Shown here in pieces: positions 1 through 64,000 of a stretch of DNA of 64,000 nucleotides. This DNA is from Nonomuraea angiospora (GTDB lineage Bacteria; Actinomycetota; Actinomycetes; Streptosporangiales; Streptosporangiaceae). The notes beneath the pieces are model-generated. The model ran no database searches and had not been told where the DNA came from. It was given only the letters and a program-made list of their open reading frames with translations. The stretch is taken from the NCBI RefSeq assembly GCF_014873145.1, contig NZ_JADBEK010000001.1, positions 2,852,001-2,916,000 on the forward strand. Direction: 5' to 3'. Position 1 is the stretch's first letter. Each line of letters begins with the position of its first letter. Position numbers and translations under genes: made by a program.

Positions 1-2148
1 TTCATCAAGGCCAAGGAGTGCGCCCCGCACCTCGACGGCGGCTCGTTCGTGGTGAGCGTCATAGGCGGCGTGACGGAGGCGGGCGTGCCGCTGCCCTTCA
101 CCGGCCTGTTCACCGGCCTGGTCAAGAGCCTGGCGCTGGAGTTCCCCGGCGCCGACGTGCTGGCCACCGTGCACCAGGACGTGCCGCTCGACGAGGTGCT
201 CGCCACGGTGAGCGCCGAGCTGGGCGCGCGGCGGCTCATCCCGGTGACCTACCACGCGGGCGGCCTGCGGCTCACCCCGAGGGCGGTGCCCGCGCCGGTC
301 CCGCCGTCCGAGGCCCCGCCGCTGGGTCCGGACGCGCTGGTCGTGGCCGCCGGAGGGGCGCGCGGCATCGGCGCGCCGATCCTGGAGGCGCTGGCCGCGC
401 GCCACCGGCCGCGTCTGGTGGTGCTGGGCAGCTCCGAGCTCCCGGACGAGGCCGGCGAGGAGCTCGACCGCAGCGCGTTCATCCGAGCCGAGGTGCGGCA
501 GGGGGCCTCGGTGCCGGAGGCGAACGCCCGCTTCGACCGGCTCGGGGAGGCGCGCCAGGTCAGGCGCACGCTGGCCGGCCTGGAACGGCTGTGCGGCCCG
601 GGACGCGTCCGCTACCTGCGCTGCGACCTGCGGGACGGCGGCGCTGTCGAGCGGGCCCTCGCGACCGTGGACGGCCCGATCGACCTGCTGCTCAACATCG
701 CGGGCACGAACCGCGCGTCCGGCGTCGCCGCCAAGTCCGTCGCGGACTTCCGCGCGGTGCGCGACCTGAAGGTGCGCGCGTACCTGAACCTCAAGCAGGC
801 GACCAGGGGCCGCGAGCCGCGCCTGTGGTGCAACTTCGGCTCGTTCATCGGCCTGACGGGCCAGCGCGGCGAGACCGACTACGGCGCCGCCAACGACTTC
901 CTCAACACCAGCGCCATGAACGCCGGCGGGGAGTTCACGATCGGCTGGACCCTCTGGCGCGACCTCGGCCTCGGCGCCACCCCGCTGATGCGCGACTTCC
1001 TGGAGGGCAGCGGCGAGTTCACGCCGACGCCGACCGAGGAGGGCGTGGACCACTTCATGGCGGAGCTGGCCGCCGCCCCGAACGCCCCGGTCACCGTGTT
1101 CTTCGGCGACAAGGAGCGGGCCGCGATCAGGGCCGCGGTGCCCGAGTTCCTGGAGTTCTCGGCGGGAGCGCCGTCCGGCGCCCGGGCGGCGACGCGGCCC
1201 CTGCCCTACATCGACCGGGTGCTCCGCCGCGACGCCGCCGAGCTGGTGGCCGAGCGGACGTTCTCCATGGACAGGGACGGATATCTCGACCTCCACCAGG
1301 TGCGCGGCTATCCCACGCTGCCGGGCACGTTCGTCCCGGAGCTGGCGGCGCAGGCCGCCGTCGCCCTGGTGCCGGGCCGGGTGCCGGTCGTCTTCGAGGA
1401 CCTGCGGCTGGAGTCGTTCCTGCGGATCTACCGCGCGGACCGGCCGGAGGTGAAGCGGCTCACCGCCAGGCTGCTGCGCGCCGACGAGCGCGAGTCGGTG
1501 GTGGCGGTGAAGGTGCTGGGGGACGTGGTCGCCCCGAACGGCGTCACCGTCGCCCGCGACCGGGTGCACTTCTCGGTCACCGTACGGCTGCGCGACGCCC
1601 CGGTGCCCGGCCCCGCCTGGACGCACTGGGACGAGCACGGCAGCCGGCCGCTGCGCGACCCGTACCACGTGCCGGGCTCCGAGGTGCTGCTGCGCGAGGT
1701 GTTCGCCTCCACCACCGGCACCCGGACGCATCCGCTGGGCCGGCGCGGCCGGCTCGCGCTCGACGCGCCCGCGCTGGGCCGCTGGTTCCCCGACCTGCTG
1801 GTCCCGTCCGTCACGCTGGACGGCCTGGTGCGCGTGGCCGTCCTGGAGCGGGTGGCGGGCCGCTGGACGCCCGTCGCGATCCCCCGCTCGATCCGCCGCA
1901 TCGACCTGTACGGCGGGCACACCGATCTGACGCTCGCCGCGCTGACCGAGCCGGTGGAGCTGTACGTCACGCCCGTCGACCTCGACCTGGAGGACCCCGA
2001 GCCGGACAACCGGGCCATCGCGGTCGCGTCGAGCGGCGAAGTGCTGCTGCAGGTGAAGGACATCATCGGCGCCGTCGTCGGCTACGTGGACCAGGAGACC
2101 GGCGAGTACGTCGACAGAGAGCGATTCGATCGCGAGGAGCGCCCATGA
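1..2148 (+). CDS. PKS-type ketoreductase/dehydratase-like protein (5' truncated)
   Basis: The frame is open from base 1, so the start lies outside the window; about 715 codons are visible. The first 100 or so codons resemble the structural half of a polyketide-synthase ketoreductase. A Rossmann motif GGARGIG follows (near base 355), then the SDR catalytic set: NFGS (Ser), TDYGAAND (Tyr, Asn) near bases 835-900. The C-terminal half looks like a double hot-dog dehydratase, with LDLHQVRG followed by LPG near base 1290, so the catalytic-type His is present. The likely role is reduction and perhaps dehydration of a polyketide or lipid intermediate. Its stop overlaps the P450 start (ATGA), so the two are co-translated. 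No ketosynthase, acyltransferase or carrier domain is visible, so those must lie upstream. Family assignment is fairly firm; substrate is unknown. Confidence 0.8.
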   Translation, partial: FIKAKECAPHLDGGSFVVSVIGGVTEAGVPLPFTGLFTGLVKSLALEFPGADVLATVHQDVPLDEVLATVSAELGARRLIPVTYHAGGLRLTPRAVPAPVPPSEAPPLGPDALVVAAGGARGIGAPILEALAARHRPRLVVLGSSELPDEAGEELDRSAFIRAEVRQGASVPEANARFDRLGEARQVRRTLAGLERLCGPGRVRYLRCDLRDGGAVERALATVDGPIDLLLNIAGTNRASGVAAKSVADFRAVRDLKVRAYLNLKQATRGREPRLWCNFGSFIGLTGQRGETDYGAANDFLNTSAMNAGGEFTIGWTLWRDLGLGATPLMRDFLEGSGEFTPTPTEEGVDHFMAELAAAPNAPVTVFFGDKERAAIRAAVPEFLEFSAGAPSGARAATRPLPYIDRVLRRDAAELVAERTFSMDRDGYLDLHQVRGYPTLPGTFVPELAAQAAVALVPGRVPVVFEDLRLESFLRIYRADRPEVKRLTARLLRADERESVVAVKVLGDVVAPNGVTVARDRVHFSVTVRLRDAPVPGPAWTHWDEHGSRPLRDPYHVPGSEVLLREVFASTTGTRTHPLGRRGRLALDAPALGRWFPDLLVPSVTLDGLVRVAVLERVAGRWTPVAIPRSIRRIDLYGGHTDLTLAALTEPVELYVTPVDLDLEDPEPDNRAIAVASSGEVLLQVKDIIGAVVGYVDQETGEYVDRERFDREERP

Positions 2149-3479
2149 ACCGCGAAGGGACCTGCCCGGTCGCCCACGGCCCGCGAGGGCTGCCGGTGAT
2201 CGGCGACGCCATCCCCTACTTCAAGGACCCGCTGGCCTACACGCTGCGCATGCAGGAGCGCGACTCGCTGGTGTCGGTGCAGCTGCCCATCCCGTTCGTC
2301 CAAATCACCGAGCCGGAGGCGATCGAGCGGGTGCTGCGGGTCAACCCGGACAACTACCAGCGCGGCACCCTCTACCAGGGCTTCTTCGGCATGATGGGGA
2401 CGGGTCTGCTGACGCTCGACACCGACGGCTGGCGCGGCCCGCGCCGGGCGGTGCAGCCGGCGTTCACCCCGCAGCGGGTCACCGCCAACGCCCGCGAGGC
2501 GGTCGCCGCCACGCGGGCCGTGCTACGGCGCTGGTCGGAGCACGCGGCCTCGGGCGCGGTCGTGGACGTCGCGCCGGAGCTGATGGACGTGTCCGGCCGG
2601 GTCATGGGCATGGCGCTGGTCGGCCGGGACCTGTCGGGCACCGACTACTCCCGGGCCGCCGCGATCGCCAACAAGGTGATCTACACCAGTACGATCAAGG
2701 GCTTCTCGTCGCTGATCCCGTCGTTCGTGCCGACGCGCTACCACCGGGCCCGCAAGTGGTCGAACCGGGTGCTCGACGGCATCATCCGCCAGGTGATCGA
2801 GGAGCGGCGGGCCGCGGGCGAGCCCGGCTCGGACGCCGCCGGGCTGCTGCTGGCGGCCGGCCTGTCGGACACGGAGGTGTCGGACAACCTGCGCACGCTG
2901 CTGCTGGCCGGCTCCGACACCACCGGCCAGGCGCTCGCCTGGACCATGTACGAGCTGGCCCGCCACCCGCAGGCGCGCCGCGCCGTCGAGCGCGAGGTGG
3001 ACGAGGTGCTGGCCGGCGACCCGCCCGACCCCGAGCGGCTGGGCGAGCTGCCGCAGACCACGGCGGCGGTGAACGAGGCGCTGCGCCTGCACCCGCCGGT
3101 CTGGCAGTTCCCCCGCGACGCCGTCGAGCCGGACACCCTGGCGGGGCGGCACGTCCCGGCCGGCACGACGGTCCTGCTCAGCGTGTACGGGACGCACCGC
3201 TCCCCCGAGCACTGGACGGACCCGGAGGCCTACGACCCGCAGCGCTTCCTGGACGGCGCCCAGGACGGCCGGCACAAGCACGCCTTCCTGCCGTTCGGGG
3301 GCGGGCGGCGCATGTGCATCGGCAAGGGGCTGGCGATGGCGACGCTGGTGACGGCGGTGGCGATGCTGTCGCAGCGGTACCGGCTGCGGCTGCCGGGCAC
3401 GCGCCAGGTGCGCAGCGGCCACTACATCACGTTGTTCCCGAGCTCGGGCCTGCCGGCGGTCGTTCAGGAGCGGGCATGA
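2145..3479 (+). CDS. Cytochrome P450
   Basis: A 444-residue P450, a normal length for a soluble bacterial enzyme with no membrane anchor. Visible motifs are the I-helix oxygen-binding AGSDTT (about residue 254), the K-helix ExxR (Glu311, Arg314), a PQRF perf motif, and the heme loop FLPFGGGRRMCIGKG with the axial ligand Cys391. It is expected to hydroxylate or epoxidise a substrate with electrons from a ferredoxin partner not seen here. The ATG overlaps the stop of the upstream ketoreductase-like gene, and its own stop overlaps the next start (ATGAC), so three genes form one tight operon. This points to a tailoring step on the product of the neighbouring PKS-like proteins. The class is secure; the substrate is not predictable. 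Confidence 0.93.
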   Translation: MNREGTCPVAHGPRGLPVIGDAIPYFKDPLAYTLRMQERDSLVSVQLPIPFVQITEPEAIERVLRVNPDNYQRGTLYQGFFGMMGTGLLTLDTDGWRGPRRAVQPAFTPQRVTANAREAVAATRAVLRRWSEHAASGAVVDVAPELMDVSGRVMGMALVGRDLSGTDYSRAAAIANKVIYTSTIKGFSSLIPSFVPTRYHRARKWSNRVLDGIIRQVIEERRAAGEPGSDAAGLLLAAGLSDTEVSDNLRTLLLAGSDTTGQALAWTMYELARHPQARRAVEREVDEVLAGDPPDPERLGELPQTTAAVNEALRLHPPVWQFPRDAVEPDTLAGRHVPAGTTVLLSVYGTHRSPEHWTDPEAYDPQRFLDGAQDGRHKHAFLPFGGGRRMCIGKGLAMATLVTAVAMLSQRYRLRLPGTRQVRSGHYITLFPSSGLPAVVQERA

Positions 3480-5887
3480 CGGTCGCGGCGCCCGCACCGG
3501 TGCGGCCGCACCTGGTGTCGTTCGAGACCGGCTCCTTCGTACGGCCCGTGCGCCGCATGGTGTGGGAGCCGGTGCCGCACCCGCTTCCGCCGCCGTCCCC
3601 GGTGGCGCGGCGGCTGCTCGTCATCGGCTCGGACGCGGACCTGGCCCGGCGCGTGGCCGACCGCCTCGGCGCCGAGGTGTGCGTCCCCGGCCACGAGCCG
3701 GAGGGCGGCGACTGGGACGGCATCGTCGACCTGAACGTCACCGGCGTCCCGTACCGGCTCGGCGGCGGCGAATGGCGGGACGCGCTGGCCAGGACCACCC
3801 GCATGGTGCGGCACCGGTACGGCGCCTGGCGGGAGGAGCCGCGCGCCGACCGGTGCTGCTACGTCGCGGTCACCGCCATGGGCGGGCTCATGGGCTACGA
3901 CGACGGGCCGATCGACTCGCCCCTGGGCGGGATCTGGGCGGGATTCGCCAAGTGCCTGCCCCGCGAGCTGCCCAACCTGGCCGTGAAGGTGCTGGACGTC
4001 GACGCCGCCGAGGCCGCCGACGCGGACGCGCTCGCCGGGCTGCTGGAGGCCGAGCTGGCGGCCTGGGACCTGTTCGAGATCGGCTACCGGCGGGGCGTGC
4101 GCCACGCCCTCACCGCCCTGCCGAGCCCGGAGCCCGTACCCACCCTGAACCTGGGCCCGGACGACCTGGTGCTGATCTCGGGCGGCGCGCGCGGTGTCGG
4201 CTTCGCGCTGGCCCGCGGCCTGGCCGAGCGGTTCGGCTGCCGCGTCGTGGTGACCGGTCGCGACGAGCTGCCCACCGCCGACTGGCTCACGCTGCCGGAC
4301 GACCGCTACGCCGCCCACCGCCGGGCCCGGATCGCCGCCGCCCGCACAGCCGGCGACCTGCGGGAGGCGCGGGCGGCGCTCAAGCGCGAGTCGGAGTTGC
4401 GCCACGTCGCCGCCAACCTGGCCGCCGCCGGGCGGGACGGCCTGCGCATCGCCTACGAGCCGTGCGACTGCGTCCGGCAGGAGCAGGTGGACGCCCTGTT
4501 CGCCCGCCTCCCGGCGCCGACCGTGGTGGTGCACAACGCCGGCATCGACCTGCCGACCAGGCTCGACCGGAAGACCCCTGAGGAGGTCGTGCGCACGGTC
4601 GAGGTGAAGGTGTCGGGGTTCGCGGCCCTGACCAGGGCGGTGCTCGCCACGCCGGAGCGGCGGGCGGCGCTCAAGGTCTTCTGCAACGTGGGGTCGCTGG
4701 CCGGACGCATGGGCGGGATGATCGGCCAGATCGACTACGCGGCCGGCAACGAGGCGCTGTCCAGGCTGGGGTTCTGGGCGCGCAACACGTACGGGCTGCC
4801 GACGCAGACGCTGTGCTGGCCGACGTGGGAGCGCCTGGGCGTGATCGCCAACTACGACGCGGCGGTCCGCTACGTGTCCACCATCGACCCCGCCGAGGGC
4901 GTGCGCCGCTGGATCGACGAGCTGCGTTCCGGTGGCACCGGCGAGGTCATGTTCATCGGCCAGGTCGGTGGCGCGCTCGTGCCCACCCAGCTGCGCGGCT
5001 TCTGGCTGTTCACCGGCCACCCCGACCTGCCCCGGCTACACGGCCTGGCCCACTTCCTCGGCACCGTCGAGGAGTTCCGGCCGTTCCGCTCCCTGCGCGG
5101 CTCGATCGTCCACCGGCCCGGCGCCCATCCCTGCCTGACCGACTTCACGGTGGACGGCCGGCCCGCGCTGCCGGTCTCGGTGCTGGTGGAGCAGGCGTGC
5201 TCGGTCGCCGACTGGGTGGTCCCGCCCGGCTGGCCGCTCCAGCACCTGGCCTCGGTGCGCGAGGTGCGGGTACGGCCGTCGGCGCTGGTCCTCGCCGAGG
5301 AGGGCAGCCGGTTCACCACGTCGGCGGTGGGCGAGACGACGGAGGAGGGCTGGACCGTACACGTCTCGATCACCGCCGCCGACGGCGCGGTCGCCGGTTC
5401 GATGCGCCTGCTCTACCGGCCCGAGCCGCCCTCGCTCCCGGCTCCGGCGCCCGTCCCCCACCCCGGCGCGACGCGGGACGGCGGCCGGCTGGCCTGGTCG
5501 GGGCTCGTCCTCGGGGCGGCGGACGGCCCGCCGCCCACCGTGACGGCCGCCGACCTGTGGACGACACCGTTCCCGCCGGCCCACGGCATCGCGCCCGCCG
5601 CCCTGGAGGCCGCCGTCCGCGCGGCCGGCCCAGTGACCGGCGACCTCGTCACGATCGACCGGATCGTCCCCTGCCCGGGGGCCCAGCACGTGGACGAGCT
5701 GCTGCCCGTGACCGGCGGCTGGACAGGGATGCGCGCGGGCGAGCCCGTGCTGTTCATCGCCCGGGTGACCACGGGCGGAACCTTTTCCGGTGGCCCTCGG
5801 CATGCTGGCGGCCTGCGTCGCGGACCTCGCGGCGATGTCGCGGACTTCAGGTCTCAGGCCGCTCGCCTGGGCACACCTGCCACGTAA
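3476..5887 (+). CDS. Second PKS-type ketoreductase with dehydratase-like region; 3' end frameshifted
   Basis: It starts at the ATG overlapping the P450 stop. Residues 1 to about 220 match a ketoreductase structural subdomain. The catalytic SDR follows: GGARGVG (near base 4181), NAGID, CNVGS (Ser) and QIDYAAGNE (Tyr, Asn). The C-terminal part resembles a hot-dog dehydratase (HPCLTDFTVDGRPALP), but the position normally held by the catalytic His is Phe557, so this half is probably inactive or only structural. The frame closes at 5887 with a Gly/Arg-rich tail that looks wrong. Dropping one T from the TTTT at 5783-5786 gives a natural-looking tail (PVALGMLAACVADL and on) ending at 5909. Either the base is an assembly error or the gene has a recent frameshift. 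Confidence 0.78.
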   Translation: MTVAAPAPVRPHLVSFETGSFVRPVRRMVWEPVPHPLPPPSPVARRLLVIGSDADLARRVADRLGAEVCVPGHEPEGGDWDGIVDLNVTGVPYRLGGGEWRDALARTTRMVRHRYGAWREEPRADRCCYVAVTAMGGLMGYDDGPIDSPLGGIWAGFAKCLPRELPNLAVKVLDVDAAEAADADALAGLLEAELAAWDLFEIGYRRGVRHALTALPSPEPVPTLNLGPDDLVLISGGARGVGFALARGLAERFGCRVVVTGRDELPTADWLTLPDDRYAAHRRARIAAARTAGDLREARAALKRESELRHVAANLAAAGRDGLRIAYEPCDCVRQEQVDALFARLPAPTVVVHNAGIDLPTRLDRKTPEEVVRTVEVKVSGFAALTRAVLATPERRAALKVFCNVGSLAGRMGGMIGQIDYAAGNEALSRLGFWARNTYGLPTQTLCWPTWERLGVIANYDAAVRYVSTIDPAEGVRRWIDELRSGGTGEVMFIGQVGGALVPTQLRGFWLFTGHPDLPRLHGLAHFLGTVEEFRPFRSLRGSIVHRPGAHPCLTDFTVDGRPALPVSVLVEQACSVADWVVPPGWPLQHLASVREVRVRPSALVLAEEGSRFTTSAVGETTEEGWTVHVSITAADGAVAGSMRLLYRPEPPSLPAPAPVPHPGATRDGGRLAWSGLVLGAADGPPPTVTAADLWTTPFPPAHGIAPAALEAAVRAAGPVTGDLVTIDRIVPCPGAQHVDELLPVTGGWTGMRAGEPVLFIARVTTGGTFSGGPRHAGGLRRGPRGDVADFRSQAARLGTPAT

Positions 5888-6086
5888 GGGCGGGTCGCGG
5901 GACCGATGACCGTGGTGGGCAGGTCAGGGGCCGGGTTCGGATCTCGCGGAACATCGAGCAGGACGTGGTCCGCGTCAGCCACCGTCATGACACCGCAGAC
6001 CTGGTGCGCATGGGGGCCGACGTCGAGCGCGCGGTGCTCTCCCGTGCCGTCGGCTGGCACCTCGAGGACCGGGCCGCCCGGCACGG

Positions 6087-6393
6087 CAACTCGACGACCA
6101 GCACGACGTCCCGCTTTCGGGAGACGAGGCGGTGGTGGTCGGCCGCTCGGTGCTGGTGGGCAAGCCGATGGCGCAGCTGCTGCTGGAACGCAACGCCACC
6201 GTCACCATTCGTCACTCCCGCACTCGTGACCTCGCCGAGGTGTGCCGTCGCGCGGACATCCTCGTCGTGGCAGCCGGCATCCCCGGACTGATCGGAGCCG
6301 ACGCGGTCACCCCGGTTCCAGGCGGGGTCGGCCCGATGACCATCGCCATGCTGCTGGCGAACACCCTCACCGCGGCCAGGCGCCACCAGGGTT
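6087..6393 (+). pseudogene. folD: folD remnant (methylenetetrahydrofolate dehydrogenase/cyclohydrolase)
   Basis: About 100 codons in one frame match the C-terminal NADP-binding half of Fol[22 protein letters not shown], then a stretch ending [18 protein letters not shown], and finally [20 protein letters not shown]. The N-terminal catalytic half is absent. Around 35 residues normally found between GADAV and TPVPGG (the conserved ATVIDVGI stretch) are also missing, so this is doubly deleted and cannot encode a working enzyme. No plausible start precedes it. Its 3' end overlaps the tail of the oppositely oriented NmrA-type gene, suggesting that a recombination joined the two. Confidence 0.8.
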
Positions 6394-7231
6394 TCGGCTC
6401 TTGCGGAAGGCGTCCGCGTGGTCCTGCGCCCACTGCTCGAACGTGCGCGGCGGCCGTCCGAGCACGTTCTCCACGGTCGGGTGGACCGTCGTCTCGTCGA
6501 GCGTGCCGTCGACGAAGAACTGGAAGAAGGCGTCGACGTACTCGACCGGCATGCCCGCCTCCATCTCGGCGCGCGCCTGGCTGTTCGTCAGCCCCTCGCA
6601 CCGCAGGTCCCGGCCCAGCACCCGGGCGAGAACGGCGACCTGGTCGGCGGGCAGCAGCGCGCGGGACCCGGTCAGCTCGTGGATCCGGCCCTCGTGCTCG
6701 CCGCTCAGCAGCGCGCGGGCCGCGACGGCCGCGATGTCGTACGGGTCGACGGCCGCCACCGGCACGCCGGCGAACGGCACCCGCACCACGTCGCCGGCCT
6801 CGAGCTGCGGGAGCCAGCGCAGCGCGTTGGACATGAACGACCTGGGCCGCAGGAAGGTCCAGGCCAGACCCGACTCGCGCACGGCCCGCTCCGAGAGCGT
6901 CATGTAGCGGGAGACGGCGTTATCGAGGTCCTCCAGCGCGGCCGAGCCGCCGGACAGGAGCACGACGTGCCGCACGCCGGCGTCGCGGGCGAGGGCCAGC
7001 AGCCCGGGCATGTCCGCGTAGCCCGGCATGAGGAACAGCCCCTGGGCGCCGTCGAGCGCTCCGGCCAGGCTCTCCGGCCGGTTGAGGTCGCCGGTCACGG
7101 GCTCGGCGCCCGGCCGGGAGAGTGGCGCGGTGCGGGTCCCGGACGAGCGCCCGGACCGGCCGGCCTGCGGAGGCCAGCGCGGCGATGAGTTCGGAGCCGA
7201 CGTTGCCGGTGGCGCCGGTCACTAAGATCAT
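6367..7231 (-). pseudogene. NmrA/SDR-type NAD(P)-binding reductase, frameshifted
   Basis: Read leftward from 7231 the product begins MILVTGATGNVGSEL, the TGATGxxG dinucleotide motif of NmrA-like atypical SDRs, and runs to about ALVRDPHRATLP. The homology then continues in another frame from EPVTGDLNRPE to the stop at 6367. The switch is in the GC-rich stretch around 7105-7125. The intact relative at 38242-39096 shows the expected continuous order (RVLVRDPARAAALP, then VVGDLGDP), which supports one lost or gained base. Such proteins often act as quinone or NAD(P)H-dependent reductases or redox sensors. With the frameshift it is probably dead, unless the base is a sequencing error. Codon use is otherwise normal, so any inactivation is recent. 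Confidence 0.75.
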
Positions 7232-7473
7232 GCCGCCAGCCTAGCGGGAGTCCCATCGCGAGGTTCGCGTACCGGGCGCAGGGCTCTGGTCAGGTGTCAC
7301 AACCGCCGGATGCAGGTGACGGACGGATAGCGCGCCCGATAATTCGCGAGATTCACGCATTTGTCGGTCAAGGCCGCTAGGTTCGGCGCAACAACAGCGG
7401 CAGGGGCACGGAAACCCCTGCTCATTCGACGTTTCATGCCCGGATTTCGGGCTTCTGGAAGGCGGGAACCCTC

Positions 7474-8340
7474 TTGGGTTGGCTGGCAGCGGGCGACGGG
7501 TACGAGGTTGCCCTGATAGAGGGCCGGGTGGCGGCGCGAGCCACCTCCGGCCGGTCGGCGGGACGGCAGCTGAAATCGCTGCCGAAGGCGTTGCGCGATC
7601 ACCCCGAGGTGGACCGGCTGCGCCGCTTCGCCGAATGGCTCGACCGCCACGCCGCCGCGTGCGTGGCGCAGGCGGACCTGTGGATGGTGTCGTCGCTGCC
7701 CGTGCCGACCGGGCTGCTGGCCCGGGTGTGGCCGGACGAGGCGTGGCAGTCGGCGCTGCGCGACCTGGCCGTGGTCGGCGACGACCCCGACGAGGTGGGC
7801 TTCCTGCGCGACGCCACCGAGACGGGCGAGCTGCGCGTGGTCAACCTCGACGGCGAGACCGTACGGCTGTCGCCGCGCACGGTGACGCTGCCCCACCCGG
7901 TGCTGCTACCCGACCTCGACGACCTGCGGGAGTTCGCCGCCGAGCTGGGCGTGGTCCAGAAGGTCGAGCAGATCCACCGCGCCACCTGGCGCAAGCCCGC
8001 CGACCTGGACGGCAAGGGGACGACCGTGACGGAGTTCTCCGGCGGCACGTACGACTCCCGCTTCGGCCTGGCCGCGCGGGCCACCACGCTCGGCTACCGG
8101 GTCACCGGCGGCTACGCCACCTGCCGGGTCCGCGACGCCGGGGCCATCACCGAGGCGAGCGTCTGGATCGGCGAGCCGTACTGGGACGACGAGGTGAGCA
8201 CGGGCGGCCTGACCTGGCAGGACCTCGACGGCAGGACGCTGCTGCTGCGGGAGGTCGGCCCGGTGGCCTGGTCGGAGGGGATGCGGATGGCCGCGGCGCT
8301 GTACGCGGGGCGCAAGGTCGAGGAGGGCAAGGACGCATGA
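7474..8340 (+). CDS. DUF4132-type protein, first gene of the MoxR/VWA/SWIM operon
   Basis: A 288-residue protein resembling the C-terminal part of DUF4132 (MolR/YehI) proteins, with recognisable elements LKSLPKAL, FLRDATETGELRVVNLDGE and KVEQIHRATWRKP. It has no signal peptide or membrane segment and should be cytosolic. TTG at 7474 is the best start, with a GGAAGG-like ribosome site about 10 bases upstream; no in-frame ATG precedes it. Its stop overlaps the next ATG (ATGA). The biochemical role of DUF4132 is not established. In E. coli, yehI (DUF4132) lies beside yehL, yehM, yehP and yehQ, and this operon carries counterparts of all five. The 240 bases upstream hold no gene and presumably carry the operon promoter. 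Confidence 0.75.
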   Translation: MGWLAAGDGYEVALIEGRVAARATSGRSAGRQLKSLPKALRDHPEVDRLRRFAEWLDRHAAACVAQADLWMVSSLPVPTGLLARVWPDEAWQSALRDLAVVGDDPDEVGFLRDATETGELRVVNLDGETVRLSPRTVTLPHPVLLPDLDDLREFAAELGVVQKVEQIHRATWRKPADLDGKGTTVTEFSGGTYDSRFGLAARATTLGYRVTGGYATCRVRDAGAITEASVWIGEPYWDDEVSTGGLTWQDLDGRTLLLREVGPVAWSEGMRMAAALYAGRKVEEGKDA

Positions 8341-11300
8341 GTGAGCAGCTGCTGAAGGCCGGGGCGATCCTGCCGCCGGACACCGAGAGCGCGGTCGAGG
8401 GCGCCGTGCCGATGACCGCCCGCCGTTACCGTCACCCCGCGCTCGACGACCGCGTGGTCGTGCGCCTGGTCGCGGGCGAGCTGGGCGCGGCCGAGGACCT
8501 GGCCGCCGGGTTCCTGGGTCTGGAGCCCGACGGGGAGCCCGCGGTGGTCGGGCTCGGGTTACGGCGTTCGCTGGGCTTCCCCGAGTGGGTGCTGGTGCAC
8601 CACCCCGGCGACGGGCAGCACGCGCTCGCCGTCGTGCCGGAGCTGGAGCGGATCGCCCGCCAGGCCAAGTCCAAGCCCAAGAACGCGCTCGACGGCTACC
8701 ACGAGCTGGCCCGCCGGCTCGGCGCGTCCGTGCCGCACTTCCTGCCCACGTTCTACGAGCAGGCCGGACGGGTGTTCACCGGCGTGGAGAACGCCACCTA
8801 CGCCGCCCAGATGTTCTCCAGCGCCCGCAAGGCGGAGGCCGAGCACGGGCTGGCGATCGACGAGGACCGGCTCGACTCGGTGTTCCTGGAGTTCGCGCTG
8901 GCGGGGGCGCTGCCGGTCAAGGTGCTGTCCGGTTACGCCAAGGAGCTGGCCGGCCGGGTGTCCGCCGGCGAGGCGCTGCGCCGCTTCTCCCAGCTGTGCG
9001 TGCGGCGCACGGCGGGCGGGATGACCCCCTCCGCCCAGATGGCCGGCGACCTGCGCCGCCTGGCCAGGGCGGCCGGCGCGGACGCCGACGCGACCGAGCA
9101 GGAGTACCTGCGCGAGCTGCTCGCCCTGCCCGCCACCCTGCGGGCCGCCACCGGCTGGTGGAAGGCCCACCGCGCGGCGATCGGGGCGCTGGGCAGGCGC
9201 GAACCCGAGGTGCGCGCGACGCTGCTCGCCGTCATGCCGCAGAGCCACGACAACGACATGCCCGGCGTGTGGCTGGACATCCTCGAGGCGGCGGGCGCCC
9301 TCGACGAGCTCGTCTCGGGCAAGGTGCCGCAGGACGGCGTGTCGGGCTGGCTCCGGCGCTTCCTCATCACCCGCAACGCCACCTGGGGCCTGCCGCCGCG
9401 GCTGCCGGCCCTCTACTCGCTCGTCGAGCGGCTCGCCGGCCGGCTGCGCGCCGAGCTCGCCGGGACCGCGACCAGGCTGACGGACCTGTACGACGTCGAT
9501 CTGCTCGACCTGTTCCTGGCGCTCGGCCTGCCCGTGGCCGACCCCGGCGAGGGCGACTACCTGCGGCTGGAGCACTGGGCGCGGGGCGAGGGGCAGCGCG
9601 ACCTGGTGGCGCTGGCCGCCGACGGCCGGTTCACGGCGTCCTTCCGGCGGGCGGCCGACACGTTCTCCGGCGACTCCGACGGGCTGCGCGCCGTCCGCCT
9701 GCTGGCCGCCTCCGACGGCGGCCGGCCGATGCTGGCCGGGTGGGTGCGCAAGGTCGCCGCGCGGTCGATGTCTTCCGGGCTGCCCGCGCTGCCCGACGCG
9801 CTGCGGCGGCTGTCCTGGCTGCCGGGCGAGGCCCTGGTGCTGGCCGAGGACGAGGTACGCCAGGCCGCCGCGGCCGACGTCTCCCCCGTGCTCGCCCGTA
9901 CGCTGCGGACCGGGATCTTCGACGAGCTGGGCTGGCCGGCCTGGGAGGAGGCCGCGGCGACCCTCGTACCGAGGAAGGACGTCGACGACATCGTGGTCGC
10001 CGACGCCTGGCCGTACCTGATCGCGGCGGGCTCCCGGCAGGTCCGCGTGCTCGATCGCGAGGGCGCCGTGCTCACCCACGACCTGCGCGTCCCGCCCGAC
10101 GACGCGTGGAACGACATCGGCTACCACTACGTGGACGGCGAGCTGCTCGTCTACTGGCAGTCCCGCACCGCCGACTACGCCTACCGCGGCTACTGGCACA
10201 CCTCGGCCGACCGCGTCCATCCCGTCGAGAGCCAGAGCGGCAGCACCCGGGGCACGCGCATGGACTGGTACCGCGGCGACGACGCGGTCACCCTGGCGCT
10301 GCCCGGCGGCGGGCGCACCACCGGGCTCGGCGTGGTGCACCCCGGGGACACCACCGTCCCCCTCGAACGGTCCGTGATCACCGACGGCACCTCCTACTGG
10401 GTGTGGACCTGGGACGGGTCCGACCATGACACCCTCGGCTGGCACGAGTACGACCCCGTGAGCGGGCAGCACGGCAGGAAGAGCATGCCCGCCTTCCTCA
10501 CCGACCTCCCCGCGGGCGCCACGTTGCACAGGGGCTGGCTGCTGCCCGCCCCGTCCGACGAGGCGACCCCGGGGAGCGTGCCCGTGGGCGGGCTGATCGG
10601 CTGGCGGGTGACGCGGCTGCCCGACGGGTCGCTGCGCGGCGAGGACCTGTCCGGCCGCGCCATCACCCTCCCGCCCGACGGCGGCAACCCGGCGCGCATC
10701 CTGACCTTCCCCGGCACCGACCGGCCCGTGGCCGTCCTCAAGGGGAGCTACCGGGTCGAACTGGTCGATGCCGACGGCGTGTGCGTCGCCACCGCCAAGA
10801 CCGACGCCGCCCCCGGCGCGTTCGGCGAGGGCACGATCATCCTGCCGCCGCTGCGCTACTGGCACCACCTGCGGCCGAGGGACCCCGAGGGATCGGCGGC
10901 CCTGCGCGAGCTCGGCCCGGACACCGCCGCGCGGCTGCTGGCCGTGGCCGGTGAGGAGGACCTGCCGGCGCGCATCCGGGAGCTGCTGCCCCAGGTCAGC
11001 CACGACGGGCTGGTGGCGGGCATCGCCGGGATCGTACGGTTCGCCGGCGCGCAGCAGGCGTCGCTGGACGCCGTCTCCGCCAGGCTCACCGAGGCCCTGG
11101 CCGGCGGGCACCGCGAGCAGGCTGCCCCGGGGCCCACGGACCACGAGCTCCAGGAAGCGCTCAGCGGGCTGGAGGTCTCCACCTCCTCCTACTACTGGCG
11201 CGACGAAGCCGACGGGGCCTTCCAGCAGATCCGGAGGATCCAGGCGCTGGCGGACGAGGAGCCGGCCGGGGTGGGCCGCATCCACCTCGACCGGCCGGGG

Positions 11301-13160
11301 CTGCCGAACTCCAGCCTGGACTGGGAGCCGATGCTCGACCACCTGGACGCGGTGGCCTACCGCGCCGGATCGGCGACTATCGCCGAGGAGCACCGCGTCA
11401 CGCAGGAGCGGCTGCTCCATATCGTGACCGAGGCCGGGCTGCCCACGGCGGCCGACCCGTCCCGGTGGCGCCGCGCCCGCGTCGAGCTGCCCAACCGGTA
11501 TCTGAAGAAGCCCGACGGCGAGTGGCGCGAGGGCAACTGGTTCGGCGTCCTGCCGCTGGAGGACGGCGCGTTCCTGGTGCTCTTCAGCCACGACTCGCCC
11601 AACGACTCCGTGACCCGGTGGCGGGCGCTGTTCCACGACCCGTCCGGGCGGTTCGTCGTGCCCCAGCCGTACACGCTGAGCTCCTCCGACCCGGTCGGCG
11701 TGGACCGGCCGCAGGGGTGGCTGGAGGCGTTCCGCGCCGAGCTGGCCGAACGCGGGCCCGCGCCCTGGCGGCCGGAGGCGGCCGAGGAGTTCGCCCGGCT
11801 CACCGGCGTCTCCCTGACGCTGGCCCGGCTGGTCGTGGCGGGCCTGCCGTCCGTCGACGCGTACGAGCGCTCCTTCCTCACCAAGGAGACCCGCACCACG
11901 CTCGGCGTGAAGGTGGCCGACGCCGCCATCGCCCGCAACGAGCTGCGCAGGCTCGGCGCCGGGACCCGGCGGGAGATCGTCGGTGCGCTGCTGCCCCGGG
12001 AGCCCGCCCGGCTCTGGAGCGACGGCCCCGACGTGGCCGCCGCCGCGGCCGTCTGGAACGACAGGGTCGGCCCCCAGGTGGCCGTGCCCGAATGGCTGCT
12101 CGGCGAGGCGTCCCGCGCGGTCACGACCGGCCGGGACACCGGCCGCGCGCTGCGCGCCCTCATCGACCCGGCCGGCGAGCCGGAGCTCGGCCGCGACCTG
12201 GCCTGGGCCATCCGGGGCGACCGCGCCCACCCCGCCGACGACAACGCCACCGGCTTCACGGCCGACACCCTGTACACGACCATCGCGATGTCGCGCTGGC
12301 TCGCGCACCGGCTGCCCGCGGGCGACCCGATCCGGGCCGCGCTGCCCGGCGCGCTGGCCGCCGTACGCGACCGGCTGGCCGCCCCCGGCCTGCTGCTCGA
12401 CCTCGGCCGGTACGTCGACCTGCCCGCCTTCCGCAAGGCGGCCGGCACGCCCACCGAGACCGGCGAGGGGTACGAAAGGTACGGCGCCGTCGTCATGGCC
12501 ACCCACGACGACCGGCCCGCGCCCGCCGTCCGCGTGTCGCTCCTCGACGAGGCCGGTGACGACCCCTACCTGCGGGCCCTCATCGCGTCGGAGGGTCAGT
12601 TCCCGGCCATGGACGCGCTGCGGACCGTACGGGGCCCGCGCTTCGAGGCCCTGCTGGCCGACCCCGGCGACCCGCTCGCCGGGGAACGCGGGGCCGACGG
12701 CACGTGGTGGCCGCAGGATCCCAGCCGTTCCGTGCCCCACCTGGTCGTCGAGGTGGCCAAGGAGTTCGGGCTGGGCGAGGACGCCGCGACCGCGTACCTC
12801 ATGCTGCTGGCCATGCCCGACCCGACCGACCGCAACGCGGCCCGGTGGACCGGCTGGAAGCCCGCCCGGCTCAAGTCGGCCCACGCCGAGCTGGCAGACA
12901 CCGACCTGGTCGTGCGGGCCACCCGCGAGCGGGCGGGGCGCTCGCTGTTCCTGCCCGGCGGGTGGACGACGGGGAGCGCGCCGCGGCTGCCCCTGGAGCA
13001 GTGGAAGCTGGCGCTGTTCGACGGGGCGGAGACGTCCGGGGCGCCGCTCGTACCCGCCGAACCCGCCGCCGAGCTGTACGCCAGAGCCTGGGCACGGGTG
13101 CGCGGCGGGGACGCGCCGCGCTTCGAGGAGCTGAAGGTGAAGCGCGGACGCCGCCGCTGA
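8337..13160 (+). CDS. Giant (1607 aa) cytosolic protein of the DUF4132/MoxR operon
   Basis: This very large protein has no signal peptide and no convincing transmembrane segment, so it is predicted to be cytosolic. No catalytic motif could be recognised. The N-terminal 500 residues are mainly helical, with repetitive Ala/Leu-rich helices of a HEAT/ARM-like look. The middle (about residues 560-900) has many Trp/Tyr/Gly/Asp residues, as in beta-propeller or lectin-like folds. The C-terminal 500 residues are again helical. It overlaps the preceding gene by four bases and is followed by a strong hairpin and then the MoxR-like gene, so it belongs to the same transcript. A scaffold or client-recognition role for the AAA/VWA pair is plausible but purely inferred. 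Confidence 0.7.
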   Translation: MSEQLLKAGAILPPDTESAVEGAVPMTARRYRHPALDDRVVVRLVAGELGAAEDLAAGFLGLEPDGEPAVVGLGLRRSLGFPEWVLVHHPGDGQHALAVVPELERIARQAKSKPKNALDGYHELARRLGASVPHFLPTFYEQAGRVFTGVENATYAAQMFSSARKAEAEHGLAIDEDRLDSVFLEFALAGALPVKVLSGYAKELAGRVSAGEALRRFSQLCVRRTAGGMTPSAQMAGDLRRLARAAGADADATEQEYLRELLALPATLRAATGWWKAHRAAIGALGRREPEVRATLLAVMPQSHDNDMPGVWLDILEAAGALDELVSGKVPQDGVSGWLRRFLITRNATWGLPPRLPALYSLVERLAGRLRAELAGTATRLTDLYDVDLLDLFLALGLPVADPGEGDYLRLEHWARGEGQRDLVALAADGRFTASFRRAADTFSGDSDGLRAVRLLAASDGGRPMLAGWVRKVAARSMSSGLPALPDALRRLSWLPGEALVLAEDEVRQAAAADVSPVLARTLRTGIFDELGWPAWEEAAATLVPRKDVDDIVVADAWPYLIAAGSRQVRVLDREGAVLTHDLRVPPDDAWNDIGYHYVDGELLVYWQSRTADYAYRGYWHTSADRVHPVESQSGSTRGTRMDWYRGDDAVTLALPGGGRTTGLGVVHPGDTTVPLERSVITDGTSYWVWTWDGSDHDTLGWHEYDPVSGQHGRKSMPAFLTDLPAGATLHRGWLLPAPSDEATPGSVPVGGLIGWRVTRLPDGSLRGEDLSGRAITLPPDGGNPARILTFPGTDRPVAVLKGSYRVELVDADGVCVATAKTDAAPGAFGEGTIILPPLRYWHHLRPRDPEGSAALRELGPDTAARLLAVAGEEDLPARIRELLPQVSHDGLVAGIAGIVRFAGAQQASLDAVSARLTEALAGGHREQAAPGPTDHELQEALSGLEVSTSSYYWRDEADGAFQQIRRIQALADEEPAGVGRIHLDRPGLPNSSLDWEPMLDHLDAVAYRAGSATIAEEHRVTQERLLHIVTEAGLPTAADPSRWRRARVELPNRYLKKPDGEWREGNWFGVLPLEDGAFLVLFSHDSPNDSVTRWRALFHDPSGRFVVPQPYTLSSSDPVGVDRPQGWLEAFRAELAERGPAPWRPEAAEEFARLTGVSLTLARLVVAGLPSVDAYERSFLTKETRTTLGVKVADAAIARNELRRLGAGTRREIVGALLPREPARLWSDGPDVAAAAAVWNDRVGPQVAVPEWLLGEASRAVTTGRDTGRALRALIDPAGEPELGRDLAWAIRGDRAHPADDNATGFTADTLYTTIAMSRWLAHRLPAGDPIRAALPGALAAVRDRLAAPGLLLDLGRYVDLPAFRKAAGTPTETGEGYERYGAVVMATHDDRPAPAVRVSLLDEAGDDPYLRALIASEGQFPAMDALRTVRGPRFEALLADPGDPLAGERGADGTWWPQDPSRSVPHLVVEVAKEFGLGEDAATAYLMLLAMPDPTDRNAARWTGWKPARLKSAHAELADTDLVVRATRERAGRSLFLPGGWTTGSAPRLPLEQWKLALFDGAETSGAPLVPAEPAAELYARAWARVRGGDAPRFEELKVKRGRRR

Positions 13161-13167
13161 CCCCGCT

Positions 13168-13198
13168 CGGGGCGCGCCCCTTCCCCGGGGCGCGCCCG
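13168..13198 (+). terminator. GC-rich hairpin inside the operon (attenuator or partial terminator)
   Basis: CGGGGCGCGCCCC (13168-13180) pairs with GGGGCGCGCCCG (13187-13198) over a 6-base loop. There is no T-run. It lies in the 73-base gap between the giant gene and the MoxR-like gene, the only real gap in the operon, so it may lower downstream expression or protect an mRNA end. Confidence 0.5.
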
Positions 13199-13233
13199 TC
13201 CATCCACCAATGACTCAGAGGACTTCTCTTCTC

Positions 13234-14364
13234 ATGACCTTGACCGAAGATCGCGCCCCCTCGGCCCGGCAGGTGCTGCCCGCCGAGGAGCGCCACGCCG
13301 CCGAACTCGCCTTCCTCGCCGCCCACGACTCCGGCCCCCGCCCGCCCGGCTGGGCGCTGACCCCGCGCGCGGTCGTCACCTTCATCTGCGGCAGCGGCGA
13401 CGAGACGCTGGACGGCCGGATGAAGATCGCGCCCAAGTTCGTCGGCGAGCGCGCCCTCGTCGAACGCTGCGTCGTCACCCTCGCCGGCGAGCGCGGCCTG
13501 CTCCTGGTCGGCGAGCCCGGCACCGCCAAGTCGATGCTCTCGGAGCTGCTGGCCGCCGCCGTGTGCGGCACCAGCGCGCTCACCGTCCAGGGCACCGCCG
13601 GCACGACCGAGGACGCCTTCCGCTACGGCTGGAACTACGCCCTGCTCCTCGCCCAGGGCCCCAGCCGCGCGGCGCTCGTCGACTCGCCCGTGCTGACCGC
13701 CATGCGCTCCGGCCGCGTCGCCCGGGTGGAGGAGATCACCCGCTGCCTGCCCGAGGTCCAGGACGCGCTCGTGTCGATCCTGTCCGACCGGCGGGTCAGC
13801 GTGCCCGAGCTGGCCGGGACCGAGGACGGGCAGGTCGCGGCGGCGTCCGGGTTCACCGTCATCGCCACGGCCAACCTGCGCGACCGCGGCGTCTCGGAGA
13901 TGTCGGCCGCCCTCAAGCGGCGCTTCAACTTCGAGACCGTCGGCCCCATCTCCGACGCCGACGCCGAGGTCTCCCTGGTGCGCCGCCAGGCCACGGCCGT
14001 CGTCGAGCGCGCCGGCGCGACCTTCGGGGTGGACGACGCCGTGCTCGACGCGCTGGTCACCGTCTTCCGCGACCTGCGCTCCGGCCGCTCCGCCGAGGGC
14101 TGGGACGTCGAACGCCCCGGCACCGTCATGTCCACGGCCGAGGCCGTGCAGGTGGCGGCCTCGCTGGGGGTGGCGGCGGCCTACCTGCCGACCGGCGACG
14201 TGCTGGACCTGGTGCCCGGCCACCTGCTGGGGGTCGTGCGCAAGGACGACCCCGCCGATCACGGGCGGCTGCTGGGCTACTGGGACGGGCCGGTGCGCAG
14301 GCGCGCCGAGGACGGCTCGGCGATGTGGCGCCGCCTGTGGGACCTGCGGGAGAACCTCCGTTGA
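13234..14364 (+). CDS. MoxR/YehL-like AAA+ ATPase
   Basis: A 376-residue AAA+ protein. Walker A is GEPGTAKS (residues 93-100), the Walker B position reads VARVEE (about 162-167), sensor 1 is ATAN (about 211-214), and an arginine-finger stretch LKRRF follows. The arrangement is that of MoxR-family ATPases, which act as chaperone-like remodelers with VWA-domain partners. A VWA protein is encoded immediately downstream. ATG 13234 is preferred over ATG 13210 because AGAGGA lies 11 bases upstream of the former, while the latter has no ribosome site. It corresponds to E. coli YehL. The stop overlaps the TTG start of the next gene. Confidence 0.88.
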   Translation: MTLTEDRAPSARQVLPAEERHAAELAFLAAHDSGPRPPGWALTPRAVVTFICGSGDETLDGRMKIAPKFVGERALVERCVVTLAGERGLLLVGEPGTAKSMLSELLAAAVCGTSALTVQGTAGTTEDAFRYGWNYALLLAQGPSRAALVDSPVLTAMRSGRVARVEEITRCLPEVQDALVSILSDRRVSVPELAGTEDGQVAAASGFTVIATANLRDRGVSEMSAALKRRFNFETVGPISDADAEVSLVRRQATAVVERAGATFGVDDAVLDALVTVFRDLRSGRSAEGWDVERPGTVMSTAEAVQVAASLGVAAAYLPTGDVLDLVPGHLLGVVRKDDPADHGRLLGYWDGPVRRRAEDGSAMWRRLWDLRENLR

Positions 14365-17300
14365 CCGCTCAGAACCTCAATCCGCCCGCCCCGGACCTGG
14401 ATCCGCGGGAGGCGATGGCCGCGCTGGCGGCCTCGTCGCGGCCGTACCTGCTGGGGGTACGCCACCACAGCCCCGCCCTGGCCGTGGTGCTGCCGGCGCT
14501 GCTGGACGCCGCCGACCCCGAGGTCGTCTGCGTCGAGCTGCCGGCGGACTTCCAGCCCTGGCTCGCGCACCTGGCCGACCCGGGGACGCAGGCGCCGGTG
14601 GCGCTCGCCGGGGCCCGGGTCGACGGCGGGCTCGGCTTCTACCCGTTCGCCGACTTCTCGCCCGAGCTGGTGGCCATCCGGTGGGCCTGGAAGCGCGGGG
14701 CGGAGGTGGTCTGCTGCGACCTGCCGCTGTCCGACCGCGGCTGGCAGGCCGCCGCGCAGGCTCCCCTCGCACTCGCCGAGGAGGCGGGCCCGCGTGGTGT
14801 CTCCTTCGCCGAGGGGCTGGCCAGGGCCGGCAGCGGCCGTGACGGCGACGACATGTGGGACCGCGCCGTCGAGGTCCTCGCCCCCGGCTGCGAACCCGAG
14901 GCCGTCCGCCGCGCCGCGCTCGGCGTCGGCTGGGCCCTGCGCCGCGACGCGGAGGGCGCGGGTGGCGTGCCCGCGATGGACCTGGCCCGCGAGGCCCACA
15001 TGCGCCGCGCCCTCGCGGCCGCGGCGGCCGGCGGCCGCCGGGTCGCGGCGGTGATCGGCGCCTTCCACGCCCCCGCGCTCCGCCTGCCCTCCGACGACCT
15101 TGACGAGCCCGCCGCGGGGCCGGCTGACGGGGGCGGGCCGGCGCCCGTGACCTCGCTCGTGCCGTACGCGTTCGACCTGCTCGACTCCCGCTCCGGCTAC
15201 CCGGCCGGCATCCGGGACCCGCGCTGGCAGCAGGCGGTGTTCGCGGCCGGGGGCGATCCCGGGAAGGTCCGGGACGGCGCCGCGCGCGCCATCACGGACC
15301 TGTGCCGGGAGCTGCGCGCGGCCGGGCACACCGCGGGCACCGGCGAGGCCGTCGAGACCCTGCGGCTCGCCTGCGACCTGGCCGGCCTGCGCGGGCTGCC
15401 CGCTCCCGGGCGCGGCGAGCTGCTGGAGGCGGTGACGACCGTGCTCGGCCAGGGCGAACCGCTCGGCCGGGGACGCGCCCTGGCACGGGCGCTGGACACC
15501 GTGTTCGTGGGCACCCAGCGGGGCAGGACCGCGCCCGGCACGCCGCGTTCCGGGCTCGGGCCCGCCGTGGAGGCCGATCTCGCCGCCCTGCGCCTCCCGT
15601 GCCCCGACAACCCCGAACCCCGGGAGGTGCGCCTCGATCCGCTCCGCTCCGACCTCGACGCCCGCCGCGAGGTCGCCCTGCAGCGCCTCCTCGTCTGCGG
15701 CGTCAACTACGGCGAGCCGATCGAGGTGATGGGCACGGGCGACGGCGCCGCGCTCACCACCAGGTGGCGGCTGGCCTGGACCCCCGCGGTCCCGGCCCTG
15801 CTGGACCTGGCGGGCGTGCGCGGGGTGACCCTCGCCCAGGCCGCGGCCGGGACGCTGCGCGAGACGTACCGCCGCGAGTCGGCGGACGGCGGCCCGACCT
15901 GCGCCCTGATTCTCGGCGGCCTGCGCGCCGCGGCCGGCTGCGACCTGCCCGACCTGGTGGCCGACCGCCTCGCCGACGCCGCCGTCACGCTGCCCGCCAC
16001 CGCCACCCTCGCCGAGCTGCTCCAGGCCCTCGACCTGCTGGAGGCCCTGCGCCGCCGGCACCTGCCCGGCACCACGCCGGAGGGCCGCGAGCACGCCGCC
16101 GAGCTGTCCGGCACCCTCCTGGAGGCGGCGGTGCGCGCCCTTCCCGGGCTGGCGGGCAGCGATCAGCCAGAAGACGCGGTCGCCCTGGTCGCCCTCGCCT
16201 CCCGGGCCGGCGAGGAGCGCCTGGGCCTGCGCATGGACGACGCCCTGGCGGGGCTCGCGCGCACGGCCTCGCCCCTCATACAGGGCGCGGCCCTGGCAGC
16301 CCGCGTGCTGCTGGACCTGGACGGTCCGGCCTCGCTCGGAGACCGGGCGGCCGGCTGGATCGACACCGCCACCGGCCCCGACGGCCGCCTGCGGCTGAGC
16401 CGGCTGCTGACCGGCGTGCTCACGGCCGCCGGGCCGCTGCTCCAGTCGGCCCCCGCGGCCCTCGACCCGCTCATGAACCGGGTGGACGGGCTCACCGACA
16501 AGGAGTTCCTGGACCGGCTGCCGGCGTTGCGCGGCGGGTTCGACACGCTCAGCCCGGCCGGGCGCGCCCGGCTGCTGGGGGTCGTGTCCGAACGGCTCGG
16601 CGACCGGCTCGACGTGGCCCTGCACGCTCCGCCGGCGCTGCTCGCCCTCTGGACCGCCGCCGACGCGGCCGGGCTGGAGGCCCTGCGCGCGCTCCGGCTC
16701 CCCATCCCGGCCCTGACGTCCGGCCCCTCCGAGAGCACCACGGCACCGGTGCACGACCCCCGGGCCGAACCGTCGAAGGTCGCCGTGACCGACCTCCGGC
16801 GCAGGCTGCGGCCCGCGGACCGGTGGCGGTTGCTGCTCGGCCGGGAGTCCGAACAGCTCCCCCCAGGCGCCCGGACCTACGCCCGCGCCCTGGACGAGCT
16901 GTACGGGCAGGGCCGCGGCGAAGGCGCCAACGGCTTCGGGCCCGCCCCGGGGGACGCGGGCGGCCGGGAGGCGCCGTTCCCCACGGCCCGCGAGTGGTCG
17001 GAGGAACTGGAGGCGCTGTTCGGCACCGAGGTGCGCGAGGAGGTCCTGGCCCGCGCCGCCGACGCCGGACGCCACGACGTGCTGACCGAACTCGACCCCG
17101 CCTCCGTCCGGCCGTCCGTGGAGCTGCTGACCTCCGTGCTGTCCCTGGCCGGCGGCCTGCCGGAGCAGCAGGTCGCCAAGCTGCGCCCGCTCGTACGCCG
17201 CCTGGTGGACGAGCTGACCCGCGAGCTGGCCACCCGCCTGCGGCCCGCCATGACCGGGGTCGCCACGCCGCGCCCGACCCGCCGCCCCGGCGGCAGGCTG

Positions 17301-17921
17301 GACCTGCCGCGCACCCTGCGCGCCAATCTGGCGCACACGCGCCGCCTGGACGACGGCCGGCTGGTGGTGGTGCCGGAGCGGCCGGTGTTCAGCACGCGTT
17401 CGCGCCGGGAGGCCGACTGGCGGCTGATCCTGGTGGTGGACGTGTCCGGCTCCATGGAGGCGTCGGTGGTCTGGTCGGCGCTGACGGCCGCCGTGCTGGC
17501 GGGGGTGCCGACGCTGTCCACGCACTTCCTGTCGTTCTCCACGCAGGTGATCGACCTGACCGACCGGGTCAGCGACCCGCTGTCCCTCCTGCTGGAGGTA
17601 CGGGTAGGCGGCGGCACGCACATCGCCGCCGGGCTCGCCCAGGCCCGTACGCTGGTCACGGTCCCGAGCCGCACGCTCGTCGTGGTGGTCAGCGACTTCG
17701 AGGAGGGCTACCCGATCGGCGGCCTGCTCGCCGAGGTGCGCGCGCTGGCCGGCTCCGGCGTGCACCTGCTGGGATGCGCCGCCTTGGACGACGACGGCGT
17801 GCCCCGCTACTCGATCCCCGTCGCCCAGCAACTCGTCGCGGCCGGGATGCCCGTGGCCGCGCTCAGCCCGCTCGCCCTCGCCCGATGGGTGGGCGACCGC
17901 CTCCGCGGAGAACACCGGTGA
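14361..17921 (+). CDS. DUF5682-VWA fusion protein (YehM + YehP equivalent)
   Basis: A 1186-residue protein. The N-terminal part begins with the DUF5682 (YehM-like) signature LLGVRHHSPALA and continues with CVELP. The C-terminal 180 residues form a von Willebrand factor A domain with a complete MIDAS: DVSGS (Asp1027, Ser1029, Ser1031), GGGTH (Thr) and SDFEE (Asp). In E. coli these functions are on separate genes, so this is a natural fusion implying that both parts work in one complex. The likely role is a metal-dependent adaptor for the MoxR-like ATPase. Translation probably starts at TTG 14361, overlapping the previous stop, with GGGAGA about 7 bases upstream; ATG 14415 is an alternative. 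Confidence 0.83.
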   Translation: MTAQNLNPPAPDLDPREAMAALAASSRPYLLGVRHHSPALAVVLPALLDAADPEVVCVELPADFQPWLAHLADPGTQAPVALAGARVDGGLGFYPFADFSPELVAIRWAWKRGAEVVCCDLPLSDRGWQAAAQAPLALAEEAGPRGVSFAEGLARAGSGRDGDDMWDRAVEVLAPGCEPEAVRRAALGVGWALRRDAEGAGGVPAMDLAREAHMRRALAAAAAGGRRVAAVIGAFHAPALRLPSDDLDEPAAGPADGGGPAPVTSLVPYAFDLLDSRSGYPAGIRDPRWQQAVFAAGGDPGKVRDGAARAITDLCRELRAAGHTAGTGEAVETLRLACDLAGLRGLPAPGRGELLEAVTTVLGQGEPLGRGRALARALDTVFVGTQRGRTAPGTPRSGLGPAVEADLAALRLPCPDNPEPREVRLDPLRSDLDARREVALQRLLVCGVNYGEPIEVMGTGDGAALTTRWRLAWTPAVPALLDLAGVRGVTLAQAAAGTLRETYRRESADGGPTCALILGGLRAAAGCDLPDLVADRLADAAVTLPATATLAELLQALDLLEALRRRHLPGTTPEGREHAAELSGTLLEAAVRALPGLAGSDQPEDAVALVALASRAGEERLGLRMDDALAGLARTASPLIQGAALAARVLLDLDGPASLGDRAAGWIDTATGPDGRLRLSRLLTGVLTAAGPLLQSAPAALDPLMNRVDGLTDKEFLDRLPALRGGFDTLSPAGRARLLGVVSERLGDRLDVALHAPPALLALWTAADAAGLEALRALRLPIPALTSGPSESTTAPVHDPRAEPSKVAVTDLRRRLRPADRWRLLLGRESEQLPPGARTYARALDELYGQGRGEGANGFGPAPGDAGGREAPFPTAREWSEELEALFGTEVREEVLARAADAGRHDVLTELDPASVRPSVELLTSVLSLAGGLPEQQVAKLRPLVRRLVDELTRELATRLRPAMTGVATPRPTRRPGGRLDLPRTLRANLAHTRRLDDGRLVVVPERPVFSTRSRREADWRLILVVDVSGSMEASVVWSALTAAVLAGVPTLSTHFLSFSTQVIDLTDRVSDPLSLLLEVRVGGGTHIAAGLAQARTLVTVPSRTLVVVVSDFEEGYPIGGLLAEVRALAGSGVHLLGCAALDDDGVPRYSIPVAQQLVAAGMPVAALSPLALARWVGDRLRGEHR

Positions 17922-19891
17922 ACCCCTCCACGTCAACCACTCCCGAAGCCGCTCCGGAGCCGGTCCCGTCCGGCGCTCCCGGTGGCGGCGGGCCGCTGCC
18001 GCCGGTGACCCCGGAGGTGGTCGCCGCCGCCGTCGAGAGCCTGACGTCGCGGCTGCGCAAGAAGCTGGACGCGGCGATCGAACAGTACGCCGCCCTGCCC
18101 GTCACGGCCGTCGGCGAGGGCGTCCGGATCGCCTGCGGCGAGGACGCGGTCGTCACGCTCTCCCCGGGACCGTCCGGGGTGATCGCCGACGGCGACCAGG
18201 CGTCGTGCAGTTGCCTGCTGGCGCCGCGCTGTCTGCATCGTGCGGCCGTATTGAGCGCCTGCCCGATCGGGGACGCGCATCCCGGCGGAGAGGAGGCCGC
18301 CTCCCGCGACTCCTCCGACGCCGAACCCGCACCCGGCGGCACACCTGACAGGGGAGCCAAGGGTGCCGACGGGGCTGAGCCCGTCGGAACTCAGTCGGAC
18401 GAGGCTGAGTCCGTCGGAGCGGCTGAGGCGGAGGGGCCCACGGCGGCGCAGGTCGCGGCGGCGGCCGGGCTGTGGGCTGCCGCCGCGGCCGTGCTGTCCG
18501 CCGGGGTGCCCGCCGCCGGAGCCGTGCCCCAGGCCGAGTTGCTGAGGGCCGCGCACACCGCCCGCCTCGCGGGGCTGCCGGCAGCGGAGGCCGCCGCGCT
18601 GCGGGTGGTGCGGGGCCTGCGTGCCGCCCGCGCCCGCCACGACGGCCACCGCCTCGCCGACCTCGTCTCCGCCCTGCGCGAGCTGCTGCTCACCGCAGGC
18701 CGGCTGGCCGGGGCGGACCCCGACCCGGCGCTGGCCGGCACCGTACGGCGCAACTACCAGCCGGGCGGGAGCCTGAAGGTGTACGGGGTGTTCAGGGAGC
18801 CGGTGATCAGCGCCACCGGGTACGGCGGCGTGGTGACGCACGTCGTCGCGGAGGACGGCCGCTGGTATTCGGTGGCCGACGTCAAGCCGGGCGGATCGGC
18901 CCGTGCCCGGGGAGCCGCCACCGCGCCCGTCGCCATCGGCCCCGCCATGCTGAACCATTTCCAGCTCTCCCGTGCCGGGCTGCTGATCGCCGGCGCCACC
19001 GTCTCCCCGGACGGGCGCCTCGGGGCCGGCAAGGGCGTACGAGCCACCCCCGTCTCGGGCCTGCCGTGGACGGAGGGGCCGATGGCGGCCCTGTTCGCCC
19101 GGCCGCTGGCGGAGGCGGCGGGCGCGCGGCTCTCCGGTCACGCCTGGAGCGAGTCGGACACGGCGGAACAGGCCCGCGAACCGGTCGGCTGCGACCTGGT
19201 CATCGTCGGCGCGGCAGGCGACCACGTGCTGGCCCGCGCGCTGCTTCCCGGGGAGTCTGATTCCGTGGGGGGCTTCGGCCCGTTGATCCGGCTCGTCCCC
19301 GCCGGCCACCATCCCGAGCTGGCCCACGTCGACAACCTGCGGCGTCTCGCCTCCCGCCCGGGCCTGCTCGTACGGGTGGTGGGCCGGGTGGAGCCGGACC
19401 GGGCGGCGACGCTGCTCCCCCTGGCGGTCGGCCCGGTCCCCGGCACCGAGGCGACGTTGCGCCTGCCCCCCGAATGGCAGGGGCACGCCGACCTCGGGTA
19501 CGACCGGCTCCAGGGAGCCCACCTCCCGCCCCAGGACGCCTGCCCGCCGCCCCCGGACGGCGACGAGGTGGACCCGGTGGCCGGCGCGCCGCTCTGGCGG
19601 GTACGCAGGCTGGTCGAGCTGGCCGTGTCCGGCGGGAGGCGGGCGGTGGCCGAGTCGGCCCGCAGCGGAGAGTCGTACGCCCAGCTGCGCACAGCCGGGT
19701 TCCAGGCCGCCGCCGACCTGGTCGCGGGGCTGACCGCCGAGGCGGACCGCCGGAGCCGGGACGTGTTCGGGCGGTTGACGGACACGGGGCCGGACCCGTA
19801 CGCGTGGGCCTGGGTGGCCGCCGCCACCCACCTCGCCGCCACGGAACGGGCCATGATCCACGCCTCCTGGCAGCCCGACGACCCCCTCTGA
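17918..19891 (+). CDS. SWIM zinc-finger protein (YehQ-like)
   Basis: A 657-residue protein starting at GTG 17918, which overlaps the previous stop. Residues 97-107 form a SWIM-type zinc finger, C-x-C-x5-C-x-H (Cys97, Cys99, Cys105, His107), within a strand-rich N-terminal region. SWIM fingers are associated with DNA or protein binding. Residues about 125-180 are an acidic, low-complexity linker rich in Glu, Ala and Gly. The remainder has strand-rich segments of no recognised fold. It is the last gene of the five-gene operon and corresponds to E. coli YehQ. Its role could be nucleic-acid or client recognition for the MoxR/VWA pair, but this is inferred only from the finger and the neighbours. 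Confidence 0.8.
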   Translation: MNPSTSTTPEAAPEPVPSGAPGGGGPLPPVTPEVVAAAVESLTSRLRKKLDAAIEQYAALPVTAVGEGVRIACGEDAVVTLSPGPSGVIADGDQASCSCLLAPRCLHRAAVLSACPIGDAHPGGEEAASRDSSDAEPAPGGTPDRGAKGADGAEPVGTQSDEAESVGAAEAEGPTAAQVAAAAGLWAAAAAVLSAGVPAAGAVPQAELLRAAHTARLAGLPAAEAAALRVVRGLRAARARHDGHRLADLVSALRELLLTAGRLAGADPDPALAGTVRRNYQPGGSLKVYGVFREPVISATGYGGVVTHVVAEDGRWYSVADVKPGGSARARGAATAPVAIGPAMLNHFQLSRAGLLIAGATVSPDGRLGAGKGVRATPVSGLPWTEGPMAALFARPLAEAAGARLSGHAWSESDTAEQAREPVGCDLVIVGAAGDHVLARALLPGESDSVGGFGPLIRLVPAGHHPELAHVDNLRRLASRPGLLVRVVGRVEPDRAATLLPLAVGPVPGTEATLRLPPEWQGHADLGYDRLQGAHLPPQDACPPPPDGDEVDPVAGAPLWRVRRLVELAVSGGRRAVAESARSGESYAQLRTAGFQAAADLVAGLTAEADRRSRDVFGRLTDTGPDPYAWAWVAAATHLAATERAMIHASWQPDDPL

Positions 19892-19902
19892 CCACCCGTC
19901 CC

Positions 19903-19927
19903 GGGGGGCGCGCGCCCGCCGCCCCCC
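19903..19927. terminator. Bidirectional hairpin between convergent genes
   Basis: GGGGGGCG (19903-19910) pairs with CGCCCCCC (19920-19927) across a 9-base loop. It sits between the convergent SWIM gene and the SDR/hydrolase fusion gene, touching the stop codon of the latter. Confidence 0.5.
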
Positions 19928-21732
19928 TACGACGGCACGGCCGGAGGGCTGGGCTCCCGGACCTCCGCCGAGGGGACCCGGATGGCGTGGGCGAGCTCGT
20001 CCGGGTGTGTCAGCTGGGGGTGGTGGCCGGCTCCGGGGACGACCGTCACCGTGGCCCGCGGGAGCGTGTCCAGCAGCATGCGTCCCTCGGCGGTGAGCGG
20101 ATCGTCGGCACCCACGATGACGTGCACGCTCCCCGCGTACCGCCGCAGCTTGGCCCGGAGGTCCGCACGCCGGTCCTCCCGGCCGACCTCGGCCAGGAGC
20201 CGGGCGACGCCGGCGGCGACGCGGCCACGGCGCAGGTCGGCGACGCTGGACTCCAGCGCCCCCGCGTACGCCACGTCCCCGGTGAGCCGCTCCGCCAGCG
20301 CCTCAGGGCGTACCCGGCCCAGATACCAGCGGCTCAGGAGCGCCGACCGCGCGGCGAGACCGGCGCGCGCCTGGAGGAAGAACGGCGACACGAACGTGAG
20401 CCGGTCCACCAGGCCGGGACGGGCGAGCGCGGCCTCCAGTGCGGCCGCCGCCCCCACCGAGTGACCCACGAGGTGGCGGGCGCCGGTCTCGTCCACGAGC
20501 GCGGTCAGCCAGCGCGGCCAGTCCCCGCGCCGTCCCGCGCTCAGCCCCAGCCCGGGCAGGTCCACGACGCGGGCGCGCCCCAGCGCGGCGGCGACCGGGT
20601 CCCAGGTGTCGGCGTTCACCGGCAGGCCGGGCAGCACCACGGTGGGCGCGTCCGGTTCGCCGAGCTCGAAGGTGCGGACCCCGCCGACCACGGTGAACCG
20701 CCGCCGGCCGGCGGGGACGACTCCGAACCGGTGGGCCGCCAGGTGGTCGGCCCAGCGCAGGACGGACGTGGTGACGTCCGGCATGGCCAGGCCGTGCCGG
20801 GCGGCGAAGGCGTCCGCCGGACCCGTGGGGTAGCGGTCGTCCGAGAGGAACGTCAGCGTCTCCGGGTCGGCCTTGGTGAGCGCTCGGGGGAGGCGCCGCA
20901 GGAGGGACACCGGGATCCGCGTACGCGGCGCCCTGACCTGGTAGTGCTCGGCGACGCGAGTGAGCAGATCGGGCAACGCGGGCGTCTCATCGTCGAGCAC
21001 CCAGTACGCGTTCCGCTCGGCGGCCTCGTCCAGCGGCAGCAGGGTCATGAACCGGGCGAGATGGTCGGCCGTGACCACCGGCACGAACGTCGTGGCGCCT
21101 CCCGGCAGCGCCGGCATGGTGCCCTGCCAGATCTCCTTCACGCTCGACGCCAGGCCCAGTTGCTGGTCGGATTCGCCGGTGACGCTGTCACCGATCACGC
21201 TGGACGGGTTGACGATCGACCAGGGGACACCGAGCCGGTCCGCGGTGGCCTGGAACACGGCGTCCGACTCGACCTTGGACGCCTCGTACGCTCCCAGCGC
21301 CTCGTACGTCTCCCGCCGCCGCTCGTCGCTCCAGGGCTCGGGGTCCTGCCCGCCCACCCGGTACCCGGAGACGTGTACGAGGCGGGTCAGCCGGGGCAGC
21401 CGCGCCGCGAAGGCGACGATGGCGCGGACGCTGTCCACGTTGGCGCGGCGGGCCTCGTCCGCCGGCATCCCGAACCGGTAGGCGCCGGCGCAGTTGTAGA
21501 TCTCGGTGACGTCCGCCGCGTCGCCGTGGATCAGCGACGGCGTCTCGAAGTCGACCCGGAGATCGGCCGGGGCCTCGCCGTGCCCGTGCTCCGCCAGCCA
21601 GAGGACGAGCCGCCGGTACGACTCGGCGCTCCGGGTGGCCGCGCTCACCCGTACGCCGGCCTGGCCGAGCGCGAGGATCAGGTGGCGTCCGATGAGACCC
21701 GTCGCCCCGAACACCAGAGCGTGCCGGCTCAT
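19927..21732 (-). CDS. Fusion of NAD(P)-dependent epimerase/reductase (SDR) and alpha/beta-hydrolase
   Basis: A 601-residue two-domain protein. Residues 1 to about 350 are an extended SDR: FGATGLIG at the N terminus, YNCAG, HVSGYR, and the catalytic YEASK. The domain resembles thioester-reductase or fatty-acyl-reductase type SDRs. From about residue 360 an alpha/beta-hydrolase follows: GLPVNADTW oxyanion region, nucleophile elbow GHSVG, acid VGADDP and His in GAGHHPQL. One chain may therefore hydrolyse an acyl or lactone bond and reduce or epimerise the product. Substrate is unknown. It lies 3' of a TetR gene with a four-base overlap and should be controlled by that repressor. The fusion is unlikely to be an artefact because both domains are complete. 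Confidence 0.83.
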   Translation of the reverse strand: MSRHALVFGATGLIGRHLILALGQAGVRVSAATRSAESYRRLVLWLAEHGHGEAPADLRVDFETPSLIHGDAADVTEIYNCAGAYRFGMPADEARRANVDSVRAIVAFAARLPRLTRLVHVSGYRVGGQDPEPWSDERRRETYEALGAYEASKVESDAVFQATADRLGVPWSIVNPSSVIGDSVTGESDQQLGLASSVKEIWQGTMPALPGGATTFVPVVTADHLARFMTLLPLDEAAERNAYWVLDDETPALPDLLTRVAEHYQVRAPRTRIPVSLLRRLPRALTKADPETLTFLSDDRYPTGPADAFAARHGLAMPDVTTSVLRWADHLAAHRFGVVPAGRRRFTVVGGVRTFELGEPDAPTVVLPGLPVNADTWDPVAAALGRARVVDLPGLGLSAGRRGDWPRWLTALVDETGARHLVGHSVGAAAALEAALARPGLVDRLTFVSPFFLQARAGLAARSALLSRWYLGRVRPEALAERLTGDVAYAGALESSVADLRRGRVAAGVARLLAEVGREDRRADLRAKLRRYAGSVHVIVGADDPLTAEGRMLLDTLPRATVTVVPGAGHHPQLTHPDELAHAIRVPSAEVREPSPPAVPS

Positions 21733-22328
21733 GACGACCTCTCCCCCGTCAGAGGCTGGTCCAGCAGCGTGGCGATGACGTCGGCGGCGCAGCGCAGCGG
21801 CTCCGTGGACCGCTGCGCGCGCGACATGATCATCGCCCCTTCGACCGTGCTGACCACGGCCGTCGCCAGCGTACGGGCGGCCGGAGCCGGCCGGCCCTGG
21901 GCGGCGAGGTAGTCGGCCAGGGGGTCGATCCAGGAGCCGAAGGCGTTCGCGCAGGCGTCCCGGAGCCGCTCGCTCTGCGCGCCCATCTCCAGCGTGACCA
22001 CCGAGACCGGGCAGCCGAGCTGGAAGTCGCTGTCCGTGAGCATCCCGCGCAGCACGTCGATCACGCGCCGGACCAGGTCGCCCGGGCTCCCCGGCTCCAG
22101 CGCCGACTCGACCACGAGGGCGCGGAACCGCTCGGCCGCGAGCTCGACCGCCTTCTCCCCGAGCGCCTCCTTCCCCTCGGGGAAGTGGAAGTACAGCGAC
22201 CCTTTGGGGGCGCGGGCGTGCTCCACCACGGTGTTGAGGCCTGTGCCGCTGTAGCCGCGGGCCTGGATCAGTTCGAGCATCGATTCGACCAGCCGTGCGC
22301 TGGTCTGGGCGCCTTTGGTGCCAATCAT
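21729..22328 (-). CDS. TetR/AcrR-family repressor, LmrA/YxaF-like
   Basis: A 199-residue regulator starting at ATG 22328 (MIGTKGAQTSARLV). The N-terminal helix-turn-helix spans about residues 20-60 (YSGTGLNTVVEHARAPKGSLYFHF), and the C-terminal domain has the FQLGCPVSVVTLEMG stretch typical of LmrA/YxaF-like TetR proteins. It overlaps the downstream fusion gene by four bases, so repressor and enzyme are made together. A perfect palindrome lies 11 bases upstream of the start, implying autoregulation. The ligand is unknown; relatives often sense small aromatic compounds. Confidence 0.88.
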   Translation of the reverse strand: MIGTKGAQTSARLVESMLELIQARGYSGTGLNTVVEHARAPKGSLYFHFPEGKEALGEKAVELAAERFRALVVESALEPGSPGDLVRRVIDVLRGMLTDSDFQLGCPVSVVTLEMGAQSERLRDACANAFGSWIDPLADYLAAQGRPAPAARTLATAVVSTVEGAMIMSRAQRSTEPLRCAADVIATLLDQPLTGERSS

Positions 22329-22338
22329 GGCGTCAGAA

Positions 22339-22350
22339 TAGACCGGTCTA
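22339..22350. promoter_or_regulatory. TetR operator candidate
   Basis: TAGACCGGTCTA is a perfect 12-bp palindrome 11 bases upstream of the TetR start. The sequence has the GACC/GGTC core known for LmrA/YxaF-type regulators. Its position would let the repressor block transcription of its own operon. Confidence 0.7.
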
Positions 22351-22435
22351 CCTATTTTTTCCAAACGGCCTGCCCTGCGGCGACCTGGACGCCGACCGGA
22401 GCCGGCGACGGCGGCCCGCTCACCGCATTGATGAC

Positions 22436-22469
22436 CGGGCCGCGCGGCCGGCTCCGGCCGCGCGGCCCG
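22436..22469 (-). terminator. Strong 16-bp hairpin after the emfourin-like gene
   Basis: CGGGCCGCGCGGCCGG (22436-22451) and CCGGCCGCGCGGCCCG (22454-22469) are perfect inverted repeats directly after the stop at 22471. They separate the protease-inhibitor pair from the TetR operon downstream on the same strand. Confidence 0.7.
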
Positions 22470-22470
22470 A

Positions 22471-22755
22471 TCAGGCGGACGGGCGCAGCAGCACGGCCAG
22501 CGGGTCCGCCGCCTTCGACGAAGGGTCGTCGGAGACCGTGTAGACCCGTCCCGCGCCGTTGCCGACGGTGATCCGGTACGTCATCAGGTCGGCGCCCACC
22601 TCCGAGGACCCGCCCTCGGCCGTGGCGGCGTCGATGGCGGACAGCGCCTCGTACACCCTGGCGGCCTGCGGCTCGGGGAGGTCGTCGGTGTCGTACTCGC
22701 CGACGGCCTCCTCGATGCCGGCGAAGCCGCCGGTTCTCTCGATCTTCACACGCAT
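22471..22755 (-). CDS. Emfourin-like M4 protease inhibitor
   Basis: A 94-residue protein starting at ATG 22755 ([14 protein letters not shown]). Its length, the [13 protein letters not shown] opening, the [12 protein letters not shown] helix and the MTYRITV strand match emfourin, the protealysin-associated inhibitor family. Emfourins block M4 metalloproteases and are usually encoded beside their protease. Here the gene follows an M4-like gene with a 56-base gap on the same strand, which supports that pairing. It has no signal peptide, so it should act inside the cell, perhaps protecting the producer before the enzyme leaves or limiting an intracellular protease. Confidence 0.82.
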
Positions 22756-22811
22756 GTCTGACTCCCCCTGCCGTACCGCACGATACGGCGAGGTTCTCGC
22801 CGGGCTCGTGG

Positions 22812-24281
22812 TTACTTGAACGCCTTCTTCAGCGCGCTCAGTTGCGAGGCGAGGATGTCGTCGTCGTGCAGCTCGCCCTTGGCCGTCAGCTTGTCGGCGC
22901 CGATCACCTGGAACTCCGGCAGCTGCATGGTGCCGCAGCAGCCCGAACGGTCCTGCACCGCGCGCAGGCTGGCCGACGCCGCGTCGGCGGGCTTGACGTT
23001 GGTGATGTCCTTGGCGGTCTTGCCGTCGCCGGTGTAGTCGGCGTTCCTGAAGTCCATCTCGCCGGAGAGCATCTCGGAGAACGGCGTGGGCGACGTCACC
23101 ACCTCGCGGAAGGCGAACCGGTTGCGGATGAAGGTCCGGTAGATGTTGGGATCGCCTTGGGCGGCCGAGACCTGCAGCATCTGGTTGACGACGTCCGTGT
23201 AGGTGGCCTTGGTCGCGGGCGCCTTCACGATCGCCTTGAACAGCAGCTCGCACAGCTGGTTCGCGACCTCCATGAGGATCACGGTGGGGCTCTTGAGCGC
23301 GCCCTGCCTGGTGCGTTCGAAGGCGTAGATGTCGGCGAGCACGTCGTAGATGCCGCCGGTGAACACCTGCGAGATCGCGTGCACCTCGTTGCTGACCTCG
23401 CTCAGCTTGAGGTCGTTGTCGGCGTTGCGCAGCCCGAACGGCCGGCCGAGCGCCTGCCCGAACTGCTCGGCGATGGCAGACAGGAACGACTTGGCGTGCA
23501 GGTTGGCCTTGGTGAGCGCGACGAGCGCCTCGGCCTGGTCCGGTTGCGCCAGCGTCAGGAAGATCGCGGTCAGGTCGCCGAACGACTCGTGCAGGCCGCC
23601 GGTCTGCGGCGGGTTGTCCGCGGCGAGCCAGCCCGGCTTGAGCCCGTCGAGGACCGCGTGGCCGGTCTCGTGCGCGACGATGTCCAGCGAGCGGCAGGTG
23701 AAGACCTGCTGCGTGGTGCCGGTCGGGGTGAAGAAGAGGAACTTCAGCGCCTTGGCCGTCCTGGTGTAGAAGGCGTTGGCCCCGACCGCGGCGTGCGGGA
23801 AGACGGTGAGCCGGTCGAGGTTCCCGCCGGTGTTCCACGCGAACGGGATGGGCGTGCCGCCGTTGTGGCGCTCGTACATCGTCAGCGTCTCCCGGACGAC
23901 CGCGTACGTGTGCGAGCAGTCGAACTCCGGCGAGTTGGGGACGAAGATGAAGTCGCCGTTGACGCTGCGCGCCACGGGCGTGATGCCGGGCAGCTGGGTG
24001 ACGATCCGGGCGTCGGTGGGCCCGCTGAGCACCGGGCTGGGGATGAAGATCGGCCTGACGCCCAGCTCGGCGACGGTGGGGTCCTGCTTGTAGATGAGAA
24101 TGCGGGGCCCGACGATCGGCGGGATCGGGATGGGGACCGGAGCCGGGGCCGCCCGCTGAACGGGCGCCGGCTCGACCGTGAACGGCGGCTGCAGCAGCAG
24201 CTTCGTCGTGTCGGCCACGGCCGTCCCGGTGACCGCGCGGCCTTCGGGCACGCTCTTCTCCCGCATTTCCTGAATGATCAT
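22812..24281 (-). CDS. Divergent M4-like (gluzincin) metalloprotease
   Basis: A 489-residue protein with the zinc motif HETGH (His204, Glu205, His208) and a third ligand in the HESFGDL motif (Glu232), the arrangement of M4-type gluzincins. No signal peptide or typical M4 propeptide is seen; the N terminus instead has a Pro-rich segment (residues about 35-60). The gap between HExxH and the third ligand is slightly longer than in thermolysin, so this is a distant member. The C-terminal 200 residues are helical as in M4 enzymes. The neighbouring emfourin-like inhibitor strongly suggests a functional protease. How it is exported, if at all, is unclear. Confidence 0.78.
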
Positions 24282-24398
24282 CTGATCTCCACTCCCCGTA
24301 TCTCGGGCGCGGCGATAATTTGGACGCGCCTATCAGGTCGTGCCCGGCCTTGGATAATCGGGCGCACATGGGAAACCAAAGGTTCGATCGGACCCCTG

Positions 24399-24746
24399 TC
24401 AGGGCGTCCGGAGCACGGGTGGGCGGTGCTTGACCAGGCCCGGCCGCGCGGTGGAAGGCGGCCACCTGCAGGTCGCCGCGCAGCTGGGCGTCGAGCGGCT
24501 CGTCCATGAGCAGCGTCTCGGGGGCGCCGGCCGGCAGCCTGGCCAGGCTGACCCGGCGGCGCATCCCGCCGGACAGCTCGCGCGGGTAGTGCCGCTCGAA
24601 CCCATCCAGGCCGACCTTCTCGATGAGCTCGGCCGCGCGGGCACGCCGCCGATCTCCAGGTCGAAGTCGCGCAGCGCCGCGATGCCGACGTCGCCCTTGA
24701 CGAACTGCTTGCCCAGCCCGCTCACCTTGATCGCCGGACCGCGCAT
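24399..24746 (-). pseudogene. ABC transporter ATPase remnant (nitrate/sulfonate/taurine type)
   Basis: Leftward from 24746 the start is intact ([28 protein letters not shown]). The frame then jumps straight to [25 protein letters not shown], the ABC signature and following segment. The whole Walker A region (about 80 residues) is missing and there is a frame change. A shortened Walker B ([11 protein letters not shown]) and scrambled tail follow. The protein cannot bind ATP normally, so this is a decayed gene. No permease partner remains nearby. Confidence 0.8.
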
Positions 24747-25073
24747 CCCGCGCCCGCCATCCGGGCTCCCGCGCTCACCAACCGGGCGGCCCAGGCCGGG
24801 CCCAGCGCGCCCGAACCGCAGGCCAAGAGCCGCCCACCAGCACCTGGCCAGCGTCGGTCACTACGTGCGACTCGGTGAAGAGACCTCGGGGTGCTGCCAG
24901 CCTGCGGAGACAGGCGACAGCGGTAATGTCCGGCATCTTCATCGCCCTCCAGAACGCGACACCCGACCGTCAGCCCTTCCCAGGAATTGAGTAACCCTTA
25001 CTCATGTGGCGGCGGCAACTGGCACTGAGGATGAGCCCATCGATCAGCCAACGCGGACAGATAGGGAGCTCAC
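24747..25073. other. Intergenic region, no gene seen
   Basis: About 330 bases between the ABC remnant and the Tat-exported protein. No coding frame with recognisable similarity was found. The right end holds the ribosome site (AGGGAG, 25063-25068) and presumably the promoter of the next gene. Confidence 0.5.
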
Positions 25074-25667
25074 GTGACCAGTTCCGATCATGACGGTGGC
25101 CTGACCCGGCGATCACTCTTGGGCAAGGCGATTGGTCTAGGCGCGGCAGCCACCCTCGCCGTCACCACCCTTTCAGCCGCTCCCGCCCACGCATGGACCG
25201 GCCCGCTACAGCACCCCTGGGACTACTGCAGGTGGTGTGCCGCGCTGGTCAACACGTCATGGTTCAACCACGGGTGCCCTGGAGACGGGCAGCATTGGAA
25301 GATCGGGTGGACGTTCCAACTCCCGTACACCGAGAGCACGATCCCCACCGGAACGCCCAACGATCAACCGGACTGGCGCCACTGCGACGGGTGCCTGACC
25401 CTTTATTTCGCCGGGTACAACCCGGCCGGAGTATGCCGCGGCAAAAACGGCGGGCCACATACACATAACGGTCTCTACGGCGGAAAGAACTACATCCTCC
25501 CCCACGATCTCACGAATACCGCCGGAACCCAGCCGGACTGGCGCTTCTGCACCAAGTGCAACGTGCTGTTCTACGATGGCTCGTCCTTCAAGGGCGCATG
25601 TGCAGCAGGAGGCGGTCACACCTCGCAAGGCTTCAACTTTGATATACCCGTCTACACCTACTACTAG
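25074..25667 (+). CDS. Tat-exported protein with three Cys2-Cys-His repeats
   Basis: A 197-residue protein starting at GTG with a ribosome site 5 bases upstream. A twin-arginine signal (TRRSLLGKAIGLGAAATL) ends with an AHA cleavage motif near residue 40. The mature part has three repeats of about 50 residues, each with CxxC, then a Cys 12-13 residues later, then a His: Cys52/55/68/His74, Cys104/107/121/His129 and Cys159/162/176/His182. Repeats 2 and 3 share QPDWR before CxxC. The pattern suggests metal- or disulfide-stabilised modules, and Tat export fits folding before secretion. I recognise similar repeats in secreted actinobacterial proteins but no assigned function. Confidence 0.72.
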   Translation: MTSSDHDGGLTRRSLLGKAIGLGAAATLAVTTLSAAPAHAWTGPLQHPWDYCRWCAALVNTSWFNHGCPGDGQHWKIGWTFQLPYTESTIPTGTPNDQPDWRHCDGCLTLYFAGYNPAGVCRGKNGGPHTHNGLYGGKNYILPHDLTNTAGTQPDWRFCTKCNVLFYDGSSFKGACAAGGGHTSQGFNFDIPVYTYY

Positions 25668-26015
25668 CCTCGATCCGGCACGGGGAATGCCCCCAGCCAG
25701 GCAAGGCTGCCCGCAAAGGGCGCCGGTCAAGCCCACTGCCAACGCGCCGGGAAACCGCATGGCGGAACCCCGTGAGGTCGTCCCGAAAATGGAATTCTGC
25801 AGGACGGCTGGCCATCAACTGGCGGAGTCGGGCCGGTTCCGACAGCGACGGCCAGGTCCTCGCGTCGCCCTACAAATGGGTCCGCAACATCCAAGCAACC
25901 TCAATCACCAGCTCTCACTCCAATCGCTGTTGAACGTCATGAGAGTGTCAGTGCTTGGCGACAGAATCTGCGAGTAGCTGATCGTGGCCAACGCGTCCAA
26001 GAAGGAGCCGTTCCT
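25668..26015. other. Intergenic region, no gene seen
   Basis: About 350 bases between the Tat-exported protein and the phosphotransferase gene. Base composition drops relative to the flanks. No recognisable product was found on either strand. The right end has the ribosome site AAGGAG (26002-26007) of the next gene. Confidence 0.45.
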
Positions 26016-26909
26016 GTGCCGAGCGACCTCATGGAGATTGCTATACGCGAGTTTCGCGTGGTCGCGGAGCGGCGTAAGGAGGGAGCCGAGTCCCGGTCCG
26101 GTGCCGCGGTCCATGCCGTGCGGACGGTCGATGGCGATGCCGCGTACCTCAAGGCCACTCCAGCCGCGTTGGGTGCGCAGGCACTGGCGGCCGCGCGGCG
26201 AGAGCTGCGGTTCTACCAGGACCTCGCACCGGTTGTCCCCGTGCGCACCCCCCGACTCCTCGACTTTCTGGACACCGAGAGAGGTGTAGCCGTACTGCTG
26301 ACGGCCGCAGGCCGGCCCCAAGGCAGCGCGTCCTGGACTCCGGACATGTGGACCAAACTGGGCGAAGACCTCGCCGCCCTCCACTGCATGCCGCTGCCAA
26401 CGGCCGACGGCTGGAACCGGCCCGATGCCTTGCTCGATGCCCTGGATTCCCCTGACCTCTTCGAGGTCACCGCTTTCTGGGCGACCACGCTCCCGCAGCT
26501 CGGCGATCTCCTCACCCGCCGTGCCGAACTCCGGGAAGAGATCACTGCGCTGGCGCCGGCCTTCATCCATGGAGACTGCCACACCGACAACATCGTGCTC
26601 TCGGCAAGCGCGCTCACCTTCTGTGACTGGCAGTCGACCGGAGCCGGTCGGCCCGTCTGCGACCTGGCCTTCCTCAGTGTGCGCACAACCCCCTCGGGCA
26701 CGGTCGTCCCCCGGGCGTTCATGGACGCCTATCTGCATCATCGTCTCTGCGACCGCCGCGTTCTGGAACGCGCCCTGCTTGCGGAAGAGCTCGCCGTCTT
26801 CGTCTTCCTCTGGCCGCCTTACGCGTCATTCAACAGCACGGAAGGGATCGCTCGAGTTCACGCGAGAGCGCGCGAACTCGCAGACCGGTACCTCGGCGGT
26901 GCCCGCTGA
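26016..26909 (+). CDS. Aminoglycoside phosphotransferase (APH)-family protein
   Basis: A 297-residue kinase-like protein starting at GTG 26016, with AAGGAG 8 bases upstream. Catalytic-loop motif HGDCHTDNIV (Brenner's motif, His-x-Asp and Asn) and the metal-binding CDWQ are present, the signature of the APH/choline-kinase superfamily. It should transfer the ATP gamma-phosphate to a small hydroxylated substrate. Divergence from known resistance enzymes is large, so an antibiotic target cannot be claimed. It stands alone, with no obvious partner in the flanking genes. Confidence 0.85.
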   Translation: MPSDLMEIAIREFRVVAERRKEGAESRSGAAVHAVRTVDGDAAYLKATPAALGAQALAAARRELRFYQDLAPVVPVRTPRLLDFLDTERGVAVLLTAAGRPQGSASWTPDMWTKLGEDLAALHCMPLPTADGWNRPDALLDALDSPDLFEVTAFWATTLPQLGDLLTRRAELREEITALAPAFIHGDCHTDNIVLSASALTFCDWQSTGAGRPVCDLAFLSVRTTPSGTVVPRAFMDAYLHHRLCDRRVLERALLAEELAVFVFLWPPYASFNSTEGIARVHARARELADRYLGGAR

Positions 26910-27162
26910 CCTCGACTCGACGCCGCACACCTAAACCGGCCGCTGGAGTGCTCCTCACGCCATCGCAGATAGTGAGCCATCATGTGCGGTAACGAGGATC
27001 TGTTCGTCCGCGATGCTCCGGCGAACCATGGGCGGCCCTCGAGCGATCGCGCCGCCGGGTTGAGCGGGCCGGCAGCGCTTATCTGCGGTTTGGCCCCGGC
27101 TGGTTGATGGCTGTCGCCGGCGCTACCGTGGGGGGCGTATTTCGGCCGTGAGGGGGATCAAC

Positions 27163-27579
27163 GTGGATCCGATCGTTTTGGCTGCGGGCACCGCGCTGGT
27201 GACGGCTATGGCCACCGATGCCTGGCAGTCGGCTCGTGACGGTGCGATCGCGCTGTGGCGTAGGGTCCGCCCCGAGCAAGCCGACATCGTCGAAGCGGAG
27301 CTGGTCGAGGTCCGTGAGCAGCTGCTCGAGGCCCGCCGGGACGGTGACGCCGACACCGAGCAGGCTCTGGTCGGCTCCTGGCAGGTGCGGCTGCAGCAGT
27401 TGCTGCGCGCCGACCCGTCGCTGGCGCAGGAGATCAAACGCGTGGTGGACGAGGTGCTCACCCCGGCGCTGGAGCCGGCCGATCAGGAGCGGATCGGTTC
27501 GCTGGTGATGAAGGCGACCGCGAGCGGGCACGGCCGCGTCTATCAGGCCGGCCGCGACCAGACCATCAACGAGCGCTGA
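27163..27579 (+). CDS. Small helical protein with C-terminal GRVYQAGRDQ-type motif (NLR partner A)
   Basis: A 138-residue protein, mainly helical, starting at GTG 27163 with AGGGGG 6 bases upstream (GTG 27148 is an alternative). Residues about 1-120 form amphipathic helices with a weakly hydrophobic N terminus. The last 15 residues read GHGRVYQAGRDQTINER. The same motif occurs near the N terminus of the next protein and in both proteins of the mirror-image unit at 30.8-33.4 kb. Small proteins with such a terminal motif next to an NB-ARC protein resemble effector partners of bacterial NLRs that signal through short amyloid-like motifs. That reading is inference; the helical domain has no recognised catalytic residues. 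Confidence 0.68.
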   Translation: MDPIVLAAGTALVTAMATDAWQSARDGAIALWRRVRPEQADIVEAELVEVREQLLEARRDGDADTEQALVGSWQVRLQQLLRADPSLAQEIKRVVDEVLTPALEPADQERIGSLVMKATASGHGRVYQAGRDQTINER

Positions 27580-27586
27580 TCATCGC

Positions 27587-30322
27587 ATGCGGATGGAGGG
27601 GCGGGCCTCCGAACAGGGCCGGATGTATCAGGCCGGGCGTGATCTGACCGTCCACGAGACGGTGCTGTCGGCGCTGCGGCCGGTTGAGCAGGTGGCAGCA
27701 CCGCCGCGGACGGTGAATCTCCCTGGGCATGCTGGGTTGTTCGTCGGACGTGCGAATGAGTTAGCTGAGCTGGACGCGGTGCTGCAGACCGGGGGCGAGG
27801 TCGTGGTGGCCGCGGTGCACGGCCTGGGCGGGGTAGGCAAGTCCACGCTGGCCGTGAGCTATGCCCGCGCCCAGGCCAGGAGGCGCAACCCGGTGTGGTG
27901 GATCACCGCTGACAGCCCCACCGCGGTGCAGGCGGGCCTGGCTGCTCTGACGGTCGCACTGCAGCCGGAGCTGACCGCGGCGTTGCCGTTGGAGGCCCTG
28001 GCCGAGTGGGCGTGCGGCTGGCTGGCGGCCCATGACGGGTGGTTGCTGGTGCTGGACGACGTCACCGACCCGGCCGATGTGACGCCGCTGTTGGGGCGTA
28101 CGTTGGCCGGGCAGGTGCTGGTGACCAGTCGGCTCGGACAGGGCTGGCATCGCCTGAGCGCCCACGTGGTGCGGCTGGATGTGCTGAGCGAGGCGGAGGC
28201 GGTCGACTTGGTCACCCAGATCACCTCGGGCCTGAGTCCCGCTGCCGATGCGGGGGCGCATGAGCCCGAAGGCTTGGAGGGGATGCGGGAGCTGGTGCGC
28301 GAGCTGGGCTGTTTGCCTCTGGCGATCGAGCAGGCGGGCGCTTACCTGCACCAGGTCCGGCTGTCCCCGCGCGCCTACCTCGACCTGCTGGTCGAACGGC
28401 CGGCGGTGATGTACGGCCGCGCCGCCCGCGGCTCGGATGCCGAGCGCACCATCGCTCGCATCTGGCGACTGACCCTGGACCGGCTCACCGATACTCCACT
28501 GGCCGGGCAGTTGCTGCGCATCCTCGCCTGGTACGGGGCCGAGCCGATCCCCCGGACCCTGCTGGACGGCCTGGACACCGATGCGGCAGATGTCCAGCAT
28601 GCCCTGGGTGAGCTGGCCGCCTACAACATGATCACCCTCGACAGCGAGCACATCGTCGTGCATCGGCTGGTCCAAGCTGTCGCCCGCACCCCAGACCCTG
28701 ACGACCCCCATCGTCAGACCGCCGACATCGACAACGCCCGCGACCAAGCCACCCGCCTGATCGGCGATGCCATCCCCGAATCGGCGTTGAATCCTGAAGA
28801 CTGGCCGACCTGGCGCACACTGCTGCCGCACATCACCGCTCTGACAGACCATGCCTCTCCCGGCACCGACGCCGTCGCCACCGCCCGACTGCTCAACCAG
28901 ACCGGTGTCTTCCTGGACAACCAGGGCGCCACCGCCGATGCGATCCGCTGCCTCGATCGCGCACGCACGGCCTACGAGCGGGTGCTGGGCGCTGACCACC
29001 CCGAAACCCTGCTCTCCCGCAACAACCTGGCCGCCGCCTACGATTCGGCGGGGGACCTGCGCCGGGCCATCCCGCTGTACGAGGCGACGATCGCTGATCG
29101 GGAGCGGGTGCTGGGTGCCGACCACCCCTTCACCCTGATCTCCCGCAACAACCTCGCGAGCGCGTATGAGTCGGCGGGGGATCTGGGCCGGGCCATCCCG
29201 CTGTACCAGGCGACGCTCGCTGATCGGGAGCGGGTGCTGGGCGCCGACCACCCTGACACCCTGTCCTCCCGCAACAATCTCGCCTACGCCTACGAGTCGG
29301 CGGGGGACCTGCGCCGGGCCATCCCGCTGTACGAGGCGACGCTCGCTGATCGGGAGCGAGTGCTGGGCGCCGACCACCCCTCCACCTTGGCCTCCCGCAA
29401 CAACCTCGCGAGCGCCTACGATTCGGCAGGGGATCCGGGCCGAGCCATCCCACTGTTCGAGGCGACGCTCGCCGACTGTGAGCGAGTGCTGGGCGCCGAC
29501 CACCCCTCCACCTTGGCCTCCCGCAACAACCTCGCGAGCGCCTACGATTCGGCAGGGGATCCGGGCCGAGCCATCCCACTGTTCGAGGCGACGCTCGCCG
29601 ACTGTGAGCGAGTGCTGGGCGCCGACCACCCCTTCACCCTGTCCGCCCGCAACAACCTGGCCGCCGCCTACGATTCGACGGGGGATCTGGGCCGGGCCAT
29701 CCCGTTGTTCGAGGAGACGTTGGCTGATCGGGAACGGGTGCTGGGCGCCGACCACCCTGACACACTGACCTCCCGCAGCAACCTCGCGAGCGCGTATGAG
29801 TCGGCGGGGGACCTGGGCCGGGCCATCCCGTTGTTCGTGGCGACGATCGCTGATCGGGAACGGGTGCTGGGCACCGACCACCCTGACACACTGACCTCCC
29901 GCAACAACCTCGCCTACGCCTACTGGACGGCGGGGGACCTGGACCGAGCCATCCCGTTGTACGAGGAGACGTTGGCTGATCGGGAACGGGTGCTGGGCAC
30001 CGACCACCCTGACACACTGACCTCCCGCAACAACCTCGCCTACGCCTACTGGACGATGGGGGACCTGGACCGAGCCATCCCGCTGTACGAGGAGACGTTG
30101 GCTGATCGGGAACGGATGCTGGGCACCGACCACCCTGACACGCTGACCTCCCGCAACAACCTCGCCTACGCCTACTGGGCGACGGGGGACCTGGGCCGAG
30201 CCATCCCGCTGTACGAGGCGACGCTCACGGCATGCGAACGGGTATTGGGCATCGATCATCCGACAACGCACGTGGTTCGGGCCGATTTACTGCAGGCGAC
30301 ACAACGACGCGATGGCCAATAG
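27587..30322 (+). CDS. NB-ARC/TPR (NLR-like) protein A with 10 identical-length TPR repeats
   Basis: A 911-residue protein seven bases after the partner gene. Residues 11-20 carry the shared motif (GRMYQAGRDL). The NB-ARC ATPase follows: Walker A GLGGVGKST (79-87), Walker B WLLVLDD (152-158), LVTSR (178-182) and GCLPL (241-245), then a winged-helix region with VHRLVQ in the MHD position. From about residue 468 ten TPR repeats of exactly 42 residues run to near the end (G-A/T-DHP...NNLAxAYDSAGDLxRAIPLYE). Such proteins are oligomerising switches that sense a ligand through the TPRs. Together with the motif this fits an NLR-type signalling hub, possibly in antiphage or programmed-death defence; that is inference. 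Confidence 0.85.
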   Translation: MRMEGRASEQGRMYQAGRDLTVHETVLSALRPVEQVAAPPRTVNLPGHAGLFVGRANELAELDAVLQTGGEVVVAAVHGLGGVGKSTLAVSYARAQARRRNPVWWITADSPTAVQAGLAALTVALQPELTAALPLEALAEWACGWLAAHDGWLLVLDDVTDPADVTPLLGRTLAGQVLVTSRLGQGWHRLSAHVVRLDVLSEAEAVDLVTQITSGLSPAADAGAHEPEGLEGMRELVRELGCLPLAIEQAGAYLHQVRLSPRAYLDLLVERPAVMYGRAARGSDAERTIARIWRLTLDRLTDTPLAGQLLRILAWYGAEPIPRTLLDGLDTDAADVQHALGELAAYNMITLDSEHIVVHRLVQAVARTPDPDDPHRQTADIDNARDQATRLIGDAIPESALNPEDWPTWRTLLPHITALTDHASPGTDAVATARLLNQTGVFLDNQGATADAIRCLDRARTAYERVLGADHPETLLSRNNLAAAYDSAGDLRRAIPLYEATIADRERVLGADHPFTLISRNNLASAYESAGDLGRAIPLYQATLADRERVLGADHPDTLSSRNNLAYAYESAGDLRRAIPLYEATLADRERVLGADHPSTLASRNNLASAYDSAGDPGRAIPLFEATLADCERVLGADHPSTLASRNNLASAYDSAGDPGRAIPLFEATLADCERVLGADHPFTLSARNNLAAAYDSTGDLGRAIPLFEETLADRERVLGADHPDTLTSRSNLASAYESAGDLGRAIPLFVATIADRERVLGTDHPDTLTSRNNLAYAYWTAGDLDRAIPLYEETLADRERVLGTDHPDTLTSRNNLAYAYWTMGDLDRAIPLYEETLADRERMLGTDHPDTLTSRNNLAYAYWATGDLGRAIPLYEATLTACERVLGIDHPTTHVVRADLLQATQRRDGQ
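28988..30247 (+). repeat. Ten tandem 126-bp TPR-coding repeats
   Basis: Ten units of exactly 126 bp lie between the first GADHP codon set at 28988 and the last at 30248. Units differ by few bases. A 154-base block at 29354-29507 is repeated identically at 29480-29633, offset by one unit, so two neighbouring repeats are recent duplicates. Confidence 0.9.
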
Positions 30323-30377
30323 TCCGTTTTCGCGATCACGCGAACGGCATGCTTCATCGGTTGGCGATCTCTAGTTA

Positions 30378-30690
30378 TCACTCCTTGCTGGTGAGCTCTT
30401 CGCGCTGGCCGCTTTCGCGGAGCTGTCGCAAGTCGGGAATCTGGTTGTAGAGCGTGCCCGGGCTGACCCCGAGCAGCTTGGCGATCGAGGTGATCGAGTT
30501 CTCCGGGTTGGGTGTCGCGGGCGGCGCGCAGCGGTTCGGGGGTGATGACGGTGGGTCGGCCGCCGGGGGTGGTGGTGTCGAGGGTTCTCGTGCAGGGAGG
30601 TGAAGCCGATCTCGTGCGTGCGGAGTTCGCCGACCATGGTGATGAGGTCGGCCAGGGAACGGCCGTAGCGGTCGAGCGCCGCCTAGGTTT
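30378..30690 (-). pseudogene. Serine recombinase (resolvase/invertase) remnant
   Basis: Read leftward: LDRYGRSLADLITMVGELRT, then an ELRTHEIGFTSLHE stretch, then in a shifted frame LDTTTPGGR, then in a further frame ITSIAKLLGVSPGTLYNQI. This is the order of the C-terminal part of the catalytic domain and the helix-turn-helix of resolvase/invertase proteins. About 40 residues between TTTPGGR and the HTH are missing and the N-terminal half with the active Ser is absent. It lies exactly between the convergent ends of the two NLR-like units. Confidence 0.78.
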
Positions 30691-30778
30691 TTGAAGGCAT
30701 TTCGGGGCTCTGAAGGTGCCTGCTTCAAGATCTTCAAAAAACGATCGTTAAATGAAGCCGCCGCGGATCGTCAATAGA

Positions 30779-32956
30779 TCAACCATCAACACGACCGCGC
30801 TGCCCCGACTGTGTCCGCCTGATGGCCGCTTTGAGGTTTTCCTGGACGACTTGAGTCGTCGGATGGTGCAGTCCAAGCACCCGCTCGCAGTCGGAAACCG
30901 TCGCCTCGTACAGCGGGATGGCCCGGCTCAGGTCTCCCGCCGCCCGGTAGGCGCAGGCCAGGTTGTTGCGGGAGGTCAGCGTTGAGGGGTGGTCGGGGCC
31001 CAGCACCCGCTCCCGTTCGGCGAGGGTGGCCTCGAACAAGGGGATGGCCCGGCCCAGGTCCCCCGCTGTCTCGTAGGCGTAGGCGAGGTTGTTGCGGCAG
31101 GTCAGGGTGTGGGGGTGGTCGGCGCCCAGCACTCTCTCGAAGTCGGACAGTGTCGCCTCGTACAGCGGGATGGCCCTGGCCAGGTCTCCCGCCGCCTCGT
31201 AGGCGCAGGCCAGGTTGCTGCGGGAAGTCAGGGTGCGGGGATGGTCGGCGCCCAGCACCCGCTCGCAGTCGGCCAGCGTCGCCTCGTACAGCGGGATGGC
31301 CCTGGCCAGGTCTCCCGCCGCCTCGTAGGCGCCGGCCAAGTTGCTGCGGGAGGCCAGGGTATTGGGGTGCTCAGGGCCTAGGATGCGTTCTTCTTCTGCC
31401 AGGTTGTGCTCCATCAGCGGGATCGCTCGTCCCAGATCACCTGCCGCATCGTAGGCGTAGGCCAGGCTGGCACGCGTGACCAGTACAGCGGGGTGGTCGA
31501 GGTCGTACACGCGTTGCACCAACGTCATGCACCGCTCCAGGTAGATCAGCGCACGGCCGATTGCCCCCTGGCTCTCCAAGAACAGACCGGTGTTACGGAG
31601 TAGATCGTCAGCATCGATGGCGTCGGTCTCGGGGGACATGCGCTCGAAGACGGCGTCGATGTGGGGCAGCAGCGTCCGCCACTGCGGCCACGAGGCCGGG
31701 ATCTCGTACTCGTGGGGGCGGGCTTGATCCAGTAGCCGGATGGCGCGGGTGCGGGCGGTGTCGATGTCGGTGGCCTGGCGGTGGGGGTCATCGGGGTCGG
31801 GGGTGCGGGCGACGGCCTGGACCAGGCGGTGCACGGTGATGACCGCGTCATCGAGGGTGATCATGCTGTAGGCGGCCAGGGCTCCCAGCGCCTGCTGCAA
31901 CTGCGGGGGGTCGGCCAGGCCGTCCAGGACGCTGCGGGGGATCGGCTCGGCGCCGTACCAGGCCAGGATGCGCAGCAGGTCTCCGGCCAGCGGCGTGTGG
32001 GTGAGCCGGTCCACGGTGAGGCGCCAGACGCGGGCGATGGTGCGTTCGGCGTCATTGCCTTCGGCGGCCTGGTCGTACATCACTGCCGGATATTCGGTGA
32101 GCAGGTTCAGGTAGGCGCGGGGAGTCAGCCGGGCCTGGTGCAGATACGCCGCGGCCTGCTCGATGGCCAGCGGCAGGTAGCCCAGCTCGCGTACCAGCTC
32201 GATCGCCCCGTCCAGAGCTTCGGGCATCTGCGTGCCGGGGGCGGGGGCGTGCTGGCGGGGGGTGGCGATCCGGGTGAGCAGCTCCAGCGCCTCCGCCTCC
32301 TCCAGCACGTCCAGCCGTAGCACCCGGGCGCCCAGGTGGTGCCAGCCCTGGCCGAGCCGGCTGGTCACCAGCACCCTTCCGGCCAGCGTGCGGCCCAGCA
32401 GCGGCGCCACATCGGCCGGGTCGGTGACGTTGTCCAGTATCAGCAGCCAGCCTTCATGAGCGGCCAGCCAGCCGGTGGCCCGCTCGGCCAGGGCCTCCAA
32501 CGGCAACGCGGCGGCCAGCTCCGGCTGCAGTGCGAGCGCCAGCGCGGCCAGGCCCGCCTGCATGCCGGTAGCGCTGTCGGCGGTGATCCACCACACCGGA
32601 TTACACGCCCCGGTCTGCGTGACGGCGAAGTGGGCGGCCAGCGTGGACTTGCCGATCCCGCCCAGCCCGTGCACTGCGGCCACCACCACCGGCCCGCTAC
32701 CGCCCAGAGCCGCCTCCAGGGCGGCCAGCTCATCGCCGCGCCCCACGAACACCTGCCGATGCCCCGGCACGTTCACCGTCGCCGACGGCGCGGCCCTCTC
32801 GCTGACCGGTCGCAGCGCCGCCTCCGGCAGCACCGTCTGATTGACGATCTGGTCGCCCCCGGCCTGATACACGCGCCCCTGACCGGAGACGGTGGCGTCC
32901 AGCTGGACGTGTGACCGCCGGTTCGGGGAATCGGCCGCAGCGGGAGGGGCGGTCAT
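30779..32956 (-). CDS. NB-ARC/TPR (NLR-like) protein B, inverted copy of unit A
   Basis: A 725-residue protein. Residues 27-39 carry the motif GRVYQAGGDQIVN. The NB-ARC domain has Walker A GLGGIGKST (97-105), WLLILDN at the Walker B position (the second acid is replaced by Asn), LVTSR and GYLPL, then a winged-helix part ending in VHRLVQ. About six TPR repeats follow (GADHPxTLTSRNNLAYAY type). It is closely related in DNA and protein to the unit A protein over the NB-ARC and TPR parts. The start overlaps the stop of the upstream small membrane protein (ATGA), so they are co-translated. It converges on unit A with the recombinase remnant between. Confidence 0.85.
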   Translation of the reverse strand: MTAPPAAADSPNRRSHVQLDATVSGQGRVYQAGGDQIVNQTVLPEAALRPVSERAAPSATVNVPGHRQVFVGRGDELAALEAALGGSGPVVVAAVHGLGGIGKSTLAAHFAVTQTGACNPVWWITADSATGMQAGLAALALALQPELAAALPLEALAERATGWLAAHEGWLLILDNVTDPADVAPLLGRTLAGRVLVTSRLGQGWHHLGARVLRLDVLEEAEALELLTRIATPRQHAPAPGTQMPEALDGAIELVRELGYLPLAIEQAAAYLHQARLTPRAYLNLLTEYPAVMYDQAAEGNDAERTIARVWRLTVDRLTHTPLAGDLLRILAWYGAEPIPRSVLDGLADPPQLQQALGALAAYSMITLDDAVITVHRLVQAVARTPDPDDPHRQATDIDTARTRAIRLLDQARPHEYEIPASWPQWRTLLPHIDAVFERMSPETDAIDADDLLRNTGLFLESQGAIGRALIYLERCMTLVQRVYDLDHPAVLVTRASLAYAYDAAGDLGRAIPLMEHNLAEEERILGPEHPNTLASRSNLAGAYEAAGDLARAIPLYEATLADCERVLGADHPRTLTSRSNLACAYEAAGDLARAIPLYEATLSDFERVLGADHPHTLTCRNNLAYAYETAGDLGRAIPLFEATLAERERVLGPDHPSTLTSRNNLACAYRAAGDLSRAIPLYEATVSDCERVLGLHHPTTQVVQENLKAAIRRTQSGQRGRVDG

Positions 32957-33426
32957 CGCTCGTTGATGGTCTGGTCGCCGCCGGCCTGATACACCCGGCC
33001 CTGGCCCGAGGCCTGCGCCCGCATCTGCACGTTCCGCGTGTCATCACCGGTCGAGACGATGCCGGCGTTGTCGCCGCCGATGGCGACCGACCGCTCGCCT
33101 TCGGCCGAGACCTGAGGCGTCCTCTCCCCTGCGGCCGGTGAGTCAGGTGCGGCGACGGCAGCTGCCGGGGCGCGCTCGGTGCGCAGTTGCAGCAGCAACG
33201 CCACCACGGCGACCACCAGCCCGGCCGCGCCGATGAACATGCTGATCACACTGGCCCGCTGATCCAGCACACCCAGCACATCGGCCGACAGGTGCAGCGG
33301 GTCGGCGAAGAACCCGGCCAACCCCACAACCAATAACGCCGTCATCGCCACGATCGCGGCGATCACCATCCATCGCCGGCCCCGCGAACGTGAGGCGGGT
33401 CTGGATCCGACGGCTGTCTTCGACAT
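32953..33426 (-). CDS. Small two-pass membrane protein with C-terminal GRVYQAGGDQ motif (NLR partner B)
   Basis: A 157-residue protein (start ATG 33426; ATG 33450-33452 upstream is an alternative, and neither has a clear ribosome site). Two hydrophobic segments are seen at about residues 20-42 and 55-77, with a short loop between. A Pro/Ala linker leads to a segment reading SVAIGGDNAGIVSTGDD and then the last residues GQGRVYQAGGDQTINER. The final motif matches the N-terminal motif of the NB-ARC protein it is coupled to. A membrane protein with a terminal motif fits an effector that permeabilises or signals at the membrane when an NLR partner is triggered; this is inference. No known effector domain is recognised. 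Confidence 0.68.
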   Translation of the reverse strand: MSKTAVGSRPASRSRGRRWMVIAAIVAMTALLVVGLAGFFADPLHLSADVLGVLDQRASVISMFIGAAGLVVAVVALLLQLRTERAPAAAVAAPDSPAAGERTPQVSAEGERSVAIGGDNAGIVSTGDDTRNVQMRAQASGQGRVYQAGGDQTINER

Positions 33427-33748
33427 GCCTCCAGAGTGCTCCCGTACCGGCATGAGCGGGACGCATGGCAACGAAGGCGTTACCTGTCCCTTGCTCCATG
33501 AACCGGTCGTTTGCGGGACGGGGGCGCGTTTCCGCAGGAACGACCGTCCCGAAACCCGTTGTCGGTTTCCGAAGTCACGTGCACGGGTGTCCTGGGCTTC
33601 CGGGGATCTGTGTCCCGGCCGGCCGGCCGCCGAGTCACGGCTGGGATTGGCCGCTGCGGATGCGGCGGCGGCCGAGGTACGAGCGGTCCTGCGCGAGGTC
33701 GTCGCCGTGCTCCGGGTGGCTGGGAATCCTCCCGCCGAAGCTCCGGGA
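33427..33748. other. Intergenic region, no gene seen
   Basis: About 320 bases between the membrane protein of NLR unit B and the end of the CU044_5270-like gene, both on the minus strand. No recognisable product or strong hairpin was found. It must contain the promoter of NLR unit B. Confidence 0.45.
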
Positions 33749-34876
33749 CTACTGGGGAAGGGCGGGCCTGGCGTCGGTCCAGCCCGAGTCCACGATCGAC
33801 CAGTAGTCCAGCACCCTGCCGGGGACCTGCCACTTCTCGCTGTCCGGGCCCGGTTCGAGCTGGATGTCGCGGCTGCCCAGCAGCTTTCCGGTGCGCTGGT
33901 CGAAGAGCACCTGCTGCTGGATCGTTCCGCGGCCGTCCGCGCTCTCGAACGGGGCCGCGAGAGCGACCGCGGCGCGCCCGAGCGGGTCTTTGACGGTGCC
34001 CAGGCGCTGCACGCCGGGATAGTCGGTGATCAGGCGCATGAGGCCGGCTCGTACCTTGGGCGGGACGGGCGTGTTCGCGAGGAGGGAGAAGACCTGGTCG
34101 AGCACCCCCTTGGGTTCTGTGCAGCCCTTCGGCGCGCCGGTGCGGCCGTCGGCCAGCTTGATCGAGCCCTCGCACAGGAGCTTGCGCAGCTCCTCCGGAT
34201 CGGTGGGCAAGTCCTGGAGTTCCTGGTAGGTGAAGTGACCGAGGCCGCCGATGTTGAACTCGCCGCCGCCCTGGGCGTCCGGGTCGTCCTCCTGCCAGGG
34301 GCCGGGCTTGGACGTGAGAGTCCTGGTGAGGCCCGACGAGCGGATCTGCCAGCTCGACGGGGAGCCCGCCGCGCGCCAGTCGTCGGCGTCGGCGCGGGTC
34401 TGGGGCTTGGCCGGGAAGATGCGGCCGTAGAAGGACGTGCCGTCGCCACGGCTGCGTCCCGTCCATCTGAAGTACTCGTCGCGCTCCTCCACGACGTACC
34501 CGCCGGTCCGGCCGAGCGCGCGCGCCGCGAAGGCGGTGCGCTGGTGCGTGTACCAGTAGCGGCCCTGCTGTTGCAGCTCCGCCTGGGTGGCGGCGGCCAG
34601 CATCATGCCGCGGGGCGATGAGGTGTCCGGGCCGGTCGTCACGCCTGGACGAGGTTGTACGGGGGCGCCGCCGGGCGTGAGCGTCAGGCCCGCCACCACC
34701 GCCGCGGCCGTGGCAGCGGCCACCAGGCCGAGCGGCATGCGCCAGGCACGACGCCGGCGCGCCGGCGGACGGTCGTCCTGGCTCAGCATGCGGCCGCGGG
34801 CGGCCGCCGCGGTGGCCGCGGACGGAGAAGGCGGGTCGTCGTACACGCCACGGACGAGATCCAGTTCGTTCATCAT
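33749..34876 (-). CDS. CU044_5270-family membrane protein, ECF sigma partner
   Basis: A 375-residue protein with an N-terminal cytosolic segment, one transmembrane helix at about residues 46-66 (MPLGLVAAATAAAVVAGLTL) and a large extracytoplasmic part. The architecture and position directly after an ECF sigma factor gene match the CU044_5270 family, widespread in actinomycetes. The start overlaps the sigma factor stop (TGATG), so they are co-translated. A role as regulator or sensor of the sigma factor is plausible, but classical ZAS anti-sigma Cys/His residues are not visible. Confidence 0.8.
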   Translation of the reverse strand: MMNELDLVRGVYDDPPSPSAATAAAARGRMLSQDDRPPARRRRAWRMPLGLVAAATAAAVVAGLTLTPGGAPVQPRPGVTTGPDTSSPRGMMLAAATQAELQQQGRYWYTHQRTAFAARALGRTGGYVVEERDEYFRWTGRSRGDGTSFYGRIFPAKPQTRADADDWRAAGSPSSWQIRSSGLTRTLTSKPGPWQEDDPDAQGGGEFNIGGLGHFTYQELQDLPTDPEELRKLLCEGSIKLADGRTGAPKGCTEPKGVLDQVFSLLANTPVPPKVRAGLMRLITDYPGVQRLGTVKDPLGRAAVALAAPFESADGRGTIQQQVLFDQRTGKLLGSRDIQLEPGPDSEKWQVPGRVLDYWSIVDSGWTDARPALPQ

Positions 34877-35493
34877 CAGGCCTCTTCCTCATCGAGCAGG
34901 GGGTTCGTGTCGCCCAGCGCCTTGCGCAGCTTCTTGCGAGCGCGGTTGAGCCGCGAGGACACCGTGCCGAAGGGCACGTCCAGCGCCTGCGCCACCTCGT
35001 CGTAGCTCAGCCCGGCGAGCGCCACCAGCAGCAGCACGTCGCGCTGGGCGGCGGGCAGGGCGGCGATGGCGCCGGCCAGCGGGCCTTTGACACTTTGTTG
35101 CGCGCTCACCTTGGCCGTCACCTCGTCCTCGTGGCCCCGGGCCGGCTCCGGCAGGGGATGCAGCCGATCCACGGCCCGGAGCAGACGCACCTCGTCGCGG
35201 CGGTGCCGGCTGATGAGGTTGGTCGCGATGCCGTACAGCCAGGGGCGGGCGCTGCGCCGGCTCAGGTCGTAGCGGCGGCGTTGGCGGAAGGCGAGGGCGA
35301 ACGTCTCGGCGGACACGTCGTCGGCGGCGTGCGGGCCGAGCCGCCGGGAGGCGTACCGGTGGATGTCCGCGTAGTGGGCGTCGAAGACGGCGGCGAAACG
35401 TTCGGGCTCGTCCCAGGACCGCTTGATCGTCACGGCGTCGTCCTGCGACGGTGTGGCGGCACCCGTAGGAGCAGTCAGGTGTGGCTCATGCAT
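34876..35493 (-). CDS. ECF-type RNA polymerase sigma factor
   Basis: A 205-residue protein with region 2 (HYADIHRYASRRLG, then DVSAETFALAFRQR and WLYGIATNLISRHRR) and region 4 (LPAAQRDVLLLVALAGLSYDEVAQALDVPFGTVSSRLNRARKKLRK). It lacks regions 1.1 and 3, as expected for an ECF factor. It should direct RNA polymerase to a small regulon, probably including its own operon. The coupled downstream membrane protein likely sets its activity. ATG 35493 is the best start. Confidence 0.92.
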   Translation of the reverse strand: MHEPHLTAPTGAATPSQDDAVTIKRSWDEPERFAAVFDAHYADIHRYASRRLGPHAADDVSAETFALAFRQRRRYDLSRRSARPWLYGIATNLISRHRRDEVRLLRAVDRLHPLPEPARGHEDEVTAKVSAQQSVKGPLAGAIAALPAAQRDVLLLVALAGLSYDEVAQALDVPFGTVSSRLNRARKKLRKALGDTNPLLDEEEA

Positions 35494-35790
35494 GCAAAGG
35501 CCTTGCGGTTGTGGGGACGTCGGTCACCTGCTGTTGTCCGGAGCCCGCCGTCGCCTTCCCCTGATTTTTCCGATCTCTATCAGACGAAAGCCCGCTGCCT
35601 ATGGGCGCCGGCCAACGCGGACAGGTTGTGCCCGGCATCCCGCTATGACGCGACCGCCACTTTCTTGCCGACCGCGAGTCCGGATCTTGTATCCGTCAGG
35701 TAGACGCGCTACGTGTCGGATCTGTTACACCCTGTGATGGAGCTGTCCTGGAAGCCCCTCCAGGCTGCACCGACACGAGGAGAGACCGTA

Positions 35791-36171
35791 ATGAAGTCGA
35801 CGACACGCGGCATGCGCATCGCATCGGTTACCGGCAGCGTCGCCCTGGCCATCCTGGCCTGCGCCGCCCCCGCCACGGCGGCGGCCCCACCCGTCTCCGG
35901 GTCGGCCAGGGCGGGCGACATCTGCCTGTGGAGCGGGCGCGACTACACCGGCTCGTCGTGGTGCTGGAACCCGGGCAACGGCTACGTGGACGTTCCCCCG
36001 GCCCTGCACGACAACGTGGGCTCCTTCACGGCGCACGCCGACGGATGTTTCATCAACTGGATCCACGTCCCCGACCGCAAGGAGACGCGCGTCGTCCGGG
36101 ACGGCGACTACCGCAGGGTCTACAAGGACGACTTCGGCGGCAAGATCGACGCCGTGGCGCCCCGCTGCTGA
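35791..36171 (+). CDS. Secreted peptidase inhibitor I36-family protein
   Basis: A 126-residue protein with a Sec signal peptide (MKSTTRGMRIASVTGSVALA, cleavage after ATA-AAP near residue 30). The mature part has the I36-type pattern CLWSGRDYTGSSWCW, then a short beta-rich fold ending in Cys; four Cys are present. Related proteins are Streptomyces metalloprotease inhibitors of the beta/gamma-crystallin-like fold. The start at ATG 35791 has GAGGAGA 8 bases upstream; the ribosome-site region GAGACCGTAATG is identical to that of the next gene, suggesting a copied or shared leader. Confidence 0.78.
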   Translation: MKSTTRGMRIASVTGSVALAILACAAPATAAAPPVSGSARAGDICLWSGRDYTGSSWCWNPGNGYVDVPPALHDNVGSFTAHADGCFINWIHVPDRKETRVVRDGDYRRVYKDDFGGKIDAVAPRC

Positions 36172-36194
36172 GCCCCTGAGGCGAGCCCGGAAAC

Positions 36195-36238
36195 GCGGGC
36201 CCCGGGCGCACGCGGCACGCGGCGCGAAAGGGGCCCGC
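36195..36238 (+). terminator. Hairpin after the I36 gene
   Basis: GCGGGCCCC (36195-36203) pairs with GGGGCCCGC (36230-36238) over a 26-base loop, 24 bases after the stop. A rho-independent-type stem without a T-run. Confidence 0.5.
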
Positions 36239-36374
36239 ACGCCCGCGTCGACAAGCGCCAGGACATCACCGGCCGAGAGCGCCGGGAATCTAAATGAGCA
36301 GAACGAAACCTTCAGCGGCTCCTTGCGCGTCTCTCAGATAACCAGCCTCATCGGCTGCACGGAGGGAGACCGTA

Positions 36375-37313
36375 ATGGACGTGGTCCTGCTGATTCTCTC
36401 GGTGGCCCTGGCGGCGATCGCCGCCACCATCGCCTTCGCGATCAAACGCGAGCACGCCGCCACCCGGGCGGCCGCGGCCGGAGCCCGCGCTCGCGACCTC
36501 GACCATTACGAACTCGCCTATCTGGCGGGCGGATCCGAGAAAGTGGTCGACACGGCGATCACGCTCCTGGCCGAGAACGGAGAGCTGCGCGTGTCACGGG
36601 GGCCGCGCTTCTACACCGTCTCCAAGGAATCCGCCACGGACGACCCTGTCGAGCGGGAGACGCTGACCGCCGTCGCGGCGAACGACGGCCCGTCGAGGTT
36701 CCTGGTGAGCCGGGCCGTGGGCGGCGGCCCGGCCATGAGGGAGCTGGAGCACCGCCTCGCCGAGCTGGGGCTGATCGTGGCCGAGGCCCGGCTCGCACGG
36801 CTCACGCGACTGACCCGCGGGCTGCGGGTGATCTCCTTCCTGGCGGTCGCGGGGGTCGTCGCGGGGGCGGTCGCACTCGCCGCGGCCCCGGCGTTGCTCC
36901 CGCTGCTCGCCGTGCTCATCCTGGTGGCCACGGGGATCGTCGCGGTGGGCGTGCTCGCCGGCGACAGGAAGTTCAGGCGGGGCAGGCTCACGGCCGACGG
37001 CGCGGCGGAGTTGAGCGAGGTACGCAAGGCGCACCCTGCGGGCTCGGGAAACGGGCCGGTCTACATCGCGCTGTACGGTCACTGGGCACTGCGCGACACG
37101 GACCTGAGCAGGGCGCTGGACACCTACATCCCGCGGACGGCGCCTCGACGCAGGCCGCGGTCGACGTCCAGCAGCAGTAGCAGCAGCAGCGGCGCCGTTT
37201 ACGGGGGTTGCGGCGGATCGGTCGGCAGCGGGTCCGGCTGCGGCAGCGGCTCCTCGGGCTGCGGCGGCGGGTCCGGCTGCGGGGGCGGCGGTTGCGGCGG
37301 TGGAGGCAGCTGA
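36375..37313 (+). CDS. TIGR04222-domain membrane protein with Gly/Ser/Cys tail
   Basis: A 312-residue protein with a transmembrane helix at residues 4-24, a cytosolic middle (LAYLAGGSEKVVDTAI), a hydrophobic hairpin at about residues 155-200 and a C-terminal tail of about 45 residues made almost only of Gly, Ser and Cys. This is the architecture of the TIGR04222 family, whose function is unknown. GGAGGGAGA at 36361-36369 is the ribosome site. Many Cys in the tail suggest metal binding or disulfide exchange. Directly after the stop the tail-coding DNA is repeated, see the repeat feature. Confidence 0.82.
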   Translation: MDVVLLILSVALAAIAATIAFAIKREHAATRAAAAGARARDLDHYELAYLAGGSEKVVDTAITLLAENGELRVSRGPRFYTVSKESATDDPVERETLTAVAANDGPSRFLVSRAVGGGPAMRELEHRLAELGLIVAEARLARLTRLTRGLRVISFLAVAGVVAGAVALAAAPALLPLLAVLILVATGIVAVGVLAGDRKFRRGRLTADGAAELSEVRKAHPAGSGNGPVYIALYGHWALRDTDLSRALDTYIPRTAPRRRPRSTSSSSSSSSGAVYGGCGGSVGSGSGCGSGSSGCGGGSGCGGGGCGGGGS

Positions 37314-37390
37314 CTGCGCGGGGCCGCGGTTGCGGCGGAGGCAGCTGACCTGCGGGGGTGCCGCGGTTGCGGCGGCGGAGGCAGCTGACC
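37288..37390 (+). repeat. Threefold repeat of the tail-and-stop sequence
   Basis: The segment GCGGTTGCGGCGG-(T/A)-GGAGGCAGCTGAC, which encodes the last residues and the stop of the TIGR04222 gene, appears three times: near 37288-37314, 37324-37350 and 37361-37390. Copies 2 and 3 add CTGC after the stop. They look like slippage products beyond the gene end. Confidence 0.7.
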
Positions 37391-37452
37391 TGCCCGAGCG
37401 CGCAGCCCGGCGCGATGCGGGCCCGTGCGTGGCGTGACACCGCCGCTTTGAC

Positions 37453-37472
37453 AGGCAAGTGACGACTTGCCT
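37453..37472. promoter_or_regulatory. ArsR-type operator
   Basis: AGGCAAGTGACGACTTGCCT is a perfect 8-4-8 inverted repeat ending 11 bases before the ArsR start. It matches the CAAGT/ACTTG pattern of SdpR-like ArsR operators, so the regulator likely represses its own operon. Confidence 0.75.
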
Positions 37473-37483
37473 ATCATCGCCGC

Positions 37484-37771
37484 ATGGGCGACCTCTTCAA
37501 GGCCCTGGCCGACCCCACCCGGCGCACCATCCTCGACGAGCTGACCGAACACGACGGCCAGACCCTGTTCGAGATCTGTGTCCGCCTGACGAGCCGGCAT
37601 CAGCTGAGCCTGACCCGGCAGGCCGTGTCCCAGCATCTGGCGGTGCTGGAGGAGGCCGGCCTGATCACCACGCGCAAGCAGGGGCGGTACAAGTTCCACC
37701 ACCTCGACACCGCCCCCCTGGCCGCCATCTTCGAACGGTGGCCGATCACCAGCAAAGGACAGACACCGTGA
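37484..37771 (+). CDS. ArsR/SdpR-family HTH regulator
   Basis: A 95-residue winged-helix protein. It opens LFKALADPTRRTILDEL and has the recognition helix TRQAVSQHLAVLEEAGL, followed by wing TRKQGRYKFHHL. There is no metal-binding Cys pair in the helix, so it is unlikely to be a metal sensor; SdpR-like control by protein or small molecule is more likely. Its stop overlaps the start of the VOC gene (GTGA), and a perfect operator lies just upstream, so the two genes are an autoregulated pair. Confidence 0.9.
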   Translation: MGDLFKALADPTRRTILDELTEHDGQTLFEICVRLTSRHQLSLTRQAVSQHLAVLEEAGLITTRKQGRYKFHHLDTAPLAAIFERWPITSKGQTP

Positions 37772-38154
37772 AGATCTACATCACCAGCGTGTTCGTGGAC
37801 GACCAGGAGAAGGCCCTCGCCTTCTACACCGGCGTGCTCGGCTTCGGCAAGAAGCGCGCCATCCCGCTGGGCGGCGCCCAGTGGCTGACGGTCGTCTCGC
37901 CGGAGGACCCCGACGGCACGGAGCTGCTGCTCGAACCGGATGGGCACCCCGCGGTCGGGCCCTACAAGAAGGCGCTGGTCGCCGACGGCATTCCGGCCGC
38001 CTCGTTCCAGGTCCCGGACGTCCAGGCGGAGTACGAGCGGCTGCGCGGGCTGGGGGTGACGTTCACGCAGGAGCCGCTGGCGGCGGGGCCGGTGACCATG
38101 GCGGTCTTCGACGACACCTGCGGGAACCTGATCCAGATCGTGACCCCTGCCTAG
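37768..38154 (+). CDS. VOC-family (glyoxalase/dioxygenase-like) protein
   Basis: A 128-residue single-domain vicinal-oxygen-chelate protein starting at GTG 37768. It shows the usual paired beta-alpha-beta-beta units: ITSVFVDDQEKALAFYTGVLGF and VPDVQAEYERLRGLGVTF, ending in FDDTCGNLIQIV. Such proteins bind a metal through His/Glu and act as glyoxalases, dioxygenases or bleomycin-type binding proteins. The exact activity cannot be told. Coupled translation with the ArsR regulator implies induction by the regulator's signal. Confidence 0.87.
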   Translation: MKIYITSVFVDDQEKALAFYTGVLGFGKKRAIPLGGAQWLTVVSPEDPDGTELLLEPDGHPAVGPYKKALVADGIPAASFQVPDVQAEYERLRGLGVTFTQEPLAAGPVTMAVFDDTCGNLIQIVTPA

Positions 38155-38211
38155 TGGCGCTTGGTCACGATCGGGCGTGACGGGCTGCGGCCGAGGACGA
38201 GGCGGCACAGG

Positions 38212-38230
38212 CTCCGCCGTAGTGGCGGAG
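38212..38230. terminator. Short hairpin between convergent genes
   Basis: CTCCGCC (38212-38218) pairs with GGCGGAG (38224-38230) over GTAGT, between the VOC gene and the NmrA-type gene. A second stem (GTCACG 38164-38169 with CGTGAC 38176-38181) precedes it. Confidence 0.5.
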
Positions 38231-38241
38231 GCGGAGGTGGA

Positions 38242-39096
38242 TCAGGCGGTGCGGAAGGCGCCGGCGTTACGTGCGCACCAGGCGGCGAAGGTGCGGGGCT
38301 TGCGCCGGAGCAGGCGCTCCACGGTTCCGGTGCGGAAGCCGGCGGTGTCGGCGCGCATGAGGTGGAACCCCTCGATGATGGCCTCGGCCAGCGCCGGGGG
38401 CGCCCCGTTGGGAAATCGGGAGGCGACGGCCTCCTCCGCGGTGGTCACCGCGCGGACCGCGAGCTCCCTGCCGGCCGCCGCGGCGAGGATCTCGACCTGC
38501 TCGGTGACGGTGAACAGCTCCTCGCCGGTGAGGACGTACTCCTGATCTTGGTGGCCGTCACCGGTCAGGGCCAGGGCGGCGACGGCGGCGATGTCGGCGG
38601 GGTCGATCGGCGCGTATCGGCCAGGGCCGACCGGATCGAGGACGTAGCCCGCCTCGCGGATGGTGGGCAGCCAGTCGAAGGCGTTGGTCATGAAGCCGCC
38701 GGGCCGCAGGAAGGTGGCCGGGATGCCGGACGCGCGGATGGCCTGCTCGCGTTCGTGGTGCCAGCGGCCCATGGCGGGCATGGGGTCGCCGAGCACGTTG
38801 AACGAGGACAGGTGCACGATGTGGCGCACCCCGGCGGAGCGGGCGGCGGCGACGGCATGCCGGGTGTGGTCGAGGCCGATGCCGGGGGTGAGCAGGAACA
38901 GCCGGTCGGCTCCGGCGAAGGCGGGCGGCAGCGTCGCCGGGTCGCCCAGGTCCCCCACGACGCGTTCGGCCCGCTCGGGCAATGCGGCGGCGCGGGCCGG
39001 GTCGCGGACCAGCACGCGGAACGGCACGCCGGTCTCGTCCAGCTCGCGGACGAGCTCGCGACCGACGTTTCCGGTGGCACCGGTGACCAGTATCAT
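38242..39096 (-). CDS. NmrA-type NAD(P)H-binding oxidoreductase
   Basis: A 284-residue intact member of the family represented by the broken gene at 6367-7231. It starts MILVTGATGNVGREL with the TGATGNVG dinucleotide motif, and shows the typical SSFNVLG segment and a later HxxxE stretch. Such proteins are often quinone or azo reductases or redox-sensing regulators. It is transcribed away from a MarR gene across a 16-bp inverted repeat, so the MarR protein probably controls it. Substrate unknown. Confidence 0.85.
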   Translation of the reverse strand: MILVTGATGNVGRELVRELDETGVPFRVLVRDPARAAALPERAERVVGDLGDPATLPPAFAGADRLFLLTPGIGLDHTRHAVAAARSAGVRHIVHLSSFNVLGDPMPAMGRWHHEREQAIRASGIPATFLRPGGFMTNAFDWLPTIREAGYVLDPVGPGRYAPIDPADIAAVAALALTGDGHQDQEYVLTGEELFTVTEQVEILAAAAGRELAVRAVTTAEEAVASRFPNGAPPALAEAIIEGFHLMRADTAGFRTGTVERLLRRKPRTFAAWCARNAGAFRTA

Positions 39097-39108
39097 GAGA
39101 ACCCCTAA

Positions 39109-39155
39109 ATCGTGTACCGGTTAATGATCGGGGGGAACGTTAACCGGTACACGAT
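39109..39155. promoter_or_regulatory. Long perfect inverted repeat, MarR operator candidate
   Basis: ATCGTGTACCGGTTAA (39109-39124) and TTAACCGGTACACGAT (39140-39155) are perfect 16-bp arms around a 15-base spacer. They fill the 87-base gap between the divergent NmrA-type and MarR genes, where a dimeric repressor would block both promoters. The AACCGGT core is the likely half-site. Confidence 0.8.
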
Positions 39156-39183
39156 CTGCTGTCAATCACCGGAGGACCCGGAC

Positions 39184-39624
39184 GTGCCCGAATTCCTGGA
39201 CGTGCACAGCAAGACGTCGAAGGCGCTGCGGGCGGCGGCCGAGGCGGCCGTGCGGCGTCACGGGCTGCATCTGGGACAAGATCACCTCCTCGCGGTGCTG
39301 TGGCAGCAGGACGGCCGCACCCCCGGCGAGGTCGCCGCCGCGCTGAACGTCACCACCCCCAACGTCGTCAAGGCGGCCACCCGGATGGCCGCGGCGGGCC
39401 TGCTCACCCGGCGCCGCGACGACCGCGACAACCGGCTGGTCCGGCTGTGGCTCACCGACGCCGGACGCGCCCTGCAGGCCCCCATCGAGAGGGAACGGCG
39501 GTCGCTCGAGGAGCAGGTCACCGCCGACCTCACCGAGACGGAGCGCGAACACCTCCTCAGCGCGCTGAGGAAGATCCACCGATCGGCGAACGCCCTACTG
39601 GAGGCCCCCCTCGACCACCCCTGA
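39184..39624 (+). CDS. MarR-family regulator
   Basis: A 146-residue winged-helix protein. The start is GTG 39184 with GGAGGA 7 bases upstream. The recognition region reads TPGEVAAALNVTTPNVVKAATRMAAAGLL followed by a wing RRRDDRDNRLVRLWLT, typical of MarR. It probably represses itself and the divergent NmrA-type gene through the inverted repeat between them. Its 3' end overlaps the convergent nitroreductase by 30 bases. Confidence 0.9.
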   Translation: MPEFLDVHSKTSKALRAAAEAAVRRHGLHLGQDHLLAVLWQQDGRTPGEVAAALNVTTPNVVKAATRMAAAGLLTRRRDDRDNRLVRLWLTDAGRALQAPIERERRSLEEQVTADLTETEREHLLSALRKIHRSANALLEAPLDHP

Positions 39625-40224
39625 CGCCGCCCCGCTCCACGAGCCGCGGTGCACGACCTCCTCCAACGGCCTCCTGCCGCGCTTCAGCGAGGGCGAGCGC
39701 TTGTCCTGCGCCCGGTAGCCCACGCTGATCACCCCGATCGGCGTGTACGCCTCGGGCACCCCGAAGGCCTCCTTGAACGCCTCCGTCCGCCCGCCCGGCG
39801 GGATCCCGAAGAAGCAGGCGCCCAGCCCCTCGTCGACCGCGGTCAGCAGCATCAGCAGCGAGGCGAACCCGGTGTCGATGTCCCAGTACGGCACCGGCCA
39901 GCGGGCCTCGTCCCGGTCCTCCCAGCCCTTGTCGCGCTCGGCGTACCGGTCGAGGTAGGCCTGCTTGTGCGACAGGGCGACGATCAGCAGCGGCGCCCGC
40001 CGCAGCCCCACTCCCCATTCGGAGTCGTCGGTGGACGCCTCCCAGAACCGCTCGCGGTCGGCCGGATCCTCCAGCACCAGGAACGCCCAGCCCTGGCTGA
40101 ACCCGGCAGAGGGCGCGTGCAGCGCGTTGCCGAGGATCCGGTCGACGACAGCGGCGGGCACCGCACGGTCCGGGTCGTAGTTCCGGACCATGCGGCGCCG
40201 CCGTACCACCTCTTGAAACTCCAT
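39595..40224 (-). CDS. Nitroreductase-family flavoprotein
   Basis: A 209-residue protein opening with the nitroreductase pattern EFQEVVRRRRMVRNYDPDRAVP. It has APSAGFSQGW in the FMN-binding region and a later GLGACFFGIPP segment. These flavoproteins reduce nitro compounds or quinones, or serve as dehydrogenases with FMN and NAD(P)H. The start is 5 bases after the stop of the metzincin gene on the same strand, so it may be co-transcribed with it, though no functional link is evident. Proximity to a MarR and an NmrA-type reductase may indicate a redox-stress cluster. Confidence 0.88.
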   Translation of the reverse strand: MEFQEVVRRRRMVRNYDPDRAVPAAVVDRILGNALHAPSAGFSQGWAFLVLEDPADRERFWEASTDDSEWGVGLRRAPLLIVALSHKQAYLDRYAERDKGWEDRDEARWPVPYWDIDTGFASLLMLLTAVDEGLGACFFGIPPGGRTEAFKEAFGVPEAYTPIGVISVGYRAQDKRSPSLKRGRRPLEEVVHRGSWSGAASGVVEGGLQ

Positions 40225-40229
40225 AGGGG

Positions 40230-43200
40230 TCAGTATCGCTCGGCGACCCCTGTGTTGATCTCGACGAGGGCCACCATCGCGTCCGTGACGCCGATGAGGC
40301 CGGGGTCGGCGAGGGTCCGCTGCGCGTGCTTGGCGGCCTCGCCGACCGTGTGCAGGTGCAGCCGCTCGATCGTGATCGTGCGCACGGCCGTCGCCGCGTT
40401 GATCCGCCTGCTGCCCAGGTTGAAGTACGTGGTCAGCAGCTCGGCGCGCAGGTTGCGCGGCGGCAGCAGCGGCAGCGTGAACGCGGCCGCCACCTCCTGC
40501 TGGGACAGCCGGCCGTCGGGCGCCGAGCCGTCGATCCCGTCGAAGCGGGTGTCGGTGGCCTGGACCCTGGCCAGCAGCTCATCCGTCCGCATCGAGGGGA
40601 AGGCCAGCCAGATGCCCTGCGGGCGCGGGTCCCTGCTCGGCGCGGTCTCGGTCACGGTGCTGGCGGAGGTGGCCGTGGCCGGGGTGTAGGTGCAGCCGTT
40701 GGCGTTGCCGTAGGAGACCTGCGACTGCCCGGTCAGGACGGTCCCGCCCACCACGAGCAGGCTGGAACGGCTGGTGAAGGCCACGGTCGTGGTCGAACCG
40801 GCCGCCAGCGTGCCCAGGTTCCAGGTCAGCGTGCCGTTGTCCACCGCACCGGGCTTGGGGCCCGCGCCCTTGTCGAGGGCGGCGCTGTAGTACACCTCGG
40901 GCGGCAGCTTGTAGGTGAGCTTGGCTCCGGTGGCGCTCGCGCCTCCGGTGTTCTTCACCGTCAGCGTGGTCGTCACCGCCTCGGCAGCGCCGGCGGTGGG
41001 CGTCGCGCTCGCCGCCAGGGTGAGCTTCGGCGCCTTGACCGCGGTCGAGGCCTTGCCGGTGTTGTCGGACGTGTCCTCCTCCGCGCCGCCTGCCACGTTC
41101 TTGCCCACGACGGTGGCGGAGTTGGTGACCGTGGCGGCGTCGTCGGTCGCGCACGGGATCGCGTAGGTGAAGGTCTCGCTGCGGCTCGCCCCGGCGGCCA
41201 GGTCGGGCAGGTCGCGGGTGACGGCGGTGCCGTCGGGCAGCGTGTCGGTGAGCTTGACGGACTCCGCCCCGCCCTTGCCGACGTTGTCCACCTTGACCGT
41301 GTACGTGAGGGTGTCGCCGGGCTCGGCCGACTCCTTGTCGACGGTCTTGGTGGTGGCCAGGTCGGGGGTGTAGAAGTCCTGGAAGCCGGCCTCGATCCTG
41401 GCCGCGGTCACGAAGTCGATCTCACGGCCGGAATCGACGCCCGCGCCGGGCTTGGAGACGTCGAGCTTCAGGTGTCCCCAGTCGTCGTAGTCGGTGAGGA
41501 TCGGGTCGCGGCCCTTGTCGTCGCTGCCCACCAGCGGCGTCGACTGGCACTTGTTGTCGGGCCCCTGGATGATCGCGTCGTTGAACTGGATGTCGTCATT
41601 CATCCTGGTGGAGTCGATCGTGTTGTTGGTGCCCGCCAGGACGCACACGTCGTCTTCAGAGTTGATGTCGGCCGCGATCGTGGGCGGGTCCTCCGTCCCG
41701 TTCACGTTCCAGTCCAGCCAGTCGACGGCCGGGTCGACCGGGCCGTACTGCTCCGGCTTGCTGGGGATCTTCCAGCGGGCGTAGTCGTCGCCGGGGCCGA
41801 TGGCCTTGCTCTCGTCGAGGTGATCGCGGTCGAGCCGGGGCATCTTGCCCCGGCTGTAGTCCAGGCGGCGGGGCGCCGGGTCCACGCCCGTCGGGATGCC
41901 CGCCGGCTCGTAGGCGTAGTTCATGATGCTGAGGTAGTTGGGCTTGTAGTTGGTCCGGGTGTCGCCGCCGTGGGCGAGCCCGAGCGCGTGTCCCAGCTCG
42001 TGCATCAGCGTGCCGGCCTGGTCGCGGGCCGTACCGGAGAAGACGACGTCCGGACCGCTGCCCACCTTCATCAGCTGGATGTCGTCGGAGCCCTTCTTGA
42101 CCTTGCTGTTGCAGACGTGGTCGGGGCCGACGCCGATCAGGTTGTCCTTGGGGAAGTCGTCTCCCACCACGGCGGAGTCCACCTTGCCGTTCGGGCCTCC
42201 GTCGACGCACCACGTGCGCCACTCGCCGAGCGTGACGATGAAGTCGCGGTTGCCGCGGCCGGGGTCGCAGCACCGGCCGGAGACCATGCTCCCGGCGAAG
42301 AGGTCGTGGGCGAAGATCGTGTAGTGCGCGTACGGCGCCAGCTCCTTGGGCAGGTCGGCCGTCCTGGCGTTGGCGAAGGCGGCGTCCGTCTCCGTCATCA
42401 CGGCCTGCTCCGGGATGCCCGTGCCGACCATGGGGATGAAGTCCACCCCGTCGTCCAGCGGGACACCGCCGTACGGGCAGGGCTGGGTGGCCTTGACCGG
42501 GCCGTCCTCGAAGGCGCGCCTGAGCTCCTGGAGCGCGGCGTCCTTGGGCTTGTGGGTGTGCTGGGCGTCGCCGGTCATCCAGTCGATCCAGACGATGACC
42601 GTCTTGCGGCAGGGGTTGGCGCCCAGCTGCTTCAGGTCGAACTTCATCGAGTCGTCGGGGTTGCGGATGCCGAAGCGCTCGATGACGTCGGGGATGCCGT
42701 CGCCGTCGATGTCGGGCAGCGGGCCGCTGGTCCGCTCGATCTTGAAGCCGATCCCCGCGCGCTTGCCGTCGTGCGCGTTGGGGAAGTTGGGGTCGCCGTC
42801 GCCCTCCACGTAGGTCTGGCCCGGCGTGAGCAGGTCGCCGGGGTCGGTCCAGGTGTCGGTGCCGATGTCGTACTGGAGCTCGAGGTCGTCGTCCTGGTTC
42901 TGCGGGCTGATGTCCAGCTTGTCGTCGCCGCCGTTGAGGCCGCCGTCCTCGTCCCAGAGGCGGATGAGGATGGGCACCTTGGTGGTGTCGTCCGGGACCT
43001 GCACGTCCTGGGTGAAGATCCACGGAGGGTCGAACACGCTGGGATCGAAGTCGTCGTCCTCCACCGCGCTCCTGCGCTGCAGGTCGCCGTTCCCGATGCG
43101 GATCTCGGGGAAGTAGTTGCCCGTGCCGTTGTCGGGGCTCTCGATCTGGTGGATCTTGTTGATCGTGAGCCGGAGCGTGACGCCCGTACTGGCCTGAGCG

Positions 43201-43265
43201 GCGGGGGTGTCGACCACCACCACCAGGCTGAGCGCCATCAGGAATAACACTGTGAGTAAGCGCAT
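40230..43265 (-). CDS. Secreted metzincin-type zinc metalloprotease with DUF11-like repeats
   Basis: A 1011-residue protein starting at ATG 43265 with a Sec signal peptide (MRLLTVLFLMALSLVVVV). The zinc motif is HELGHALGLAH (His422, Glu423, His426, His432), followed by the Met-turn LSIMNYA; this is the metzincin pattern. Upstream (about residues 180-210) is an EF-hand-like Asp-rich loop (PDIDGDGIPDVIE). The C-terminal third has two DUF11-like beta domains (TKTVDKESAEPGDTLTYTV and APKLTLAASATPTAGAAEAV), which commonly mediate surface or matrix attachment. It should be an extracellular calcium- and zinc-dependent protease. The start 33 bases upstream is less likely because the signal peptide begins here. 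Confidence 0.85.
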   Translation of the reverse strand: MRLLTVLFLMALSLVVVVDTPAAQASTGVTLRLTINKIHQIESPDNGTGNYFPEIRIGNGDLQRRSAVEDDDFDPSVFDPPWIFTQDVQVPDDTTKVPILIRLWDEDGGLNGGDDKLDISPQNQDDDLELQYDIGTDTWTDPGDLLTPGQTYVEGDGDPNFPNAHDGKRAGIGFKIERTSGPLPDIDGDGIPDVIERFGIRNPDDSMKFDLKQLGANPCRKTVIVWIDWMTGDAQHTHKPKDAALQELRRAFEDGPVKATQPCPYGGVPLDDGVDFIPMVGTGIPEQAVMTETDAAFANARTADLPKELAPYAHYTIFAHDLFAGSMVSGRCCDPGRGNRDFIVTLGEWRTWCVDGGPNGKVDSAVVGDDFPKDNLIGVGPDHVCNSKVKKGSDDIQLMKVGSGPDVVFSGTARDQAGTLMHELGHALGLAHGGDTRTNYKPNYLSIMNYAYEPAGIPTGVDPAPRRLDYSRGKMPRLDRDHLDESKAIGPGDDYARWKIPSKPEQYGPVDPAVDWLDWNVNGTEDPPTIAADINSEDDVCVLAGTNNTIDSTRMNDDIQFNDAIIQGPDNKCQSTPLVGSDDKGRDPILTDYDDWGHLKLDVSKPGAGVDSGREIDFVTAARIEAGFQDFYTPDLATTKTVDKESAEPGDTLTYTVKVDNVGKGGAESVKLTDTLPDGTAVTRDLPDLAAGASRSETFTYAIPCATDDAATVTNSATVVGKNVAGGAEEDTSDNTGKASTAVKAPKLTLAASATPTAGAAEAVTTTLTVKNTGGASATGAKLTYKLPPEVYYSAALDKGAGPKPGAVDNGTLTWNLGTLAAGSTTTVAFTSRSSLLVVGGTVLTGQSQVSYGNANGCTYTPATATSASTVTETAPSRDPRPQGIWLAFPSMRTDELLARVQATDTRFDGIDGSAPDGRLSQQEVAAAFTLPLLPPRNLRAELLTTYFNLGSRRINAATAVRTITIERLHLHTVGEAAKHAQRTLADPGLIGVTDAMVALVEINTGVAERY

Positions 43266-43350
43266 GCTGCCAGGATGAAGTGACCTCGCCGAAAGCACAT
43301 GAGTAGGGTCTACTCAGAACCCGGAGCGCCTCTCGCTCGTCATACCCATC

Positions 43351-43833
43351 ATGATGAAGCTCATGATCGCCGTGGCCGCCACCTTGACGCTCGGCGCCTC
43401 CCCCGCCCTCGCCCAGACCAAGCCGGTTCTCGGCCCGAACGGCCTCGGCGGGGTGAAGCTCGGCATGTCGCTCAAGCAGGCCAGGGCCACCGGCACGCTC
43501 ACCAAGAAGATCGACGGCGGCGCCGCCGGCTGCTCGGGCTGGGACCTGAAGAAGTATCCGACCGGCAAGGACAACGTCGGCCTGTACATCTCGCCGAAGC
43601 TGGGCGTGGCCGCCATCTTCGCGCCCAAGACCGCCAAGACCCCCGAAGGCGTGGCGATCGGGACGGCCGCGTCGCAGTTGAAGAAGCTCTACCCGCGCCT
43701 CAAGCAGGACACGCACGGCTTCTGGGTGACCACGGTGCCGGGCAACAAGCAGGCCTACTACTCCTTCACCGTCCTGCACGGCAAGGTCAAGGAGTTCGGC
43801 ATGGCCCTGAACAAGCAGGACTGCTTCAACTGA
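43351..43833 (+). CDS. Secreted protein of unknown function
   Basis: A 160-residue protein with a clear signal peptide (MMKLMIAVAATLTLGASPALA-Q). The mature part is rich in Lys and Gly with strands such as GLGGVKLGMSLKQA and EGVAIGTAASQLKKLYP, and has two Cys far apart (one near the C terminus). No known domain was recognised. It is divergent from the metzincin gene and shares the 85-base promoter region with it, so co-regulation is possible. Confidence 0.62.
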   Translation: MMKLMIAVAATLTLGASPALAQTKPVLGPNGLGGVKLGMSLKQARATGTLTKKIDGGAAGCSGWDLKKYPTGKDNVGLYISPKLGVAAIFAPKTAKTPEGVAIGTAASQLKKLYPRLKQDTHGFWVTTVPGNKQAYYSFTVLHGKVKEFGMALNKQDCFN

Positions 43834-43863
43834 GCGGTCCGACCCTCCGCAGGGGCGCCGCTC
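43832..43863. terminator. Hairpin between convergent genes
   Basis: GAGCGG (43832-43837) pairs with CCGCTC (43858-43863), with an inner CCCT/AGGG stem. It separates the secreted protein gene and the mannosidase gene. Confidence 0.45.
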
Positions 43864-43869
43864 GTCAGG

Positions 43870-46419
43870 TCACCACGTCTCCACCGTGCACGCGCCCTTG
43901 CGGACGCCCAGCTCGACCAGGTCCGTCTCCACCGCGGAGAGCGGATCGTCGAGCGGGATCCGGAACGTGCGGATCTGGCCCGGCCCGAAGTCGGCCGTGA
44001 GCCTGATCCGGGCCAGCGGGAGGTCGAGGGTCGCCAGGGCGGCCCGGCCCGTGGTCTCGACGGCCCTGACGACCAGGTCGCGCGGCGTGTCCTCGTGCAG
44101 CTTGACCGCGGTCACCATGACCTGGCCACCGCCGTCGTCCAGGTAGCCGCGCGCCGCGGGGAGCGGCCCGTCGTGGAAGCTCTCCAGCATCGCGCGCACC
44201 GGGGAGCCGAGCAGCGCGGCGCGGCGGGTGAGCCCGGCGGCGCGCCAGTCGCCCGCGTGCGGCACCAGCAGGTACGTGAACCGCTGCACCCCCTGGTCCT
44301 GGTAGGAGTAGTCGCCGTCCGGGTCGAGCAGGCGCGGGTCGTGCCAGGCGTAGACCGGGCTGCGCACGGCGGTGATGCCGATGCTGTGGCCGCGCCCGGG
44401 GCCGGGCGGGGAGACGTCGTAGCCGTGCTTGGCGTTGTTCACGACGGCCAGCCCCGCGCCGGCTCCCGACAGGTCGACCCACGACTGCGCGGGCTCTTCC
44501 GCGCCGTCGACCGGCCTGGTCAGGTGGCCGAACGGGATCTCGTACGTGGCCACCGGGCTCTCCAGCGCGACCGGGAAGCGCAGCTTCATCAGGTGGGCAC
44601 GCTCGCGCCAGTCGAGCGTGACCCGTACCTCCACCGCGTCGTCCCCGACGCCCAGGATGAACTCCTCGGCCATCGTGGAGCGGCCCCACTCGCGCTCGAC
44701 GCGGATGCGGGCCCGCAGCGGGCCGCTCTCGCGCAGCACCACGCGGGTCGTCCGCATCGCCTCGCCCGGCCAGTCGTAGGACACGACGCGGTGCCCCCAC
44801 GTGTCGGTCGGGTCCTCGCAGATCTGCGTGTGCTCGCCCTGCGCCCCGGCCACCAGGTCCACGCCGGTGCGCTTGTCGAGCAGGGCGGCCGGCCAGCCCG
44901 TCTCCGGGTCGATCTCCAGGCGGAGCACGTCGTTCTCGATGTGGTGCGCGGAGGCGGTCAGGCCGCTCGTGTACGGCGTCTCACCCTGGCGCAGCCGGTA
45001 GAGGCGGTAGCCCAGGGCGGGCAGCTCCGCCTGGAACACGGTGGCGCCGCGCCCCTTGTCGTCCGTGGTGGCGACCGACTGGGTGCGCTGGCAGGGGACG
45101 TCCTGACCGTCGGCGTCCACGACGCGCACGCCGGTGGGCGCGAGGCCGTACTGCATCTCGACCCGGGTCGTGACCGGCCACGGGTGCGGGTTGAAGACGA
45201 CCACCGGCTGGGTGCCGTCCTCCTGGGGGATGCCGATGTCGCGGGCGATCACGTTGTGCGCCCTGGTGATGATCCGCTTGGAGATCGCGACCGCCTCGCC
45301 GAGCTGGTCGCGGGCGTCGTCGTAGGCGGGCTCGATGGCCGAGCCGGGCAGCACGTCGTGGAACTGGTTGAACAGCACCTGCTTCCAGGCCCGCCCGAGC
45401 TCCTCGCGCGCGTCGTGGCCCGCGACGGCGGCCCAGCGTTCGGCCGACAGCAGGGCCGCCTGCGCCCTGCGCTGCCACTGCTTGATGCCCGAGTGCGAGG
45501 AGTAGCAGCCGGCCGCGTGGTGCTGCAGGTCCTCGCGCCACACGGGCAGCTCGGCCAGGCCCTGTTCGCCCAGGCGCTTGGCCATCTCGTCGAAGTAGCG
45601 GCGCGGCGAGGACATCGTGAGCTCGCCGAACGTGCCCATCCTGTCGTAGCGGTGGATGGACTCGATGTTCGCCTTGGTGGGGCCGCCTCCGTGGTTGCCC
45701 ACGCCGTAGAAGATCATCAGGTCGCCGAGCGAGCGGTCGAGCTGGCCGAGCGCCTTCTCGGTCTGTCCCGCGACCTCGCCGGGCGGGCTGCAGTACTCGA
45801 ACGGGATCCGGTACGCCAGCACGCGGCTGCCGTCGCGGCTCTCCCACCAGAACAGCGTGCCGGGCAGCTCGCTCTCGTGCGGTCCCGGGCGCAGGAAGCA
45901 GTAGGAGTCCATGCCCTGGCCGCGCAGGATCGCGGGCAGCATGGCGTGGTGGCCGAACGGGTCGACGTTCATGCCGACCGTGGCGGTGACCCCGAACTTC
46001 TCCTTGAGGTAGCGCTGGCCGTACAGGCCCTGGCGGGCGAACGACTCCCCCGACGGCAGGTTGCAGTCGGGCTCCACCCACCAGCCGCCGACGTTGACCC
46101 ACCGGCCCTCGGCGACCCGCTCGCGGATCCGGGCGAACAGCTCGGGATCCGACTCCTCCACCCACGACAGCAGGACGACCTGGTCGCAGGTGAAGACGAA
46201 GTCGGGGTACTCGTCCATGCGGTGGATCGCCGACCAGAACGTCGCCCGCGCCTCCTGGTAGCCCTCCTGCCACGGCCACAGCCACACCGGGTCGAGGTGG
46301 GCGTTCCCGATCATGTGCAGGGTGCGGTCGGGGGTGGCCGCCGGCCTCGGCGCCCTCGGGAGCCCGCGCGGCTGGCTGCCGGAGGGGGCGTTGGACATGG
46401 GGGCGGGCCGGCTCTTCAT
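43870..46419 (-). CDS. GH38-type alpha-mannosidase
   Basis: An 849-residue glycosidase starting at ATG 46419, overlapping the stop of the SIS gene (ATGA). Zinc-site motif HLDPVWLWPW (His41, Asp43) and nucleophile motif NVDPFGHH (Asp153) are those of GH38 alpha-mannosidases, as is GGWWVEPDCN. No signal peptide is seen, so it acts on imported mannosides. It should release mannose from alpha-linked oligomannosides. As the last gene of a ROK-SIS-GH38 operon it links mannoside hydrolysis to phosphorylation and isomerisation. Confidence 0.9.
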   Translation of the reverse strand: MKSRPAPMSNAPSGSQPRGLPRAPRPAATPDRTLHMIGNAHLDPVWLWPWQEGYQEARATFWSAIHRMDEYPDFVFTCDQVVLLSWVEESDPELFARIRERVAEGRWVNVGGWWVEPDCNLPSGESFARQGLYGQRYLKEKFGVTATVGMNVDPFGHHAMLPAILRGQGMDSYCFLRPGPHESELPGTLFWWESRDGSRVLAYRIPFEYCSPPGEVAGQTEKALGQLDRSLGDLMIFYGVGNHGGGPTKANIESIHRYDRMGTFGELTMSSPRRYFDEMAKRLGEQGLAELPVWREDLQHHAAGCYSSHSGIKQWQRRAQAALLSAERWAAVAGHDAREELGRAWKQVLFNQFHDVLPGSAIEPAYDDARDQLGEAVAISKRIITRAHNVIARDIGIPQEDGTQPVVVFNPHPWPVTTRVEMQYGLAPTGVRVVDADGQDVPCQRTQSVATTDDKGRGATVFQAELPALGYRLYRLRQGETPYTSGLTASAHHIENDVLRLEIDPETGWPAALLDKRTGVDLVAGAQGEHTQICEDPTDTWGHRVVSYDWPGEAMRTTRVVLRESGPLRARIRVEREWGRSTMAEEFILGVGDDAVEVRVTLDWRERAHLMKLRFPVALESPVATYEIPFGHLTRPVDGAEEPAQSWVDLSGAGAGLAVVNNAKHGYDVSPPGPGRGHSIGITAVRSPVYAWHDPRLLDPDGDYSYQDQGVQRFTYLLVPHAGDWRAAGLTRRAALLGSPVRAMLESFHDGPLPAARGYLDDGGGQVMVTAVKLHEDTPRDLVVRAVETTGRAALATLDLPLARIRLTADFGPGQIRTFRIPLDDPLSAVETDLVELGVRKGACTVETW

Positions 46420-47129
46420 GCGGCCGCCCATGCGTCGACCTTCTCACTGATCATGTGCAGCATCAGTGTGTGGATCTCCTGGATGCGCGGGGTCTCGGAG
46501 GAGGGGGCTAGGAGGAGGCGGTCGGCGAACCTCGCCGCGGCGCCGCCGTCGCCGCCGCCGAACAGTACCGTGACCGCGCCATTGGTCTGTGCGGTCTCCA
46601 GCGCGCTGACCACGTTCGGGGAGTTGCCGCTGGTGGTGAACGCGGCCACGACGTCGCCCGGGCGGGCCAGGGCTCTGATCTGCCTGGCGAAGACGTCCTC
46701 GTAGGAGTAGTCGTTGGCGATGCACGTCATGACGGTGGCGTCGGTCGTGAGCGTCACGGCGGGGAGCGGGCGGCGGTCGCGCTTGTAGTGGCCGACCAGC
46801 TCGCCGGTGAGGTGCTGGGCGTCGGCCGCGCTGCCGCCGTTGCCGAGGGTGTAAAGGGTGCCGCCGTGGGTGAACGCCTCGATGAGCAGGTCCGCGGCGG
46901 CCTCCACGGCGGGCAGCAGCGCCGTCACGCCCCGGGCGGCGCTGATGTGGGCCTCGACCTGCTCGGCCAGCACGGAGGCCAACCCCGCCGCCGTCTCCCG
47001 AGCCGGGTCCGGCGCGGCTTCGGGGAGGGACGTGCGCCCGTTCGGGGCGGATCCGCGTCTGAGGGACGGATGCCGGGAGGCGGGGATCGCGTCCGGCGGG
47101 GACACGGGCAGGAAGATCGGGTCAGGCAT
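46416..47129 (-). CDS. SIS-domain sugar-phosphate isomerase (GmhA/phosphosugar type)
   Basis: A 237-residue protein starting at ATG 47129 inside the end of the ROK gene. The SIS core has GNGGSAADAQHLTGELVG, TTSGNSPNVVSAL and SSETPRIQEIHTLMLH; the GNGGSA and TSGNS motifs match GmhA-like sedoheptulose-phosphate isomerases. About 60 extra N-terminal residues are Pro/Arg-rich and of unknown role. In this operon it may isomerise a hexosamine or hexose phosphate from the ROK kinase rather than make heptose; this is inference from context. Confidence 0.8.
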   Translation of the reverse strand: MPDPIFLPVSPPDAIPASRHPSLRRGSAPNGRTSLPEAAPDPARETAAGLASVLAEQVEAHISAARGVTALLPAVEAAADLLIEAFTHGGTLYTLGNGGSAADAQHLTGELVGHYKRDRRPLPAVTLTTDATVMTCIANDYSYEDVFARQIRALARPGDVVAAFTTSGNSPNVVSALETAQTNGAVTVLFGGGDGGAAARFADRLLLAPSSETPRIQEIHTLMLHMISEKVDAWAAA

Positions 47130-48090
47130 GGGACTTCCCTGAGGCAAGAAGGTCGTGGGCCACGGCGCCGGCGCCCACGACGCCGACGCCGGCTCCGAGC
47201 CGGGACAGCTCGATGCGGGCGGTGCGGGCGGCGGGAGGCATGGCGTCCCGGGCGACGGCCACGCGGACGGGATCGAGGAGCCGGGCGCCGGAACGGGTCA
47301 CGCCCCCGCCGAGGACGACGAGCTCCGGCTCGAACGCGTTCACCAGATCCGTGATCGCGCTGCCGAGCGCCCATGTGGTCTCGTTCCACACCTCGGTCGC
47401 GAGCGCGTCACCGGCCTCGGTGGCGTGGAAGACGTCCTCGGCCGTCGGGAGCTCGATCGCGGAGAGGGACGAGGCGCGGCCGGCGGCGAGGGCCTCGCGG
47501 GCGCGCTGGGCGATCGCGGTGCCGGACGCGTACGCCTCCAGGCAGCCGAGACGGCCGCACGAGCACCTGCGCCCGCCCGGCCGGACCATGACGTGTCCCA
47601 GCTCGCCGCCGTTGCCGGCGGCGCCCCGGTGCAGGCGGCCGCCGATGACGGACCCGCCGCCGACGCCCGTCGAGATCGTGAGGTAGAGCATCGTGGCGGT
47701 GCCGAGGCCCGCGCCGTACCGGAACTCGCCGAGGGTGGCGGCCGTGGCATCGTTCTCAAGCGCGGCGGGCACGCCGAACTCCCGCGCCGCCATGGGGCCC
47801 ACCGGGACGTCGATCCAGCCCGGCAGGTGCGGCGGGCATTCCAGCACGCCGGCCGCGGCGTCCAGCGGCCCGCCGCAGGAGATGCCGACGGCTGCCACCT
47901 CGGGCCGCCCGGCCTCGGCGACGGACTTCCTGCCCAGGTCGAACAGCCTGGCCAGGACCGGCAGCGGCCCCTCCTCCCTGAGGGTGGGGGTGACCTGCCA
48001 GCCGTGGATCCGTCCGTCGCCCGTGACCACACCCGCGGCGAGCTTGGTGCCGCCGATGTCCAGTGACAGAACGGGACGATCGTGCTCCAT
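47122..48090 (-). CDS. ROK-family sugar kinase
   Basis: A 322-residue protein starting at ATG 48090 with GGAGGT upstream. ATP site DIGGTKLAAG (residues 10-19) and ROK zinc motif CSCGRLGCLE (C-x-C-G-x-x-G-C-x-E) are complete, and GNGGELGH carries the catalytic-type residues. No HTH is present, so it is a kinase and not a repressor. It likely phosphorylates mannose, glucose or N-acetylmannosamine/glucosamine produced by the GH38 and GH84 enzymes nearby. A LacI-type site lies 38 bases upstream. Confidence 0.9.
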   Translation of the reverse strand: MEHDRPVLSLDIGGTKLAAGVVTGDGRIHGWQVTPTLREEGPLPVLARLFDLGRKSVAEAGRPEVAAVGISCGGPLDAAAGVLECPPHLPGWIDVPVGPMAAREFGVPAALENDATAATLGEFRYGAGLGTATMLYLTISTGVGGGSVIGGRLHRGAAGNGGELGHVMVRPGGRRCSCGRLGCLEAYASGTAIAQRAREALAAGRASSLSAIELPTAEDVFHATEAGDALATEVWNETTWALGSAITDLVNAFEPELVVLGGGVTRSGARLLDPVRVAVARDAMPPAARTARIELSRLGAGVGVVGAGAVAHDLLASGKSHA

Positions 48091-48127
48091 AGGACCTCCG
48101 GCCGGAACGAGCGCCGCGCGAGAGGCT

Positions 48128-48145
48128 TGTGACATCGTTCCCACA
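48128..48145. promoter_or_regulatory. LacI-type operator candidate 1
   Basis: TGTGACATCGTTCCCACA lies 38 bases before the ROK start. The framework TGTG-NN-ANCGTT-NN-CACA is shared with candidate 3, and ATCGTTCCCACA is identical to candidate 2. Confidence 0.7.
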
Positions 48146-48200
48146 CGGGGATCCTAGGGCGCGCTTTCCCTACGGGTCAACGCGCCTGATGGGTGAAATG

Positions 48201-49241
48201 TCAGATCGTGGGGGGCGGTGCGGTGGATTCGCGGACGACGAGCCGCACCCCCAGCACGGTGGTGACCGAGTCGGCGTCCGGCATCTCGATGCGCTCATCC
48301 AGCCTGCGCACGGCGGTCGCGCCCAGGTTGAACGTGTCCTGGGCGACGGCGCTGACCTGGGGCGAGACCATGCTCATCCACGGCGCGTCGTCGAAGGCCA
48401 CGAGGCTGATCTCCTCGGGCGCGCGCAGCCCGAGCTCGCCGATCGCTCGCCACACGCCCTCGGCGAGCACGTTGTTGGCGGCGAAGACGGCCGTGGGCCG
48501 GTCTGGCCCCGACAGCATGTCGAGCGCCCGGCGCCGCGAGTCGGCCACGTCCCAGCCCGACGCGACGACCAGGTCGGGATCGACCTTGATGTCGGCCGCG
48601 CCGAGCGCCTCCAGGTAGCCGTGGTAGCGCTCGTAGCCGGTGGTCCAGTCGGTCTCGTCGATGAACAGCGCGATCCTGCGATGGCCCAGCTCGACCAGGT
48701 GGGCGGTGGCGGTGCGGGCGCCGACGCGGTTGCCGACCACGACGCCGTCGGTGGAGCCCGCCGCGAACTGCCGGTCCACCTCGACGACCGGGATGCCGTG
48801 GGAGTTGAGATAGGTGGACACGGCCGGGGAGTTGGGCGTCACGATCGCCCCGGCCACCCTGAGCGCGACGAGCGCCTCGGCGGCCTCGCTCTCCGTCCCG
48901 GCCGACAGGCTCGTGTCCGCCAGCACCATCGTGTAGCCGCGCTCGCGGGCCTCCCTGCTGGCCCCCGCGGCCAGCTCCGCGTAGAACGGGTTGCGCAGGT
49001 CGCTCACCAGCACGCCGACCGACCTGCTCACCTGCTGTTTGAGCGTGCGGGCCATCACGTCGGGCACGTAGCCGAGCTCGGCCGCCGCCCTCAGGACGCG
49101 CTCGCGTACGTCGCTGGCGGCGTAGCCGCGCCCGGTCAGGGCCCGCGAGACGGTGGAGCGCGAGACTCCGGCGGCCTCCGCCACGTCCTTGATCGTGGGC
49201 CGCCGGGAACGGCTGAGAGGGCTTTGCCGCTCTGTGGTCAT
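48201..49241 (-). CDS. LacI-family repressor of the glycan locus
   Basis: A 346-residue regulator starting at ATG 49241. An N-terminal LacI HTH is seen at residues 15-40 (TIKDVAEAAGVSRSTVSRAL), then a sugar-binding periplasmic-like core (VGVLVSDLRNPFYAEL, VFAANNVLAEGV, FDDAPWMSM). The start overlaps the stop of the tandem metallo-beta-lactamase gene. Sites upstream of ROK, GH84 and the binding protein share a TGTG..ACGTT/TCGTT..CACA pattern, the expected type for this family, so it probably controls all three transcripts. The inducer is probably a phosphorylated or free sugar from the substrate. Confidence 0.9.
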   Translation of the reverse strand: MTTERQSPLSRSRRPTIKDVAEAAGVSRSTVSRALTGRGYAASDVRERVLRAAAELGYVPDVMARTLKQQVSRSVGVLVSDLRNPFYAELAAGASREARERGYTMVLADTSLSAGTESEAAEALVALRVAGAIVTPNSPAVSTYLNSHGIPVVEVDRQFAAGSTDGVVVGNRVGARTATAHLVELGHRRIALFIDETDWTTGYERYHGYLEALGAADIKVDPDLVVASGWDVADSRRRALDMLSGPDRPTAVFAANNVLAEGVWRAIGELGLRAPEEISLVAFDDAPWMSMVSPQVSAVAQDTFNLGATAVRRLDERIEMPDADSVTTVLGVRLVVRESTAPPPTI

Positions 49242-51082
49242 CGAATCCCTTCCCCGACCACGTCGACCAGCGCCTCCGCGTGCTGCCCGAGGCGCAGATC
49301 GCCGATGGTCAAGTCGACTGCGAGGCGAACGCGGCGTCGCGGCACGACGTCCGCGCCAAGACGGAGATGTACCTGCTCCATACCCCCTCCGGGCAGCCTT
49401 AGCGTCACAGGGCCTGGTTCGCGGCGCCAGCCCGGCGGGACGACCGGCTCGATGGTGGCCACGGCCTTGTCCGGCCACGGGTTGCGCACGGTGGCCGTCA
49501 GCGTGAGCTCGCCGCCTGCCGGGACGCTCGCGTAGTAGGGCGTCAGGCGGCACAGCACGCCGTCGGCCCCCAGGTCGAGCCGATCGAGCGGGAGCAGGTC
49601 GTGGTGGAGCGCGACCAGCTCCTCGCCGCGCGCGGTCAGCAGGTGCAGGTAGTCGTCGTCCACCCAGCGGGGCCGCCAGTGGCCGCTGACCATCAGGTCC
49701 GGGCGCAGGCGGCGGTAGAGCGCGGCGCTCTTCCGGTAGTCCTCGATCTGGAACCTGTTCTTGTACTGAAAATTCAGGATCTCCTGGCGTTCGTCCGGGA
49801 TGCCCATCCCGTCCTGCTGATCGCCGGTGACGAGCACCCGGTGCCCGTCCACCTCGAACTCGTACGCCGCCGCGAACAACGTGTGCCCCGGCAGGTCGTG
49901 CACGGTGATCTCGTACTCGCGCCAGCGCACCGTCTCGCCCAGGCCGAGCACCCGGTCGGCCGGGATGGGCTCGAACCACTGGCACGGCAGGTCGTGGTGG
50001 AGCGGCGTGGCCAGGATGGGGGCGATGTGGGCGGGCGCCCAGATCTCGGTGCCCTCGACGTCGCGCAGCAGCGGCATGCCCGCCACGTGGTCGTCGTGGT
50101 AATGGGTGGGCAGGGCGACCTCGACGCTCGTGACGCCGTAGTGCTCGCGCAGGGCGGGCAGGGAGGCCAGCCAGGGGCGGCGGGCCGCGCGGGAGGTGTT
50201 GTGCACCAGGCCGGTGGTCATGTCGTACCCGAAGTCGAACACCATGGCCGCGCCGGACTCCGACAGCAGCACGTAGCTGTAGGACTGGCTGCTCCTGTTC
50301 ATGAGCAGGTGGGAGGTCACCTGGACGAAGGGGTTGGCCAGGAGTCCCTTGACGTCCCAGGGGTGGGGGCGGCGGAAGTCGACGTAGCGCTGCATGGCGG
50401 TGGAGAGCCGCTCGAGGGCGTCCTGCGGGTCGGTCATCGGCTCGCCGTGCGACGGCAGTAACACGCCGACCTCCTCCCGCCGGAGCAGCTCGGAGCTCAG
50501 GATGACCATGGCGGGGCCCTCGTTCTCGGTGTACGACCACTGGGTGGCCGCCAGCGACCACACCTTTCCCGGGGCGTAGATCAGATCACCGGTGAACGCG
50601 ACCTGCCCGACGATGTACGTCACGGAGCCGGGGGTGTGTCCCGGGGTGGGCAGGACCCGTACGTCTATCCCGCCGTAGTTCGCCGTCCGGTATTCGGGCA
50701 CGACGCCGTCGACCGGCACCGGGTCGAGCAGCGAGAACCGGTCGTCGCGCAGGTCGTAGTCGTTGCTGAGCTGCCGGCCCGCCCACATCTCGTCGACCCG
50801 CTCGAACAGCTCGCGCTCGACGGGCGGCACGTGGACCCGCACGCCCGCCTCGACGGCCCGGTGCAGTCCTTGCGCCTGGTCACGGTGGTGGTGCGTCATC
50901 AGGACGTCGGTGAGACGGTCGAGGCCGAGCTCGTCGAGGAGGTCCAGCACGCGGCCCGAACCGAAGTCGACGGCGATCCCCGTGCGCTCCTCCCCGCCGA
51001 CGGGAGCGGCGATGACGTAGACGTTGCAGGTGTCCGCTATGCGGAACACACCGGGGACAACTTCGGTCACATGGGGGCTCAC
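49238..51082 (-). CDS. Tandem metallo-beta-lactamase-fold protein
   Basis: About 614 residues. Domain 1 has the metal motif THHHRDQ and GDLIYAPG; domain 2 has THYHDDHVAGM and GDQQDG. Each repeats the HxHxD(H) pattern with later His/Asp ligands, so two complete MBL-fold hydrolase domains are present. The C-terminal 100 residues form an Ig-like beta domain (TATVRNPWPDKAV) of the type found in carbohydrate-active enzymes. GTG 51082 is the chosen start because the only upstream in-frame start (TTG 51115) lies in the LacI site; no strong ribosome site is seen. A lactonase or sugar-ester hydrolase role is plausible; the substrate is unknown. Co-transcribed with LacI. Confidence 0.75.
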   Translation of the reverse strand: MSPHVTEVVPGVFRIADTCNVYVIAAPVGGEERTGIAVDFGSGRVLDLLDELGLDRLTDVLMTHHHRDQAQGLHRAVEAGVRVHVPPVERELFERVDEMWAGRQLSNDYDLRDDRFSLLDPVPVDGVVPEYRTANYGGIDVRVLPTPGHTPGSVTYIVGQVAFTGDLIYAPGKVWSLAATQWSYTENEGPAMVILSSELLRREEVGVLLPSHGEPMTDPQDALERLSTAMQRYVDFRRPHPWDVKGLLANPFVQVTSHLLMNRSSQSYSYVLLSESGAAMVFDFGYDMTTGLVHNTSRAARRPWLASLPALREHYGVTSVEVALPTHYHDDHVAGMPLLRDVEGTEIWAPAHIAPILATPLHHDLPCQWFEPIPADRVLGLGETVRWREYEITVHDLPGHTLFAAAYEFEVDGHRVLVTGDQQDGMGIPDERQEILNFQYKNRFQIEDYRKSAALYRRLRPDLMVSGHWRPRWVDDDYLHLLTARGEELVALHHDLLPLDRLDLGADGVLCRLTPYYASVPAGGELTLTATVRNPWPDKAVATIEPVVPPGWRREPGPVTLRLPGGGMEQVHLRLGADVVPRRRVRLAVDLTIGDLRLGQHAEALVDVVGEGIR

Positions 51083-51096
51083 AAGGCGCGATTCTA

Positions 51097-51114
51097 TCCG
51101 GTATCGTTCCCACA
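51097..51114. promoter_or_regulatory. LacI-type operator candidate 2
   Basis: TCCGGTATCGTTCCCACA directly precedes the GH84 ATG at 51115, between the divergent tandem-MBL and GH84 genes. ATCGTTCCCACA is identical to candidate 1; the left half is weaker. Bound repressor would block both genes. Confidence 0.6.
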
Positions 51115-52797
51115 ATGGATCCCCTGGACTGGATCGTTCCCCTTCCCAAGAAGGCCGCCCTCGGCCCCTCGCACGTCGATCTGACCAGGTGCCGCATCCA
51201 GGGCGCCCCCGCCGCGACCACCGCCCTGACCGCCTTGCGCACCGCCCTCACCCCGGCCCCCGACACCGGGAGCGTGGTCATCGAGGTGCGGATCGACGCC
51301 GGGGCCGAGCTGCCGCCGGAGGGCTACACGCTGACCGCCGGCGAGGCCGGCGTGGTGATCGTCGGGGCGGACCCCGGCGGCGCGTTCTACGGGGCGCAGA
51401 CGCTGCTCGCCCTCTTGGCGACCCCCTGCGACGAGCACCGGGCGTGCGTGCCGGAGTCCGATGTGCGCGACTGGCCCGACCTGCCGCTCCGGGGCACCAT
51501 CGAGGGCTTCTACGGCACCCCGTGGACGCACGCCGACCGCATGGAACACCTGCGCTTCTCCGCCAGGCACAAGCTCAACGCCTACGTGTACGCCCCCAAG
51601 GACGACCCGTTCCACCGGGAGCGGTGGCGGGAGCCGTACCCGGCGGAGGAGCTGGCGAGGCTGGGCGAGCTGGTCGCGGAGGCGGCGGCGCAGCACGTGA
51701 GGTTCGTGTTCGCGCTGAGCCCGGGCCTGTCGATGGTCTACAGCGACCCGGCCGAGCGGGCGGCGCTGCGGGCCAAGGCTGAGCAGGTGTGGGAGGTGGG
51801 CGTGCGGGAGTTCGCGCTGCTCTTCGACGACATCCCACCCGAGCTGCGGCACGAGCCCGACCGGGAGGCGTTCGGCACGGAGGAGGGGGCGAGCGCGCGG
51901 GCTCACGCGGCCGTCTGCCGGGACTTCGCCGGCCGCTTCCTCGCGCCGCGCGGCGCGGACCGGCCGCTGACCATGGTGCCCACCGACTACGCCGGGACCG
52001 GGCGGACGCCCTATCGCGACCTGCTGTCGGAGGAGCTGCCGCAGGACGTGCTGGTCTGGTGGACCGGGTCCGACATCGTGGTGGGCGAGATCACGGCGTA
52101 CGACATGACCGCCGCGGCCGCCTCCTACGGGCACCGCGTCACCCTGTGGGACAACTTCCCGGTCAACGACTTCGACCCCTCCCGGGTCTTCCTCGGGCCG
52201 CTGGCCGGGCGGGCGACCGACCTGGACTCCGTGCCGCTGGAGGGCATCACGGCCAACCCGATGGTGGAGGCGGCGGCCTCCCGGCTGGCGCTGACGACGG
52301 TGGCCGACTACGCGTGGCACCTGGCGGCCTACGATCCGGCCCGCTCGCACCGGCGGGCGGTGCGGCTGCTGCCCGGCGCGGCCGAGCTGCTGCCGCTGGT
52401 GGAGGCCTGCTCGTCGTGGCCGCCCGGCGACGACCAGAGCCCGGCCCTGACCGCCCTGTGCGCCGCCGCCCTGGAGGGAACGGCGCAACCGCTCCGAGCC
52501 GAGCTGACCCGCCTGGCGAGCCTGCCCACGGACGTCCCCGGCCCGTTCGCCGCGGAGCTGGCCCCGTGGGTGTCGGCCGCCAAGGACGTGGCCGCCGCGG
52601 GCCTGGCGGCCCTCGACCTGCTCGCCGAGACGCCGCCCTCCCCGGACGGCGGGCGGACCGCCGTCGAGCGGGCCCTCGAGCGGGCCGAGGCGCACAAGGC
52701 GAACGTGCTGCGCGGCGTCATCCCGCCGTTCGTGCGAGCGGTGCTGGACCGCCGGGCCACCACCAGTCCGCCACGCGACGGAGGTCCTCTCCGCTGA
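51115..52797 (+). CDS. GH84 beta-N-acetylglucosaminidase
   Basis: A 560-residue protein. RGTIEGFYGTPW matches the GH84 hallmark, and LLFDDIPPE carries the catalytic Asp pair (Asp238, Asp239), as in O-GlcNAcase and bacterial hexosaminidases. The N-terminal 120 residues form the usual alpha/beta support domain. No signal peptide is visible, so it cleaves imported GlcNAc-containing oligosaccharides in the cytosol. It is the only rightward gene of the locus; the 3' end overlaps the GH36-like gene by 80 bases. Substrate-assisted catalysis would give GlcNAc for the ROK/SIS steps. Confidence 0.9.
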   Translation: MDPLDWIVPLPKKAALGPSHVDLTRCRIQGAPAATTALTALRTALTPAPDTGSVVIEVRIDAGAELPPEGYTLTAGEAGVVIVGADPGGAFYGAQTLLALLATPCDEHRACVPESDVRDWPDLPLRGTIEGFYGTPWTHADRMEHLRFSARHKLNAYVYAPKDDPFHRERWREPYPAEELARLGELVAEAAAQHVRFVFALSPGLSMVYSDPAERAALRAKAEQVWEVGVREFALLFDDIPPELRHEPDREAFGTEEGASARAHAAVCRDFAGRFLAPRGADRPLTMVPTDYAGTGRTPYRDLLSEELPQDVLVWWTGSDIVVGEITAYDMTAAAASYGHRVTLWDNFPVNDFDPSRVFLGPLAGRATDLDSVPLEGITANPMVEAAASRLALTTVADYAWHLAAYDPARSHRRAVRLLPGAAELLPLVEACSSWPPGDDQSPALTALCAAALEGTAQPLRAELTRLASLPTDVPGPFAAELAPWVSAAKDVAAAGLAALDLLAETPPSPDGGRTAVERALERAEAHKANVLRGVIPPFVRAVLDRRATTSPPRDGGPLR

Positions 52798-54454
52798 TCG
52801 GCTCGCCGGAGTTGTCGATGGACTCGACGTAGTAGAGGGCGGGCACGCCGAGCGCGGGCTGCACCTCGGCGTAGGCGAGCCAGTCCGTCCTGCTGGGCAT
52901 CGGCCACTGGTCGGTGTCGATCAGGTGCCCCGGCATGGCGCGGGTGGCCACCGCGTGGCGGAAGCGGAGCTGGTCGACGGCGGGGACGGGGTCGCCGTGG
53001 GCGTCGTACTCGAGCACGTCGTTGAGCCGGATCATGTCGCTGACGTCGCCGAAAGCGGGGTGCGGGGTGTGCGTGATCATGAGCGCGTCGGGTTTGACGC
53101 TCTTGGCGGCCTCGTACATGGTCCTGAGCAGTTCGTGCAGGAGGGCGAGCCCCCAGGTGGTCCCGTACGACTTCAGGTGCGACCCGCTGGGGAACCACTG
53201 CGTGAAGTCGATCTTGAATCCGTCGGCCCCGAGGTCGCCGAGCAGCCTTTCCATGATCGTACGGATCCTGCGCCGGTAGGCCGGGTTCGAGGGGTCGGCC
53301 GCCACGGGACGGCCGCCCGCGTCCGTCACGCACTCCTCGGCGGGCAGCCCGTCGGGCGCCCACGCCCGCCACCACAGCAGCACGCGCTGCCCGCGCGCGT
53401 GCCTGGCGGCGATCCACTCTCCCAACGCGGGCCACTTCGCCGGGTCGGGCGCGGGGTCGCCGTACGCGAGCTGCCACCGGTCGTCGACCACGATGGTCCC
53501 GGGCACGATGCCGTGCTCCTCCAGCCGGGACAGCCATCCGTCGTAGAGCTCCTGCCGGGCCAGCTCGGTCGGGGAGACGCCGTCGGCCCTGGCGCACTGC
53601 GCGCCCCAACCGCAGAAGATCGGCCTGCTCCACCAGTCGTGCCGCTCGCCGGCGGACGCGGCCAGGCCGTGCGCGACCAGGTCCTCGCGGTGTTGCGAGA
53701 TCGCCTCCCACGGCGACGACGCGGGGCGGAACACGACGGCGGGCGAGCGCCAGGTCCCGCTCACCGAGGTGTGGCACTCGTAGTCGAGGCGCAGCAGCGC
53801 CCCGCCGTCCAGCGGCTCGTACGCGAGCTCGGTGAAGGTCAGGTCCGCGATGCCCGCGCGTACCGAGGCCCCCAGCCAGGGACCGCCGGGCACGGCGGTG
53901 GCCCCGTCCGGCTCCTCCTTGCAGAAGGCCAGCACCAGCGGCGGCGGCGAGAAGACCGCGTGGAGGCGGCCCGGCGAGGCGTCGCCGATCACGGTGAGCA
54001 CGAGCGGCACGGACACCGGCCGCACCACCTGCACGGGATGGGTGGGCGTGGGGTTGAAGACGCCGCGCGCGTGCAGTCCCGTGCGGAACGTGCCCGCCGC
54101 CCGGGTGTTGAGCACGGCCCGCCCGCCCAGCAGCGTCACGTCGCCGATCAGGCCGTGGCCCTCGACGCGCACCTCCACCGCGATCGTCTCGGGAGTGCAG
54201 GTCAGCCGGACGGTCTTCGCCTCCCACCCGGTCGAGCGCTGGGGGAAGTCGAAGATCGCCTCACCTTCGCGCTCGGCGAGCACGGGCGGCAGCGTCTCGT
54301 AGGTCTCGTCGCGCCCGCCCGCGGTGCCGACCGAGGCGATCAGGCTGAGCGTCATCCAGCCTTCCAGCTCGGCGCTGGGGTCGGTGCGCGAGACCGTCAG
54401 CCGGTAGTGGCCGCTGTCCAGGAAATAGGCGGTGTCGGTGGTGGTGATGCGCAT
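52718..54454 (-). CDS. GH36-like alpha-galactosidase / alpha-N-acetylgalactosaminidase
   Basis: A 578-residue protein. N-terminal beta domain, then a TIM barrel with the nucleophile motif GADGFKIDFTQW (Asp416), preceded by VVDDRWQLAYGDP and followed by LIDTDQWPMPSR. These match GH36-type and related GH27/31-superfamily galactosidases. No signal peptide is present. It should remove alpha-galactose or alpha-GalNAc from imported glycans. It follows the transporter genes (29-base gap after permease 2), so it is expressed with them. Family placement is firm; linkage is not. Confidence 0.82.
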   Translation of the reverse strand: MRITTTDTAYFLDSGHYRLTVSRTDPSAELEGWMTLSLIASVGTAGGRDETYETLPPVLAEREGEAIFDFPQRSTGWEAKTVRLTCTPETIAVEVRVEGHGLIGDVTLLGGRAVLNTRAAGTFRTGLHARGVFNPTPTHPVQVVRPVSVPLVLTVIGDASPGRLHAVFSPPPLVLAFCKEEPDGATAVPGGPWLGASVRAGIADLTFTELAYEPLDGGALLRLDYECHTSVSGTWRSPAVVFRPASSPWEAISQHREDLVAHGLAASAGERHDWWSRPIFCGWGAQCARADGVSPTELARQELYDGWLSRLEEHGIVPGTIVVDDRWQLAYGDPAPDPAKWPALGEWIAARHARGQRVLLWWRAWAPDGLPAEECVTDAGGRPVAADPSNPAYRRRIRTIMERLLGDLGADGFKIDFTQWFPSGSHLKSYGTTWGLALLHELLRTMYEAAKSVKPDALMITHTPHPAFGDVSDMIRLNDVLEYDAHGDPVPAVDQLRFRHAVATRAMPGHLIDTDQWPMPSRTDWLAYAEVQPALGVPALYYVESIDNSGEPISGEDLRRVADWWWPGGPAPLARTAG

Positions 54455-54483
54455 GGTTCAGCCGGAGCTCCAGTCGAGGTGGC

Positions 54484-55311
54484 TCATCCCTTGCTCCCCG
54501 TGGTCGCGATGCCTCTGAGGAAGTGCTTCTGGCCGAGGAAGAACAGGATGATCATCGGGATGGTGGTGATCACGCTGGCGGTCATGACGATCTCCCAGTG
54601 CCACTCCCCGCCGAACCCGAACTGGTCGAGCAGCGCCTTGAGCCCGCGCGGGACGGTGAACGTGGAGGAGTCGCGCAGGTAGATCAGCGGCCGCATCAGG
54701 TCCGTCCAGGCCGCCTGGAACTCGAAGAGCAGCGTCACCACGACCGCGGGCCGGCACAGCGGCAGCGCGATCCGGGTGAAGATCTTCCAGTTGTTCGCCC
54801 CGTCGAGCTTGGCCGCCTCGAACGGCTCTCGCGGCAGCCCCATGAAGAACTGCCGCAGCAGGAAGATGTAGAAGGCGCTGCCGAACAGGTTCTGGGCCCA
54901 CAGCGGGGTGAGGGTGCCGACCATGCCGAGCGAGTTCCAGATGAGGAACACCGGGATCATGGTGACCACGCCCGGCAGCATCATCGTGGCCAGGAGGAGG
55001 CCGAACAGCGCCCCTCTGCCGGGGAAGCGGAAGTAGGCGAACCCCCACGCCACCATCGCGCTGGTGATCGTGACGGTCACCGCCGCCAGCACCGTGACCA
55101 GCAGCGTGTTGACCATCCAGAGCGCGAGCGGCGCCTCCTGCCACACCTTGACGTAGTTGTCGAGGATGAACGTCTCGGGGATCAGCCGGTGGTCGAACAC
55201 CTCGCCGCGCGGCTTGAAGGAGGCGCTCAGCAGCCAGACGAAAGGGTAGATGAAGGCGACGGTGAGCACGCCGAGCGCGGCCCACGTCAGGATCCGCCCG
55301 GCCCGCTTCAC
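54484..55311 (-). CDS. Carbohydrate ABC transporter permease (MalG-type)
   Basis: A 275-residue, six-helix membrane protein starting at GTG 55311 and overlapping the previous stop by four bases. The conserved EAA-type loop EAAKLDGANNWKIFTRIALPLCRP contacts the ATPase. With the other permease and the binding lipoprotein it forms an importer. No ATPase gene is in the window; in actinomycetes a shared MsiK-like ATPase usually serves several such importers, which is the likely case here. Confidence 0.92.
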   Translation of the reverse strand: MKRAGRILTWAALGVLTVAFIYPFVWLLSASFKPRGEVFDHRLIPETFILDNYVKVWQEAPLALWMVNTLLVTVLAAVTVTITSAMVAWGFAYFRFPGRGALFGLLLATMMLPGVVTMIPVFLIWNSLGMVGTLTPLWAQNLFGSAFYIFLLRQFFMGLPREPFEAAKLDGANNWKIFTRIALPLCRPAVVVTLLFEFQAAWTDLMRPLIYLRDSSTFTVPRGLKALLDQFGFGGEWHWEIVMTASVITTIPMIILFFLGQKHFLRGIATTGSKG

Positions 55312-56240
55312 GGCTTGCCTCCTTCGTAGTGGACGTAGCGCCGCGTCACGAGGATCTGCACGCCGGTGATCGCCATGATCACGATGAACAGCAGCCAGGC
55401 GAGGGCCGAGGCGTAGCCCATGTGCAGGAACTCGAACGCCTGCTGGAACAGGTAGATCGCGTAGAACAGGGCCGCGTCGTTGCTGTAGGTGGTGTTGCCC
55501 GAGCCGAAGAAGGCGGTGTACGCCTCGGTGAACGACTGCAGGGCGGCGATGGTGTCCACGATGAACAGGAAGAACAGCGTCGGGCTGATCATCGGCACGG
55601 TGATGCGCAGCGTGCGCCGCCACCAGCCGGCCCCGTCCACGAGCGCGGAGTCGTACAGCTCCTGGGGGACGCCGCGCAGCGCGGCCAGGAGGATGACGAC
55701 CGAGGAGCCGACGGTCCACAGGCTCATCAGCACCAGGCCGGGCTTGACCCAGTCGGGGTCGGTGGTCCAGGCGGGCCCGTCGATGCCGAACAGGCCGAGG
55801 AAGCCGTTGATCAGGCCGCTCTGGCCGTTGAACAGCATCAGCAGCAGGATGCCGATCGCGACCGGCGGGGTCATCTTGGGCAGGAAGAAGACCGTGCGGA
55901 AGAAGCCGGTGGCCTTCGTGGCGCTGTTGAGCAGCAGGGCCAGGGCGAGCGACACGACGAGGTGGGCAGGGACCGACATCACGGTGAACAGGGCCGTGTT
56001 CCGCAGCGCGAGCCCGACCTTCGGGTCCTCGAAGAGCGCCCTGTAGTTGTCGAGGCCGACGAAGGACGGGTCGTTGATGACGTCGTAGTCGGTCAGCGAC
56101 AGGTAGGCGCTGTTGATGACGGGCCACGCGGTGAAGATCAGGAACCCGATGATCCAGGGGCTGATGAACAGCAGGGCCGCCCGGGTGTCCTTCCAGCGCA
56201 TGGTACGCCGGAAGGACACTTTGCCATGAGAACGGGACAT
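55308..56240 (-). CDS. Carbohydrate ABC transporter permease (MalF-type)
   Basis: A 310-residue protein with six transmembrane helices and the EAA-like loop ALVDGAGWWRRTLRITVPMI. It starts one base after the stop of the binding-protein gene, so the transporter genes are tightly coupled. Expected to pair with the MalG-type permease as the channel. Confidence 0.92.
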   Translation of the reverse strand: MSRSHGKVSFRRTMRWKDTRAALLFISPWIIGFLIFTAWPVINSAYLSLTDYDVINDPSFVGLDNYRALFEDPKVGLALRNTALFTVMSVPAHLVVSLALALLLNSATKATGFFRTVFFLPKMTPPVAIGILLLMLFNGQSGLINGFLGLFGIDGPAWTTDPDWVKPGLVLMSLWTVGSSVVILLAALRGVPQELYDSALVDGAGWWRRTLRITVPMISPTLFFLFIVDTIAALQSFTEAYTAFFGSGNTTYSNDAALFYAIYLFQQAFEFLHMGYASALAWLLFIVIMAITGVQILVTRRYVHYEGGKP

Positions 56241-56241
56241 C

Positions 56242-57633
56242 TCAGTTCGTACGCTTCGTCCAGCCGGCCCACGCCTTGTCGAGAGCGGCCTGGGCGTCCC
56301 GCTGCGCCTTGTCGAGCGCCGGCTGCGGCTTGTCCTGGCCGTTGAGCACCCGGTTCACCGCGTCCTGCCAGGCCGTCTTGAACTCCTTGTCGGCGGGGTT
56401 GGCGGGGAGGCTGAAGGTGTGCTTGTTGGCCTCGTAGAACGCCTTCACGCCGGCGTCCCAGACGGGGCCGCCCGAGGTGAGCATCTTCTCGATCTCCGCG
56501 TCGGCCTTGACGTTGCCGGTCAGGATGCCGGTGAACGGCTTGCCCTCCGCCTTGCGCTTGTCCAGCCGGACCTGGGCCGCGGCCTTCCAGGTGTCGACGA
56601 GCGTCATGGTCTTGGCGAAGCGGCAGGCGGCCGCGGCGTTCTTCGCCCCCTTGGGGATCGCCCACGAGGAGCCCGAGGAGAAGGCCAGCGGCCGGCCCTG
56701 CGGGGTGCGGAAGGTGTCGAACACCAGGGGCGCCTTGGGTGAGACGTCGTTGAGCACGTTGACGTACCACTGCTCCATGGGCATGGCGCCCAGCTCGTCC
56801 TCGGCGAACTGGTTGCCCTTGCCGAAGAAGTCGGCCGAGTCGCGCAGGGCCTTGACCTTGGCGAAGCCGCCCTGCGCGTCGTAGATGCCGACCGCGAACT
56901 CCAGCGCCTTGACCACCTGCGGGCTGTTAAGCTGCGCCGTCCGGCCGTCGGCCGACAGCAGGTCGGCGCCGTTGGCCTTGGCCCACAGCGGCAGGAACTC
57001 CGGCAGCTTGCTGTCGTAGCCGATCGCCTGAAGCTTGCCGCCCGGCGCCTTGTACAGCTTCTTCGCCGCGGCGGTGATCTTGTCCCAGCTGGAGCCGTTG
57101 ACGTCGTCGATCGTCAGCCCGGCCCGCTTGAGCAGGTCGCCGTTGGCCATCGTGATCTGGACCTGGCTGAACTCGGGGATGGCCCAGACCTCGTCGCCGA
57201 AGGTCACCTGGCCGAGCGCGTCCTTGCCGTACATCGAGGTGTCGATCTGCTCGCCCTTGATGCACGAGGTCAGCGGGATGATGGCGCCGCGGGAGGCGAA
57301 CGTGCCGATCTCGTCGCGGTTGGCGTAGACGACGTCCGGCGGGTCACCCGCGGCCACCGAGGAGAGGAACTGCTGGATGTCGAGGTCGCCCTCGATCAAC
57401 TTGATGTCCGCGCCCCCGAGCGCCTTCTTGGCCAGGTCGACGCGGGTCGACCCGATCTCGTCCGTCGCGCCGAAGCCCATGACGGAGATGGTGCCCTGGT
57501 AGGTGGCGCTGGGGTTGAACTGACCCGCCGACGGGCTCGCGGACGTCCCGCCGCCGGTGCCCTTGGCGCAGGAGGTGAGGGCCAGTGCCAGGGACACCGG
57601 CAGAAGGGACCAGCGGACGAGTGGGGTTCGCAT
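56242..57633 (-). CDS. Extracellular sugar-binding lipoprotein
   Basis: A 463-residue lipoprotein starting at ATG 57633, with signal peptide MRTPLVRWSLLPVSLALALT and lipobox LTSCAKG. The rest is an ABC solute-binding protein of the sugar type (VMGFGATDEIGSTRVDLAKKA, then typical RTPQGRP and AFSSGSSWAIPKGAKN). It is the first gene of the importer operon; the LacI-type site 3 lies 40-60 bases upstream. It probably captures oligosaccharides released outside the cell. Confidence 0.9.
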   Translation of the reverse strand: MRTPLVRWSLLPVSLALALTSCAKGTGGGTSASPSAGQFNPSATYQGTISVMGFGATDEIGSTRVDLAKKALGGADIKLIEGDLDIQQFLSSVAAGDPPDVVYANRDEIGTFASRGAIIPLTSCIKGEQIDTSMYGKDALGQVTFGDEVWAIPEFSQVQITMANGDLLKRAGLTIDDVNGSSWDKITAAAKKLYKAPGGKLQAIGYDSKLPEFLPLWAKANGADLLSADGRTAQLNSPQVVKALEFAVGIYDAQGGFAKVKALRDSADFFGKGNQFAEDELGAMPMEQWYVNVLNDVSPKAPLVFDTFRTPQGRPLAFSSGSSWAIPKGAKNAAAACRFAKTMTLVDTWKAAAQVRLDKRKAEGKPFTGILTGNVKADAEIEKMLTSGGPVWDAGVKAFYEANKHTFSLPANPADKEFKTAWQDAVNRVLNGQDKPQPALDKAQRDAQAALDKAWAGWTKRTN

Positions 57634-57672
57634 GGGGGGAATCGCCTCCGGCAAGCCTGATGACGGCCACCA

Positions 57673-57692
57673 ATGTGGCAACGTTCACACAT
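57673..57692. promoter_or_regulatory. LacI-type operator candidate 3
   Basis: ATGTGGCAACGTTCACACAT is a near-perfect 20-bp palindrome centred on AACGTT, 40 bases before the binding-protein start. It shares the TGTG..CGTT..CACA frame with candidate 1. Confidence 0.72.
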
Positions 57693-57899
57693 CTGAGAAC
57701 GTACCCATACCGCCGAAACCCCGTCAACCACTCGAATCACAGCGTTTCAGTGTCGTTAATTTCGGTCGGGCGGTGTGGGAACGTGCATCCTTTTCCCAGA
57801 ATCCCGTCCCATACACGGGTGCGACCCAGCGGGGCGCCGGAGCGGAACCGTGCGGCGCTCGCGCTCCGGGCCTCCACGTGAGCTAGGTGTCCGGCCCGC

Positions 57900-60800
57900 T
57901 CAGAAAATCTTGTTCCATCCCTTCTTGACCTTCGACCAGCCTGACTTCACTTTGTCGTACGTCTTGATCACGGTGTCGGCGGCGAGCCCGCCGAGCAGGC
58001 CGCCGACATAGCCACCCGCCGCGCCGCAGGCCGCCGCGATCACCACCGTACCGGGCAGGCACAACCCGACCCCCGCGCCCGCTCCGAGGGCCGCGCTGGT
58101 CGCTACGGTTCCGCCGCGGAGGGTGGCGCGGCCCACCCGCTCCCCCTTGGTGAGGCCGGAACCCTCGTCTTCCTCGTACTGTTCGTAAGCCGTAACGCCG
58201 AATTCGAGCCCGTAGCCCACTACGCCCAGAAATTTTCCGGCCTTGCTGAGACGCCTTCCCCACTTGATCCCGCGGTACAGAGCGCGGTTGGCATCGCCGT
58301 TGTACCAGAGGCGCGCACCGCGGTTGAGCCAGCGGTTCCGGTTGGTCAGAATCAACGCCGAACCCGTCTTCCTGATCCTGTCGTAGTTGCGGAGTGCGAT
58401 CGCCGCCGACCGCCCTGCCCGGGAGTCGAAGCCGTCCGCGGCGGCGCCCAGGCCGAGCAGGAGCCAGCTCAGCCCGTCGAACTTGCGCGGGTCGACGCCC
58501 TCCACGGCGTTCTGGCAGAAGTTCTGGAGGGGCATGCCGAGCCCGCAGAAAGTGCTTACGGACTTCTTGGCGAAGGACGACACGCCACCGGCCGGGTTGG
58601 AGCGGCGACCGTTACCACCATGATGGCCGCTACCGCCGCTGCTACCGCCGCCGGCGCGGTCGATCCAGTCTCCGACGCTGCCCCCGCCGGGCGGGAACGG
58701 CGGGTGGAACGGCCCGTGGAAGATCTTCCCGTCCGGGTCGGTGAAGGTGACGGGGTTGTTGTTGGCGTAGGCGTAGGCGTTCATCTGCTGCGGGTCCTGC
58801 GAGTCGATGATCGGGTCGACGCTGATGAATCTGCCGGTCGCCGGGTCGTACTCGCGGGCGCCGAGATGGGTGAGACCGGTCGGGTCGTCGGTGCCGCCGA
58901 CGAAGCCGCGCTCTCCCGGCCAGGTGCCGACCGAGGTCCCGCGCCGCTGGCCGAAGGGGGTGAAGCGGCGTTGCGACAGCTGCTGCGTGGCGGCGTCGAT
59001 CGCGAGTTCCCCGGTGCCGTTCTGGTCGGCCGCCAGGAAGGTGACCCCCTTCGGGGTGCGGACCGCGACGGTGACCGTGTCGTGGACGTAGTAGCGGGTG
59101 GCCTCGACCTTGGCCGTGACGTTGTCCAGGCGCAACTCCATCCCCGGCAGGTACAGGGTGGCCCCGGCGGGGTCTCGGCGGATGAGCCGGTTGCCGTCGG
59201 CGTCGTAGCCGTAGGAGGTGGCCTTCCCGCCCTCGGTGGTCTTGCTGAGCCGTCCTTCGACGTCCCACTCCAGGCTCTGGTCGTTGCGACTCAGCGTGTT
59301 GCCGATGTCGTCGTAGGTGTAGGTGTCGGACCGCGCCCCGGCGCCGCCGGTCTGGGTGAGCGAGGAGAGCGCGTGCGGCCGGGGCGCCCCCGGCGCGGGA
59401 TAGGTGTAGGAGCGGATGGTGTCGGCGACACCGCCGACACCGTGCTGGACTTCCTTCGTACGGTTGCCGGTCGGGTCGTAGGTGAACGACTGCCAGTACG
59501 GCGCCACGCCCCCGACCACGCCCGCGGCCGGCGTCCCGGCGCACGACGGCGTGCCCTGGGACCAGGCCTCGCTCATCCGGCGCAGGTAGTCGTAGGCGAA
59601 GCACTGCGTGTCGGTGCCGTCGCGCGAGACGTCCGAGATCATGGTGATGTTCCCGGCCGGGTCGTATCCGTACGTGGCCGCGCGGTCCACCCCCGCGACC
59701 TCCTCACGGTCGGTCCTGGAGGAGTGCAGGCGCTGGGTGCCGAACTCGTAGGAGTAGGTGAGCCACGCCTTCTTGCCGCCGGTGGACAGCTCGTACTGCT
59801 CCGGTTTGCCGGTCAGGCTGTGCGTGGACCTGGTCACGTACGGGGTGAGGCCCGAGGTGGTCGTCGGCCTGCGCAGCTCGTCGTAGCCGTAGACAACGGT
59901 TTCGGCCGCGAGGCCGCCGGAGTCGGGGAAGCTCGTCGACTGCGTCGTGCCGTCCAGCTTGTAGCGGTTGTCGAACTGGTAACTCCCGGCCAGCTTGCCC
60001 TCGGACGCGGGGATCGTCACGGTGGTACGGATCACCCGGTCGAGGCTGTCGTAGGCGTTGACCGCAGTCGTGTACGCCTGCCCGTCGGTGTAGCGGGTGG
60101 CGCTGGACAGCTGGCCCTTGTGGACCGTGTCGTAGGCCCAGGCCGTGATGACGGGCCCGTCCGCCGCACCCTCCCGGACCTCAGTCTTTCGGCCCAAAGC
60201 GTCGTAGGTGGTGAAGACCTTCCGGTGCCGGGCGTCCTCGATCGAGGTGACCCGGTCGAGGTCGTCGTAAGTGTACTTGGTGGTTCCCTTGTCCGGGTCG
60301 TCGGTCTGGATCTCCCGCCGCCGCAGGTCGTAGTGGTGGGTCCAGGTGTTGCCGACGCCGTCCTTCACGGTCGCCTGGTCGCCCATCGGGGTGTAGGTGT
60401 AGGAGGTCGCGTCATAGGCTCCCGCCGGGGTGCCGCCGCGGTACTGGCGCAGCTCGACAAGCCGGCCGCGGGCGTCGAAGACGGAGGTCGACGCCGTCGC
60501 ACCCGGCGGCGGGGTCACCGAGGTCCGGTCGCCCGAATAGGCCGTCGTGGTGCGCCACTTCTCCCGGGTCTCCCCGTTCCCCACCAGGAAGCGCCGGACC
60601 GTCTCCCGGTTGCGGCCGTCGTAGTCGTGAGCCGTCTGCGACTCGACGTTGCCCTCGTAGGGGCCGAACAGGCTCGTCGAAGGAGCGCCGGTCGAGTAGT
60701 ACTGGCCGTACTCGCGGGCGAGGTTGCCGCGAGAGTCGTAGAGGGTGTCGGCGATCAGCCGCCCGCCTCCGGGGCCCGGGTCCTGGACCTGGCGCAGTCG

Positions 60801-63800
60801 CAGCCACCCGTCGTACAGCTCGTACGTCGGCGCGGTCTGGTCTCCCTCGGCGGTCAGCCGCCGGGTGCCGATCGCGATGATCTGGCCGTCGGCGATACGG
60901 TAGCTGAACTCCAGGTTGGGCGTCTGTTTGCCCTGCTTGGACCGGTCGGGCAGCCACACCGCGCCGAGGCGGCCCAGGGCGTCGTACTGGAGGTCGGTGC
61001 GCTTGCCGTCGGCGTCCACCTTGGCGGTCGGCAGGCCGAACGCCGGGTCGCGCTCCTCGCGGATGACGTGCGCCGTGGTCTCGTCACCGGGTTTCGCCGG
61101 CGGCCCGGTCACCCGCACTTCGGTGGTCAGCCCGGCGGTGTCGGTGAAGACGGTGGTGGTGACGTTGCCCGCCGCGTCCTTGGAGGTGAGGTCGCGCCCG
61201 TAGGAGTCGTACGTGGAGGTCTCCGTCGCCACATACGTCGCCTTCGTGCCGTCGTGGGCGGCGATCTCCTCGCTCTTGGTGAGCAGGCCCTTGGCCGGGG
61301 CCGCGCCGACGGCCCCGCCGTCGTAGGACGAGCGCTCGGCCTCCAGCAGCTGCTTCGAACGGTCGGGAGTGACCGAGCAGCTCACCGAGACGGTCTCCGA
61401 CCCGGAGGGGAAGTTCAGCATCCACCGCTTGTTGTCCTGGGCGTAGCTGACGCGGACGCACCGGTCGTCGGCGTTCGTGGACACATCGCCTTCGTCGTCG
61501 GTCTGCGTGACGAGGCCGACAGTCGGCTCATAGGTGACCGAGCTCTCCGTCTCGCGCCACTTGCCGCCGTCGAGCGCCGTCCAGGTGTGGGTCTTGGCGA
61601 CGTTGACGAGGTTGGCGGTGACCGTCCCCCAGCTGCGGGTACGGCTCGCCGTCTGCCGCCGCCACGGGGTGTTGACGGTCTTGACCTCCACCGCACCGCC
61701 CGGTCCGGCGAACTCCGTCCTCTTCAGCTCGAAGCCCGCCAGGGCGTCATGGTCGACGTGCTCGCCGCCTTCGCCGTCGGAGATCTTGACGCTCTTGGCA
61801 CCGCCGTCGGCGTTCAGGCGGTCGCCGTCCATGCCGCGAAGGTACAGGTGCTCGGTGAGGGAGCGGGGGTCGTTCCACCCGCCCGTCGTGACCTGGACGC
61901 GCCCGTAACCCCGCCACTGCGACCAGGTCTTGTACTTCTCCTTGGTGATGCCGTCGTCGTCGTCGAAGTGCCAGGCCGCTCCATCGGGATAGTCGTACGA
62001 CGTCAGCATGTCGGGTCCGCCGCCGGTCCGGTCCGAACGGACGACCCGGGTGACGACGTACTTGTGGAACCAGTCCTGGATCGGCTCCTCGTAGCCGGCG
62101 GGCGTCCACTTCACGGGGAAGCAGCGGTGGGTGTTGGTCTCCGGTTTCGGCAGCGAGCCGAGCGTGCAGTCCTCGTCGGAGTAGTTGACGTCTATCTGGC
62201 CGCCGGACTCGTCGTAGATTGCGCCGAGCCGGTACTTGACGAACGGCGCGATGTCGTCGCCCTGCTTGTCGACGCGGTTGGGCAGCTGGACGTGGTTGAA
62301 CGTCACCAGCGGCAGCGTGATGGCCGTGCCGGAGGCGAGACCGGTGTGCTTGATCGACTTCAGCAGCAGCGCTCGGTCGACGTCCGCGTCGCCCCAGTCG
62401 TGGTCGAGCGTCCACGACTCGACGTCGCGGTAGGTGCCGTCAGCCTTCTGCACCTGGGTCTTGACCTCGGTGAGCCGCTTGCGCGACCAGAATGTGGGGG
62501 TGAGCGCGCCGTGGGTGCCCTTGCATTCCGTACCGGCCGCGCAGTTGAGGTCCCACGGGACGTCGGGCCAGTTCAGCGGAGTGTCGTCGATCTTGTCCGG
62601 GGCGCACGCGGGGGCGTCGCCGAGGCAGCGCTCGGACACGCGGAAGACGACCAGTGCCGGGGCGTTGCCGGTGAAGAGGGAGTCCGCGCGGCGGCCGTAC
62701 TCGATGCGGTCGAGCCAGCCTCCCCTGACGTACGGGGTGTCGTCGGCGGGCTCGAGGTCGCGGCCGTAGCGGTTGCCCTCCTGCTTGTAGAAGTACGTGA
62801 TGGCGTTGCCACGCGGGTCCACCACGTAGTCGAGGTTCCACCGGTAGGCCTGCTGGCACCAGGACTTGGCGAACGTGTCGCCATGGCAGGGCTCGCCGGC
62901 GTCGTCGCCGAAGACGGGCTGGGTCCAGGCCGACCCGGTCTCGGGCTTGCCGGAGCTCCAGCCGGGCAGCCGGTTGAGGCCGAAGAAGTACTGCACGCCG
63001 TCCGGGGTGGTGAGCTTCCAGTACTCGCCGTCGTCGTCGCCGTTGGCGGTGCCTGTGTCCTTCAGCCGCTCGACGCGGGTGCCGTCGTCGTTCTTCAACC
63101 GCCAGGTGCCGTCACCGGCCTGGACCAGCTCGCCGCCCTTGCCGTTCCAGCTGATGGCGGCGTTGTCGTACGCCCAGCACTGGTCGCCCGGCGGGGTGCC
63201 CCATTCGTCCTTGGGCGCTCCGTCGTCGGCGCAGGGCTTGTACCCGCGCTGGATGTAGCCGGGCCAGTAGTCGAAGCCCTCGCCCACCCAGGACGGCTGG
63301 TTGTTGGTGTTGGAGGTGCGGCCGTCCATGGCGCCGGAGGAGTAGGAGAACCCGACCTTCGGGGTCAGCTCGCCGGGCACGGGCGGCACCCGGATCGGGT
63401 AGGACCAGGAGAAGTCGCCGGACTGCTCCGACACCGACCACGTCGCCGAGGAGGAGAGCTTGGTGGCCGAGTAGTCGCCCTTGTCGCCGGAGCCGCCCGC
63501 GACCGCGGCGAGCACCGTCTGACCGCCCGTGCTCGCCGATGCCGACGGCGACGACGGGGTGACGTCGGCGGAGAGTCTCTTGCGCTCCGTGTCGTTGTGC
63601 GAGGCCACCGGGGTCGTGGTCCGGCACTCGGGGTTCGAAGGCGTGGTCAGCGCGCACGAGGGCAGGCGCACCAGCCTGAGCCGGCTGCCGTAGGAGCCGC
63701 CGTACGCGCCCGCGAAGCCCGAGTAGTCGAGCTCCACCCCGACCGAGCCGTCCGCCGTCACGCCGAACACGACTCCGTCCACGCCGGCGCGCTCGCCCGC

Positions 63801-64000
63801 GGCCCGATCCATGATCTGGATCTTGACCTTGCCGGCGGCCGGCACGACGTTCCTGTCCGTGCCGCGCGGCGCGCGCACCCACACCGGGAGGTCACCCGCA
63901 CGCTGCTCCTGTGCGGCACCCTCCACCTCGGCCTCGGCGGCGCCGGGACGGGGCCATCGCGCCGTCGGCGGGGTCGCTCCCCTCGCCGCGGGATCGGGCT
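57900..64000 (-). CDS. RHS/YD-repeat toxin-like giant protein (5' truncated)
   Basis: The frame is open to the right edge, so the N terminus lies outside; over 2030 residues are visible. YD-type repeats fill most of it (RDLTSKDAAGNVTTT, GRLVELRQYRGG, SYGYDADGNRLIRRDP). The RHS core signature ends REYDPATGRFISVDPIID...NPVTFTDPDG (near base 58735), after which about 275 residues form a variable C-terminal domain. That domain has Gly-zipper-like hydrophobic stretches (ATLRGGTVATSAALGAGAGVG, AAACGAAGGYVGGLLGG) and ends in a Lys-rich amphipathic helix (VKSGWSKVKKGWNKIF). A pore-forming toxin tip is plausible, not proven. No small immunity-like gene follows; the next gene on the strand is the sugar-binding protein. 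Confidence 0.85.
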   Translation of the reverse strand, partial: PDPAARGATPPTARWPRPGAAEAEVEGAAQEQRAGDLPVWVRAPRGTDRNVVPAAGKVKIQIMDRAAGERAGVDGVVFGVTADGSVGVELDYSGFAGAYGGSYGSRLRLVRLPSCALTTPSNPECRTTTPVASHNDTERKRLSADVTPSSPSASASTGGQTVLAAVAGGSGDKGDYSATKLSSSATWSVSEQSGDFSWSYPIRVPPVPGELTPKVGFSYSSGAMDGRTSNTNNQPSWVGEGFDYWPGYIQRGYKPCADDGAPKDEWGTPPGDQCWAYDNAAISWNGKGGELVQAGDGTWRLKNDDGTRVERLKDTGTANGDDDGEYWKLTTPDGVQYFFGLNRLPGWSSGKPETGSAWTQPVFGDDAGEPCHGDTFAKSWCQQAYRWNLDYVVDPRGNAITYFYKQEGNRYGRDLEPADDTPYVRGGWLDRIEYGRRADSLFTGNAPALVVFRVSERCLGDAPACAPDKIDDTPLNWPDVPWDLNCAAGTECKGTHGALTPTFWSRKRLTEVKTQVQKADGTYRDVESWTLDHDWGDADVDRALLLKSIKHTGLASGTAITLPLVTFNHVQLPNRVDKQGDDIAPFVKYRLGAIYDESGGQIDVNYSDEDCTLGSLPKPETNTHRCFPVKWTPAGYEEPIQDWFHKYVVTRVVRSDRTGGGPDMLTSYDYPDGAAWHFDDDDGITKEKYKTWSQWRGYGRVQVTTGGWNDPRSLTEHLYLRGMDGDRLNADGGAKSVKISDGEGGEHVDHDALAGFELKRTEFAGPGGAVEVKTVNTPWRRQTASRTRSWGTVTANLVNVAKTHTWTALDGGKWRETESSVTYEPTVGLVTQTDDEGDVSTNADDRCVRVSYAQDNKRWMLNFPSGSETVSVSCSVTPDRSKQLLEAERSSYDGGAVGAAPAKGLLTKSEEIAAHDGTKATYVATETSTYDSYGRDLTSKDAAGNVTTTVFTDTAGLTTEVRVTGPPAKPGDETTAHVIREERDPAFGLPTAKVDADGKRTDLQYDALGRLGAVWLPDRSKQGKQTPNLEFSYRIADGQIIAIGTRRLTAEGDQTAPTYELYDGWLRLRQVQDPGPGGGRLIADTLYDSRGNLAREYGQYYSTGAPSTSLFGPYEGNVESQTAHDYDGRNRETVRRFLVGNGETREKWRTTTAYSGDRTSVTPPPGATASTSVFDARGRLVELRQYRGGTPAGAYDATSYTYTPMGDQATVKDGVGNTWTHHYDLRRREIQTDDPDKGTTKYTYDDLDRVTSIEDARHRKVFTTYDALGRKTEVREGAADGPVITAWAYDTVHKGQLSSATRYTDGQAYTTAVNAYDSLDRVIRTTVTIPASEGKLAGSYQFDNRYKLDGTTQSTSFPDSGGLAAETVVYGYDELRRPTTTSGLTPYVTRSTHSLTGKPEQYELSTGGKKAWLTYSYEFGTQRLHSSRTDREEVAGVDRAATYGYDPAGNITMISDVSRDGTDTQCFAYDYLRRMSEAWSQGTPSCAGTPAAGVVGGVAPYWQSFTYDPTGNRTKEVQHGVGGVADTIRSYTYPAPGAPRPHALSSLTQTGGAGARSDTYTYDDIGNTLSRNDQSLEWDVEGRLSKTTEGGKATSYGYDADGNRLIRRDPAGATLYLPGMELRLDNVTAKVEATRYYVHDTVTVAVRTPKGVTFLAADQNGTGELAIDAATQQLSQRRFTPFGQRRGTSVGTWPGERGFVGGTDDPTGLTHLGAREYDPATGRFISVDPIIDSQDPQQMNAYAYANNNPVTFTDPDGKIFHGPFHPPFPPGGGSVGDWIDRAGGGSSGGSGHHGGNGRRSNPAGGVSSFAKKSVSTFCGLGMPLQNFCQNAVEGVDPRKFDGLSWLLLGLGAAADGFDSRAGRSAAIALRNYDRIRKTGSALILTNRNRWLNRGARLWYNGDANRALYRGIKWGRRLSKAGKFLGVVGYGLEFGVTAYEQYEEDEGSGLTKGERVGRATLRGGTVATSAALGAGAGVGLCLPGTVVIAAACGAAGGYVGGLLGGLAADTVIKTYDKVKSGWSKVKKGWNKIF

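Follow-up and report, generated by a model that had tools for sequence, protein, structure and literature searches.

Two convergent effector/NLR gene pairs sharing a terminal motif in Nonomuraea angiospora: candidate modules of the amyloid-signalling kind

Two convergent gene pairs with a common motif

ORF analysis of a 64,000-nucleotide stretch of the Nonomuraea angiospora genome (the window) identified two convergent gene pairs, each encoding a small effector and an NLR. One motif is common to the four proteins (effector A, NLR1, NLR2 and effector B), and the ORF translations place it where an earlier note on this DNA had reported it, in two mirror-image units. We consider it likely that each pair is a receptor/effector module of the NLR-associated amyloid-signalling kind. 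The best reading of the sequences is a BASS-like relay from receptor to effector, in which a helical effector and an effector with two membrane helices (2-TM) would depend on the same motif; amyloid formation, a trigger and cell death are presumed. The strongest new evidence comes from sequence comparison of relatives, in which the class of motif switches in step between partners. The features of the two units are listed below.

27163..27579, forward strand: effector A, 138 aa, GTG start, C-terminal end GRVYQAGRDQTINER
27508..27576, forward strand: effector A terminal motif, MKATASGHGRVYQAGRDQTINER (coordinates computed from the ORF)
27587..30322, forward strand: NLR1, 911 aa, with N-terminal motif, NB-ARC at residues 61-256 and 11 TPR_10 stretches
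27593..27658, forward strand: NLR1 motif near the N terminus, MEGRASEQGRMYQAGRDLTVHE (DNA repeat D9)
27767..28354, forward strand: NLR1 NB-ARC domain, Pfam PF00931, E 2.4e-07, above cut-off
30779..32956, reverse strand: NLR2, 725 aa, with N-terminal motif, NB-ARC at residues 91-275 and 6 TPR_10 stretches
32132..32686, reverse strand: NLR2 NB-ARC domain, Pfam PF00931, E 8.4e-08, above cut-off
32837..32902, reverse strand: NLR2 motif near the N terminus, LDATVSGQGRVYQAGGDQIVNQ (DNA repeat D8)
32953..33426, reverse strand: effector B, 157 aa, with two membrane helices, an unstructured linker and the C-terminal end GRVYQAGGDQTINER
32956..33024, reverse strand: effector B terminal motif, MRAQASGQGRVYQAGGDQTINER
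33031..33099, reverse strand: second Gly-rich repeat-like stretch of effector B, GERSVAIGGDNAGIVSTGDDTRN, preceding the terminal motif and conserved in 2-TM relatives (alignment)
33193..33249, reverse strand: second membrane helix of effector B, residues 60-78, Kyte-Doolittle 2.72, helix in a low-confidence model
33310..33366, reverse strand: first membrane helix of effector B, residues 21-39, Kyte-Doolittle 2.60, helix in a low-confidence model

The genes of each unit are closely packed: 7 bp separate effector A from NLR1, and the stop of effector B overlaps the start of NLR2 by 4 bp. In NLR1 the sequence GRMYQAGRDLTVHE begins at residue 11, and in NLR2 GRVYQAGGDQIVN begins at residue 27. NB-ARC and TPR_10/TPR_12 score above Pfam cut-offs in both receptors, and the two NLR genes form partial inverted repeats that are 71-81% alike, the longest pair of arms extending for 776 nt at 80%. 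A terminal motif shared by adjacent genes, together with a receptor that has NB-ARC and repeats, is the make-up of a BASS-type pair.

The bodies of NLR1 and NLR2 also resemble the TPR protein of the FxSxx-COOH system, exceeding the cut-off of 300 of NCBIfam NF040586 with 538.5 and 375.3 bits. Both could on this ground be members of that peptide-modification system, with the small proteins as its peptides or accessory proteins, but this is very unlikely. Genome-wide, FxsB scores above cut-off only once (471 bits), at a site (about 4.94-4.95 Mb) that also holds the best FxSxx_TPR (1000.7 bits). The window, at 2.852-2.916 Mb, is two megabases away and has no FxsB near it; effectors A and B end in TINER and not in FxSxx. 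The NF040586 name, 'FxSxx-COOH system tetratricopeptide repeat protein', is probably misleading for these two receptors.

Distribution and conservation of the motif

The alignment of effectors A and B is confined to their last 23 residues, 19 of which are identical. The motif DNA of the two effectors is the closest pair among the four copies (of 22 codons, 13 are identical, 5 differ synonymously and 4 non-synonymously), and synonymous differences occur among all four. DNA around the motif is 70-79% alike among copies (repeats D8, D9 and I17-I20), as it might be if neighbouring genes had undergone duplication or gene conversion and the motif were a functionless remnant of this. We regard that explanation as extremely unlikely in view of the synonymous differences, the constant distance of the motif from the stop codon in the genus (28 of 29 C-terminal ORFs) and the other motif classes and other genera that obey the same pairing rule.

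When 54 genomes of the genus were searched with the motif pattern, it was found at 52 places in 27 genomes, compared with 2 for a reversed-pattern control. Thirty-seven of the 52 places are at the C-terminal end of a small protein or the start of an NLR-like protein. The motif ends ORFs of at least 100 aa at 29 places, with D followed by exactly six residues in 28 and by five in one; at eight it is N-terminal in ORFs of 651-1263 aa, at residues 11-29 in six and at 114 and 153 in two. The others comprise the ends of two short frames, of 24 and 33 aa, which are either broken or miscalled, two extended small proteins, one ambiguous frame, and ten places that are unrelated or outside ORFs. Going by this recount and the pairs in relatives described below, the arrangement noted earlier, a motif at the effector C terminus and at the NLR N terminus in adjacent genes, is real and general; the effector gene lies upstream.

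Within this VYQAG class, no residue code separating unit 1 from unit 2 was found; the units may cross-activate, since one motif class is common to both. Profile comparison (hhalign) of the VYQAG class with RHIM/BASS3 gave a probability of 0.2% and hence no link, a weak negative because the profiles are very short. A search of the PDB with the very short VYQAG profile returned no relevant match. The four motif strings were not found in the literature on the subject that was searched; QAG, YQA and VYQ are absent from the main text of PMC8086366, and QAG from PMC12261475.

In-step switching of motif class between partners

Among 345 genomes of the order, 86 have relatives of effector A and 48 have relatives of the effector B 2-TM domain. 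For effector A, 30 relatives in the order were analysed as loci and 60 as regions, the remainder being mostly weaker matches; the protein relatives examined were the top 120 of 131 and the top 120 of 573. The pair test started from 180 domain matches (103 A, 77 B). Matches with fused or long tails (23), duplicates (19), those cut by a contig end (16), those with short tails (3) and those with no downstream frame of at least 150 aa starting between -40 and +60 nt (40) were excluded, leaving 79 pairs.

In all 50 pairs that could be classed on both sides, drawn from both small-protein families, effector and neighbour carried the same motif class, as judged with regular expressions written after the sequences had been inspected. 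Eleven of the other pairs were classed on one side and 18 on neither; some loci, L187, L207 and L222 among them, had no recognisable match, with FA-x-QGG-type tails as against YG-x-IGAD at the start of the next gene. A class-free permutation gave a mean local score of 56.0 for the 79 true pairs versus 33.9 for shuffled ones (sd 1.67, maximum 40.6), and none of 10,000 shuffles reached the observed score when partners were permuted within families and the shared ancestry of loci was ignored. Only 12 of the 79 true partners had no better-scoring stranger (median rank 8). Such low ranks are expected because many loci fall in the same class, and the rank result is no proof of unique matching.

Class changes, counted on trees from which the motif had been left out and which are short and partly weak in support, occur repeatedly. 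For the 20 effector-B pairs, the domain tree of effector B required 9 changes and the tree of NLR bodies 6; for the 30 family-A pairs, the corresponding trees required 6 and 7. Enrichment in pairs with adjacent NB-ARC genes, on which the earlier reading depended, is present, with the class switching in step. Several motif-bearing effectors have no adjoining NLR.

The two effector families

The AlphaFold model of effector A has six confident helices (pLDDT 77-95 over residues 1-120). The motif tail, residues 123-138, has pLDDT below 50 and lies outside the folded part, so that in this protein the motif does not appear to belong to a globular domain. Effector A had been described as soluble and helical. 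The helical part of that description stands, and the soluble part is qualified by a conserved hydrophobic first helix (residues 4-18, Kyte-Doolittle 1.93), with which effector A may also act on membranes. Comparison with BELL by hhalign did not establish a relation, giving a probability of 5.9%, or 9.6% with a broader profile, against 0.6% for a reversed control; the BELL set comprised 8 sequences taken as BASS3-BELL from their tails.

The model of effector B consists of two long helices only (mean pLDDT 58.2), both of them membrane helices by hydropathy, and the proposal of two effector types, one helical and one with two membrane helices, is supported. Effector B shares its two membrane helices with CyanoTRADDas_TM (PF20712), a two-transmembrane domain of conflict systems, but the match is weak (E 0.055; 14.0 bits, under the curated cut-off of 24.3). 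The 2-TM domain was also found fused, within a single frame, to NLR-like NTPase/TPR proteins, with a motif between the two parts in L074 and L085; in ten fused frames that were scanned, TPR_12 was above cut-off in all ten and NB-ARC in four. Since it is fused directly to NTPase-TPR receptors, the 2-TM domain is, by its sequence context, a predicted effector. The passages of the literature on bacterial amyloid signalling that were covered contain no mention of this family.

Relatives of effector B end in four different terminal motifs, one of them RHIM/BASS3-like, and the next gene begins with the matching motif. In L091, L100 and L104 the 2-TM relatives have a RHIM-like end (VQVG core) and the adjoining genes start with VQIG. 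A profile of the RHIM-like class and BASS3-type sequences found only two matches in the PDB at E<=10, both RIPK3, located at the VQVG core (E 0.66 and 0.94). These 2-TM relatives come from other genera of the family, and their BASS3-like motif, matched in the next gene, is akin to BASS3, RHIM and the fungal PP motif; the window motif VYQAGxDQ shares with these, by eye, only the Q-x-G core.

Relation to known signalling systems

BASS/BELL-NLR signalosomes are reported to have been defined by Dyrka et al. (2020, J Mol Biol, doi 10.1016/j.jmb.2020.10.004). These amyloid signalosomes are found in multicellular bacteria (PMC7889193, PMC8086366, PMC9815663, PMC12261475), and the present units resemble them in having adjacent genes, a short motif shared by the end of the effector and the start of the NLR, an NLR-type receptor, a small effector and a filamentous actinobacterial host. 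They differ in that effector B is predicted to be a two-membrane-helix protein and not a BELL-type helical bundle, and in that two convergent units carry one motif class. For BASS3, a reporter in Podospora has already been used (PMC9815663).

The motif might instead be a matching adaptor that forms no amyloid and docks effector to NLR one-to-one by way of a short beta-strand or beta-helix. Effector-associated adaptor domains occur in other bacterial conflict systems. Matching, in-step switching and a disordered tail show pairing rather than fibril formation, and the second conserved Gly-rich stretch of effector B could form a small beta-helix. We nevertheless consider such an adaptor unlikely: a RHIM/BASS3-like motif is among the interchangeable ones, the motifs are short, contain Gly, Gln and Asn and have low model confidence in monomers, and amyloid-like aggregation is reported for a BASS3 peptide (PMC8086366).

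Proposed mechanism and significance

Under the preferred amyloid-signalling reading, the NB-ARC/TPR receptor would sense a cue through its TPRs and then oligomerise, as its domain family suggests. Oligomerisation would gather the N-terminal motifs and nucleate a beta-arch or amyloid-like fold, which could template the C-terminal motif of the effector that matches it in sequence, clustering the effector domains. Effector B would act through its two membrane helices and effector A through its helical domain with the hydrophobic first helix. The likely outcome would be membrane damage, followed by death or dormancy of the compartment.

A wider possibility, which we put forward tentatively and regard as doubtful, is that terminal motifs, some of them RHIM-like, serve the NLRs of actinomycetes as plugs and make up an exchangeable code. 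The 2-TM and helical effectors would re-pair in step with receptors, insulating many systems within a cell. Units with the same code would be joined in a small network, a single receptor being able to fire two effector types, and effectors without an NLR at conserved chromosomal sites would be fired in trans.

In-step switching over many loci amounts to evidence from a natural experiment that the choice of effector by a receptor is set by the motifs. Relatives of the same 2-TM domain carry a RHIM-like motif, and this connects bacterial NLRs with the necroptosis motif. The locus itself offers a testable pair, with near-identical motifs and different effectors in its two units.

Two convergent units in the window

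The window is part of a single 13.09 Mb contig (2,852,001-2,916,000), and two convergent two-gene units were identified at 27163-33426 of the window:

Unit 1, + strand: effector A (138 aa), then NLR1 (27587-30322; 911 aa)
Unit 2, - strand: effector B (157 aa), then NLR2 (30779-32956; 725 aa), the two genes overlapping by 4 bp

NB-ARC and TPR repeats scored above Pfam cut-offs in both NLR receptors, whose genes are mutual inverted repeats over long stretches (the longest 776 nt, 80%). The NCBI model NF040586 would name both receptors 'FxSxx-COOH system'; FxsB lies 2 Mb away. Neighbouring the units are genes for an APH-family phosphotransferase (26016-26909) and for an ECF-like sigma factor of the sigma-70 family (34876-35493).

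Effectors A and B can be aligned only across their last 23 residues, 19 of which are identical, and copies of this motif were located in all four proteins, as an earlier note had claimed. Synonymous sites also differ among the four copies. Nothing exceeded curated cut-offs for either effector in Pfam or NCBIfam scans, and neither had a PADLOC match at E<=0.1; for effector B the Pfam scan used a longer frame than the true ORF, and the query for the NCBIfam scan, relative searches, alignment and model began one residue ahead of the true start.

The earlier note had also described partners of two types, and the predictions agree. Effector A has six helices predicted with good confidence and a motif tail (123-138) with pLDDT below 50; a PDB search gave no informative match. 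Its proposed solubility needs qualification, since the first helix is hydrophobic; this helix is strongly conserved. Effector B has two hydrophobic helices and a low-confidence model (mean pLDDT 58.2), with a second conserved Gly-rich stretch preceding the terminal motif.

Occurrence of the motif

The DNA pattern G-x-[ILMVF]-[mostly aromatic]-Q-A-G-x-D was sought in 54 genomes of the genus, with the reversed pattern as control. It was found at 52 places in 27 genomes, whereas the control gave 2. By script, 29 of the 52 places end an ORF of at least 100 aa, 28 exactly six residues after the D and one five, and 8 lie towards the N terminus of long ORFs (the L074 fusion, below, among them), which bears out the proposed placement at small-protein C termini and NLR N termini. 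The remainder comprise two ends of short frames (24 and 33 aa), two small proteins with extensions, one unclear case and 10 unrelated or outside an ORF. Where the exact pattern is absent from the downstream NLR, the variant VYQAARDQ or VYQAAGDQ is often there instead. Among 240 effector relatives (the best 120 of 131 and the best 120 of 573), the exact pattern lies six residues from the end in 129, five in 10 and elsewhere in 10, and is missing in 91. Three matches with an internal stop (L049, L061, L073; GGCCTGATCTTTCAGGCTGG) have near-identical DNA across three genomes and are perhaps a conserved non-coding element.

Motif classes and in-step switching

Relatives were sought with the motif excluded from both queries. 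In a set of 345 genomes of the order, relatives of the effector A domain (112 aa; family A) occur in 86, and in 23 of 70 genera; relatives of the two-membrane-helix (2-TM) portion of effector B (105 aa; family B) occur in 48 of the 345. Small unfused 2-TM relatives with a recognisable tail carry four kinds of motif, and the same kind starts the next gene.

Motif classes of 2-TM effectors
Class i: effector tail VYQAGGDQTIN; next-gene start VYQA-x-x-DQ
Class ii: effector tail KYVVDLRHAHAVQVGEHLTQHN; next-gene start QYVIDARTATGVQIGEGNTQII
Class iii: effector tail GDHIEFHHNTF-x-GTVIGKQV; next-gene start GDHIEFHHNLIEKAVGVEHHH
Class iv: effector tail LNMPAAGGTVNAVQGGTLNIH; next-gene start VNAPGAGGVVNAVQDGVLNVH

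Two of 23 family B pairs lacked a match (L078, L112); in L078 the N-terminal part of the next gene is seemingly missing. A single type of NLR body (IVEGDIPQRPPGFQPR, varying slightly) is found with class i in L052, L064, L068 and L070 and with class iii in L041, L079, L081, L082, L084 and L110; thus, NLR bodies do not dictate the motif. Effector A relatives show further matched classes: QFIAGRD, AVQGxGVQ, VIQVGGN with IIQIAGN, and GDDIRVSG.

Tandem motifs (VYQA-type, then GDH-x-EF type) were seen in the 2-TM effectors of L110 and L041 and in P0031, P0059, P0067 and P0095; in L041 and L110 the last motif is the one matched by the next gene. In L187, L190, L198, L207, L210 and L222, the tails of effector A relatives are unlike the conserved next-gene start YG-x-IGAD-[LI]-HVF; these pairings may be heterotypic.

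A class-free test took 79 pairs of effector tail and next gene, 56 from family A and 23 from family B, and compared them with partners permuted within family. Uncorrected for shared ancestry of the loci, the mean pair score was 56.0 for true pairs against 33.9 for permuted ones (sd 1.67, maximum 40.6), and none of 10,000 permutations reached the observed mean. The score was at least 30 in 58 true pairs; in 12 of the 79 no stranger outscored the true partner (median rank 8). With classes assigned by regular expressions composed post hoc from sequences already known, all 50 pairs classed on both sides agreed. Neither side was classed in 18 pairs and one side only in 11: five match by eye outside the regular expression (L155, L158, L170, L174, L082), L150 has a frameshifted effector, and in L159, L160, L169, L194 and L202 the chosen frame lacks an NLR-like start. 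On maximum-likelihood trees built without the motif, which are short and only partially supported, the minimum number of class changes was 9 (effector) and 6 (NLR body) for family B (20 tips), and 6 and 7 for family A (30 tips).

Gene arrangements

The 2-TM domain lies inside long P-loop frames at many loci, including L096, L097, L098, L101, L105, L106, L108 and L109. L074 (2147-4873) and L085 are natural one-frame fusions retaining a motif between 2-TM domain and NLR body. TPR_12 exceeded its cut-off in all ten 2-TM long frames scanned; NB-ARC did so in L074, L109, L116 and L120, fell below it in L119, L121 and L128, and was unlisted for L108, L124 and L130. Such fusions are as expected for an effector domain whose link to the receptor can be covalent or made through a shared motif.

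In the window, L041, L052 and L068, the 2-TM unit is followed downstream by a convergent NB-ARC gene related to that of the window. This gene is a TPR remnant in L064 and was not seen within the stretch examined in L034 and L070; the remaining loci were too short to judge. As for the effector of the opposed unit, the window has effector A itself, L052/L150 has an effector A that is frameshifted, and L068 has a more distant relative of effector A.

The same motif ends small 2-TM proteins of another type in seven loci (L044, L048, L050, L056, L060, L062, L065), where no ORF called within the 6.8-12.1 kb covered has a P-loop; these proteins are possible effectors acting in trans. A thiolase-like gene, named by eye from sequence, adjoins six of the seven. 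In L043 and L071, mutually syntenic loci of two genomes, motif-bearing effector A relatives have no adjacent NLR, and a P-loop ORF lies near each, at about 2 and 4 kb.

Relation to RHIM and BASS motifs

Class ii resembles the BASS3 (RHIM-like) peptide in the table of PMC8086366. P0096, which has a class ii motif, is named 'RIP homotypic interaction motif-containing protein' by NCBI; the RHIM model was absent from its matches listed in Pfam and NCBIfam scans. A class ii plus BASS3-type profile had two matches in all in the PDB at E<=10, each to RIPK3 and at its VQVG core; the E values (0.66 and 0.94) are not significant alone, and this sequence-based link to RHIM is suggestive. Profile comparison for the window's own class gave no RHIM/BASS3 link and no relevant PDB match.

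What appears new, relative to the literature searched, is a 2-TM effector family in which four or more motif classes occur, each in step with that of the receptor; part of this may already be in the defining paper (Dyrka et al. 2020). The layout of the window units is that of BASS-type signalosomes as published in the work drawn on here, in keeping with the arrangement first proposed. The sequences themselves show which motif each protein carries, where it lies, how motifs pair and that they switch in step. By analogy with the NB-ARC/NLR family and with the parts of the BASS/RHIM literature used (PMC7889193, PMC8086366, PMC7885112, PMC9815663), the receptor would oligomerise, amyloid templating would pass between the motifs, and the outcome may be membrane damage and cell death.
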